A stretch of 64,000 bases of DNA, taken from contig CAXKWD010000005.1 of assembly GCA_964059195.1 (NCBI GenBank), positions 139,463,686-139,527,685 on the forward strand, read 5' to 3'. The translations under genes were made by a program, and so were the position numbers. Source of the DNA: Ectobius pallidus. Lineage: Eukaryota; Arthropoda; Insecta; Blattodea; Ectobiidae. Below are positions 1 to 64,000 of the stretch, piece by piece (positions within the stretch are counted from its first letter, which is position 1; the number at the start of each line of letters is the position of its first letter). Under the pieces are notes generated by a model that made no database searches, was not told where the DNA came from, and saw nothing but the letters and a program-made list of their open reading frames with translations.

Positions 1-2270
1 AAAAAGCTGAATTTAAAAAAAAAACCCAATCCTGAAGTTGCTCCCCCCCCCCCTCCAAATCATCAGTTTACTTCGTATGGAACACAGAAGTTTGAATAAC
101 ATTAGGAAGTCACAATACAAATGAAAAGTAAATCTGAACCCTTCATTAACATATATGCATTTGCCTTGCGCATGATGAGAAAAGGCTGTTGAAATGAAGT
201 AAGTCTTATATTTGAGATTAACAGCAAGCACGAAAATACAATTTGACCTTTCACCTGGTTTTTACACTAAATGGAGAATCGTTACTTCTTTCATTTCAAC
301 TTGGAATGATTCATATTGATGTAGATTCAAGTATAAACTGAATGAGTAAACAGAAATATGAACTTTTTAGTTACCGTACTTAGTTTCAACAGTATTGACG
401 ATTCAATTTTGTCTTATTAATTATTATTAATAATAATAATTATTATTATTATTATTATTAATAATTATTATTATTGTTATTATTATTATGCCGTGGACTG
501 CTTTAAGGACCAAGGGCTGTCAGGCAACTCTGCCAGGATTAGTGTAATAAATATTGCAGTTTAAACTTTTCCTAACGTTCTGTACTAATAATTTCACTCA
601 GACGAAGTTGTATGTCCAAATTATGTCTATTTTGTAGCCTATAGGCTTACCGGTAAAATTCACTGTTGTTTATTTGATATTAAAAAGAACGTTCTGACAT
701 CAGTCTGATTTAGTCAACCAAAACAGGTCGAAACACGGAAATGCACAATTGGATTATTTGGCTCCGTTTTTAGAACTTGGTGATGTAATATCATTATTCA
801 TTACATGCTGTGTGGAACATGCCAACATTGACTTTCCATTGTCTTCGCTTTAATTTTAAACAGCTTGGTGCACGGTAGTACGAATTCAATACAGATTCAG
901 TTTTGGGCTTCAGCCGATAGTCTATATGGGTCTGTGTCTGAGTCGAACTCTATTGCACTTTCCATCTCATAAACAACGAAATCCACATACATATTGACCT
1001 ATATAGTGTTCGGATGTTTATGACATGTCATATTTTTGTCCTGACCTTCGTTTTCTCGGCACACACAAATTAAACACGAGTTGCACGCTTCTTTTAATAA
1101 TTGGACTGTTTTTATTTTGCATATAATGTCATATTTTGGTCATTTTTGTGGTCTTCGTCATATTTTGGTCATATTTGCAATTCAACGTCATATTTCAGTT
1201 ATAAATTCGGTAAAGGAGCACAATTATACTATATATTCACTAAATGGTCCAGTTAAATTTGAAATTTATTTCATTAACTTAATGTTTAATGAAAATGGTT
1301 GACATAGCGTTATATATTAATTTACAATAGAAAACATACTTATTTTCTTACTGAAGAAGTAAATTTATACTACAGTACTTGGGCATCCTTAAAGAAAAAT
1401 AAGTTCTTTCTGAACTGGCAAGCCCATCAAATTGCCCCTAGCAAATATGTGCCATTTAAAAAGAAAGAAAAATATATTTACTGCTACAAGACGAACTGCT
1501 ATGGTGTTTACAATAAATCTGAATTAAAATTAAATAAGAACACTTGGTGGAGAATCTCAAATAAAAACGATTGTCTGTTGTCTGAAAGTAACGATTTGTA
1601 CATGGCAAAGCTCCTCCCTACCTCCATAGAAACATGACCTAAAATGCCGAAAAAGACCTAAAATGCCGAAAAAGACCTAAAAATGCCCATAAAATGACCA
1701 ATCTCTTGAAAATGACGAAAAATGCAAAATAAAGCAAAAAATGCAAAAACAAATTGCCCTTATAAAATCATTTATTTTCTGAAACATATTTATATATATT
1801 CGAGCTATCTTTTAACCTTCATATAAAAAGATGCAAAATCATCAAATGCCTTGCCCTACTTATTATATAACATCCCCTCATTGGTAAAAATGAAATGTAT
1901 TAATTTATGTAAAGGTATTGTATAATTAATTTTTACTAGATCGAGAGTATAAGACTATATAGTGATTATTGCAGCAGGAATGGTATAGTATAGTACACGC
2001 CGGTATGCGGGACTTCTCTACTTCAGCTAATTACACACCGGCACTTTTTAAGGAATTTCATATCGGTATGCGTTTAAGTAGTGCACATCATATTGGAGCT
2101 TAACTGTAGTATCCTGCCCGTTTAATTACCGTATTCTTTCGATTTTTCATGTAGGCCTAGTTTATTTTCCTGTCTCATGTTCATGATGTCTTCCATTAGA
2201 AGCTACCCTACATGTTTTTCTGATGGAAGACGCCATGAAAAAGAGTAAGGAAATACTTACATATCTTACT
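1..2270. other. Intergenic, no gene seen
   Basis: AT-rich sequence with stops in all frames. A C-run at 43-54 and TE-like oligomers (GTCATATTTTGGTCAT at 1128-1190, AAAATGCCGAAAAAGACCT at 1640-1690) suggest decayed transposon sequence. Nothing else was recognised. Confidence 0.4.
415..489. repeat. (ATT/AAT)n microsatellite
   Basis: This is a run of ATT units with internal AAT inversions, able to form a hairpin. Confidence 0.85.
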
Positions 2271-2580
2271 GCTCGCCTAGAGTGTCAGACAACTTCTGCA
2301 GCAGGTGTGTACTGCGTGTTTTCTAGTCATTAACTGCAGGGGCTTATTGCCCGCCTAGTACGTTAGGCAACTTCTGTAGCAGATGTGTACTGCGTGTTGA
2401 CTAGTCATCAACTGCAGGGGCTCCTCGCTCGCCTAGCACCTTAGACAATTTCTCCAACAGACGTGTACTGCGTGTTGACTAGTCAGTAACCGCAGGGGCT
2501 TCTTGTCCTTTCGACAATATTTTTGCAACGGGCTTGTATTGCATGTTTTCTAGTTAATGGCTATTTAGCTCATGATTCAG
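2271..2580. repeat. 78-bp minisatellite, about four copies
   Basis: GCCTAG starts units at 2275, 2353 and 2431, exactly 78 bases apart. A degenerate fourth unit follows at about 2509. Conserved parts of each unit are GTGTACTGCGTGTT, CTAGTCA and ACTGCAGGGGCT. Confidence 0.85.
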
Positions 2581-2725
2581 TGACCAATCCTGTGGAAGGA
2601 TATGTTATATTTTAATGATTCACCGCGGCCTATCGTTTACTTTATTCGCTTGTACGTTCAATTGTTTTTTTTATTTGAATTCGTGAGAGCGTACTTAATT
2701 ATCTGTTTAACTTCTTTGATCTAAG

Positions 2726-2800
2726 CCAGTGCTTCCCAATCTGGGGGCGATTAACAGTCTTAGGGGGAGCACAACGGTTTGGAATTAGTAAATTAGATTT
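2726..2800. repeat. Single hAT-like transposon end
   Basis: CAGTGCTTCCCAATCTGGGGGC at 2728 has the CAGTG.TTCCCAA form common in hAT ends. No matching right end was found, so this may be a fragment. Confidence 0.4.
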
Positions 2801-4574
2801 TTTAGGTAGATTTCGAACAAAAATCTACCTATTGGGATCGGAACCATGTCATGATTTTAGAAAAATTCTTTCATATCTTTACGTTTCATGCCTACCTAAG
2901 TACGAAACCACCGCCCGGTTAAAAGTTTATATATGTATATGTTTTTTTTTTATTAATTTATTAACATCATGCCCCATTACACTAGTAATACTACATGATT
3001 GATTGTTACAACAATACACGTTCTAGTACACCTTACTACAATAGTTATTTAAGAATTTAGAAAGATAATATTATATACAATACAGATATTAAAAATTAGA
3101 TAATAATATGTGTACAATCATTTCGTGATTTTTTTACAGCACTATATTTAAATATATATATATATATATATCTTTACATGCTATAGCGGCCTTAATTTTG
3201 AAGATATTTGAACCAAATTTTATTATGTTATTTCTAGGCCCAATAGTTCAGACAAGTTCGTTAATGAGCAAAATTGGCCCAAGGGGAGGGTCGGGGGAGG
3301 GGGTTGAAATTTTGAAAACTTTACATCTCAGCCCCTATGAAGTATAGAGGGAAACTTTGTTTGAATAAATTAGAGTACTCCCTATGGAGTTCAGTGACAT
3401 CGCCGATTCGGGGGTTTTGGGGGTACGTGTGGGGGTGGGGGATAGAAATTCGAAATTTTTGAAACCACGTCTTGTGGAGTATCGATGAAAAGCTCTTGAT
3501 GAGTACTCTACAAATCAATAACTAGATTCTCGATAGTTCTCATATAAGGCGAGATTTGAATGTTTGAAAAACAATAACACTTAAAAATTTATCTCAGCCT
3601 GAAGGCCTGCCGAAAGAAATTTGATAGGACCGACTATGGATAATATTACCAACGTAGAGTTTAAAATATAAAAAAATAATAGTTACACACCTTTAGAACA
3701 ATAATGCATGGCAAAATAAAAAATAAATAATAAAATATAATATAAATTTGAAACATAATAAACAACTTTCTTTTTATCAAAAAGATTTCAGATTCATTTA
3801 TATTTCATATGGTGCATTGTACACTTTGATATTGCTGTGATAAAATAATTCTTAGTAAAAAGGAGTTTAATATGAAAGTTATGGCTCAATGAAAGAAGAG
3901 TGTTGTCCTCAAAGAACATGGGACTACAAGGTGAGTATTATTGTCTTGTGATATAGAAACATTATTTCTTGCTTGTATTTATGAAACTAAAACTATACTA
4001 AACTCCGTGGCGCTACATCATTCAAGGGAACTGCGTCATCTACCAAAGGCAGAGGGCAGGATTGGGGCATGTGGTCAGCATGCCAACACCCACGGCCATT
4101 AATGATGATTTCCTTGACCGGAGCCGCTACTCCTCCATCAAGTAGCTGAAACATAATTACAGAATACTCTCTTTTTATAAAAAAAAAATATTTCAGTTCT
4201 TCTTATATCAATTTCTTCCGAAGGTTAAGCCCTTCTTACGGCCGACTTAATCAAACAAAAAAACTACTGGTTATGTAAAACGAAGTTGTTTTAAACATAG
4301 TAAGCTTATGAGTTTTAATAAAACCATAAGTATAGACCAGTAGTTTCTTGATTAATTCCACCGTTAGCATATTTAGGCCCCGTTACAGTGCTCTTTCCTC
4401 TTTTTGCAGTTATCATTGCGGGTTTGTCATGCCAAGGCTAAAGAAGAAGAGTGCTGCGCAGCAACAATAAATTAAACCAAAAGCACTTCGAAATCTACCT
4501 CAGCCTGTAGGCCTGCCTAAAGGGATTTTTTTTTATCTTGTAATGGTTATCGTGCTCATCGCCACACACCGCGT
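2801..4574. other. Intergenic, no gene seen
   Basis: AT-rich with scattered G-rich patches (3285-3305, 3409-3442). No gene or bounded element was recognised. GAATTC-poor T-rich tracts at 2940-2952 may be LINE tails. Confidence 0.4.
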
Positions 4575-4682
4575 TGGGGGTAGGGGTGGACATAGAGACT
4601 CAAACCTACAGCCTCCTTCACCGCGGCTCCAAGGCAGCACCCCTTATCTATCGCGGCTAAGGAAACCGGCCGTGATATCGTA
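4575..4682 (-). repeat. tRNA-derived SINE, family E copy 2 (head only)
   Basis: The reverse complement reads TTCCTTAGCCGCGATAG..GCTGCCTTGGAGCCGCGGTGAAGGAGGCTGT.., then GGTTTGAGTC. It matches the head at 22420 apart from a short insertion. The body is not recognisable. Confidence 0.6.
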
Positions 4683-4690
4683 GATAGGTT

Positions 4691-4716
4691 AAGTCAGGTT
4701 AGGTTAGGTTAGGTTA
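4691..4716 (+). repeat. Short TTAGG telomere-like run
   Basis: AGGTTAGGTTAGGTTA gives about four TTAGG units, the ancestral insect telomere repeat. The run is short and interstitial. Confidence 0.5.
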
Positions 4717-4746
4717 ATTTAATTCAAAGTCTCATTCAATTCCAGG

Positions 4747-5046
4747 CATAGGCGTAACGAGGGGGGTTTTGGGGGGTTTGATTAAATAAAGGAAAATTGT
4801 ATAATTTTTTAAGTCTGCCCATAAATTACTTAATACAAGTATAAAGCGTGGGAAGCTTAAAACTCGTTATTGTGCGTCTTAATTTTTAAAATTTTCCGGG
4901 GGAGGACCCCCAGAAGCTTAAAACTCGTTATTGTGCATCTTAAATTTTAAAATTTTCCGGGGAGGACCCCCGGACCCTTCTCTACCTGGGGGTATGGCGC
5001 GGATGTTATAACCCCCCCCCATATGGTCGGCCTGGGTACGCCTATG
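4747..5046. mobile_element. hAT-like MITE with 8-bp duplication
   Basis: The ends CATAGGCGTAACGAGG and GGGTACGCCTATG are inverted. A perfect 8-base duplication ATTCCAGG flanks at 4739-4746 and 5047-5054. The 300-bp interior is non-coding and includes a 61-base tandem duplication (4852-4973) ending in a GGGGGAGGACCCCC hairpin. Confidence 0.82.
4852..4973. repeat. 61-bp tandem duplication
   Basis: GAAGCTTAAAACTCGTTATT occurs at 4852 and again at 4913 with nearly identical continuation through the GGAGGACCCCC hairpin. It lies wholly inside the 4747-5046 element. Confidence 0.75.
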
Positions 5047-5054
5047 ATTCCAGG

Positions 5055-6029
5055 CAGATACTTTATGAATGGTTTCTAAACAATACAATTATAATATTAA
5101 TGTACACAGTATGTATCTATAATAATAAAAGGAAGTGTTTGTCTTTCTGTCTATCTAGCAGTTACTGTGAACTCCAATGCATTCAATACGATAATGTAAT
5201 TCCAACTTTGTCTCTATGTCCACCCCTACCCCAAGTTCACGAAGGGCAGGGCCGCCACATGGGGGGTGACTGCCGGACCCAAGGGACCCGGGCCCAGGCC
5301 CCAAAGGGGCCCGGATCGGTTCTGGTGATGTGATATAAGTTTATGGAAATTTCGGGTTGAAAACTGAAAAAAAAGGTATTTTTTATTGTGTTTGTAACCT
5401 CTTTTAGCAAAGACGCCTACTTTTATTTACATTTTAAACTATTGGTATAATATAATACTTTTAGAATTTTGTGTTCTACGTATTCGTGCCCAGTTTTTAT
5501 AATTATGGTTGTATTTTGTCCTCATATATCGCGTCATTTTTTTCCAAATCTTCTTGAGTTTCTGAGATACACATTTGGAGTTTAAAAGAGTTGTAACACA
5601 TACATTCCTCTTCAAAACAAAACTTGGTTAATTCGAATCGGATAGTTAGTCTCTGCGATATGATCCCACGTCGAATCCGGAAAATCGAAAACTGTACATT
5701 CACTTTGCTTGTGCGCAGATGCGACGTCCGGCCTTCACGAAAACCGGAGTGATCATGGAACAAACATTCATCCTATCTCTTTAAAATGAAGCCTAGAGAC
5801 CTGCGATATGTGTATTTGTAGCTGAATTATTGAAGTTTGAAATCACGTATACAAATGCTAGTTTTAATAATAACTTTCACTGCCAAGGCTAGAAAAACCT
5901 CTATTGTTAATTTTTATAAGATAATTTTAACTATAGTTCTGTTAGGTACCGGTATTATTTTCGCAACTTTTCATTAATTGAACATTTCCATTTCGGCATG
6001 GCCAGGATATTAATTTAAACCTTATTTCT
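5055..6029. other. Intergenic with a GC-rich hairpin
   Basis: GGGCCCAGGCCCCAAAGGGG at 5290-5309 forms a tight hairpin in a short GC-rich island (5248-5325). It may be one end of a transposon (AGGGCCGCCACATGGGGGG). The rest shows no features. Confidence 0.35.
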
Positions 6030-6575
6030 ACGCCTCCAGGAATTTCATTAAGGGGGTGGCAAACTCTAAATTATTCCAGACACAATTATGCTTATTTATT
6101 AGGCTAAATCATACAGTAATCTATAATAATATTCATTTACTGTCGTGAAAAATTAGTCGTTTTTGGAGAATAATTTATATAAATGTACTGTAACCAATTC
6201 GTAATTAAAGTTAATGCACGTTCAAGTGATACGAATGATATTTTATTATGATCGACTGAAAATCAATTTCGGACCTCAATTTCAAATGATTAGGCTAAAT
6301 ACATTTATATTCACATAATTTTTCGTCCTCCAGCTGAATTCGACGAGGCTGCAAAATTTTTAAATTAACAGAGCAACGGTCTTGATGACAAATTATTACA
6401 AATACACAGAGGCAGTTGTAATTATAATAAGTTAATACTTGCTGAAGTCATAAAATATTTTTAATTTTTATTCTCCATGCAACAGGTTGGCAGACAAGAA
6501 TAACCAAAAAATAAATGATTTCATAAGGCGTTCCAGAGGGCGACAGTAATTGTTCCCCCATGCCGACGACCTTGG
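6030..6575 (-). mobile_element. hAT-like element, family B, copy 3 (reversed)
   Basis: The reverse complement follows the same order of landmarks: GGAACGCCTTATGAAATCA, the CTCGTCGAATTCAGCTGG block, the TCCGAAATTGATTTTCAGTC block, then an end related to GAAATTCCTGGAGGCG. It is the most diverged of the three copies. Confidence 0.6.
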
Positions 6576-7007
6576 TTTAAACTAGCCTAGTGTGAAAATG
6601 CATATCCCTAACCAGTAAGTTTGTATCTAAGTGTAATTAATTTTTGTTTTTGTTCATTGCGTATACTTGACGAAGCTGTGTAAACTTTTTTTTATATTTG
6701 GCTCTTAAATCTACAAAATCTAGAACGTAGCCTTCTTCGTTATCTTCGTTGCGGAAAATGATGAAATTAAATACAGTACTTAAAAAACATTTTCCTCCAT
6801 TTCGCTTCTAGAAATTAAAAACCGGGAGAATTAACTAAATTTGAAGCTTTTTGTGTGAAAACCAGGATTGTCCCGGCTAAACCAGGACTTCTGGAAGCCT
6901 AAGCTTAATTCGATATTGTATTAAATTACCATTTCTTCCGATAAGATGCAATATGAAAGTAAAGTACATTGTAATGGGTAAAAGACCTAATAAGAGCCGT
7001 GTATTTT

Positions 7008-7008
<1 letters not shown>

Positions 7009-7081
<73 letters not shown>

Positions 7082-7118
7082 CATCATTATCATCATCATT
7101 ATCATCTATTATTATTAC
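7009..7118. repeat. Compound (TTC)n-(ATT)n-(ATC)n microsatellite
   Basis: TTC units give way to ATT units at about 7048 and then to mixed ATC/ATT units after 7080. Its open frame is a repeat artefact, not a gene. Confidence 0.9.
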
Positions 7119-7576
7119 TGTTCTAGTGGCATGATCTGGGGCTATTTACAGCTATCAGCTTATAACGAAGCGATATTTTGTTACCGTGATCCAGAAAAAG
7201 CGATAGGTCTGAAAGGGAATTTTGTTGACGCAAAAGATACATTTCGGTTAACCTGAAGAAAAAATGTATCCCCTAAATTTGGCGACACTGGCTCAGCTGG
7301 ATTTGTTTTTGTTTTGTTTTTCTCGAAGGAATGGAGGAAATATGTTATTACATAACTATTAGTATATGATTTCATTGTTCTTTCCTGACAGCCCAATTGG
7401 TGTTCCTACATTGTTTTTATTTATCGTAACGGTATATCAATTTATAAAGTTGTTGCATGTATCTGTGTCCTGTAAATAGAGCTGAGAAAATTGATTAGGA
7501 AAGTTTTGAGGTTATGTCCCAAAGGTTTTGAGGTTATGTCCGGTACTTTAAACAAGATTAAAAATAAGTGATTAAA

Positions 7577-7680
7577 GTGCCAGAATAGTACTTTCTCAGA
7601 TTGCTTGGTAAACGGGGAAAATATCTGTCCGTCCATGTGTCTGTACGCGCGAAAACTCGAATGCGCTTTATTATAATATT
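7577..7680 (+). repeat. Dispersed repeat family G, 5' fragment
   Basis: AAGTGCCAGAATAGTACTTTCTC, then CTGTCCGTCCATGTGTCTGTACGCGCGAAAACTC, corresponds to the first 100 bases of the family. It is cut off by the SINE hairpin starting at 7681. Confidence 0.6.
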
Positions 7681-8262
7681 TTGGGAAAATGGTATATTGC
7701 GACTCACCCTACTCTCAATCCCTCCCCTAGCGGCGGCATTTGAACTACTAGCAGCGACGGTAGCGCCATCTCTTAATGAATGATGAAACAGAAAAAATAA
7801 TTTGTTTCTTCTTTATTCTCTTCTTCTCTTCCTTTCCCGTCTCCTTCCTCTCACCCTACCTATCTATTTGAGACCTATTCCTAATAGTAAATTTTGGATC
7901 GTCTGCATATAACTCATATATGCGAAAGCTTCCTTCAATGCTCAACGTTCACTCGTGGCGTAATGGCTAAGACCCCTAACTATAATGCCAGGGGTCCCGA
8001 GTTCAAGTCCAGGTTGAACCAAAATTTACTAGTAGGAATAGGTCTCAAATAGGTAGGCAGGATGAAGAGGAGGTGAGAGGAAGGAGACGGGAAAGGAAGA
8101 GAAGAAGAGAATAAAGAAAAAATAAATTATTTTTTCTGTTTCATCAGTTGCGTAAAAGATGGCGCAACCGTCACTGATAGTAGTTCAAATGCCGCCGCTA
8201 GGGGAGGGATTGAGAGTAGGAGTGGGGGACTTGGGTGTGTCGTAATGTGCCATTTTCTCAAA
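7681..8262. repeat. Head-to-head SINE pair forming a long hairpin
   Basis: Arms at 7681-7897 and 8019-8262 are imperfect reverse complements of each other. They share TAGCGGCGGCATTTGAACTA, a polypyrimidine/polypurine stretch and GAGACCTATTCCTA, around a 121-base loop. The loop carries a tRNA-like pol III promoter for the right copy: A-box-like TGGCGTAATGG at 7956-7966 and B-box-like GAGTTCAAGTCC at 7999-8010. The left copy is reversed and lacks its tRNA-like head. The pair lies about 1.2 kb upstream of the COA1 coding exon. Confidence 0.75.
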
Positions 8263-8719
8263 CTGTCTACTATCTGCCAATTTAAAATATCGGGGATAGT
8301 AAAGCACTCTACTTTTCATAATATTTTCATTTTAAAAGTACAGAAAACAGACAAATTTGATGTTATATTATCCTTTAAAACCTATAGATTCCATTAATAA
8401 GCACCTTATATTTGTATGAAGGTTCTAATTATAAATAAAATCATGAAGAAGTAAACACAAAATTAACCTAAAGAGGCACTGAGAACTGCTGTCAAAACAC
8501 GAATCTCTGTGCACTGGCCGATGTTCTATTGTCACGCAATTGGTCACATAGTGATCATCCAATACTGGAAACCTAACTGTAAAAACCTGATCTCAGTGGC
8601 TCAGTCGCTATCGAGGCCGAGGTATCTACTGTATACAAAACTTCATGTCTGTCCCGGGTACTAGACTTCATATCTGTCCCTGATTTCCCTTCTGTTTTTC
8701 TGCCCCTGGACCCCCTTCC

Positions 8720-9085
8720 CAGGGCCATAGCTAGGCGGTGGCGAGGTGGGCCCCTGCCAAGGGCGCAGGTATAAAGAGGGCGCAAAATTAACCATGAAAA
8801 ATACCACCTTTTTAAGCAATTTATCAAGCAATAAAAATTCTAGATTTTATGAATCAATTATTTTTTAAGTAGTTCAATCTTCTGAAAATAAGGTTTTAGT
8901 ACCATGAAAGTCCATCACTTAGTTCATTTTCAAATTGAGGTTTAGGTTTTCTTTGATAATAACAGTGTTTTTAATAAACAATTCTACAGAAATTAAAAAA
9001 AAAAAATTGTTCAGTCCCCCCAGTATTGGAAAGCGCAGATTTGTCAGACTCGCCAAGGGCGCAGAAAGACCTTGCTACAGCCCTG
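8720..9085. mobile_element. hAT-like MITE, family A, copy 1
   Basis: The terminal inverted repeats are CAGGGCCATAGCTAGG and, at the far end, CCTTGCTACAGCCCTG. A perfect 8-base target duplication, CCCCTTCC, flanks it at 8712-8719 and 9086-9093. An 8-base duplication with CAGGG ends is characteristic of the hAT superfamily. The element is 366 bp with no coding capacity. It is an internally shortened relative of the element at 51499-52259, in the opposite orientation. Confidence 0.88.
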
Positions 9086-9178
9086 CCCCTTCCTGCTTTC
9101 CACCAGAACCCCTTCACTGAGAACTCCGAGAATGGTAACTTCTTATTAGCCCCAGATCCCTTTCTTGTTTTTTTTCTA

Positions 9179-9196
9179 GGGGGGGGGGGGGGGGGA
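9179..9196. repeat. G18 homopolymer
   Basis: This uninterrupted run of 18 G lies about 300 bases upstream of the COA1 coding exon. Its length may be an assembly uncertainty. Confidence 0.85.
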
Positions 9197-9465
9197 GTCT
9201 AACCATATAACTAGATGGAGAGCATACATATATAGAAATATTGGTAGCACTGGATAAGCCTTTGAGAGAATGGCCTAAAGAGGTGCAAGATCATCAGTCA
9301 GCCAATCTGACATGTGAATTTTTAAAAAGAAAGAAAAAGTTGTGATTCCTCTGTAGAGGTTTAGATGATTACAATTAATATTATTCATTTCAGTATTCTT
9401 AACTTTCAGTAGAATTAATTCAGAACGTTTGTCTTCCATCTGTTATCTGAGAATATAAATCTTAA

Positions 9466-9489
9466 TATTTTTTTTTAATTTTAGGCAAG
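9466..9489 (+). promoter_or_regulatory. 3' splice site and 5' UTR start of COA1
   Basis: A T-rich tract ends in TTTTAG at 9479-9484, followed by GCAAG and the ATG at 9490. This is a standard polypyrimidine tract plus AG acceptor. It indicates that transcription starts in an upstream exon that I could not locate. The presence of an intron argues against COA1 here being a processed retrocopy. Confidence 0.7.
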
Positions 9490-9906
9490 ATGGTTTCCAA
9501 CCGAACACTTGCTAAGATCGCCGCTTATGGAGGGATTGTTGTTGCAAGTACCGGGTTTTTCCTCCACTGGAAATTGCAAGATAGGTTAAAAAGTACAGAA
9601 TTTCATAAAGAAGCCATGAAGATACTGAGAAACCATAAGCCATCTGTGTCACTCTTAGGAGAACCAATTAAGGTTGGAAATGTTGATATTGGAAACAGCA
9701 GTGCTAACTTCTGTGATGGAAAACGTGCACAGTTTGAAGTTCCTGTAAAAGGTCCAAAAGAGAAGGGCACTCTTTATTTCTGGGCTAATAGAGAAGATGT
9801 ACAAGAAAAGTGGAACGTTTACAGACTAGAACTTGAATTAAAGAAGGATCAGACTAAGAGATTACTTATTAAGAATGAACCTCAAAATGTAGGTACTAGA
9901 GAATGA
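9490..9906 (+). CDS. COA1: COA1-family cytochrome c oxidase assembly factor
   Basis: This encodes a 138-residue protein that I assign to the COA1/TIM21-like family. COA1 is a small mitochondrial inner-membrane protein acting early in assembly of respiratory complexes, classically cytochrome c oxidase. Visible in the sequence: a short basic N-terminus, one hydrophobic segment at about residues 9-27, then a soluble domain. That domain has the family pattern: LGEPI at 56-60, a G-N-V-D-I stretch at 62-67, VPVKGPKEKGTLYF at 84-97 (the strand-turn-strand typical of COA1), then W108 and an L-E-L-E-L strand at 113-117. The length fits the family (human COA1 is about 146 residues). The ATG lies 6 bases after a good 3' splice site, so the whole coding region is in one exon and a non-coding 5' exon is expected upstream. 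There are no frameshifts. TIM21 is a less likely alternative because the protein is short. Confidence 0.85.
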   Translation: MVSNRTLAKIAAYGGIVVASTGFFLHWKLQDRLKSTEFHKEAMKILRNHKPSVSLLGEPIKVGNVDIGNSSANFCDGKRAQFEVPVKGPKEKGTLYFWANREDVQEKWNVYRLELELKKDQTKRLLIKNEPQNVGTRE

Positions 9907-9919
9907 AGCATTGTAACAT

Positions 9920-9925
9920 AATAAA
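9920..9925 (+). terminator. Poly(A) signal AATAAA of COA1
   Basis: A canonical AATAAA begins 14 bases after the COA1 stop codon. If used, the 3' UTR would be only about 30-40 bases long. Longer alternatives downstream cannot be excluded. Confidence 0.5.
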
Positions 9926-10308
9926 CTTAATTTTTATTGACTCTGAGTAAGCATAATGTAAGTCTTTACATGCTCTAATTTTGATTTCATTGTAATTAGC
10001 ATATTTTTATAATTGGATTTTATAGAAACAGATTATAATAGATTATTTTCTCCATTTTTTTTATATATGGAAGCTGTTTTATTGTAGAGTATGTTCTTAT
10101 AACTAAAGTTCCCCTAAACTAGGATGAACAGATTTAGAATTTAAAAAAAGGGACACTTCAAAGCAATTTCACGGTATAAAGTAACAATTCTACTTTTTTA
10201 GTGTATGGAAATAGTTCTAGCACTCCAAAAGCACCAACATATTTTAGATTTAACAGATAATTACTGAACACAAAATAAAACACATGTTAGAATAAATAAA
10301 TAAATGCA

Positions 10309-10640
10309 GTGTTATAATAATAATAATAATAATCTTTATTTAATCTGGCAGAGTTAAGGCCTTAGGGCCTTCTCTTACACTCAACCAGAGACAGAAAAGA
10401 AGAAACAAACAAATACACTAACATAGTTCTATAAGTAATTCTAATACACTAGATGCATACATATACAGTAGTGAATTGAGTCTATGTTACATGAAATAAA
10501 ACTATTTTAGTAAAGTGTGTTAAACTAGAGTGAGAGAAAAAAAAAGTAACTTATCTTATATCTACAATATACAAGAAACAATAAAACGCAAATGATTTAT
10601 ACCTAAACAAACAGATTATCGTTTTTTGGAGAGATATTCG
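10309..10640 (-). repeat. LINE-like 3' end with AAT tail
   Basis: (AAT)n at 10314-10333 is followed by CTTTATTTAATCTGGCAGAG, TTAAGGCCTTAGGGCC and TTCTCTTACACTCAACCAG. This block resembles a dispersed 3' end I associate with insect LINEs, in reverse orientation. No coding sequence is seen. Confidence 0.4.
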
Positions 10641-10850
10641 TTTAGCCTAGTTTTAAATGTTGACAGTGTACAGCGTTATATTTTCCTTCAGAGTATAATA
10701 CGATTCCTTTCAAAAGATCATTGTATTGAAGTAGAATTTCATAGAAATCATAGCAATGTATTGGACTAGATCCCATCTTCCACAATGCTTGATGCTAAAT
10801 ATGCTTTTACAAATAGTACTGTACACAGTAATTTGTCTTCCACAAACTAC

Positions 10851-11172
10851 AGTTGAGTCCTGCTAATCCGGACTAGAAGGGACCGGACCTTGTGTGAACC
10901 ACCGAAAGTCTGAAGTAAACAGAATTTGCCTTGAAATACAGATACTATACTGTAATACTAATTTTAGATGGGTAAAACTATAAAAATAGTTTTATTTTAT
11001 AAATATAACTTTTCGTGCAACTTAATTTAAATAGTTTTAATACTATTGTATATGTACACCTAAATCTTTAACCTACGAAGTGACGTAGGATTAACAAAAC
11101 AAAATATCTTTGTGATTAAAATCCCCATCCAGATTAACCAGATGTCTGGATGAGCAGGGTCTGATTAACAGG
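10851..11172. mobile_element. pogo/Tigger-like MITE, copy 1
   Basis: The left end CAGTTGAGTCCTGCTAATCC and the ATCCAGATTAACCAG-like right part resemble pogo-type ends. Read in reverse it shares AATCCTAC..CGTAGGTTAAA and ATATACAATAGTA with the element at 39955. No coding sequence. Confidence 0.6.
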
Positions 11173-12934
11173 AAACAATAAAAGAAGTAGGAACAAGAGA
11201 ACACAATATTACCAATCTGTACTCCAAGAAAGCACTACCTAGCGAACCTCTGTTGGCTCTAAAGCTAAGACTACAGTCTTTTCAGAATGTAGTCTGATTA
11301 GTGAAATTTCAAAGTAGTATTATATTGTACAGCACACAGCAAGATCAAGTCGTATATTTCTCCTTTCATAGGTAAAGATTTTTTAATCATGTTGTTAACT
11401 CCATTCACTGGTGGGGGGAAAATGGCACAATATGTGTCCTTTCAAACTCCTGTCAAGACATGGGGCATGGTGTCTAAAGGGAAAGTCCTGTTAAAACGGG
11501 ATATCTGATCTCCCTGACCAATTAGCACTGATAGCTGACGGAGTAAAATTCTAAGATAGAAAATGTGCTTGTACCTATGCAGTACTTTGCGATGCAGTTG
11601 TATTTATTTGACACTTTTGATCTCTCAAACACTTCAGTGGTTGATGATTCAATTCCTAGCAATACCTAAATGTAAAATTTTTGCAAATTAATTTAGGCTA
11701 CTAAGCGTATGGTGTTTTCACTACATCATAAGAACATTAGATTTCTTGAGGGTAGTTTGAAAGAACATTTCCTTGTTCTTCTGCAAACAAATTTTAGGTA
11801 ATTTAGAATTTATTACTACATTTTATATCGGCTCTCCACAGTTTTTGCTAGTATTTTCCAGTATTTTTCAATTTTCTTCTTCTTTAATATAATTTTTCCC
11901 AAAATTTCAAATCTTTGTTTTTGGCTGATTTTAATAATTTTGTCTTTTTAAAAAGTTCTTGGTCATTTTCTCAAACATGCAATGCCACAACTGGTAAGAA
12001 AAGCATCAAAGTGTGAATAATCAACTCATATAATAAGTACAGTATTAAAAATTTTTTTTAGTAGTTTCTCTGTAAGTTCTATAATATCAATAAAAAAAAT
12101 TCGTTAATTTTACAGTTTTCATCTGCATTCTTAAAAAACCAATAGCATTTCGATCTTCTTTGGTTTTCCAGCTCTTCTTTGCATCTCAAAAAATGAGGTT
12201 TTTTGCATTTCAATCAGTAATCTCATTGAATCAGTGCTCCTAAATAACTATAAAATTGACTCTGATGTAATGGGGAGGTAGGAAAGTGATTTACATAGAC
12301 AAACCTGACGGTCAATAATCAAAATAATCAAGAGTTGAAAATTTCTTTCTTAAGTAGGCCCTTAATGTGCAGTAAATCCCTATAATAAAGTGGTCTTTAA
12401 TTTTTATAATATTACACATTTTTAGTTATCACATTTTTTTATACATCTACCAATTTTTCCTACCATTTCACCATTTGATATTGTACAAAAACCAGACCCA
12501 ACTCATGACAGCATCAAAGTAGTATTATATTGTACAGCACACATGGACTGCCTGTAGTCAGGGATGAATGCCTCTACTGGATAAATGTTGCAGACGAGCC
12601 TGTGCTTTCATGCCCAAACCAAATTTGAAATTTCATGACAGAATTGATATGCCAACTTGTCAGCAATGCTTGTAGGAGTTTATTATTATCTGGGTTAATT
12701 TTGAGGTAGACTACAGTAAGTTGCTAGTGATTTGTTGGGTTAGTGTATCTTAGAACCAATATTTTCATCTTCTTCTTTATCCATGCTCAAGCCGATCACA
12801 CTTTCTCACAGGATGAGAGTCTGTGGTGTAGTGTATCGATGTTTACACATTCTGGAAGTCATACCATCCATAAACTTTTTTACTTCCATTGATATTGTTT
12901 CATGGACAAAGAAATAAGCCATTGATTTCCATAT
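11173..12934. other. Intergenic, one long-range direct repeat
   Basis: No gene was recognised. A 30-base identical direct repeat (TCAAAGTAGTATTATATTGT...) occurs at 11309-11338 and 12514-12543. Confidence 0.45.
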
Positions 12935-13765
12935 TATAGGAATATAAATGAAGGTAGGCCTAGAATTAAATGGCAGTCACCCAATTTTAGTTAATGCAGA
13001 TGATGTTTGTCTATTGGGCAATGACATAAACACAATCGAGAGAAATACTGAAAGTCTTTTCCATGTCTGTAGGAATGTTGGATTGGAAATTAATGTAAAA
13101 AAAAACTAGTATATGGTCATGAAACATCAAAGTAATGCGTTACAAAATATCAGAATAGCTGGTAAATCGTTCGAACAAGAAATTCAAATATCTGGGAGCA
13201 ATATTTACAGAAACAAATAATATTAAGGTAGAAGTAAAGTGGCAATTAAAATCAGGAAATGCTTGTTTTTATGCAGTTCAGAAACTCATATCTTCCTGTC
13301 TTCTGTCCAGGAAACTAAAAATAAAAATGTATGCCGGTTTTACTATATGGATGTGAGACATGGTCCCTTACTTTTCGGGAACAACATAATCTGAGTGTGT
13401 TTGAAAACAGGGTGCTTAGGAAAATATTTGGGCCTAAAAGAGATGAAAATGGGGACTGGAGAAAACTGCATAAGAACGAACTTCATAATCTGTACTCTTC
13501 ACCGGATAGTAAGGGTAATTAAATCACGGAGGATGAAATGGGCTGGAAATGTTGCACATATGGGGGAGGAACGACATATCTCAGAAGTATTGAATGTGAG
13601 ACCCAAAGGAAAAAGAGCATTTGGAAGACCTAGACATAGGTGGGAAGACAGTATTAGGATAGATTTAAGAGAAGTAGGCTTTGCAAGAGATGGTTGGATG
13701 GAGTTAGCGCAGAATAGGGTTGACTGGCTGGCTTATGTAAGCACGGCAATAAACCTTTGAGTTCC
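12935..13765 (+). pseudogene. Non-LTR retrotransposon, 3' part of reverse transcriptase ORF, broken
   Basis: This is the C-terminal half of a LINE-type polymerase. Visible pieces: LVNADDVCLLG at about 12990-13020 (the catalytic A-D-D box), GLEINV, then VLLYGCETWSL at about 13337, VFENRVLRKIFGPKRDENG, and in another frame IKSRRMKWAGNVAHMGEER and GRPRHRWEDSIRIDLREVG, ending WLAYVSTAINL-stop at 13760. A frameshift near 13500 and further breaks before 13330 show it is dead. The 5' portion is missing, the usual outcome of truncated reverse transcription. Similar elements are abundant in many insect genomes. Confidence 0.88.
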
Positions 13766-14356
13766 ATAAAATGGATAATATTCCTTTAGCTCTATTGACA
13801 TTGAGTAAGTAAGGAATATAAATGGGCTCCTGAAGGCCCACCAAATGGTTTTCTAATTGAAACATGAATATTTTAGCATAATTTGAGCAGCAGAGAGAAG
13901 GCATGGACAGAGAGATAAAGACTGTTGCAAGCAACTCTAACTGTCCAATCCACTTTAGCTCTCTGTGGTTCTCAGTCCATCAGATAATGTATCAGACAAT
14001 TGATCTACCATTCGTGATTGTAATCCACCTTGTTGTCATCATCAGCTTCTAGAAACACACATTGATGTAGCATTCTACCTTTTGAATAATGCATCTAGTC
14101 TATGGCAGTTTACATTTTATTAACTTGTCACCTCATATATTAACCTAACACATAAATTTTACACCTCAAGAAATGGATAAAATTAGCATTATTGCATTAA
14201 TAGAGCAACAATTTATAATAATACTAGTAGTAATTGCACACAATGTGCATTGTTCAGTTAGATTTAAGCAACTCACTGATTGCAATCTTTCTTGCCTCAC
14301 ATTCCACTATATGGTATCTACTGCACTCCTTCCCACACATTGCACACATGCACGAT

Positions 14357-16654
14357 TTAGACCATGGGCTACCAATAGCAAACCCTCCCCCCCCCCCCGT
14401 GGGATTTTCTGGCACACATATTTTTTTGTTGATATTATCGTCTAGTTTAAGATTTTAGTTGTTTGCCCCTTATCAATTACAGCATTTACCCGGAAACCCC
14501 GGAAAACCACGGAAATCCGGAGAAAATGGGGTTGTTTTAATTTTTTATTGTTCTTTGCCCCTAATATTCCCAGAGAATTTCTGACTCACATATTTTTGTT
14601 CGTATTGCCATCTAGTTTAAGGTTTCAGTTGTTTGCCCCCTTACAAATTACAACATATCCCCGGAAAACCCGGAAAGCCACGTATATACGGAGAAAATTA
14701 CTATGTTTTGGTTTTTAAATCTTTGTTCTTTGCCCCTAATATTCAAAGGTAATTTCTGACTCATATGTTTTTTTGTTGCCATTACCATCTAGATTAAGAT
14801 TTCAGTTGTTTGCCCTTATCAATTACAGCATATCCCCGGAAAACTCCGAAAACCAAGGAAATCCGAAAAAATTGACTTCTTTTGAATTTTTGAAAATCTT
14901 TGTTCTTTGCTACTAGTATTCAAAGGGAATTGGTAAATCATATGTTTTTGTGTTGGTATTGCCATCTAGATTAAGGTTTCAGTTGTTTTCCCCTTACCAA
15001 TTACAGCATATCCCCGGAAAACCCGGAAAACCACGTATATACGGAGAAAATGACTATGTTTTCTTTTTAAATCCTTGTTCTTTGCTCCTAATATTCGAAG
15101 AGAATTCCTGACTCATATGCTTTTGTGTTGGAAGTGCCAACTAGTAAGGTATCAGTTGTTTTCCCCTTACCAATTACAGCATGACAAAAAATAATGATGC
15201 TGAAGGGATGAAAGCGATTGAAAACCTGGCAGCACACCCTTCATATTTTAATGTGAACAAAAATATGTGTCAGAAATTCCCTGGGAATATTAGGGGCAAA
15301 GAACAATAAAAAATTAAAACTATTTGTAAGGGGCAAACAACTGAATCCTTCAACTAGATGGCAATACGAACAAAAATATGTGAGTCACAAAGTCCCTTTG
15401 AATACTAAGAGCAAATAACTAAGGTTAAAAAAATTAAAACAAAGTAATTTTCTCCGGATTTCCGTGGTTTTCAGAGTTTTCTGGGGAAATGCTGTAATTG
15501 ATAAGGGGCAAACAACTGAAACCTTAATTTAGATGGCAATACCAACACAAAACCGTATGAGTCACTAAGTCCCTTTGAATACTAAGAGCAAATAACTAAG
15601 ATTAAAAAAATTAAAACAAAGTAATTTTCTCCGGATTTCCGTGGTTTTCCGAGTTTTCTGGGGAAATGCTATAATTGATAGGGGGCAAACAACTGAAACC
15701 TTAATCTAGATGGGAATACCAATACAAAAACATATAAGTCACCAATTCCCTTTGAATACTAGGAGGAAAAAACATAGATTAAAAAAAATAAACAAAGTAA
15801 TTTTCTCCGGATTTCCGTGGTTTTCAGAGTTTTCTGGGGAAATGCTGTAATTGATAAGGGGCAAACAACTGAAACCTTAATTTAGATGGCAATACCAACA
15901 CAAAACTATATGAGTCACCAAGTCCCTTTGAATACTAGGGCAAAGAACTAAGATTTTAAAAAATTTGAACAAAGTCATTTTCTCCGGGTTTCCGTGGTTT
16001 TCGGAGTTTTCCGGGGATATACTGTATTTGATAATGGGCAAACAACTGAGACCTTAATCTAGATGGCAATGCCAACAAAAAAAAACATATGAGTCAGAAA
16101 TTCCCTTTGAATATTAGAAGGAAAAACAAAGATTGAAAAAATAAAACATTGTCATTTTCTCCGTATATACGTGGTATTCCGGGTTTTCCGGGGATATGTT
16201 GTAATTGGTCAGAGGCAAACAACTGAAACCTTAAATTAGATGACAATACCAACAAGAAATATGTGAGTCAATAATTCCCTGGGCATATTAGGAGCAAAGA
16301 ACAAAGAAAAATTAAAACAAAGTCATTTCTCCGGATTTCCGTTGTTTTCCGGGGATATGCTGTAATTGATAAGGGGTAAACAGCTAAAAACTTAATCTAG
16401 ATGGCAATACCAACAATAAATATGTGATTCAGAAATTCCCTGGGCATATTAGGAGCAAAGAACAAAGAAAAATTAAAACAAACTAGTTTTCTCCGGATTT
16501 CCGTAGTTTTCCGGTGTTTCCGGGTAAATGCTGTAATTGATAAGGGGCAAACAACTAAAATATGAAACTACATGTCAATACCAACAAAAAATATATGAGT
16601 CGGAAAATCCCACGGGGGGGGGGGATGGGGGGTATACAGTAGCCCACGCTCTAA
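14357..16654. mobile_element. 2.3-kb foldback element with long tandem-repeat inverted arms
   Basis: The left arm (to about 15180) holds five units and the right arm (from about 15250) holds eight units of the same sequence in reverse, each about 170-178 bases. The anchor GTTTGCCCC occurs at 14461, 14631, 14808, 14985 and 15158. Its reverse complement occurs at 15331, 15505, 15682, 15858, 16035, 16212, 16374 and 16545. Each unit carries a CCGGAAAA-CCACGGAAATCCGG-like segment, and some carry the palindrome CGTATATACG. The outer ends mirror each other: TTAGA..GTGGGCTAC, a C-rich run, then CGTGGGATTTTC. A unique spacer of about 70 bases separates the arms. The design resembles Drosophila foldback or Galileo elements, whose terminal repeats are also tandem arrays. 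I found no clear target-site duplication and no transposase. Confidence 0.8.
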
Positions 16655-16659
16655 TTCTC

Positions 16660-17110
16660 CTGGATCATGAAACAGTTTCGTGGTAAACATTTTAAAGTGG
16701 AACCCGTGTCCAGCCAGGCCAGTCACTATATATCTTTTCTTGTAGTTGGTTCGAGTCCAATCTTGGATCATCATGGCGTCTATCGTATAGAACTCTTGCC
16801 ATATGCCTTTCCTCTTATCCTCCCTTTCCCTGATGACTTCATACCAGCTGTCCGTAGGTGGTAGCTACAGCTTGATTCTTAAGTCCTCCACAAAATATGT
16901 CTCTCTTGCTAGGATGTACACAAGTCTAGAGGGCGCGAACTTTGATAGACCCAGGACTCTCTTCAAATACCTCGCCTTTACGCTTTCTATTTCCCTCATC
17001 TAATTTGTTGTGATGTGATCCCAGACATATTCGATCCCATATGCTTTTGTGGGCACTATCTTCGCCTCAAACAGTTTCATTGCTGTAGTGAGTGACATCA
17101 GGTTTAAATC
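16660..17110 (-). pseudogene. LINE polymerase C-terminal remnant
   Basis: On the minus strand, from 17110 downwards, it reads LTTAMKLFEAKIVPTKAYGIEYVW, a stop, MREIESVKARYLKRVLGLSK, PSRLVYILARETYFVEDLRI, and later YIVTGLAGHGFHFKMF. This is a recognisable LINE-encoded polymerase tail with stops and frameshifts. It abuts the right end of the foldback element. Confidence 0.7.
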
Positions 17111-18332
17111 TCTGTAGTAACAATTTATGGTAATGTGTCAGAATTTTTATTCACGTGTTAAAGTTGTTATTCTTAGAAACCATTTATTTCAAACTTATAA
17201 TCCACTGATGATTTTACTTGATGCTTATATCAATTTTTAAATTTAGCTATGAAAAGCTTAAGTTGTATTGATATCAGAAGTTATTGTAGTAACGTCCAAC
17301 GGTAAAGTTTAAAATATTATCTAAAATATAGGAATTTTCAAGGAATACCAGTACTTAATTAAAAAAGCAAAATACTATCACATTTTTATTATAAATATTG
17401 TACAGCTTCAATCCCATCCTTAACTTATTTACACAAATTCAGGATGTTTACATCTTTAAGGTTTTATACAACAACAGTTAGCTGTAAAACTCTCTGTTCC
17501 TAGAATAAAGACTGAAAATGTTCTTCAAACATGAGATTAATGATTAACTTTACATAGAATAAGTTGTACAAAATTAGTTAAACTATAGATTTTTATGTTC
17601 ATAGATAACCTGAATAGTAGAGCAATCACGTAAAAAGATTTAATAAAATTAATATTCCTATGTCATATATTGATGTATAATGGGCACTAAATTAAACTTT
17701 TTGCTATAGATTTTTGCAGGTGTAACACCAGAATATAAATTTTATTATAAATTTCTTTACTGAGATATAAGATGCAGAATAGATCATTTAAGCTAAATTT
17801 ATCTAAGTGGTAGGGTACCGTATAGACGTCATGTATTTTTCAAAAGTAGTTCCAGATATTTCCAATCATTCACATGATGTTGTTAACACAGATGTTTATC
17901 AACTAAGTACTTCATCACAGATGTATGGAACTTCATCCTAGGTTTACACCCAAAGGATTTCTTATAATAATTTTTAAACCGGAAACTTCAGTCACTTTGT
18001 TTTCAAAGTGATATGTAAAGCATGTATATAGATCATACAGCTTTCAAAAACCTCCTCCTTGGAATTACAATTACAGTTATGCACTTCAAAAAATGCTACT
18101 TATTTACAATCATAGAAGTGGAAAACTATATATATACAATCCACATAACTTTTAGTAGCACGATATACAGCTGTTAAAATTGTAAGGGTGGGTATCTTTG
18201 AAAGGTCTAGCCATGATTTTCATGAATGTGTAAAGTATAAAAAAGTACAGAGGAGGGATTTATAGATCTTAAACTTAATATCTTCAAATAAAAGTGTCCA
18301 TGATCAAATTTGCACAAGTCTTTTTAGATTTT
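17111..18332. other. Probable 3' flank/UTR of the Asp-rich gene
   Basis: No reading frame or repeat was recognised. Part of it is presumably the 3' UTR of the gene ending at 18333; reverse-strand poly(A) hexamers lie at 17741-17746 and 17385-17390. Confidence 0.35.
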
Positions 18333-18526
18333 TCAACCAAGCACTCTGAGAGCTGTTGTTGCTGCGACAAACACTATTGGAGCCATGGGCACTAGATAAG
18401 CTGCTCCATCATCATCGTCGTCATCATCATCATCGTCGTCATCGTCATCATCATCATCGTCATCCTTTTTATCATCATCGTCGTCATCATCATCTCCATC
18501 TCCATTTTTGTCATCGTCCTTTGAAT
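18333..18526 (-). CDS. Asp-rich secreted protein, last coding exon
   Basis: The acceptor ATATTTTCAG precedes ATTCAAAG. The exon codes the split Asp, 63 further residues and a TGA stop at 18335-18333. It contains the D8-KK-D19 tract and the hydrophobic C-terminal tail. Candidate poly(A) hexamers on this strand (TTTATT on +) lie at 17741-17746 and 17385-17390, so the 3' UTR may be 0.6-1 kb long. Confidence 0.75.
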
Positions 18527-21500
18527 CTGAAAATATATTTTTCATTAACTTGGTTCTCATAGGTAATGTCATGATTGTTTGTGAAATTACTGATAGATAC
18601 AAAGCAAGAAAGTTGCAAAGATATTTGTCTAAGGAATTTAAAAAGTATTATTGCATTTATAATTTCTTACTTAAGAAATAAACTAGAATGTAAGCATTGC
18701 ACATGTATTAGAAAGTATATTTTAATTGAAGTGTTACTTGAATACATAATGTTAGAACACTTTCATAACATGGGATGTATTCTTCGTGAAGAAATGACAG
18801 TTGTAACCATTGTTTGCCCAAGTATAAAGAGTCAAGATATTATAACAGCGCATATTTTAACTGCTTGTTGCTCCAGTAGAAACAAACAAAAAAATTCAGA
18901 TATTATTTTTGTCCCGAGTGAATACTTTTCTCAGAAAAAAAAAACATTTATTCCTAAATTCAGCTGTGATTTACTTATGTATGTAATTATGCAGTTAAAA
19001 GTGCTCCAACAAGTATTTCACGTTACCCAGTGTAGTAGTGAATGTCAGTGTAAAAGTTTAAGTTGATATTAACTATTTTCAGGATTATTAGTTTTTCTTT
19101 ATTAAGTGCCAGAATGGTACTTTCTGATATTGTGTGGTGGATGGGAAGATGTCTGTCTGCCTGTCCATATGTCTGTAAACGTGATAACTCAAATATGCTT
19201 GTCATGAAACTTGGTATACGCATTTATAATTTCCATGAGAAGAAGCCCATTGATATTGGACCAAATTGGTTGACCAGTACCTGAGTAATGCCCAATTTAG
19301 AGCCTATTTTAATATATTAGAAAGAATTTATCAAATGCAAATCAGTTCTAATGACAATATATGACTGAGGAGAGAGATTCCATCTGGCGCTGTGAATTGA
19401 ACTCTGGCTTAGCTCAGTTGGTAGAGCATTGGCACAAATAGCCAAAGGTCCTGGGTTCGAGTCCCAGTGTCGGAGGAATTTTTCTCCCGTAATATTTTCA
19501 TGTAATGTCCAACAGAGACAATAATCAGTGGTTCATGAATGCTTATATATCTATATTATTTCAATTTCTGACCTATTGTGTATGCATAATTCAAATATTT
19601 GATCAAGAGCCAGAGCATTGTCGCCTCTGCGAGAAAATGACTGGGGCAAACCCAGCAACAGAGGTTATTATTATATGCTTGAAGACATAGGTGCTGACTT
19701 GCAAAATCTTTTGAGGGTGCTCACTCAGAAAAGGAAAATCACATACAAGTTCAATAAAACTTACAATTATGTTAAAAATCCTTCATTACAACAAACAACA
19801 TTATTAAATGGTCTACATAAACGCTCTATACATAGTCTGTTTAATCAATAGGCCTAGTTACTATATTATTATCAATGCTACTTTACCACCTGAGGATTAA
19901 TAAAATCGTAACATCTTTTGCCAAAGAAAGGTGGCCTATTTGCGAATTTTGTTTTTATTGAAAATGTCTGCCTACGAATTTTGTTTATACTAATAACTCA
20001 TTTGCTATTCCAAACAAATCTAAAAGCATAGCTTCTTCTCTCTGGGAATGAATAATGATGTTACAGAATTTTTTAAATCTTCTTACCACAGTGCCTCTCT
20101 AGGTCTCTCTCTCAGACAGTCTCTTTGTAACATTAGATTGGATAGTTGTGGAAACTGGGATGTCTGTACATTATAGGTTTGTTCGCAAAGCAGTCAGAAA
20201 CCAGGAACAAATCGTTCGCGCATGCGCTCTTTCTCCACACGCGTTCGCAAAGCGAGAATCCGTGATTCTGATTTCAATCTTCTGTTCGCAAAGCTCTCAC
20301 GGACAGTTTCTGTACTATAAGAAAAATTTGCAGGCTCTACCATTAATTGTTATCAGAGACATTCGCAGTAACCTATTTTCACGCGCCTGACTCCTCCCTC
20401 CAAATCCTTGCTCCAGATTTATAAGCATAGGCTACTTATATGTATGAATAATGGAAGATAATTAAAAGTTTCCCAAAATATAGTTTATATTGCCGATGTA
20501 TATTGCATGTATAACATGTTAAAGGGAAATATATATTTTATTTGCATATCATATCGATTAAATGCAGAAACTATCGATTCCAAATTCTTCTAACCGTTCG
20601 CAAAGTGCAAATCACGGGTAAGTTACAGACTGGACTTGCGCAGTACAACCAATTCTCAAGCAGTCATGGATTTGCTTTGCGAACAAACCTTATATAAATA
20701 CTCCTTATATCGTTAGTGTGAATACTTGTAGGAAGTATGTATTTAAATAATGGACCGAGCCTGCCTAGTAGTAGTAAGATTGATCCAAAAAGTGCCATGC
20801 TGAAGTGACATCCAATCAAGACCTCGCCTAATAGTCTTGTAAAGTGATGTAACCATGTGGGCCTTCTATCTACTTTTATTGAGTGCTTCAAAACAAAATA
20901 CATTGGGTTTACCAGTAAGCAGTGAAATAATGATATGGCATGCATCTGTTCATTCGTTATTTTGTCATGGTTTGTGTTCATTTTACTGATATTTAATTTT
21001 AATGATTATGATATTAGGTGAAATAGCGAAGGTGAGTTAACAACAATAACCCGGGTACTTTTCAGGTTATAGTGCTTTTATTTTCATTGTCCCCACATGG
21101 CGAGTCAAACGTCAGCATTTTCTTTTGTGGTTTGCTGGATTACATTATTGTTTATTGAGGGTAAACATATTTGCACTCTCAGATCCAAGCAGGTGGCAGA
21201 CTCTGTTGCCAAGACAATCTAATAATGATAGTGATATAGGCATAATACAAAATTTTGATGTTTCTTTGATTCTCGTTTCCGACTGAGACATAACAACACT
21301 TCCACTTGCGGCTAGTAAAGAGTGTGTCCTTCTTGCATCAAACAAACAACATTTCAAATACAGCACCGCTGGGGACGATGATATTAATACAACTATTTAA
21401 AAACTATCCTCAAGCATAGTGATTTTTAGTTTTTGTGACAAATTGGAACAGACAAAAGAACCATTTGATTTTTATACAAGTATAAGATTATGATTATACC

Positions 21501-21642
21501 TCCATTATCATCTCCACTGCCCTTGCCATCATCGTGTTTGTCATCTTTGTCGTCTTTGTCATCTCTGGGAATCCTGCCTGCTCTGACTGTGCCACTCACA
21601 AGGAGGAAGCCGAGTAGAAGTATCCACAACAATCTCATGTTG
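18333..21642 (-). CDS. Secreted poly-aspartate protein, putative GPI-anchored (two exons)
   Basis: The coding sequence joins 21638-21500 and 18526-18333 on the minus strand, giving 110 residues. I do not recognise the family. Residues 1-20 are a textbook signal peptide (MRLLWILLLGFLLVSGTVRA), with cleavage probably after A20. Residues 25-46 are D/K/H/G-rich, with repeated DDK. Exon 2 adds eight aspartates, two lysines and then nineteen aspartates, and ends in a 24-residue tail (GAAYLVPMAPIVFVAATTALRVLG). Small residues followed by a hydrophobic stretch to the very C-terminus is the pattern of a GPI-anchor addition signal. Both splice junctions are consensus and the phases agree: exon 1 ends with one codon base and exon 2 begins with two, making Asp. 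The mature product would be an extremely acidic, cation-binding surface or secreted peptide; this is inference. The aspartate runs mix GAT and GAC, so they are not a pure microsatellite. Confidence 0.7.
19086..19320 (+). repeat. Dispersed repeat family G, single unit
   Basis: It begins AAGTGCCAGAATGGTACTTTC and includes the microsatellite TGTCTGTCTGCCTGTCC, CATGAAACTTGGTATACGCA and the closing CAATTTAGAGCCTATTTTAA. It matches 35768-36012 in reverse. Confidence 0.7.
19403..19475 (+). repeat. tRNA-like cloverleaf without U33 (tRNA pseudogene or SINE head)
   Basis: A nearly complete cloverleaf can be drawn: acceptor TCTGGCT/TGTCGGA (6 of 7 pairs including wobbles), D stem GCTC/GAGC, anticodon stem TTGGC/GCCAA, T stem CTGGG/CCCAG with loop TTCGAGT. 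The anticodon loop ACAAATA lacks the invariant T at position 33, so it should not act as a normal tRNA. It probably derives from a tRNA and serves as a SINE head. Confidence 0.6.
20175..20690. mobile_element. MITE with repeated TTCGCAAAG motif
   Basis: The ends AGGTTTGTTCGCAAAGCA and TGCTTTGCGAACAAACCT are perfect 18-base inverted repeats. TAT flanks both sides. The motif TTCGCAAAG recurs inside at about 20243, 20283 and 20597, as well as in both ends. The element lies in the large intron of the Asp-rich gene. Its superfamily is uncertain. Confidence 0.78.
21500..21642 (-). CDS. Asp-rich secreted protein, exon with signal peptide
   Basis: The acceptor CTTATCTTTCAG precedes this exon, which starts CAAC-ATG (ATG at 21638). 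A 5' UTR exon must therefore lie upstream. The exon codes residues 1-46 and ends G|GTATAATC with one base of a split codon. The start is fixed because the hydrophobic signal-peptide core begins three residues after this Met. Confidence 0.75.
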
Positions 21643-22415
21643 CTGAAAGATAAGAGGAAAATATTTCTTTAAAATTCCTTTATTTTTAACAAACAAAAAT
21701 TTGTCATAAAACTTTGACCTAGGATAATGATTTTCAAACTTATTTGCTTGGATACCACCAGTTCAGTACAGTGGAGTCATAAGAACCACTTAGAATTTTA
21801 AGCAAGTTATAATATGTTGACTTAGCTGATAGTTTCACTGTTCAGTACTATAATCCTAACAACAGAAAGTATCCCTACTTAAGCAAATTCCAAAATATGT
21901 AATTGAGGATTAAGAAGTAGTGTGATTTTTAGGGGGAATGCTCTGGCATGCACTTATTTAATAAAATAATGTAAAAGTGAAAAAACAAATGGTAGAATCA
22001 TTCATTAGAATTGCCAAATTAAAATGTAAGTTATTTCAGTTTGAATACTGCAAAAGTCAAAATGTTCCTTTACAACAAATGGGGAAAGAAATTCAACCCT
22101 GACATAATTTCCCATTTGCACAGGTATTTTTAATTGGCTGTCAATCAGCTGTTCAGCGTTTTATCACAATACAACTTCTAACAATTTATTGTATACTCTT
22201 CGCTTAGTCATTTGCTATGATAAACAAATATTTAAATTTTTGGTCTGCTTTTTTTACTGATCTCATGACTTTCTTTCCACGTCTTCTTAAATTGGCTGCC
22301 AATCAGCTGTTCAGTTCCCCATTACAATGAGGTTTTTAGATGTATTTGCACTACGGTTAACATGGAGAATAGGCTTTCAATAAAGCAGATGTAATTGTTG
22401 CTTTCCATGTTTTAG

Positions 22416-22615
22416 CCCGTCTCCTTAGCCGCGGTAGCTGCCTTAGAACCGTGGTGAAGGAGGCTGTGGGTTCGAGTCCCGCCTCAGGCATGTGTGTTTG
22501 TGTTGTGTAATAAGGAAAAATGGAAAAAAGAAAACAAAAACGGTAAACAAGATAAATAATTCAGAAAAATTGGCCTATGGCCGGCTAATTTAAACAAAAA
22601 AGAAACTATTTAAAA
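22416..22615 (+). repeat. tRNA-derived SINE, family E copy 1
   Basis: The head is CTCCTTAGCCGCGGTAGCTG with a B-box GGGTTCGAGTCCC at 22468-22480. It is followed by a T/G-rich then A-rich tail ending GGCCGGCTAATTTAAAC. Confidence 0.65.
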
Positions 22616-23277
22616 ATGTATTGTACTTTGTTTAAATAATTTTTTGGTATTTCCATTTTTGGTCCATGTTTTTACTGATTTCATATTATGCCCCCTTAAT
22701 ACACTGAGAAATGGTATAAAATAATGTTTAAAAAAGAATTCTAGTATTAATAGTTAACTAAAGACGAAAATATAAGGTTCCAAGACAGGTCGACACTGAA
22801 ATCCAAACCTATTATGAGAGGAAAAGATCAGAAAGGATGAAGAAATACTGGGCACTTAGGAAGGATCAACACACAAAGAAATGACTGGTTCAACGTACCC
22901 CAAAGAGGTTTAAACAAAAGAAGAAATTTATACTATTTTTACTATTTTTTAAAAATATTTTAGTGTACCTACCTGCAGCTCTTTTCCTTGTAACTTTACT
23001 CCTTTAAGAAAATTTAGTAATTATCTTACCAGCACCTGTATTACTTGTTATGAGGAAAAGAAATAATCATTTTCCCCGTGTGGTTACTGGTGCATGGACA
23101 TAAACAATCACTTAGGGGAATTAAAATTACAAGGAAAACTCAGCTAGGTGAGATAAGTGTCAAGAACACCAAATTAATTGTTTTTACAGGGCTCAATACT
23201 TCACTGAACATGCTATTATTATTGTTATTTCTGAATAAAACTTAATTCTGTCACTTCATTATTGGCCACATTCCCTA

Positions 23278-23999
23278 CATGGGCGTTGCCAAGGGGGGGA
23301 AATGCCCCCTCGCCCCTCTTTGGAATGCCTTATGGATTCATTTTGGTATTCGCTGTCTGTCAACCTCCAGTTGTTGCATGAAGAATTAACAAATGTAAAT
23401 ACTGTATACTGAGTTTAGCAAGTATTAACTTATTATGATTATAAATGTCTCAGTATATTTAAAATAATCCGTAATTAAGGCTGTTACTCAAAAGAACGTA
23501 ATCTGTTAATTTAAAAACTTTGCAGCCTCGTCGAATTCAGCTGGGGATCAAAACTAAGGGAGGGAACTATGAGAATATCAATGTATTTAGACTAATCATT
23601 TGAAATTGAGGTCCGAAATTGATTTTCAGTCGATCATAAAATATCATTCGTATCACTTGGAGTACACTTATTAATTACTGTCGTATTATCACTAATTGTT
23701 CATGATAGTAAATTAATTCTTATTATAGATTACTTTATAATTTAGCCTAATAAATGAGACTCATTGTATTTGGAATTACGTTGTGTTTATTTTTTATTTA
23801 TTTATTTATCAATAAAGAGTAATAATGCTCATAACTAGGGGCAGTACAACAACAATAACAGAACAGAACAACAATATATTTTCTAAGATCTAGGAAAAAG
23901 TACAATGATTAAATATAACCTAATGAAACATAGTACATTACTAAGGGTATCACAGAAGGCCCCCCCCCCTCTCTTAACAAAATTCCTGGCGACGCCCCT
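23278..23999 (+). mobile_element. hAT-like element, family B, most complete copy
   Basis: The left end CATGGGCGTTGCCAAGG and right end CCTGGCGACGCCCCTG are imperfect inverted repeats. The flanks ATTCCCTA and ATTCACTG match at 6 of 8. Shared interior landmarks with two other copies here are TGGAATGCCTTATGGA, CTCGTCGAATTCAGCTGG and a block around TCCGAAATTGAT. No transposase reading frame is visible. Confidence 0.65.
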
Positions 24000-24660
24000 G
24001 ATTCACTGCAAAAATATTTGAAGAAATATAAGTTTTCGTGTGATTATGCGTTTAGTAAACAAAAAATTGTTTTTATCTTACATGAACATCATACTTAGTT
24101 GTTATGATTATTTAATGATTGTTGTGTACTGCTGTGTAGGCCTAGAAGCCTTAACTACTGCTGGTGTGCCAGAATTTTACCCTGCAGGAGTTCTTTTACT
24201 CGCCAGGTTATGAAACTGTCGCATTTACATGTAGGCCTACGCAAGTGCCATCGATCTGGTCTTTGGACAAAATTACTGGTTGTTTCACACTATATTTCTT
24301 CCTTTCTTTCCTTACGCGCTACTCTTAAGTAATCGGAAACACAGATACATACGTCTACAGGGCAATTTTTTTGACCTGACACTGCTCAGATAAATGTTCA
24401 GTAGGCTGTACGAATTTACTGTCGAAATATTATTTGAAGATGTGACTCCCTTGAAGACTGTCATACGAATAAGCCATAACTCCTTCAAATAAAAATGTGT
24501 CGATAAGAGAATCATCCATGCTTCTGAGCAGTGCCGGGTCTAAAAAAAATTACAATAAAACAAAAACACTTTGAAAGTAACTTTTCAGTGGAAAGACAGC
24601 ATTATAAATGAATTAATCTAGTGAGGTCATCTTGAAATTTCGGGAATGTTATATACACTT

Positions 24661-24961
24661 CGGGGTACGCCGTAGTTTAATGGTTTAGGCGCTGCGCTAC
24701 AAACCGGAAGGTCGCGGGTTCGATTCTGGATGAGGTCATTGGAGTTTTTCAATTGGACTAATCCTTCTGGTGACACTATGGCCCTGGGGTCGACTCAGCC
24801 CCTAACAGAAATGAGTTCCAGGAGCAGTCCTGGGGGTAAAGGCGGCCGGTGCTTAAGGCTAACAACCTTACCAGCTTCACGTGCCGAACGTCCAAAATCT
24901 GGGAGCCTCAACCTCCTGGAATCCTCTAGACCTCCTTGGTTTGTATAGGGATCACTTTACT
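24661..24961 (+). repeat. tRNA-derived SINE, family D copy 1
   Basis: The pol III head has an A-box-like GCCGTAGTTTAATGG at 24669-24683 and a B-box-like GGGTTCGATTCTG at 24716-24728. The body includes CTAATCCTTCTGGTG.CACTATGG and ends GGGATCACTTTAC. It aligns along its length with 59424-59702. Confidence 0.8.
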
Positions 24962-24972
24962 TTTTTTATATA

Positions 24973-26093
24973 TATATAGGGGAGGGTGGGGTATTCGTTC
25001 GCATTGGGGAATGGGACGCAGGCCAGTTTCTCATAAACAAACCAGTAAAACCACCCCTGCTGTGTTCTGCTATGTAGGGGTGGTGTCAGTGACCTGTTGT
25101 TCACAGTTTCTGAACTTCTGCTGTAAGTGAAAGTTGGCGAAAAAAAAACAATAATCAAAAACACATTTTTCTTCTAACGTAGTCGTCCAATTGAATGTGA
25201 GGTAAGTTGGAAAGTTGCTATTCATTGCAGACGTTAATTATATATAACATATTATTGGCTTATTGGGCTATAATATCCATGCTTCGTTAATATAATTCTT
25301 TGGTTATGCACGTGTTAAACAGAGAAAAATATTCATGGCGTCTAGCGGGGCATTGGCACGCACACTGCGTACCAATGCCCCATGTGGAGTTAAATGCTAA
25401 AATCATATTTTGCTAAACGCTTAAATATTGACAATAATATTATTAATTCTACAAAGGAAATTTTGCAATTGCACTAAATTGTCAAGCTTTTAACTTAGGC
25501 CTACTGCTTAAATTCTTTTATGGGAACATACTTTCTCATGTTACAACGTGTGCCAGTTTTGCCACGAATTTTGGCGGAACAATGAACTATGGTACCGGTG
25601 TGTAATGTGCTCCAACTGGCTACATGCAGAGTGTAGCGGGGTAGATTCAGCAATCAATTTCAAATGTGATTCTTGTGTTTGAACTGACTTTTGAATCTGT
25701 AATTTTTAGCAATGTAATAATTGATTCCAGTGCTATTCGTTAAATTTAGATTTCACATACTTCATAAGTTAGTAAAAATACACTGTTCTAATAAATTTTG
25801 GGTAATTTTAATTTAATTACATCACTGATGTAGTTTGTGCAACTAAACGCATTTTTATATGTGTGCGTACCAATGCCCCACTAGGGCGGGTAATGGTACG
25901 CAGTGTCCTTTTTAACTTTTTTGAATGAAGATGTTGCATGCTTTCACAGAAGCATTTCAACTCTCTGTATATGATTCTTAGATGAATTGTGCATGACTCA
26001 CTATATTTTTCGCGATCATAGAGTCAGTTTGTAATCCTACACAATCTTTCAAAGTTAGGTGCGTGCCATTCCCCCACCTTCCCCTACACTTTA
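24973..26093. mobile_element. Putative foldback element with GGGGNAGGTGGGG ends
   Basis: The left end TAGGGGAGGGTGGGGTATTCG and the right end CATTCCCCCACCTTCCCCTA are imperfect inverted repeats. Internal motifs of the form GGGGCATTGGCACGC / GCGTACCAATGCCCC recur in both orientations (about 25345-25382, 25865-25900). The superfamily is unknown and I did not find a clear target duplication. Confidence 0.55.
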
Positions 26094-26569
26094 ACGTACA
26101 GACGAAATCATATTTTTCAGTACTTTAAAATTTACTGAATTCATTATTGGACGGGTGAATTAATTTTGGCTCGTTTGATTTTAGTTCGGAGGTTCCAAGT
26201 AGCACCATATAAGGCATATTGCGAATCATTGTTTATTACAACGGCACTGTAGACATGCAGGTCACCTTACTATTTTATTTTAAGCATTCTGGGTCAGCTT
26301 GGCTTATTGTCAACCGGCCACATTTAATTTACCACTGATTTTAAATAGCGTTTTATAGTGCCAAGTTTTTTGTTTTCTTTTTTTTCTATGTTCGACTGGC
26401 CTGGGAATATCACGATTTTCCAACAAGGAAGCGGGAATTACAAAGTCATTATCTGATCTCATGCCGCGGTCTGAAGTATAGTTAATCATAATTATTATAA
26501 ATTATTCCCGACGTTTTCTTACAGAAGGGGGAGTGTAGGCCTACTATATGTGTGTGTGGTTTTTTTTTT

Positions 26570-26637
26570 TGGCTAAGAGGTGAAGTTGAACCTTGGTGCT
26601 AAGAATCACATGGTAGCTGGTTCGAAACCAGTTAGAG
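26570..26637 (+). repeat. tRNA-like fragment (possible SINE head)
   Basis: This stretch has an A-box-like GGCTAAGAGGTGAAG and a B-box-like GGTTCGAAACC at 26619-26629, roughly 40 bases apart. It is then split by the hAT-like insertion at 26638. It is a pol III-type head fragment rather than a proven tRNA. Confidence 0.4.
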
Positions 26638-27070
26638 CAGGGGTTCTCAAACTTCCTTTATTCGAGAACCCCTTTAATTATTAATATTGTCATTGCGGAC
26701 CCCTAAAAAATGACCCTTTACTATTTTTACTAATTTTGTAGTATTAACCATTTGAAATATATTTAATTCAAAACTAAAAGCTGTAGGATAGAAAAAGAAA
26801 GCAGTCTGTTTGTTTTGATATATATCTTTTTATTTCTAACATTGAATTCAATTGCAAAACGACAGGACTCTTAGCATTAATTATAAAAACTTACCAATGG
26901 AACAGTTATATAATAAAATACCACTAATTTCAGTGAGAAGGATGGTGTTGTTTTTTGCTTTTGACAATCTCTGAAATATTTGGTTTTATTTTTGAAAGTT
27001 TCAGCCTTAAATCTACTTCAATATTCAAAAATCTCCCGCGGACCCCTCAAACCATGCTTGGAAAGCCCTG
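26638..27070. mobile_element. hAT-like MITE inserted in tRNA-like sequence
   Basis: The ends CAGGGGTTCTCAAAC and GCTTGGAAAGCCCTG are imperfect inverted repeats. The 8-base duplication AGTTAGAG is perfect (26630-26637, 27071-27078). The CAGNGGTTCTCAAAC-type end is common in hAT elements. The interior (433 bp total) is non-coding and includes GCGGACCCCT motifs near both ends. Confidence 0.85.
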
Positions 27071-27919
27071 AGTTAGAGGATGTTTTAGCCGATATCCTTA
27101 TCAAAGTGACTGAAGTGTAGAACAGAAATATGCGTGTTCGAGATCACCTTGGGCATGACTATTAGTTAATTTTGCTTTTAAAAATAATTAAAAAAAAAGA
27201 ACTACTTTCTGTATTCTAAACGTCATGGTTAGGCCTACCATAAATCAGAAGTGAAAACCAGAACATTTAATACCATATTCTGAAATGACTTTGTATCACA
27301 TACAGTACAGTACCTAACAGCAATATTTAGGTTGCAAAAAAAATCGAAATAGCGTAAGTAACACCAAAACAGAATTGCGGATTTTACAGTAAAACTCTTG
27401 GATTGTCAGTGAAATTCGTGAAATATTGCAACCCTACTAATCCGCCGAGATCCGATCCCGGGCTCCAGCGATGAAAGACGAGCGATTTAATCCTCAGTTT
27501 GTGAGGTAGTAATTGTAGATGCTTTCCAGAAAATGAAGTACTTTTATATTTTTTCGTCATATATCTTTAGCTTTTACAGATAATAATTCGTACTATTGGT
27601 GAGACTCGAGTGTTTTGACCACGCATTCCAAGTTCAAGTCTCAAGCTGTTATTTGTCATTTGTTTTGTTATTCCAATCTCACATAGACATGTTATTGAGT
27701 AAAGCCTTTCGTCCACCTGAAAACTTAGTAACATGAGATTGAGAGATTGGAATACATGATACATACATGAGATTGGAATGACAAAAATTTACATTTCATA
27801 TTCATCGTACCTTTCTTTGTACTATGAGTTCATAAACAAAAGAATACCGTTATCCATACTTGCAGAAGATGTATTTTGATATTGTGCATTAAAAGTCTTA
27901 CTTCTTTAATTTTAATCTC

Positions 27920-28080
27920 TCTCGAATCCTATGCCCCCATGGTGGGGCGAAGTGTCTCCAAGTGGAGGTTTCTGTTTACAGATGTGAATTTTGTTACGCT
28001 TCTTTTCCTAGAGAGAGCAGAGGGACAGGTGGTAAGCCCATCGCCCCTTAACTCCCCTCCGGAAAATAAGGTTAATTATA
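27920..28080 (+). repeat. Dispersed repeat, family F copy 1
   Basis: It shares a GGGGCGAA.TG.CTCCAA.T.GAGGTTTCTG start and the long block AGAGGGACAGGTGGTAAGCC with 49995-50150. It is probably a SINE body or transposon fragment. Confidence 0.6.
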
Positions 28081-28090
28081 ATGTCGATAG

Positions 28091-31000
28091 TTGTTAATTT
28101 TGTAAATAAATATATTTCGTTTTAAAAAATCATTTTTTCTGTACATTCGTGAGAAAAGCCGAAACTAGAAATATTAACTTCCTTTTGCACCACAGAGAAA
28201 CAATTACCTTAAGTAGGCTACGTTTCAGACGATGCCTGAAACTTCCTCTCTATTACGGTGCCACAATGTACTGTATAAGATTTCATAATATATATTTAAG
28301 TTATATTCCCATTAAATTAAAGAAAGTAATAGTGTAATTCTTGTCGCCAGCAGCCTTCATTCGTTTCAGTTTATATGAATCGTTTGACCTCTAGCACTAA
28401 ATATCCATAATTATTATTTTTTTAACATTTTTCATCTATAAATTTGTTAAAACAGTAGGAGAAATATTTTAATCGATACTTCGCAGACTTGTATTGACCT
28501 ACATTTTGCATAGCATTATGGAACTTTAAAATATAATTGTTAATATAGTCCATTATTGTTGTTGTTGTTATTATTATTATTATTATTATCTTTAGCGGTA
28601 TTATTTTTATTACTACTACGAATAAAAAAACAGTAGAAATTAGCAATTCTTGCGTTCCAAGTTCACACTGGTATATTTAATCACAAATATGGTTCCATAA
28701 TTGGCAGTAAGTTCAGTAAAAACTATCCAAACATTTGAAATTTCTGTGCCTAATGTGTTTCTCTTTTAACACAGACATACATATTTTCTATAGCTAACAC
28801 AAACTCCCCTCAAAAAAGCATTGTTTCAATTGGAATTGCTGCAAAAGTATACAGGAAGAGACTTGAACCCGGGAAACATGAACAAAAGACAATAAATCAA
28901 TCTAATCGAAATCTAAAAGTGTGGTTATAAATCTTGCATCATTTTATGGAACTTGTTCCTGATACGAGTATTTCAGAATAATAATGATAATAATATTTAT
29001 TATCAAGTATAATTTTACATGCATTAGTACTCACAACCCTGATAGGCTATTTACGGGGAAGTTATACGTTTGAAAAACAAAAAACAAACACTCGTAACTA
29101 GTACCCTTTTAGGCATCCTTGACGGACCCCTCCCGTATTGTTTTAATTCTGAAAATATATCTTATTTATCTGAGGATTTCGATTTCAGTGTTCCATAGAA
29201 CTTGTTTTCAACAAAATCTTTGTTGTCGTGTCCCAAAACTCTGTTGGCATTTGCCGTTAAATCCTCGGAGTTCAGAAACTAATAGTAGTACGATAGGTCT
29301 TCGCTTCAACTTCCACCTGCAAAGATATGTAACAATGGGCGGAATGTGGACAGCGCACATGTTGCTAGTAATTAATTATGCGACGTTCCAATTGTATCTC
29401 AAAGTAAATTTAAATAGGTTGACCCACTTCCAAAATAATGCCAACACTCGTTTCCCAGATTTCTCGGCTACTTCACTAACATCTTCGAATCTCAACCAAG
29501 TTGTTGAAATTCTCTTCATAATATACTGATAGTATCATACTGTTCTTTCTACTGTTAGATCGGGTTCTATCGATGGCCGGATGCCATAAGACCAAATCTT
29601 AACTGTTTGGAGCGGGTATTTTGAAACCATAAAACGACAGATTGTCTGCTTTATGAAAGGAAAGAAAACTGATGATTTCATATAGAATATTTGAGGTTCC
29701 CACGCTTGAAGACAGCAACTATTTAAACCGTAGGCGTAACTATAACTATTAATTAGGGTGTGGCAATATTAAACTTAATGAGTGGAGTTGGGGGTAAAAA
29801 AAAAAATATATACCGGTAATTAATTCTTCCTTTATTACAACGGAAGGCGTCTTTACCCATATTCACTACAAAACTATCTATTTCCTTGCAACGTGAATTA
29901 ATTTAACTTTACTTTACAATATAGAATAGAAACCACTTCTTACTTTCACAATAGTCTTGTCAAGCGTGAACGAGTGGCGAATCATAAATGGCCGACCATA
30001 ATGAACGAATCATTGTACTGAACGAACGTATCATGATTCAGTTAAAGAAATGAATCGAAACCTCTGTGAATCGATTCTGAATCATAGTTCACTCCTTTCC
30101 ACTATTACTGCTATTACTATTTTTGAAGTTAAACTTAGGCTATTTTTGAATGACTGAGCAGCCTGCCAATCTTGTCAAGCTTTGTTTACTTCGACTGCTT
30201 TAGGGTTTAATTTAAATTATTTTAATATTTTTTGTTCAGATAAGAGAATCATAAGGGCGTGCCCAGGCACATCCGGCAGACCCCTAAGTTCTGCCTATGA
30301 TTTAAACATAGCGTGGTTAATGAAATTAAGTGATTTCTCAAACTTCCATTTTTAGCATATTTCTACATACCAGTATTCAAAATTTAAAGCTTCAACCATT
30401 TGCCAATTGGCGAGGTTTTGTGTGTGCATATTTTACTAATTATGGCTAACAAAGTGTACTGTTGCATTTCTTATATTTGTTACTTTTAAATTAAAAATAA
30501 TTTGTGTTATGGTTACTTAAGAGTAGGGTGTACTGTTACTTAATCTCCTGTGACCGTCGTCGGTGTACCAGAAATTTGTTTATTTACATGCCTATAAATT
30601 TTCATATTTGTGCACAAATTAATTAAATTAAGCCTGAATTGAACACGCAGCCTTGGACATAGAAATTCAGCGCCATGCTGACTGCATCGCTAAGAAAATC
30701 TTAAAATACTATTTCGATAATTTGTTGTCATCCTCAGGACACATATCTTATGGGTCATCACTGTCAGCGTTCCAGATATGTGAAAATAGAGTAATTTTCT
30801 TGATCATTTATTTATTTAATTGACCTCACGAGAAAATAAAGGAAACAGCTGATAATTCTGCCCAAATCACTCTAAAACTAAATGACCAGACGTCGAATAA
30901 AATTTCTATTTCATTTCCACGGGAATGTAGAGGAAGGAGTCTTCCATTGTTGGTAAACAAATTACGCTAAATACAGCACACACTCTTAGAAGCTCCGTAC

Positions 31001-31449
31001 GAACTGGAAATTTAATTACTAATTATTTTCGTCTCATCACACATTCCGAAAGCAAACACAAGGGAGATAGTTCTATGTGGTTATGAATATGCAGCTAAGA
31101 ATTTCGATTAAAAAAAGGGAGAAAGTATTTAATAAATCATCATATTATAGAATTTAAAAAAAAAGAGACTGTCTGTACAAGAGCTGACCACAACACAACT
31201 CCATAGTATTGACTGCAGTTGCTAATATTATCTTCCTCTTTCTAAACAATAATCTATGTACATATTAACTTGAATTTATATAAGAGGCCTACAAGTGACA
31301 CTCCATGTCACGACTGTGCAACCGTTGCAATATAATGTTATTATATTATTATTTATAACATTTGTCCGTCCATTTTATTTATTTTTTCTCCAGCACCCCA
31401 TCTCAAAACTTTCCAGGTACGTTAATGTTATTTCCTCTGAGGACAGAAT
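28091..31449. other. Intergenic, no gene seen
   Basis: Apart from the microsatellite at 28554-28590 I see no gene. An open frame of 136 codons at 29119-29529 has no recognisable domain. Around 30000-30085 there are repeated GAATCAT/ATGATTC and GAATCGATTC palindromic words that may be a transposon end. Confidence 0.35.
28554..28590. repeat. (TTG)n-(TTA)n microsatellite
   Basis: TTG units are followed by TTA units. Confidence 0.8.
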
Positions 31450-31987
31450 TCTGGGCATGTGTCATGAGCAACTGCCCTCCTCTGGAATGCCTTATGGAAT
31501 CATTTATTTTTTGGTATTCTTTATCTGTCAACCTGAAGTTGTTGCATGGAGAACAGAAAATATAAATATTTTATAATGAATTTAGCAAGTATTAATTTTT
31601 TATAATTATAACTGCCTCAGTTTATTTATAATAATCCGGCACCAGGGCTATTGCTCAAAAGAACGTAATCTGTTAAAGTAAAAACTTTGCAGGCTCGTCG
31701 AATTCAGCTGGGGTTCAAAACTACGGGCCGGGAAACTATGTGAATATTATTGTATTTAGTTTAGTCATTTGAAATTGAGATCCGAAATTGATGTTCAGTC
31801 GATCATAATAAAATATAATTCGTATCACTTGAACGTGGATTAACTTCAATGAATAATTAGCTCGATTGTAATATCACTGATTGTCCACTTTAGTAAATGT
31901 ACAATTTAGCCTAATAAATAATAATTGTGTTTGGAATTATGTTGAGTTTGCCCCCGTTAATAAAATTCCTGGCGACGCCCCTGACAA
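31450..31987 (+). mobile_element. hAT-like element, family B, copy 2 (left end lost)
   Basis: It follows the 23278 copy from TGGAATGCCTTATGGAATCA (about 31483) through CTCGTCGAATTCAGCTGG to the same right end, CCTGGCGACGCCCCTG. The left inverted repeat is not recognisable. Confidence 0.65.
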
Positions 31988-32099
31988 GTGTTTGCACAAT
32001 CTCACTTTTCTTAACTTCCTTTTACTTCCTCTTCCCGTACCATAGGTACTCCAATCTCCATGTGAAAACATATGCTTATTGCCCAAAGTTCTGTCTTCA

Positions 32100-32600
32100 G
32101 AGCAAAAAGAAAGAAGAAACTTTGAAAGATATAGTGGACAGGCTAGGGGAACAGGAAGCAACTATGGAATGGAAATCAACATAGACAAGTTCAAAGGGAT
32201 GAGAATACCACAAACGGAAGGACCGGTGCAAATCGATTCGGGAAACCGAGAGCCGGAAAATCTTGAGCAGTTCAATTATCGGTAGTTGGAAAGTCTGCCG
32301 ACGAATGACTCCTACTGTATCAAGGAAATCAACTCAGAAATTGACGGCCAAGATGGCATTCAAAGAAAAGACTAGAAATTTGAACTGTTGACTAGAAATT
32401 TGAACTTGGATATGAGGAGCGTCTGGAGCGCTGCTTTACATTGATCGGAAACATGGAGACGTACTTGGAAAGTTTCGAGATGAGGTGCTGGAGAAAAATA
32501 AAATAAAATGGACGGACAAATGTTACAAACGAAGAAGTTCTGAGAAGAGTGAACTAGAAGAGATCAATCGTGAACACAGTTCTTCGTAGGAAGCAAACTG
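32100..32600 (+). pseudogene. RTE-type LINE remnant
   Basis: Fragments in shifting frames read YGMEINIDKFKGMRI, then NLEQFNYR, GYC/SYCIKEINSEID, LNLDMRSVWSAALH, SETWR and EKNKMDGQMLQT, in the order of the C-terminal part of RTE-class polymerases (thumb and following region). Many stops and frameshifts are present. It begins directly after a TE-derived block. Confidence 0.75.
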
Positions 32601-33904
32601 TGTTTATGAGCCACCACTGACTTCAATAAGAAATATCGTCCTAATTAGTACAAATGCATTTTGAAAGTAGTATTTTCTTTTGTGTAATTGTCATTCTAAG
32701 TTGCCTCACATTTCTCTCATAGCTTAACTTAACAAGGAATACAATTCTACTTTAGTATGTTACATGTTATTAATACTGTAGGCCTGTTAAAGGAGATGTT
32801 CAAAGTGTCGTCCTTGCACTCTTCTCTGCAGTGAGTTTCGAATTCTTTCAGACACCCACGGATCATCTCGGAATTCTTGACAAACACGTACAATTCTTTG
32901 CTCCAGTACTTTAACGGTATCAACATCAGTGGCGGCTCATAACCACACATTCGCAATAATAAATCTCCTACACGGCTTGTATGCGGGCCCATGGAACATT
33001 TTTGCTTCTGTTATTGTATACTTTCAACCGTTTCGCTATTAATTATGATACACCTGTATAATATTTTTTTTAATAACAAAAATACACAGAAATAATTATG
33101 AAAGGATACTCTCGCATAATTTTCTCTATTGTAATTATGGATCTTGCTATTTTCTCGCCTCTCATTATAAATGGCCGCATCGCAGGAGTGTACGTTCAGG
33201 TGACCCAGCCTCTCGTATAGTGCGTTCTAAAGTCACGTTAACCCCTAACATCGAAGGCCAGCCGGCAGACTGCCATAAACATCTTGAACCGGAGGGTGCC
33301 TAGTAGACCTACAATACGCTTGTTTATTTTGGGTATTCAACTTGTTTTGTGTGCATTGAACTTGCTTCATAGCCAGTAGGATTTCGTTTGCAACCAGTCA
33401 TATCAGCAAAAAAATCAAATAAAACTGCCAAGTCTTAGCATGCATGCAGTTAGTGTAAAAATATATACAAAATCGTAAGATCCGCTTGGTTTTTTTTTAA
33501 ATTCTGCTGTTCAAAGAGATTGATTTTCTTAGCTCAGAGGACCTCAGAACATTTCAGGGCCGAACACAATACTTCTCTACCTTTAGCGTCTGCGGTACAG
33601 GAAGAGAAATCCATAACCATACGAACTTCATCACATTGGATTTAATCGTAATTTAATTTACAGAACATTAATTGCTTTAATAACTGACACTGTTCAGATG
33701 ATGCTAAGTAGCCTGGACGAGTCTATTATTGAAAAATTGCCATTATGACGTATGAATAAGCCATCGCCCCATCGACTGACACATTTCGATAATTTAATAG
33801 ACTGAAATTCTATCAGAGAGTGTCAGATCTAAAATGATTTACTGTACGCCACAAGCAAATGCCTTTAACATATTTACCTCCCTTTTCAAGGGTCTTATAA
33901 TACA

Positions 33905-33995
33905 AACCCGTAGGGGAGGGCATTTAAACGGGATTTAAACCCGTGACCACCTGAATGGAGGTGTCCGCGATGTTACCCCCTCTGCCACCTCATTC
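33905..33995 (-). repeat. tRNA-like SINE head
   Basis: The reverse complement has an A-box-like GAGGTGGCAGAGGGGGTAAC and a B-box-like CGGGTTTAAATCCCG, about 45 bases apart. The body is not recognised. Confidence 0.45.
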
Positions 33996-34739
33996 AGTCA
34001 AGCAACTTTTAACGCTGTAAACAAAAATTGCACTAGCTCCTGAGAGTTAGTATGTATTGTTGAAGTGCATAATATGTAGACGCCCTCCTTACCATTGCAA
34101 CCTGCAATAAAGAGAGGTGCAAATGTTTCGTATGTTTTGAAACAGTGTAGATAACATCAAAGGCTCTCGAGCTACACATGCCTGGCATTGGACGAGACAC
34201 TCGAGGTGGTAGAAATAACAATTGGCATTAGAGTAGTCTGAGAATTTTAATTCCAATATTAACTCGGACGCCTTATAGTTAGACTGCGCAGTATCTAGAG
34301 CGCGTGACGCCCACGATGCGGAACCGTGTTCGAGGCCAGGTACACGTTATAGTGTTCATTTCAATCTCGTTCTGATTTAGTTCTTCAAGAAATTTAGGCC
34401 ACGTAACTTAAACGCATACTTATAAAAGTTGTGTCTATTTTGTGTGGAACTGTTTTTATTCAACTTAACAGTTGTTTATCTGGATTATTTGATCCAAATT
34501 ATTTTGATATAAATACGTATGTTTTGAAGGGTCGATATCCGAAGTACTACGTCCCATGGACAGATAGGTCCTATCATCCGATCGACGCTAACTTTGTCTT
34601 TCAACTTCATTGTTAGACTGCAGGTTTGGGAATATGTGGCCCATCATCTTCTACTTCTTCATCAAGAAGTTCCTCAGTTCTCATGAAGCTTAGTGCAGCC
34701 CGTTCCAGTCCTCCCAACGCAGGTTTATCTAAATATTTA

Positions 34740-34805
34740 GGCTTATAGGGAATCGAATCCTGACTTCCATGTGCAGAAATTACTAATCACTGAAGCACGG
34801 AGGAA
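34740..34805 (-). repeat. tRNA-like fragment
   Basis: The reverse complement runs TCCTCCGTGCTTCAGTG... to AGGATTCGATTCCC, which looks like A- and B-box spacing. It is probably the head of a decayed SINE. Confidence 0.35.
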
Positions 34806-35499
34806 ATTATTTTTGGTGTACTCTATACATTCAGTTTAGACACTAAAATAAAATGATTTAGGCACAATGCGAACACATAAGGCCAGGATGACCAGTTTGT
34901 AAAACAAAAAAGCCGAGACACCTTGTCGAACAATACACTGTTCGAACTTTACAATGTGTTCTTTATTTCAGCATATTATTTACGAATAAAACATTAAAAT
35001 ATCCAAAGAAACTGGAGGGTATTAATGAAGTTCTCAAACATGTAGCCTAGTGCTCATTCTTCATTAATATAATGACAATCTGATTTTGCAACTGAGGCAA
35101 TGAAACTGTAAAGAATGGCAGTGAGCTTTTTCATGTACTTAATCGTTTGTAGAACTAAATAAAATCAGGTAAACTGATGTAAAAAAGTGCCAGTATGTTT
35201 TTGTTTAATCAGTTATGACTGCAATTATAATATGCAGAATATTTTTTTTTTTTAAATTGATTTCCAAGTTAATCTCCAGATTTATTCATTAAGCAGGGCT
35301 TACGGAAGAAGAAAGGTCTACCATCTCGGCCACCTGGGTCATTTTAACGGTCTAGTTGGATAAGCGCATGTAAAACAATAGTGTTTTTTGTCATAGCTAC
35401 CTGTATTTTAATTTCCAAGGCCTTATAAGATCACAGTAAAACAATAGGCTATGTTGTCAAGATAACTGATTTTCATTTTTTTTTAATTTTTTCGAATAC

Positions 35500-36012
35500 G
35501 TATATTGCCATAAAATAGGCACTAAATTGAGCATTACTCCGAAACAGATCAACCGATTTTATCCATTATGAATAGACGTCTTCCCATGGACATTGTAAAT
35601 GTGTATACGAAGTTTCATAAAAATCCGGTAAAGCGTATTTGTGTTACCGCGTCTTTAAAATATACACTAAATTGGGTTTTACTCCGGTACCGGTCAACAG
35701 ATTAGGTTCAAATTCAATAGGGCACTTCTCATGGACGTCATAAATGGGTATACCAAGTTCATGAAAATCAGTTACAGCGTATTAAAATAGGCACTAAATT
35801 GGGCATTACTCCGGTACCGGTGAACCGATTTGGTTCAATATCAATAGGGTTCTTCCCATCGACATTATGAATGTTTATACCAAGTTTCATGAAAATCCGA
35901 AAAAGCGTACTTGAGTTATGGTGCGTACAGACGCACGGACAGACAGACAGACAGACGGACAGACATTTTTTCGTCCCCCACACAATCTCATAAAGTACCA
36001 TACTGGCACTTA
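35500..36012 (-). repeat. Dispersed repeat family G, three sub-units
   Basis: On the minus strand it starts TTAAGTGCCAGTATGGTACTTT, then a TCTGTC-type microsatellite, then three diverged sub-units each containing GAAACTTGGTATA..CATTTA and CC.ATTTAGTGCCTATTTTA. Sub-unit length is about 130-150 bases. Shorter copies lie at 7577-7680 and 19086-19320. Confidence 0.7.
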
Positions 36013-36879
36013 ATAATCATTAGAATATTTTAAAATAAAATTAATACAAGGCCATTCCTCTTAAGATAATGTTCCATTAGACGTAGAGATCCAGCATTTA
36101 TTGACTTTTTTTCTTCTTTGTCAAGTAAAAATAAACGTCAGTGCAACAGCTGTCTAACCAAGAAATCAGCGTTCCTGGGTCTCGTAAAAGTAAAATCCCT
36201 GAAACATCTTAACAATAGGTATTGTAAAATTGCAGTTAAGTTAACAACACACTATAGAATACCCCACTATCAACAAAACTGTATTTTTAAACTTGTATTA
36301 AAAATCACAAATGTAGAACTTTAACTTGCTTTCTGTCTACACTTTGTGAAAGCGGCTTAGACCAGTTGCGCTGACCTCTCAATTTTTAATACAACCACTT
36401 ATTATGGTGAACTGTAAACTATTAATATCTGGTTAGAAGTGATGTGAATGACGGTACTAAATAAGTTTTTGTGTATATTAGCTGCTCGTTAAAAAATATT
36501 AACCTACCTTTTGAAAATCTGCATTTTATTGTATTTGCGGTGCAGTGATTCATTTTTAAAAATGCTGGTGTAAGAAAAATGCTTCATTAATTAAACACTT
36601 ACGAATCTATTTCCTTGAATAAAAATTAAAATTTAAAATTTGTAAGTTTTTCATTGTTCAAATCTCCTTCACTCTGAGCGGTCACTCAGGCCTCACATCC
36701 ATGTTAATGTAACAGAATTAATCGTGTCCATGGTTAAGAGTTAAAATGCTGCAGTGTTTCATTCACTGTCTGTTTTCTAAAATAACACCATGCAAATGTT
36801 TAGGTTTATTTAGAGTACCTTTTCCCAATCTCAGGGAAATTTAATTTGTGGTTGGTGGTAACACTGTTCTGATATCTAC

Positions 36880-37040
36880 CTGTTTCCGCCATTTTGTTCT
36901 GGTGTTTTGCCGTGGACAGAAATGTGTTATCGTTATATGCAATATATTTGTGCTGCTTTATAGTGTGTAGATATTGTGATATGTGTTTATTTATAAGCAA
37001 GACATTTGCCATACGAACTTCTGATAGTTTTTGGTAAGTA
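36880..37040 (+). promoter_or_regulatory. Possible promoter/5' UTR exon with donor
   Basis: CCGCCATTTTGTTCTGGTG at 36888-36906 contains CCGCCATTTTG, the reverse complement of a YY1-like CAAAATGGCGG element that often marks transcription starts. About 130 bases on, TTTTTG|GTAAGTAGG at 37026-37040 is a perfect donor. A non-coding first exon of a + gene is possible, but no downstream exon was found before LINE sequence starts. Confidence 0.25.
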
Positions 37041-37459
37041 GGAATTTATTATTTCCTAACATTCTAACATTCACTTCCTTTCTTCCTCACTTTCGTCAGA
37101 AAGATCCAAGTGTCCACAAGGAGTCAGAATTCAAAATAATTATCTTACAATAAGTACCATCATATATACCAGTAGCATAATACATTATCTAATAAACTGT
37201 AAGTAGCAAACTGTAACAAGAGGCAATAATCCTCATAAACATAAATGGTAGTGTAAAATCTGTAAAGAAAGTTAATAACATTCAATAATGATATCTTTAC
37301 TTTAAAAATCTGTATAGAAAGGTAATAACATCATTTCTTATTTATATATTGTCATTAAGCATAAAAGGCAATAGATATTGTCATGGATAAATTTAAAATA
37401 CAATATCACTATAATCAGCACAAAATGCCTCATTTATATCATACATTGTGTAATCAAGC

Positions 37460-37645
37460 AACCATGTCTGCAATACCCTTTCAAATCTTTTTTATGTTTA
37501 CATTATAAGCAAATGGTGGTAGTTTATTGAATAGCCTAATACCTACAGATTGATAGGAATTAAGTGTCTTACTGAGCTTATAATGTGCTCTATGAATACG
37601 AAAATTAAATCTCGTACTGTAGTTATGCAATTGAAACAGCTTAAA
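37460..37645 (-). pseudogene. Jockey/CR1-type LINE C-terminal remnant
   Basis: The minus strand codes QLHNYSTRFNFRI, HYKLSKTLNSYQSVGIRLFNKLPP, the terminal HNYSTR...G.RLFN.LP signature of these polymerases. The flanking AT-rich sequence (37100-37760) is probably the element's 3' tail and more of its body. Confidence 0.65.
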
Positions 37646-37913
37646 ATATAAACATTTATATTTTTATATTTATCTTTGATTAAAGATATTGGAGTCTCTA
37701 AAAGATTTACAGTGTTTATAATAAAAAAATCACTGTTTTATTTAGCAGAGGACTTTAAAATATACTGAAGTAAATTAACTTAGTGAAACTTGATCTATCT
37801 AGACCTAATTGATCCATTTAGGTTAGATTGTAAAGACCTACTATTTACAGTGAACCACACATAAGTCGAATATTATTTTACTTGCCGAAGAGCCACTAGA
37901 AATGAATGCGATT

Positions 37914-38085
37914 AAAATTCATTTGCTTATCCCCTTTAGAGTCAGGTTAGATTTCCTACTTGAGTTGCAGTAATTACATAAGCGTTGAATTTCTCTTAAA
38001 ATTCGTTTGCTTATCCCCTTTTAGAGTCAGGTTAGATTTCCTACTTGAGTTACAGTGATTACATAAGCGTTGAATTTTTCTCTCT
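37914..38085. repeat. 84-bp tandem duplication
   Basis: TTTGCTTATCCCC, GAGTCAGGTTAGATTTCC and TACATAAGCGTTGAATTT occur twice, at offset 84. The copies differ at only a few positions. Confidence 0.8.
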
Positions 38086-39954
38086 TTGCTGCAGAACTAA
38101 CAACGAATCGACAATCTCACTCACAAAGATGCAAATAGCTATGTGTTCCTTTTTCGAGCGGTCAATAATTTTCATTATGTGCTTAATTCTGTGATTTTCC
38201 GAACCTCCCGTTACATTACTTAGGAAGCTATTTTGACACCTGTTAATGATGTAGATATAATTAAATAACTTTCTGAGGTTCTCTGGTAATTTAATTTCAC
38301 CGCACTCTTCTGCATTTGAATCAGCCAAATTAGTTAATAATATAATATCAAATTGATTCCACCGCTAGGATCATTTAGACTGAAGCATACTGCACTGTCA
38401 TCATGAGGTAAGATGAGAAGCAATCTGTTTCTATTTGGACCGAGTCCACGATTTGTTGTTGGACGTCCTGGTGTAGACGTTGGCTAATTTCAAGTTGCAA
38501 AGTGACAATGCCGAAGGTCTCTCCACACACCACTGCAGTGGCGAGAATATTATTGTCTTTGATGCTGATCTTAAGTCATCTGCCTGCTCTTTTTTCGCAC
38601 ATCTAAATTTGTGTAAGTTACACATGTTCTAAAAACTACTTCACTAGGCTATATAGAATGTAAAACCTTTCTTCCCAGGAGAAAAAGAGTGTGAATTAGA
38701 ACACAATATGTTCGAGCACGAAAACTGAATGGCCTTACATCTTCTCATACAGTCAAACTTCCGTAAAACGAAGATCGATATAACGATAAACTCTCATTTA
38801 GCAATATTTTCTTGGTCTTGTCGCATATTCCATCCGAAAAATGTTAAATACCACTACAACGATGAAGCTATTTTAGAATCCCTCTTTTACAACAATATCA
38901 TATTACAAGCATCATTTGTCAGTGCATTCTGTGAAATCGGCGTACGTTTTTAAGCATTTATGTGATATAAACGACTGTATAATGGTGAACCTTGCTTAGA
39001 TAAATTCCGTTATTTCTGGATTTGTCGCGAAAGTGCCCCGAAACATTTTGATTGACTCTAGAGGACATAGGTTAATATTCAGTATTACAAAAGGCTATGG
39101 TTGCTGTTATGATTCCGTCTGTCAGTTTGTCAGTTCATCTTTGCGTTGTTTAGCAATGCCCAAGTAAAATTTATGCATGTAAATGAAGCATTCTGCAAAA
39201 TGCAAAATCATTCGTGTCTTAATTTTGTGTGTACTGTGGCTGAGTAGATGCACTACGTACTGGAAAATTGTTTTCAAAATAATGATACCAACATAATTTT
39301 AAATGTTAACTAGCACGAATTGCTAGTTTTAAATAATTGATAAATTTCGTTCAGTTTATGGTAATTTCCGCATAATGAAATCGGACAGACACCCCCTTCC
39401 AAACCAACCATAACAATATCAGTAGGCTACTCAGGCTAACTGGATGACAAGTACATCCAACAGCAATAAAAAGTTAAGTATATCTACTAGCATATATAAC
39501 CAACGCCGGGAAAGTCTCAAGTCTTTTATCTACTAGCATATTTTCACAACAATCATCACTATAAAGATGCTCATACTTAATATACAGATTCAATAAAGAG
39601 TAAATATTACTAATTATGATTCAACACATTTCTATAGGGACTGAAGATGACTTACATTCATGCCGAAATACGCATCTCCCGATAAGCTAGGTGCCAGAAT
39701 CATCTACTGACACAACGTTTACTACAGTGAATATATAATATTAGTGTAATTATTTAATACTTAGTATACTGTAGTGGCCAACAACCACAGGCGCATGTAA
39801 AGTAATTAATCACTAAATCTACGAAAGAAAGCAGAACATTAGATCAAGTAGGCCTATAAACAATGTTTCTACTACCTAACACACTTAGACTATATGGCAT
39901 TGCATTAAAATAGTGCACGTACTGTAATCAAGTTTTAATACTATGTGGTATATA
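38086..39954. other. Intergenic, possible transposon end
   Basis: ACAGTCAAACTTCCGTAAAACG at 38750-38771 resembles a pogo/Tigger end, but I did not find its partner. No gene was recognised. Confidence 0.3.
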
Positions 39955-40265
39955 CAATAGGGTCCCGTTAATCCGGACGGATTTTTTGTACTAAACTTTC
40001 AATAAATTTTGAATTTTTATCTTAAAGATGTTTTGCTAATCCTACTTCAGTGCGTAGGTTAAAAACTTAGGTCTACGTATACAATAGTAGTACAACTAAA
40101 ATTAAGTTGTGGGAAAAGTCATATTTATGAAAAGATAAACATAAATTGTTATAGTTTTACCCCTCTAAAACTCGTATTAGCCTACAGTACAGTATGTGTA
40201 TTTTAAAGAAAATTCCGTTTAATCCGGACAGGGCCCGGTTCCGTCTAGTCCGGATTAGTAGGACT
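39955..40265. mobile_element. pogo/Tigger-like MITE, copy 2
   Basis: The ends are GGTCCCGTTAATCCGGAC and GTCCGGATTAGTAGGACTGG, imperfect inverted repeats of the pogo type, with a TA before the left end. It is about 310 bp and in the opposite orientation to the 10851 copy. Confidence 0.6.
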
Positions 40266-40288
40266 GGATGTTTTTAATATGTTATAAG

Positions 40289-40971
40289 TAGGGCCCGGAT
40301 TTCAAGGTTTTAACCTATTCTTCCCCAGCTTCCTAATTAGAACATTTTAACGTAATATTCCGTTTCATGCCCCTTGCTTCCGAATATATGAATCTTATTG
40401 AACTTTAAAAGGTCTAAATCGGACTGAAAGGGGCTAAGGAGGATTTTTGTTGAAAAACTAGGGGCTAAAGACTTATATACAAAAACATGATTTTGAAATA
40501 GATTTTAAAATTAATGCAAAGGAAAATAAGTATGTGAAATTGTGCATTTTAAGAAAAGACATAATAAAAATAAATTTATACAACATACTGCAATTAACAA
40601 TGTATTTGTCGTTTCTCTTTGTTGCCGACCGAAGACAGAGAAGTGTATTAAAGGAACAAATTCGTGACACTCCAGTCTACTTATTTTTATAGATCGGAAG
40701 TGTATTGAATAATTATATCATTAAAGGGTAAATATCTCATTTGTTTATGCTATTTTTCTAGTGCCGATATAAGGAATAGTTACTTGATTATTTTGTAAAA
40801 ACCTAGAATAGCTGTGTCAGAATTATAATAACATTTTCGGTCTTAATATTAGTGTTCATTATATGTTCTATTAAGACGGCTAAAATCGTTTGTTTAAAGC
40901 CTAAAAAGGGCTATTCCACGAAAATAAAAGGCTAAAATACCTTTTATAAAAGCATAAAAATCCTGGCTCTA
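40289..40971. mobile_element. hAT-like element with TAGGGCCCGGATTT ends
   Basis: The left end is TAGGGCCCGGATTTC and the right end reads ATCCTGGCTCTA, its imperfect reverse complement. The 8-base duplication GTTATAAG is perfect (40281-40288, 40972-40979). The 683-bp interior is AT-rich with repeated AAAGGCTAAAAT-like words and no coding capacity. Confidence 0.82.
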
Positions 40972-40979
40972 GTTATAAG

Positions 40980-42784
40980 CATAAATAATTAATTAGCACT
41001 TGACTTTGTTAGCATTTGCTAAAAATATTTTCATTATTCACTTGTCTTTAAAACCTACCAAAAATAAGCCTTAATATATCTAACCAATTTTTTAAATTAG
41101 CTATAAGTATCTAAAATTAGACATACCATTAAAAAGAAGTACAATTTATAGAATTGTAATACCGTTGTTAATGGCTGTACTCGTATAAAAAAATTTCAGA
41201 ATGGGATTTGTAATATATACCTACTGTGCACTATAGAATATTATAGGTTAAGCCTCTCCAGCTTGCCAAAGGATTCATTTCTCTAGGATATCCGGATACT
41301 TATGAGTCCTAATTCCTGCGAATTAATGCATTGCCTTCCCTCTGTACCCTCGGATAGCTGACCTTGGTAACGCTCAAAGCGGTGCGATCATACCATGTAG
41401 CAAAACAAGGTCCTGCATCAACATTATCCGCCATTAAATCAGGAGGGGAGTTAATTGTTATTTATGGCATCGATAATTAAACAGAACTTGTTACATAACT
41501 TTTCAGTTCGTGGGCAGGAATAGGTGGTGAAAATGTAGTTGTATTGTTGTATAGTTGTGCTGCAGTCCCATACTTGTCACTATAGTTCTGGCAGAATTTT
41601 AGAAGAAGTCATATATTTTAACTGGACTCTTGAAAGACGTAGAATTAGTTAATATGAAACAGTATTAATTAAATTATTTAAACATACAAAAATGCATAAC
41701 ATTGAACTGATTTCAGAACGAGACAGTAGCAACGCCCTTAACACAATTGTTTGGCATATCAGTATAGATTTGGAGTTTTGAGATTTCAAAAGATGAAAAT
41801 ACATTTCTATAACACAGGTCATATCAAAAATTAGTTTGAAATCCACACTAGGAGGTGGTTCCCATGATTACGCACTATGTTTATTCACAGAAAAAGTTCA
41901 AAATCGGTGATTTTTAGCTTGTTGTGTTCTTCATGACCCATAGAAACCACATAGCAATTTAGTTTTCCTGAGAAGTGTCCGAAACACTGGGAAAATGGGA
42001 ATTGAATATGTCACTTTTCTAACTTATAAATCGCAGTCTCTGAACAGAAAATTGCTGTTGAAAGGCGAGAATTACGGAAAAATTACTGAATATTTTATAA
42101 ATAGAAACGTCCTATATTATAGGCTAACTATTGCTTTAGCTAAGTATAGCTCATTAAAAATGTTTAATTTGAAAGTTTAAACAAGATCTGGTCGCCTAAA
42201 AATAAATAAATTTAAAGTGTATTTATGTTCTACATATTTCTAATACAACACAAATAAATAGATTTAAAAACAAAAATATTTACATGAAAAATATGTCTGT
42301 TTCCCCATTCAAGTTTCACTGCTTGTTTATCTGCATGAATATGACGCAAAAGACCTAAGTAGTGAGCGATATAGAATTTAATCTAGGTTAATTGTGTTAA
42401 ATAAAACTAGCTAAAGAGAAATAGCACTAAATTAAAAGAGGCAAACAGAGATGGAGGGGAAAAAGAAAGGAAAAGTTAGAAAAATGTAAGAAATATAAAT
42501 ACGAAAGAACGGAAGAATTGAATAAATGTATTAATTAAAAGAAAGCGAAAGAAAGAAAAGGAAAAGCTTTGAAAAGAGGAATCAACGTATCAGAAATGTA
42601 ATATTTACGATATTAGCTCGAAAATTTACTTATTGCTTTCTTGTATAGAAGATCTCGACAACTGCTTGTGCCGAATCTGTCTTTCGTAACATCATTCCTG
42701 ACCATGGGCTCCGGATATTGATATTATCTGCATTAGATTCTCTCGGGTGATCTATTTATTCAGACACCTAAAACGTCTTGTAGA
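40980..42784. other. Intergenic, no feature seen
   Basis: AT-rich, purine-rich around 42420-42600. No gene or repeat was recognised. Confidence 0.4.
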
Positions 42785-43260
42785 CTACCATGTAATTTCC
42801 TGAAGAACGCATATTACGCTTTCTTTAATAGCATACTGGTTTATGGTATTTGCTTTTGGAGCAATGGAGTTAGCAAAGCCAAGATTTTAGGACTGCAAAA
42901 GAAGGCTATTAGAATTTTATCAGGATCCTATTATGAATACTTATTGTAGACCCCTCTTTTTTTTTAATTTTTTTATTTTTTTTCATAGATCAGAAAATAT
43001 TGACTCTTATAAACATTTATGTATTATTTCAATGTCTACTATACATTAAAAAGAATGTAAACAAATATTATCAAACTAGATCAAAGCTTCATAATTATCC
43101 AACAAGAATCAATTACCAAATTTTGGAACCCAGGGTCAAGCTGACTAAATCCATGAAATGGTTTGAGTGCATGGCTGTTTCTATTTTCAACAAGCTTCCA
43201 TTAAATGCCCAGTATACTAACTTGGGTGTTCTTAAGAAAAGTGTGCACAAGTAGCTAATT
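42785..43260 (+). pseudogene. Jockey/CR1-type LINE remnant
   Basis: Two pieces are seen: LKNAYYAFFNSILVYGICFW..LQKKAIRIL (about 42797-42920) and a 84-codon frame at 43000-43254 with LHNYPTRINY, FECMAVSIFNKLPLNAQ and ending at a stop. This order (Y-A-F-F.S.L.YG...LQKKAIR, ...YPTR...FN.LP) is the C-terminus of Jockey/CR1 polymerases. A T-rich insertion at 42958-42985 interrupts it. Confidence 0.75.
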
Positions 43261-44227
43261 GACAACCCTTTTTATGACATATGGTAATATTTTGACAAGG
43301 TTGTACACATATTTTAAGTTATGTATGTATATATTCAGTACTTATCGTTTGGGGTAGTAGTATGCTTTAGCATAATGTATTTTGACACTGTCCTTAGCAA
43401 CATATTCTTACTCATGACAATAAAAAATCCATCAATCAATATTGTGGACTCCTAGATTGCAAATATGGTCCCCTACAGGCGGAAATGCTGGGACGTTTGG
43501 CAGTCTATCCCAGTAATGCACAATGAACTGTTTAGTTTTATGCGCCTAGACATTTTACCCTAAATGACTCCCACGTTTCCTTTTTAATTACTGAGGATAT
43601 CAAGATATGGCAGCACAGATTGGTGACCCTGATCTCGTGCCAGAAATATGATTGCTAATACAGGCCATCCGAAGTGAACAGTGGTCTGTTCATCGCATGA
43701 CATGGTTATGATATAATACAACTAGGCTTTGCACCAATATGCTGACTTGGATGATATTTTGGTCTTGAATCACACGTTTTGCTTTCAGAGGTGAAAAGAG
43801 GAAAACATACAATCTGGGCAAACTGTTCAAAAGCTCGGTTTGCTTTATGTGATACTCGCATGCTAGTCCGTACTAAGGTCCGCGAGTCTATCAGAAGATG
43901 AAAATAAGTGTGCAAATATGCTCTAAAATTGGTAAAATATGCTCCGTAACCAATGAAGTTTGCTTTATAATTTAGGCAATTTAATGCTCGACGTTCAATT
44001 GGTAGCTGAATTACATTACAAAATAGAATATAAGTTATGTAAATTACATTACAAAACAAAAACAAGGTCTATGCAGCAAATTTTAATAATTTAAAAACTA
44101 TTAAAGTAAAAAGTTGTTTTAATATTTTACAATTAGTTCCGGAAACATTAGGATATGCTCTGCCAGTATTACTGTAAAGTCGGTATTCATAAACTTCATT
44201 TTTTCCTTTTGTGGTGAATATTATTTA

Positions 44228-44652
44228 GTATGAATAAATTTTCCACCTAAACCACAAAAATAATAAATCCATACTTAGTTTAGATTTTAACTAACTATTG
44301 TATACAACGTACAATCAATATATTTTAATGGTTTTACATTTTAAAATGAATTTCTCAGTAGTCAGTTACTCCTATGTAAAAACATATGTAACATTTTCAA
44401 TATAATGCTAAAAACATTTTTATGATATGACAAACTATTTTTATGAATGTACATTAGGAGCATTTTTATGATATGACAAACTACTTTTATGAATGTACAT
44501 TAGCAACATAAGAAGCTCATGTAGGAGGGATATGTTAGTTGCATTTTGTATAATTGTAATTTTAAAACAAGGTGTAAAAGAATACGTTATATTTACTGAA
44601 CTTTTAGCTGGATTTATTATTTTTGAGGTTTAGGTGGAAAATTTATTCATAC
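44228..44652. mobile_element. Tc1/mariner-type MITE with 43-bp inverted repeats
   Basis: The inverted repeats at 44228-44270 and 44610-44652 begin GTATGAATAAATTTTCCACC and match at all but one position that I can see. TA dinucleotides flank both sides (44226-44227, 44653-44654), as in Tc1/mariner insertions. The 425-bp element contains a 46-base tandem duplication (44415-44506) and no coding sequence. Confidence 0.85.
44415..44506. repeat. 46-bp tandem duplication inside MITE
   Basis: CATTTTTATGATATGACAAA occurs at 44415 and 44461, each followed by ACTA(T/C)TTTTATGAATGTACATTAG. It is internal to the 44228-44652 element. Confidence 0.8.
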
Positions 44653-45074
44653 TAACTACTTTAAAGTCGGTTCTCAAAACATTCACTTAGTCAAATATGT
44701 TGTAATGTTTGATTTACGCACAATATTTAAAATCTGTCAGAAAAGTTATGTTAAAATGTGGGAAATTAATAAAATATGCATAATTCATTTAATATCTAGC
44801 AAATTTTTTGCATTATCGCAAAACTAACAAAACAAGCAAATGTGTAGCATTATCGCAAAACTAACAAGATATGCATTAATGTGCAAAATGAAACCATGAG
44901 TTTTCTGTTATTTCTTTCTTGTCTTAGCGCATTTTACTTTGCACGGTTTTTATTCGTACCCCAGAAACATCGCAAGGAAGTAACCGTACTTCGTTTTTTA
45001 GTCCGCCTAATGTTCTTTCGGAGTTGAATACCATGAAAACTGTAACGTGCCAGTGCTTAATGAATCGTTACTAT

Positions 45075-45869
45075 CATGTACGATGGGGGAGGGTTGAGGG
45101 GGTTGAAACCCCTCCCGAAATATCTGCGATGTTATTTTATTAGATTTTCTTACATACATAGCATTATTACAAATTTCTTGGAAATGTTAATTCATCATTA
45201 ATGATTCTATATAATGATTATTTAATAATAATGCTCATACTTAATCTCAATGAGCAAACTGTCTGAAATAACTTCTACTGTAGACAGAAGCATAGGCCTA
45301 TTGTTATTAAATAATGTATTAATACTGGTGGGTTTTTAATTTTTTTTACTTCTTATAACAGTGACGCATTATTGATAAACAAAATTTCCTTTGGAATTTC
45401 TCATAAATGATTCGATATTCTGGATGTTATGTGGTGTGATCGGTTGGATATCAGCTTTCAATACGTAAAACCAAATTTTCTGGAATGGACTTAGTTCCAG
45501 AAACCAGCACGAGTAGTTAAACGGAATTACTATGTCTTCAATCAACTTGCCTACACAGAAAAAACAGAATATAGATCCATAGTGCTCTTAGCCCATAGTG
45601 TGTATTGGATTCTATAGTACTATGATAAATTCTCAAAAGAAAGGTTTTATTTATAGACTCTATAAACAAGAAATGGACAGATACCTAAAGAAAACAGTCT
45701 GAAATACTGTGCTGCATAACTAATATATTATTTATAGTGTACAAATGATGACAACACAACTGTTTAGTTATTAAAAATAGTGTATTAAGTTACATTTTAC
45801 CCAAGGACATGGGGCTGAGACAACATTATATTAAATCCCCTCCAAACAGAATTTCACCGTACGCCCATG
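45075..45869. mobile_element. Probable hAT-like element, decayed
   Basis: The ends CATGTACGATGGGGGAGGG and CCGTACGCCCATG are imperfect inverted repeats. The flanks GTTACTAT (45067-45074) and GTTAATAT (45870-45877) match at 7 of 8 bases, as expected for an aged 8-base duplication. The interior is non-coding. Confidence 0.62.
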
Positions 45870-45877
45870 GTTAATAT

Positions 45878-48479
45878 AAATATGAAAAATATAAGAATGG
45901 TAAATAACAGGCTGTAAATTAACATTCGACGACTATACATTGAAACTGCTTCTATTATGTAATCAATTAATCAGGTCCCAGGATCAAATTCCGTGGTCGG
46001 TCAATTTAACATGGATTTTTTCATGATTTCCCCAGTCGTAAAAGCAAATGCCGAATTGGATATTTACATACTAGGAATCACCATTTCATCCTGTATCATA
46101 TCCATTTAAATTAATATCAGTTGAAACTGACTCCATTAAATACACCGACAATAGAAACAATTACCAAGCAATAGTTCCATGGCCTACCCTACTGTACAAA
46201 CAGAGATCCCGAAACTCCTGATATAGCCTCGAAGCTAAAAGGAGTATATACACAGCTGAAATTAGATCAATAATTCGAAAAGGATTTAAGCGAAAAGGAT
46301 AATTGAATGAATTGTGTTCTTTCCAAACATCTTTATCGAATTCGCTAAGGTTTAATAATTTAAATAATTCATACAAAATTTTTCACGATGTAACTATCTC
46401 TTTTCCCAGAACTGCTGCTTACATTATTTTACCCACTCCCCTTACACCTGTTAATCACTGAACAGCAACTCAAATAATTGTAAGCGGATAGATCTTAACT
46501 TCCTCGGTTACAGGAAACATTTGCCCTATTACAGCTACAGTACAAAGAAGCTGGTCGTCGTATGAACCCAACAACATTGCAGAACGTTTTTATCTATGTA
46601 GTGATTAGTAATATACACAGCAAATACTTCAATTTAGAAATCGCAAAGAAGATAAATAGCTGCCCCAAAAATAATCAATACAGATTTTCGGATTAGGGAA
46701 CAATTTTTTTTTAATTAATTAGAAAAATGATGTGGAAAGAAGTCATGATTTTCATGATTTTAATCTCAAGCAGACTTATAAACTGGAATTTAATCTTCTT
46801 CGATAGTTAATTTAAAAATAGTTATTAAATTAATGGAATGATTTATTCTATAATATACCCGCTTGTTATGTTGCATCGTGAATTTTTGCGCGGAAAGAGA
46901 ACTTTGCCAGAAATACGGATTTGGAATAAGAAATAAGATATGAACTAAACATATATCTCAGTTTTACAATATTGAATGGGCTTATGCGGTATCATTGACA
47001 CTTCTTTCAGTTACATCGCCTTCCTTCATTATAATATAAAGACATGTGAAAATATCGATAGATTCCTATAAAAATCTAAAATATTAAAAATAATATAAAA
47101 GACTAGATTATTTTCAGAATCAATCTCCTCACTGAATTTCGGAAAGATAATCATGTAGCTACTTTATACTGTTATCATCATGACCAGGATGGTAATTTAA
47201 CCTTTTCACAGCTATTGACGTATATATGGGACATCGCTAATTGTGAAATTCAACCTTTAAATTCATGAAACTCGATTTTTCACATAATATACAAACCCAT
47301 GCCGAACTGCAAGAGGAGGAAATCCTTTTAGGATAGCTGCCTTAAATTAAGGGTGCCAATTGGACACAGTCAAATAAAACACTTCTAAGAACTATATTTT
47401 TTTAGATGAGAACACAACGATGTGGCCCATAGTTTATTTCTTCACCTTATTCTGTAATTTATTTTACATGGAATTTAATTTGTTTTCCCATTTTTTTTAG
47501 ATAATTTCATTATAAAGTTAAACAAATCACTATCCCACAGGATACAATATGTTATGCATTTAAAGGTTAAACTACTAGGTATATAAAGACAGTATTCACC
47601 GCTTGCTCTGGAGAAAAGACAATTTATTATGAGATATCGTTAAGAATAATTTTTGCAAAATTCAATCACTATATTAAATATGTGGGTCTTGTTAATGAGC
47701 ATTAACTCAAGTAGTTTCGTAATTCTTCTTCTTCTTTCCCTGAGTTTTACGTCTCCTTGTCGGCGGTAAAGTTGAGTTGTGGCCCAGTCTCAAATGTACG
47801 TACGAATTGCAGACTAGCATTTTGAGAGGGACGCCTGAGTTGCGATCAGGTAATCAGGTGTTGACAGTCTATTTAGTGTTGCCCAGGAGACACCGTGGGG
47901 AAGTTGGCTGAGTATTTTTTTTAAATCCTTGCTTTGTAGTCAATGTAAAAAAAAAGTATATACAACACAATAGCACTGCCCTAATCTAAAGTTTGTGGCA
48001 AAAAAATTAAGGATATCTTTTACAACTTCAAGTAATGCAATATGAGATTTTATGGCGGCGAGTATGAAATTACTATGATTGAATTGCAGATTACCTATTT
48101 GTTGATTAATTATATACTTGAAGACCATTACTTCAGTTCTTGTAGTGTCAATATTCAGTGATGGGTTATTTATTAGACTTAAGAGCAGTAGGCTAATAGG
48201 CTTACTCAAAATATGGTCAATAGTTATATCATTGGGATTCCAGATATGGTAGGGTTAGGTTACGCAAATTTGTACACTGAATCGCATCAGATATAGCACT
48301 TAGCTCCTACTTTAATTTAATCTGAAAGTGATCGTAATTGATATATAAATTAAAATTTTAAGGCTACGACATGAACTAACCATATTGTTCCTAACAGTGT
48401 ACCTAGGTATAATACATTATATGAGTTTCATGCAAACAGAGTAATAATCAACCAGGGCCGCAACTAATACCTAATCTAA
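45878..48479. other. Intergenic, no feature seen
   Basis: AT-rich with no recognisable gene, splice-flanked exon or bounded repeat. Confidence 0.4.
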
Positions 48480-48980
48480 AAAAAACGGTATGGCCGCAAC
48501 TAACCTATCTCAACCAGACAAATTATTAGTTCCGCCGGAACTTGACGTATCCCTTATAGGCCATTCACGCGGCCCACGCCGCCTGGGCCTTACAGGACCA
48601 CTACCCGTCGGGGGAGGGAGTTTTATGGATCACATAAATACTTTTTTGACCAGACAAGGATGGCCTCCCCGGATGAGTGATAAGCCCAAATCGGGGCTAC
48701 CTCCCAGACAACACGAACACATAGGACGATACTCACAGTCACACACACATTCATTCCGAACAAGGCGCGGATGGATGAAGGTGATAATAACAGCCAGATG
48801 ATATCTGGGGATCAGGAGGGCCTAAATTTTCCCGACATTCGTCTCACAGGTGAGGAAAAACCCCTGAAGAAACCTCACCTAAGATATTTTTTCTGGAACA
48901 GGAATCGGAATCGGACCCGGACTTGCTGCAGAGGAAAACGAACGTATCCCCTACGCCACAGCAGTGGACTGTAGTTTCAT
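48480..48980 (+). other. GC-rich unrecognised block with 103-codon open frame
   Basis: This block is distinctly more GC-rich than its surroundings. It holds an open frame at 48490-48801 (begins MAATNLSQPDKLLVPPEL) and an overlapping one at 48771-48974. Neither matches a family I know. Composition and proline/arginine content are compatible with the 5' region or ORF1 of a retroelement. It may also be a gene fragment. Confidence 0.3.
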
Positions 48981-49187
48981 GAATACAAATAAATAAATTA
49001 TTTAAGTAAAAAAAAAATTATAATAACGTAAAAAGGTACATAAAGTATATTAAAAAAATAAATTTTAATTAGATGTGTCCTAGTCATAAATATCAAATTA
49101 TAGTGTTGGTGCTATATATAATTTCAATGCGAATAAATCGTTTCTATATAAAATAAAATAATTTGCCATGTTAACGGTTATAAAAGA

Positions 49188-49357
49188 CAGTGGCGGACGC
49201 AGAATTTTTTTCGGGGGGAATAGGTAGAGAGAATACTAAAAAAAATAACTTACATATATAATTAGTTTATAAAACTGGCTACTTACATTGCATATATAGC
49301 CCTTTTTCAAATTTCGGGGGTTATATATCCCCCAAATCCCCCCTGCGTCCGCCACTG
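49188..49357. mobile_element. 170-bp hAT-like MITE, perfect ends
   Basis: The ends CAGTGGCGGACGCAG and CTGCGTCCGCCACTG are perfect 15-base inverted repeats. The target duplication ATAAAAGA is perfect (49180-49187, 49358-49365). The interior is AT-rich and non-coding. Perfect ends and duplication suggest a recent insertion. Confidence 0.9.
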
Positions 49358-49754
49358 ATAAAAGAAGTATAGAAAGGGTTGAAAATAACTCGTTTCAGCT
49401 AACTCACCTGGTCTGTTTTTAATCACACTGTTTCCCAAGTACAACTGACCACAAGAGCGCAAGCTAAACTGCCAGACTATCTTCACAGATTTACCGCGCG
49501 TCCTCGTCTTTAATTTGCAAATTGCCACCGACTGCCAACTCGACAATGTCAACGCATGCGCAACCGTCGTTTAGTTACGTCCCAAATGTATGTTTCATCA
49601 AGATTTGGGTCTCTCCAATATTTTCGATGTATCAAAGCTATTCTGAAATGATGCAAAGCAATGAATCGTTTTACTTAATTTATAATTCATGGTGTGAAAT
49701 GTCGATGCTTAGTGTTATGGGTACAGTTTATTAGCTTACTATGCTGGATAGGTA

Positions 49755-49930
49755 GGGACCGTATTTTTTTGGTAACAACGATAAGTGCGAAATTTTGCAA
49801 AACAGCGTCCTATAGCTATATTTAGCTTTAGATGCTTAAAATGTCACTATTAGAGCGAATTATATCCACGAAATATCGTGATTATTTTTGGAATTCACGA
49901 AATACATAAATAAGCGCGAAATAAGCACCC
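49755..49930. mobile_element. Short TA-flanked MITE, family C copy 1
   Basis: The left end is GGGACCGTATTTTTTTGG and the right end reads CGCGAAATAAGCACCC. TA flanks both sides. The interior has ACAACGATAAGTGCGAAAT and ATAGCTATATTTAGCTTT, both shared with 53848-54021 in reverse. Confidence 0.68.
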
Positions 49931-49994
49931 TACAGGATGAATATCGGATCTATACGAAAATATTATTTAGAGTCGTAAATTGACTGACTGGCTC

Positions 49995-50150
49995 TGTCCT
50001 ATATCCCCAGTGTCGGGGCGAAAGGCCTCCAATTAGAGGTTTCTGATACCTATATGAATTTTGTTACGATTATTTTCCGAGAGAGGGCAGAGGGACAGGT
50101 GGTAAGCCCATCGCCTCACAAACCCCCAGGGAACTAAGGTATTACTTAGA
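49995..50150 (+). repeat. Dispersed repeat, family F copy 2
   Basis: It aligns with 27920-28080 over about 150 bases, including GAGAG.GCAGAGGGACAGGTGG. It runs into the tRNA-like head at 50225-50335, which may be part of the same element. Confidence 0.6.
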
Positions 50151-50224
50151 CGTGAAAGGCCGGAAAATGTTGTCCAAAGGCTCTAATTTAGGCTTGAAGT
50201 TTTTAACGTGCCGTAAATCTACGA

Positions 50225-50335
50225 CACGCCCCCCCCCCCCCCAGCTTAAAGCCCCTCCCGGAGGACTCCGTGCCCGGATTTGATCCCGCGACCTGCGGAT
50301 CTAGAGGTGGGCACGCTACCCCTAGACAGTCGTAA
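50225..50335 (-). repeat. tRNA-like SINE head next to C-homopolymer
   Basis: The reverse complement reads CTGTCTAGGGGTAGCGTGCC.. then CGCGGGATCAAATCCGGG, the A/B-box arrangement of a pol III head. It is followed by CTCCGGGAGGGGCTTTAAGC and a run of G. Confidence 0.5.
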
Positions 50336-50533
50336 ATTAGTGTTTGCAATTTCTTTTTCATTCTCTCCTTCTATAGGCCTACTGTCTCTATGATTGCCAA
50401 AATTTTATGTATTGATTGATTACAGCAGTGATTGGTATGCGGTATTCAACAGATCCATATTTTATGGAATGTGATTGACACTTCCGTTTGGAAATGACCT
50501 TATTAGAGGCTGCCACATGGCCAAAGTGATACC

Positions 50534-50535
<2 letters not shown>

Positions 50536-50623
<88 letters not shown>
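50536..50623. repeat. (TA)n microsatellite in two blocks
   Basis: Two perfect TA arrays are separated by AATGATA. The second is followed by another ATAATGATCC, so the spacer itself may be part of a larger unit. Confidence 0.9.
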
Positions 50624-50625
<2 letters not shown>

Positions 50626-51220
50626 GATCCAAAATGTAGTGCAGTCCATAAAGTAACCTATTTTTGGAAATATCCATCGAAATAGAAAGAAGTTAAAACC
50701 ACAATCAGTCCTTTTATTTCACCAAAACTGCAGGCTTCCATCAATAAAATAAATTGTGAATTTCAGGAACCAACATATACACTGCACAAATTCTTTGGGA
50801 AAAAGAAAAAAACGGTTACATTCAAGAACAAAACGCTTTTTGAAAAAAGAACTTCATCTACAAAAAGAGTCAGAGGCATCGACTTGAAAATATCGTTTGG
50901 GGGGGAGGGGAGCATGAATTGATTTTTGGCAGTTATACATAGGCCTCATATGATACAAACTTAAACGTTGAGGGGAGGGCAGAAATATCTTGCCCCTCCC
51001 CCGTCTGGGTCAACGCCTATGAATATAGTGTTGTAAGTGAAGTATACCAGCATCTTTTTTTTTTAATTACCATTCTTGGCTTTATAATAAAAAGGTTAAA
51101 CCTGGTGGCCACGTGGAGAATTTTTTTTCAAACTCTCTGCTTTAGAGCACGGTAAATAAATGAAAGTGGAGTAAAAGTGAAATTCTAATGAAAATTAAAT
51201 ACTTTTATCATATAAACCCT

Positions 51221-51224
<4 letters not shown>

Positions 51225-51254
<30 letters not shown>
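51225..51254. repeat. A30 homopolymer
   Basis: Thirty adenines occur in a row. This may be the tail of a retroposed sequence reading in + sense, though no clear body was identified upstream. Confidence 0.85.
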
Positions 51255-51255
<1 letters not shown>

Positions 51256-51498
51256 ATGAAAATATTTCGAGGGTCCATAAATAAAGTCATTCACTTTTCA
51301 GTCTGATCAATATTGGTGGACCACGTCCGATTTCATCATAAAAGGTATTTGCTTTTAATGTGACAGGAAGGTAAGGCCTTAGTTTGATTTTGTCCTCATC
51401 CCCTATTTTCTTGGAATTTATCGGCACTCTTCCCTCAGCTGTAGGTACATTCTGTGATTCCATCAGCACAAAGATCTTTCCTTTGTTCTGCTTGCTTG

Positions 51499-52259
51499 CA
51501 GGGCCGTAGCAAGGTCCTTCTGCGCCCTTGGCGAGTTTGACAAATCTGCGCCCTCCAATACTCGGGGGGGGGGGGGGATCTGAACATTTTTTTTTTAAAT
51601 TTCGTAAAATTGTTTATTATTTTATTATAAGAACACTGTTATTTATTATCAAAGAAAACCTAAACTTCAATTTGAAAATGAACTATGTGTTGGACTTTCA
51701 AGGTACTAAAACGCTTATTTTCAGACGAATGAACTACTTAAAAAAGAATTAAATAACAATATCTAGTATCAAAAGTAAATTACATAACAGGCCTGAGGCC
51801 TACTAATTATCAGACGATTGAACTACTTAAAAAACAATTAAATAATAAAATCTAGTATCAAAAGTAAATTACATAATAGGCCTGAGGCCTACTAAAATGT
51901 TTAACACATTAATATAGGTAAAAGTATTTTTTCGAATAGTTGAACCACTTTCATCTCAATAATAACGTACATTTTAATTTTTATATCATTCCATACTGTT
52001 CATGATTTATGTTATACTCTGTCAATAAAAAACATGTTAATTAAAGAACGTTGCATGACTGCTTTTTGTTTGTAGACAATTGGCATAATACTACAGATAG
52101 TTCACGTGCAGTAATTTTTAATAACCTGAAAGATTTCTTCCATTAACGTGGAATGTTTATTGCTTGATAAATTGCACGTCTAAAAAAGGCGGGATTTTTC
52201 ATAATTAATTTTGCACCCTTGGTGGGGGCCCACCTCGCCACCGCCTAGCTACAGCCCTG
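51499..52259. mobile_element. hAT-like non-autonomous element, family A, copy 2
   Basis: The ends are CAGGGCCGTAGCAAGG and CCGCCTAGCTACAGCCCTG, with a perfect 8-base duplication CTTGCTTG at 51491-51498 and 52260-52267. The 761-bp element contains an 89-base tandem duplication (51732-51897). It shares both terminal blocks (cgcccttggcgag..., ...gcccacctcgccaccgcc) with the copy at 8720. Confidence 0.88.
51721..51897. repeat. 89-bp tandem duplication inside hAT-like element
   Basis: Two copies start GAACTACTTAAAAAA at about 51731 and 51820 and end GGCCTGAGGCCTACTAA. They are nearly identical, so the duplication is young relative to the element. It is absent from the shorter copy at 8720-9085. 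Confidence 0.75.
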
Positions 52260-52267
52260 CTTGCTTG

Positions 52268-53847
52268 TCCTTATAGTTGATATAAGATTCATTTTTCACT
52301 CTGACTTTTTTTATGACTTGATGTAGGAGTCTTAGCTTTTCACATATTTTTTCCTTTCCTTGCTCAATTCCACATCCATTACTTCAATATCCAACATTAC
52401 TCAATGGAAATTTTAGTATAACATGCAGCTATTTTTAGCAGACAGCAGTCTATACAGTAAGTTATTTTGCAAAATATCTGCCATAATAGCAACAAGTTAA
52501 AAATAAAATAGTCCTTTTAATTGAAGCTTTCTGCAATTACTCAAATTTCAAGACTGTATAAAACCTAAGCAAATTGATGGACTCCTGTAGTAGGCTACAT
52601 GATCGTTAGATGAAAGTAGAGAAAAGTAATTTTGTGAAAAAAATTGGACATGTGGGGGTTCTGAAAATCATGATTCAAATATTATAAAGAGAAATCATGT
52701 AGCAAGTCAAGATTCAAAATGCTCATCAATATAAATAAATACGTTAAGGAAACAAATTCCTGTCTCGTGTATTACACATAATGTTATTAACAAACTCATT
52801 GGCAAACAGTGGGGGTATCAGAATTGTAACTGCAGGTGGGCTGGAAGAATTGTAACGGTGGACTATGAGTGTATGTACTTGTAATCAAATTTTTGTCTCT
52901 AAATTGATAAATGATTCTATTTAATTTGTACCACAATAACATAAATTTTAAATATTTCACATTGTAATATGATCAGATAAGCAATTTTAAAATATTTACA
53001 AGAATACTAGTCTCTGGGATTGCTTGGATTCAATTTCCTTCCCAGAAACTATTCCCCCTTTCAAATTCTCAAATGTGAAACATTACTTGGAACTGAACAC
53101 CATCACACTATTGACAGTTGCAATATGATAAACTTCTTTCACTAAAGAAAATCATTTTTAGCATCAACTTTCAAAATAAATAAAAGTATATTTTTTAATA
53201 TAAATAAAAGTTGGAAATAACTAGGGCCCTGATTTATTGGTGAAATAAAATGGCCGATTTTGGTGTTAACTTCCTTCTATTTCGGTGGGTATTTTGTGAA
53301 ATAAATTACTTATACTACACTGGGAACACTGTGCAATGATAAACTTTGGTTTTTTATTTACATGAACTAACACCCCCCCCCCCCATTTCCATATTCTTCT
53401 GCCCTTGTATGAACTGAAGTAACTTTCGATTTAGGCATGATTAGAGTTAATGTTCAAATATAATGACGGGAAGTATTATCGTAATTTCTACTAAACACCA
53501 TCAGATAGCCATTTACAAACAGAAGTCCCAACCATACTACTGTGGATAAAAGGTGAAATCTGTTGAATACAAGTAACAAACATTCTACACTCCACTGCTG
53601 TAATCGATCATAGGCATCGCTAACTTGGCAGACATAGCAGGAAAGGAGTGTACTCAACAGTACAAACTAGGTCACAGGCAATCTTTGTAATCGATCACAA
53701 ATATTGATATATTGGTAAATCTTCGATAGCCACAGAAACAGCAGAAAAAGAGCATGCTGCTAAGAAATAAAAAATACAGTACACCAAAACACAATATCAT
53801 GATTTTAAGGCACATTTTCATGCTCATTTCTCACTTTACGGACCAAA
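52268..53847. other. Intergenic, no gene seen
   Basis: CTAGGGCCCTGATTTATTGG at 53222-53241 may be another end of the TAGGGCCCGGATTT element. A C-run lies at 53372-53384. Nothing else was recognised. Confidence 0.35.
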
Positions 53848-54021
53848 GGGGCATATTTCGTGCTTACAGACACATTTTGCGGAATCGAGTAAATTTCGCG
53901 ATATTTCATGGTTTCAATTTGGTTTATATTGGTATTTTAAGCATATAAAAGCTAAATATAGCTTTGGGAGGTTGTTTTATATAATTTCACGCTTATCGTT
54001 GTTACCAAAAAATACGGCCCC
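53848..54021. mobile_element. Short MITE, family C copy 2 (reversed)
   Basis: The right end is CCAAAAAATACGGCCCC and the interior GCTAAATATAGCTTT and CGCTTATCGTTGTTACC blocks are the reverse complement of the 49755 copy. The size (174 bp) is nearly equal to the first copy. Confidence 0.68.
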
Positions 54022-55039
54022 TAGAAATAACTTATGGTATTTAATATTTTATTGAAAAGAAATGAGTAAAATAATTATAAATTACCTTATATTAGAAATA
54101 AAAATTCATCTAAAATTGTATTTCCTGCTCAATAGCCAAAATAGTCAATCTTAGTGTACTCATTGTCGATTGTAAATAACTTTTTATTAGCCTCAGTTTA
54201 GAGAAGCTTATCTCACAGCTGGTATTGCTTATGGCAATTGTGAGGAATATTAGACTAGGCAGGATAACTTCTAATTTAGATTGCATAATAATTTTAATAA
54301 ATCAAATGGTCTTGAATTCACATATTCATTTTTATTGCCCATGGCAGAAATCTTAGCTGCATGTGTTCAGGAACTCATGTCTAGTAGTCTGGCTGGCTTA
54401 AGAAAGGCAAATTTGTTCACCAAACTCCATAGCTACTGAATTCTATCATGAATTTCTAGTTACCTATCTAAGTACGAGAACAAATTTCTTCTCAACTCGT
54501 TTTCGTGAGACAAGGCTGACCCCGTCGCCAAAAATTTACTTACTCTTTACTTGTCTTGGAGATTCCATTCAAATACACAACACTCTCGCTTTGAGCAGGA
54601 GGAATGCTTCACTTGCACTGCCAATAGATGCGATCACAGCAGAAGACATCCTCTCACTATTGAGTGGAGTGATAACCTGAATTTAGGTGTATTCGGAAAA
54701 TTGTTCCAAAGAATGATCAAAAAATAAGTCTACTGCGGAGTTTCTCCTCTCGTCTCCTTAATATTAAATCAATGATAAGAATTTTGCTGCCCCTAGCAAA
54801 GTACTGCCCAGGGCATGCCCCCTTTGCCTCCCCCCTCCCCATGCTACGTCGCTGAGTGAAAAGGTTAGATGTTCAGAACAGAAGATGTAATTTATAACTA
54901 CCTTCTTTTCTTCTCATATGATCAACATACAAAATATCTGCTTAAAATAAACATTTTTTTTTTCAATCCAGTGAATAAATTTACAGAGCAGCATTGAAGA
55001 GTAGCATCAAGAAAGGAAAGGTGGATGGTATAATATATA

Positions 55040-55681
55040 CCGTATTTTACGGACCATAAGACGCACTTTTTTAGTTTGAAAACAGAGCCTTGAAAGTTGG
55101 GTGCGTCTAATGGTCCGAAGTACATTTAAAAAACTAAAATGATGGTAAATATTGCTGGAATACCATAGTGATAAACAAGGTTTTATAAACGATAAGACAG
55201 TTGAAAATTTTGGCACAGATTTTACATCAGTGCACTTGTCACAATCGTAAAATGAGGGTAGCTGGAAGCAAGGTATAGAATGTGAAAATAAAGGAATATT
55301 GAGTTCTTTTATACAAAAGGAGTTGTCTCCGCCAGGTGGTTTTCAATTAAGGCAGTGGCCTTTAAGCAGCCTTGTCATATGCTGAATTGAGGGCTAGAGG
55401 GTGTAAAGGTATTTTCAGTCTTTCATGAGAAATCAGTTCGGTAGTTAAAATTTACAAGTTGCCACCTGTACAGAAGAGATTTTCGTACAATGCAGGTTTT
55501 AAGTTAGAAGTGATTTACACTGTTTGCATTGTACAAAGTTATAATTTATTTATGCAATGAAGTATATTATTCCTTTAAAAATTTTCGTATAGAATCACAT
55601 TAAATTATTTCCTTTAAATTTTGATCCTAAAATCAAGGTGCGTCTTATGGTCCGGAGTGTCTTATGGTTTGTAAAATACGG
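55040..55681. mobile_element. TA-flanked MITE with GGACCATAAGACGCAC ends
   Basis: The left end reads CCGTATTTTACGGACCATAAG. The right end is its reverse complement, except that an extra 21-base sub-repeat (ACAAACCATAAGACACTCCGG in the inverted reading) sits between the terminal CCGTATTTTAC and GGACCATAAGACGCAC. TA lies on both sides. The 642-bp interior is non-coding. It lies just downstream of REEP5. Confidence 0.72.
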
Positions 55682-56281
55682 TAATCAATGAAACTATAAT
55701 TTTTCCATAAGTTCATAGTATGAAGATTTTTTTTTTTTATTATTAAGGAGTGCATCACCAATACTGTAAGGGAATGAATCAAGTACTTGCAATATATAAA
55801 TCACACAAATTTTCTTTAGGCTGAAGAGATAGTGTGACATGTGCAATCAGACTAATACAAACTAATTGAATATGTAGTACACTAAAATTTACAATATACA
55901 TAATATTCATAGAAAAAATAGGAAAGACAGTAGATTAACTCTTTGTTCACATATCATGAATCAATAACATGTGATTTACAAATTTCCCCATCCAAAAAAC
56001 AAGTCAAATAGCTTAATCAATGAGCACATCAGCTCGAATAACACCCAGATACCATAGTTAATGTAGTTTTAATTGAAATTAAATATTTTTTCCATATATT
56101 CAGTATGACATTTTTAATATAACATCAATATAATAAACATTTTTCTCAATATGCACAAAAAGCCAAATTCAGATTTGTAGATAAATCCACTTGTTATATT
56201 TTGTAGGCCATTTCTTCTTAGCGTTCTTGTATGCAGTCACAATATTTATCTTGCTTTTCAATTTATTTATCAGTTGAAAAT

Positions 56282-63639
<7,358 letters not shown>

Positions 63640-64000
63640 AATCAAAACAATTTTTACTTCCTCTGCCCGTACCATAGGTACTATAGGTAGAGGAAGTAGG
63701 CTATTGTTTTCGACCCCAAAATTCGAAGTTGAGTTATTAGCATAGGCCTATATATACACGTTTCAAGGCCCCCTGAATCCAAAAATACTATTTGTCTGTC
63801 TGTCAGTCAGTCTGTCTGTCTGTGAACAGCCTAGCTCCAAAACGGAAATTCGTATGAAAACAAAATTTCGTATTTGGGTCAAGTACCTTCTGAAGATGTG
63901 TGCCCAAGATTGGCGACAAGTTTCTCTTATTTTTAAGGGGACTTTACATGAAGAAATTTTCGTTTTTCGCGATTTTCTCAAAAACGGCTCTAACGATTTT
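63640..64000 (+). repeat. Dispersed repeat at right edge
   Basis: TACTTCCTCTGCCCGTACCATAGGTACT begins it; a similar start is at 32028-32050. An ACTTCCTCT/AGAGGAAGT hairpin follows at 63657-63698, then a TCTGTCTGTC microsatellite at 63794-63822 and a GCTCCAAAACGG-type body. It continues past the window. Confidence 0.5.

What the first reader, a model, noticed from the sequence alone, without database searches (positions are those of the whole stretch)
14357..16654. Foldback element built from 13 inverted tandem units of about 175 bp
Five units in one direction face eight in the other across a spacer of about 70 bases, and the outermost ends also mirror each other. Spacing is very regular (mostly 173-177). 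This architecture matches foldback/Galileo elements, whose long terminal repeats are tandem arrays, but I recognise neither the unit nor its superfamily. Transcripts through it would form a hairpin with arms of nearly 1 kb, a natural source of double-stranded RNA and endogenous siRNA.
Basis: partly seen in the sequence, partly recalled or inferred. Interest (0 to 1): 0.75.

Follow-up and report, generated by a model that had tools for sequence, protein, structure and literature searches.

The report
Foldback transposon with tandem-repeat arms

Summary
The array is a discrete insertion, 14358-16653 (2,296 bp): a terminal domain of about 45 bp at each end, four full and one partial ~175-bp units on the left, seven full and two partial on the right, and a unique 73-bp spacer. 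Both flanks are halves of one LINE reading frame. Relatives of that LINE put the net insertion at 2,299 bp: the element plus an exact 3-bp ATT duplication. Unit types run in a similar outer-to-inner order in both arms, though only one of three cross-arm pairs is well supported. Best explanation: a non-autonomous foldback-type DNA transposon moved by an unknown transposase. The 3-bp duplication does not fit Galileo (7-8 bp) or Tetris and Tm1 (8-10 bp). It fits the ANT target of Pangu (PIF/Harbinger relatives), but the terminal bases do not, so the superfamily is open. A transcript would fold into a very stable hairpin (-1151 against -528 +/- 11 in 20 shuffles); expression and siRNAs are untested. 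The genome search did not complete (16 tries), so copy number, other insertions and an autonomous partner are unknown.

The parts
14355..14357 (+). left target site duplication, ATT
   Evidence: identical to 16654-16656; net insertion length from LINE relatives
14358..14402 (+). left terminal domain of the inverted repeat (TAGACCATGGGCTAC..., with a C run)
   Evidence: alignment of the two ends; inner edge approximate
14403..14472 (+). outer partial unit L1
   Evidence: where it was cut as 14396-14472 with the end of the C run; start approximate
14473..15169 (+). four complete units L2-L5 (14473-14648, 14649-14820, 14821-14996, 14997-15169)
   Evidence: TRF; unit alignment
15170..15182 (+). 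13 bp of a further unit at the inner left end
15183..15255 (.). unique 73-bp spacer (hairpin loop); a short open frame from 15181 has no relative found
15256..15326 (-). inner partial unit of the right arm
15327..16540 (-). seven complete units R8-R2 (starts 15327, 15502, 15679, 15855, 16032, 16209, 16370)
   Evidence: TRF; unit alignment
16541..16611 (-). outer partial unit R1
   Evidence: outer edge approximate
16612..16653 (-). right terminal domain of the inverted repeat (TAGAGCGTGGGCTAC... on the minus strand, with a C run)
   Evidence: inner edge approximate
16654..16656 (+). right target site duplication, ATT
16657..17110 (-). host LINE, part upstream of the insertion in its reading direction (contains stops)
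   Evidence: translation, relatives; outer edge approximate
14258..14354 (-). host LINE, part downstream of the insertion (Cys-rich C-terminus and stop)
   Evidence: translation, relatives; outer edge approximate

Best explanation
It is a non-autonomous cut-and-paste DNA transposon of foldback form. Shown by the sequence: nearly all of it is two inverted arms of ~175-bp tandem units round a 73-bp spacer, it interrupts a LINE, and its mirror-symmetric ends are flanked by ATT on both sides at the net length that LINE relatives require. Suggested, with modest support: unit types run in the same outer-to-inner order in both arms, so the arms are copies of one another that later gained or lost units separately. 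Inferred: a transposase made elsewhere in the genome recognises the ends and moves it, and the repeated units, each with a block of TTTCCG/CCGG motifs, serve as repeated binding sites, as some repeats of Galileo do. Inferred: unequal exchange or gene conversion changes unit number. Any transcript through it would form long double-stranded RNA; whether it is transcribed or diced is unknown, and a role for that RNA is not needed to explain the structure.
For: Unit structure and inverted arms. Both flanks encode adjacent parts of one LINE protein on the minus strand. Of 1,190 flank joins scored in a script against four LINE relatives (P0001-P0004), the best 11 all remove 2,299 bp; the ATT join scores 1861 (third, tied with three breaks that give the same sequence) against a best of 1865, the TA join 1585 (rank 500). 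The distance from H-x-P to C-x-C is three residues in all 31 of 59 relatives that match that motif. With net length fixed and ends mirror-symmetric, only the 3-bp and the trivial 1-bp duplications are exact; longer ones match 3 of 5, 3 of 7, 3 of 9 bases. Outer arms: 247 identities in 279 aligned bases; whole arms 718 of 818, 587 gap bases. Unit tree: L2 with R2 (0.88), L3 with R4 (0.73) in a clade with L5 (0.97), L4 with R5 (0.55). TTTCCG is at 9.1 per kb in the element against 0.44 in the rest of the window. Extra transposase-domain sites in Galileo repeats, shown by gel shift for two of four repeats: PMC3688188 (passages).
Against: Only one copy was seen; the genome search gave no answer in 16 tries, so no transposase and no second insertion could be looked for. 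A join without any duplication at the same ends is also in frame and scores 1819, rank 41 of 1,190; it needs one extra residue that none of the 31 motif-matching relatives has. An exact 3-bp repeat at symmetric ends is not rare by itself: the scan of 42 offsets gave two, ATT and an inner ATA; the weight lies in its agreement with the net length (about 2% by chance, my own estimate). Two of three cross-arm clades are weak, the L4/R5 one on a branch of nearly zero length, and L5 has no collinear partner. The minus-strand fold has fewer pairs across the spacer (510 against 740). Motif density follows from the repetition of one unit, so it is not independent evidence for binding sites.
Confidence: 0.85

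Rival explanations
1. More specific reading: it is a non-autonomous member of the PIF/Harbinger-related (PHIS) superfamily, of the Pangu type, that evolved foldback arms.
For: The ATT duplication fits the ANT target of Pangu; most PHIS elements have 3-bp duplications; the 34 Pangu families come from 15 genomes, among them two beetles, a fly and an arachnid; PIF/Harbinger terminal repeats reach 1,042 bp (PMC4482050, abstract, passages and sections 5 and 6).
Against: Pangu repeats usually begin AG or GG and are 11-40 bp long; here they begin TAG and the arms are 825 and 1,398 bp. One duplication cannot establish a target consensus, and no transposase is known. CMC (2-4 bp duplications) also fits the length.
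Confidence: 0.3
2. It is a Galileo/P or Mutator-type Foldback/Tetris/Tm1 element.
For: Tandem units of similar size in long inverted arms: about 210 bp and about 140 bp in Galileo, about 220 bp in Tetris.
Against: These make 7-8 bp (Galileo) or 8-10 bp (Tetris, Tm1) duplications; here the flanks match 3 of 7 and 3 of 9 bases at those lengths, while the arms are 88% alike, so decay alone is an unlikely cause.
Confidence: 0.05
3. It is a hairpin RNA locus kept for making endogenous siRNAs against related sequences.
For: Very stable predicted plus-strand hairpin, with eight uninterrupted helices of 22-46 bp (G-U pairs allowed). Drosophila hairpin RNAs are processed by Dcr-2 and load AGO2 (PMC10292708, passages).
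Against: The hairpin follows from the transposon structure. No transcript or small-RNA data were at hand; the spacer peptide has no relative found; the arms differ by about 12%.
Confidence: 0.06
4. It is a satellite array that inverted in place, or an assembly artefact.
For: Tandem units of satellite-like length; inverted arrays can arise by misassembly (general knowledge).
Against: Sharp ends that mirror each other, flanking ATT repeats, insertion into a LINE of known length, and arms about 12% apart.
Confidence: 0.03

Closest known systems
Tetris (foldback transposon of Drosophila virilis)
   Same: No coding copies found; inverted repeats with a terminal domain and ~220-bp tandem units in variable number; non-coding middle (PMC4079207, passages)
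   Different: 8-10 bp duplications, placed in Mutator by its authors; here 3 bp. The sequences were not compared
Galileo (P superfamily)
   Same: Long inverted repeats with tandem units whose number differs between the two ends; transposase-domain sites in some repeats (PMC3573991, PMC4168063, PMC3688188, passages)
   Different: 7-8 bp duplications; tandem units only in some copies and only part of the repeat; copies with transposase-coding segments exist
Tm1 (Mutator/Foldback, root-knot nematodes)
   Same: Composite inverted repeats of variable length built largely of tandem units (PMC3169594, passages)
   Different: Units of 13-15 bp; mostly 9-bp duplications (8-10 bp in 45 of 53 complete elements)
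Tc4 (Caenorhabditis elegans)
   Same: Fold-back structure (from a cited title) and a 3-bp duplication (PMC11071193, passages)
   Different: Target C|TNA|G; here the duplication is ATT and the site does not fit CTNAG. I recall no ~175-bp tandem units in Tc4
Pangu group of PIF/Harbinger relatives (PHIS)
   Same: 3-bp ANT duplication (PMC4482050)
   Different: Repeats of 11-40 bp usually beginning AG or GG; no foldback arms mentioned in the two sections and passages read

Membership tests
Foldback-type DNA transposon (structural class) | Long inverted arms making up most of the element, with internal tandem units | tested here: met
Foldback-type DNA transposon (structural class) | Discrete insertion with target site duplication | tested here: met
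   ATT/ATT with net length from LINE relatives; a join without duplication ranks 41 of 1,190
Foldback-type DNA transposon (structural class) | Dispersed copies at other sites in the genome | tested here: inconclusive
   no second copy in the other 61.7 kb of the window, best E 0.036; the genome search gave no answer in 16 tries
Galileo (P superfamily) | 7-bp (rarely 8-bp) target duplication | tested here: not met
   3 of 7 bases match; definition
Galileo (P superfamily) | P/THAP transposase in autonomous relatives | not tested
   own genome not reached
Mutator-type Foldback / Tetris / Tm1 | 8-10 bp target duplication | tested here: not met
   3 of 9 bases match; definition
PIF/Harbinger (strict) | TWA target duplication | tested here: not met
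   duplication is ATT; definition
Pangu (PHIS) | ANT target duplication | tested here: met
   ATT, one insertion only; definition
Pangu (PHIS) | Terminal repeat of 11-40 bp, usually beginning AG or GG | tested here: not met
   begins TAG; arms 825 and 1,398 bp
Pangu (PHIS) | Related DDE transposase | not tested
   no coding copy at hand; own genome not reached
Tc4 | Insertion at CTNAG with TNA duplication | tested here: not met
   the site around ATT reads CG-ATT-CT; definition
Endogenous siRNA hairpin locus | Transcription and 21-22 nt Dicer products from the arms | not testable with these tools
   no RNA data

The most novel reading that the evidence does not exclude
The foldback form with large tandem-unit arms arose independently in a superfamily that makes 3-bp duplications, possibly the Pangu/IS5-like branch of PIF/Harbinger relatives. 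That would make arrays of repeated transposase sites a general, convergent solution rather than a habit of the Mutator and P lines.
Probability: 0.35. Interest if true: 0.55.

Novelty: new variant of a known kind. Interest (0 to 1): 0.4.

Why it matters
Foldback elements can seed satellite DNA (Tetris, PMC4079207), and Galileo copies have caused chromosome inversions (PMC2775673, listing and abstract start). [quoted passage not shown] A family with the same large-unit arms but a 3-bp duplication would show that this form evolves repeatedly, and would give another place to test whether the repeats help the transposase find its ends.

Tried and rejected
Copies elsewhere: the element against the rest of the window gave nothing below E = 0.036. 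Unit patterns gave no exact match in viral contigs (2 of 8 scans used) or genome contigs (a second scan was allowed and not used), and blastn gave none in the phage collection. These collections are poor places to find insect DNA, so this says little.

Spacer as captured gene: the open frame at 15181-15306 looked protein-like, but has no Pfam match up to E = 1, no PDB match up to E = 10 and no relative up to E = 10, with only 1 candidate. By my own estimate such a frame is not rare at this base composition, so I do not claim it.

TA duplication (Tc1/mariner): the first scan of symmetric ends listed TA among other short candidates. It was dropped because its join ranks 500 of 1,190 against the LINE relatives. 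The two top-scoring joins (1865) place the break 4-5 bp from mine with the same net length; the protein comparison fixes the length, not the exact base, which rests on the mirror symmetry of the ends.

Relatives dropped before the spacing count: 28 of 59 did not match the motif search. In 10 of these I read the same three-residue spacing by eye with one or two anchor residues changed (P0006, P0013, P0016, P0022, P0028, P0030, P0035, P0037, P0046, P0055); the other 18 show no such stretch in the last 70 residues, which is all that the call printed.

Papers: ten searches of an open-licence library. In the titles and abstract starts listed (at most 20 of up to 148 papers per search) I saw no foldback element with large tandem units and a 3-bp duplication. 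That is weak evidence of absence: lists were capped, few papers were opened, and papers outside that library were not searched.

Full report
What is there. The window looks eukaryotic and is AT-rich, with a Coa1 gene part at 9466-9903 and a TB2/DP1/HVA22 (REEP-like, recalled name) exon within 60657-61169 on the minus strand. Between 14358 and 16653 lies an inverted tandem array: TRF finds periods of 175 and 177 with 4.5 and 7.3 copies, and inverted pairs up to 187 nt long, among the 25 listed of 63, link the two blocks. Cut at a common phase, there are complete units L2-L5 (172-176 bp) and R2-R8 (161-177 bp), with partial units at the outer ends and at the inner right end. Pairwise identities between complete units run from 78 to 93%. 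The 73-bp spacer has no clear similarity to the arms.

Where it sits. Translated on the minus strand, the sequence right of the array reads ...KRYIVTGLAGHGFHFKMFTTKLFHDPGELE and the sequence left of it reads ...CMCAMCGKECSRYHIVECEARKIAISELLKSN-stop. These are neighbouring parts of one LINE protein. A joined query found five relatives at E up to 0.001 among 19 candidates; the best four are 41-48% identical over 97-99% of the query. A profile search found 59 among 4,445 candidates, several with a reverse transcriptase domain (PF00078) and six named from Periplaneta americana or Blattella germanica. The host is therefore likely an insect (inference); the species was not identified.

The footprint. 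In 31 of 59 relatives a motif search found the stretch H-x-P to C-x-C, always three residues apart; in 10 more I read the same spacing by eye with one or two anchor residues changed; the other 18 show no such stretch in the part printed. Joining the flanks at 1,190 combinations of ends and scoring against four relatives, the best 11 joins all remove 2,299 bp. The two ends of the array are mirror-symmetric about positions 14358 and 16653. Element length 2,296 plus 3 gives 2,299, and the three bases on either side are ATT and ATT; longer duplications of the required net length match at only three bases. So the sequence supports an insertion with ends TAGACCATGGGCTAC / TAGAGCGTGGGCTAC and a 3-bp duplication. 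Against this: the same ends without any duplication also give a frame, scoring 1819 (rank 41) against 1861, at the cost of one extra residue; and an exact 3-bp repeat turned up at two of 42 symmetric offsets. With the net length fixed I put the chance of an exact match at about 2% (own estimate): good, but not proof.

How the arms arose. A FastTree of the 11 complete units groups L2 with R2 (0.88) and R3 (0.91); L3 with R4 (0.73) and L5 (0.97); L4 with R5 (0.55, on a branch of nearly zero length); and R6 with R7-R8 (0.78, 0.92). Outer-to-inner order is thus shared as far as it can be read, except that L5 has no collinear partner. The whole-arm alignment gives 718 identities and 100 mismatches, with three large gaps (161, 175 and 233 bp), all extra sequence on the right. 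The simplest history is one multi-unit repeat copied in mirror image, then unit gain on the right or loss on the left.

How it works. I found no coding capacity in the element: the spacer frame matched nothing and the arms are repeats. It would have to be moved by a transposase from elsewhere (inferred). Each unit holds a block rich in TTTCCG and CCGG. Galileo's tandem repeats carry extra binding sites for its transposase domain, in the first two of four repeats, shown by gel shift (PMC3688188, passages), and I infer the same use here. As RNA the plus strand would fold arm to arm, with 740 pairs across the spacer and an energy of -1151 against -528 +/- 11 in 20 shuffles; the minus strand gives -1191 with 510 such pairs. 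This is a property of the shape, not evidence for a role in RNAi.

What it resembles. By form it is close to Tetris, Galileo and Tm1. By footprint it is not one of them: 8-10, 7-8 and mostly 9 bp respectively. Among groups with 3-bp duplications that I read about, Pangu (ANT) fits the bases; PIF/Harbinger (TWA), NuwaI (CWG), NuwaII and Tc4 (TNA in CTNAG) and Fot (TAA) do not. Pangu repeats usually start AG or GG; these start TAG. I leave the superfamily open.

What is missing. The own-genome search gave no answer in 16 tries, so the central tests (copy number, other target sites, an autonomous partner) were not done. The verdict rests on one copy.

Noticed in passing
7680-7900 and 8016-8262: A second inverted-repeat structure: arms with 203 identities in 221 aligned bases, 26 gap bases, 115 bp apart; ends and duplication not determined.
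   Followed up: partly
19402-19476: tRNA-Phe-like sequence with anticodon AAA (Rfam tRNA 19403-19475), unusual for a working tRNA-Phe; perhaps the head of a SINE (recalled, not tested).
   Followed up: no
23391-23639, 31558-31808, 6196-6328: Three related dispersed repeats: two direct (86-88%) and one inverted to them (87-95%).
   Followed up: no
24662-24840 and 59424-59602: Dispersed direct repeat, 79% identical.
   Followed up: no
2265-2505: 78-bp unit repeated 3.1 times, 82% matches.
   Followed up: no
13395-13757: Open frame that looks like the C-terminal tail of another non-LTR retrotransposon (by eye and from memory; no Pfam match), just left of the element.
   Followed up: no
14387-14398 and 16614-16632: C run in the left and G runs in the right terminal domain of the element; possible slippage sites, meaning unknown.
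   Followed up: no
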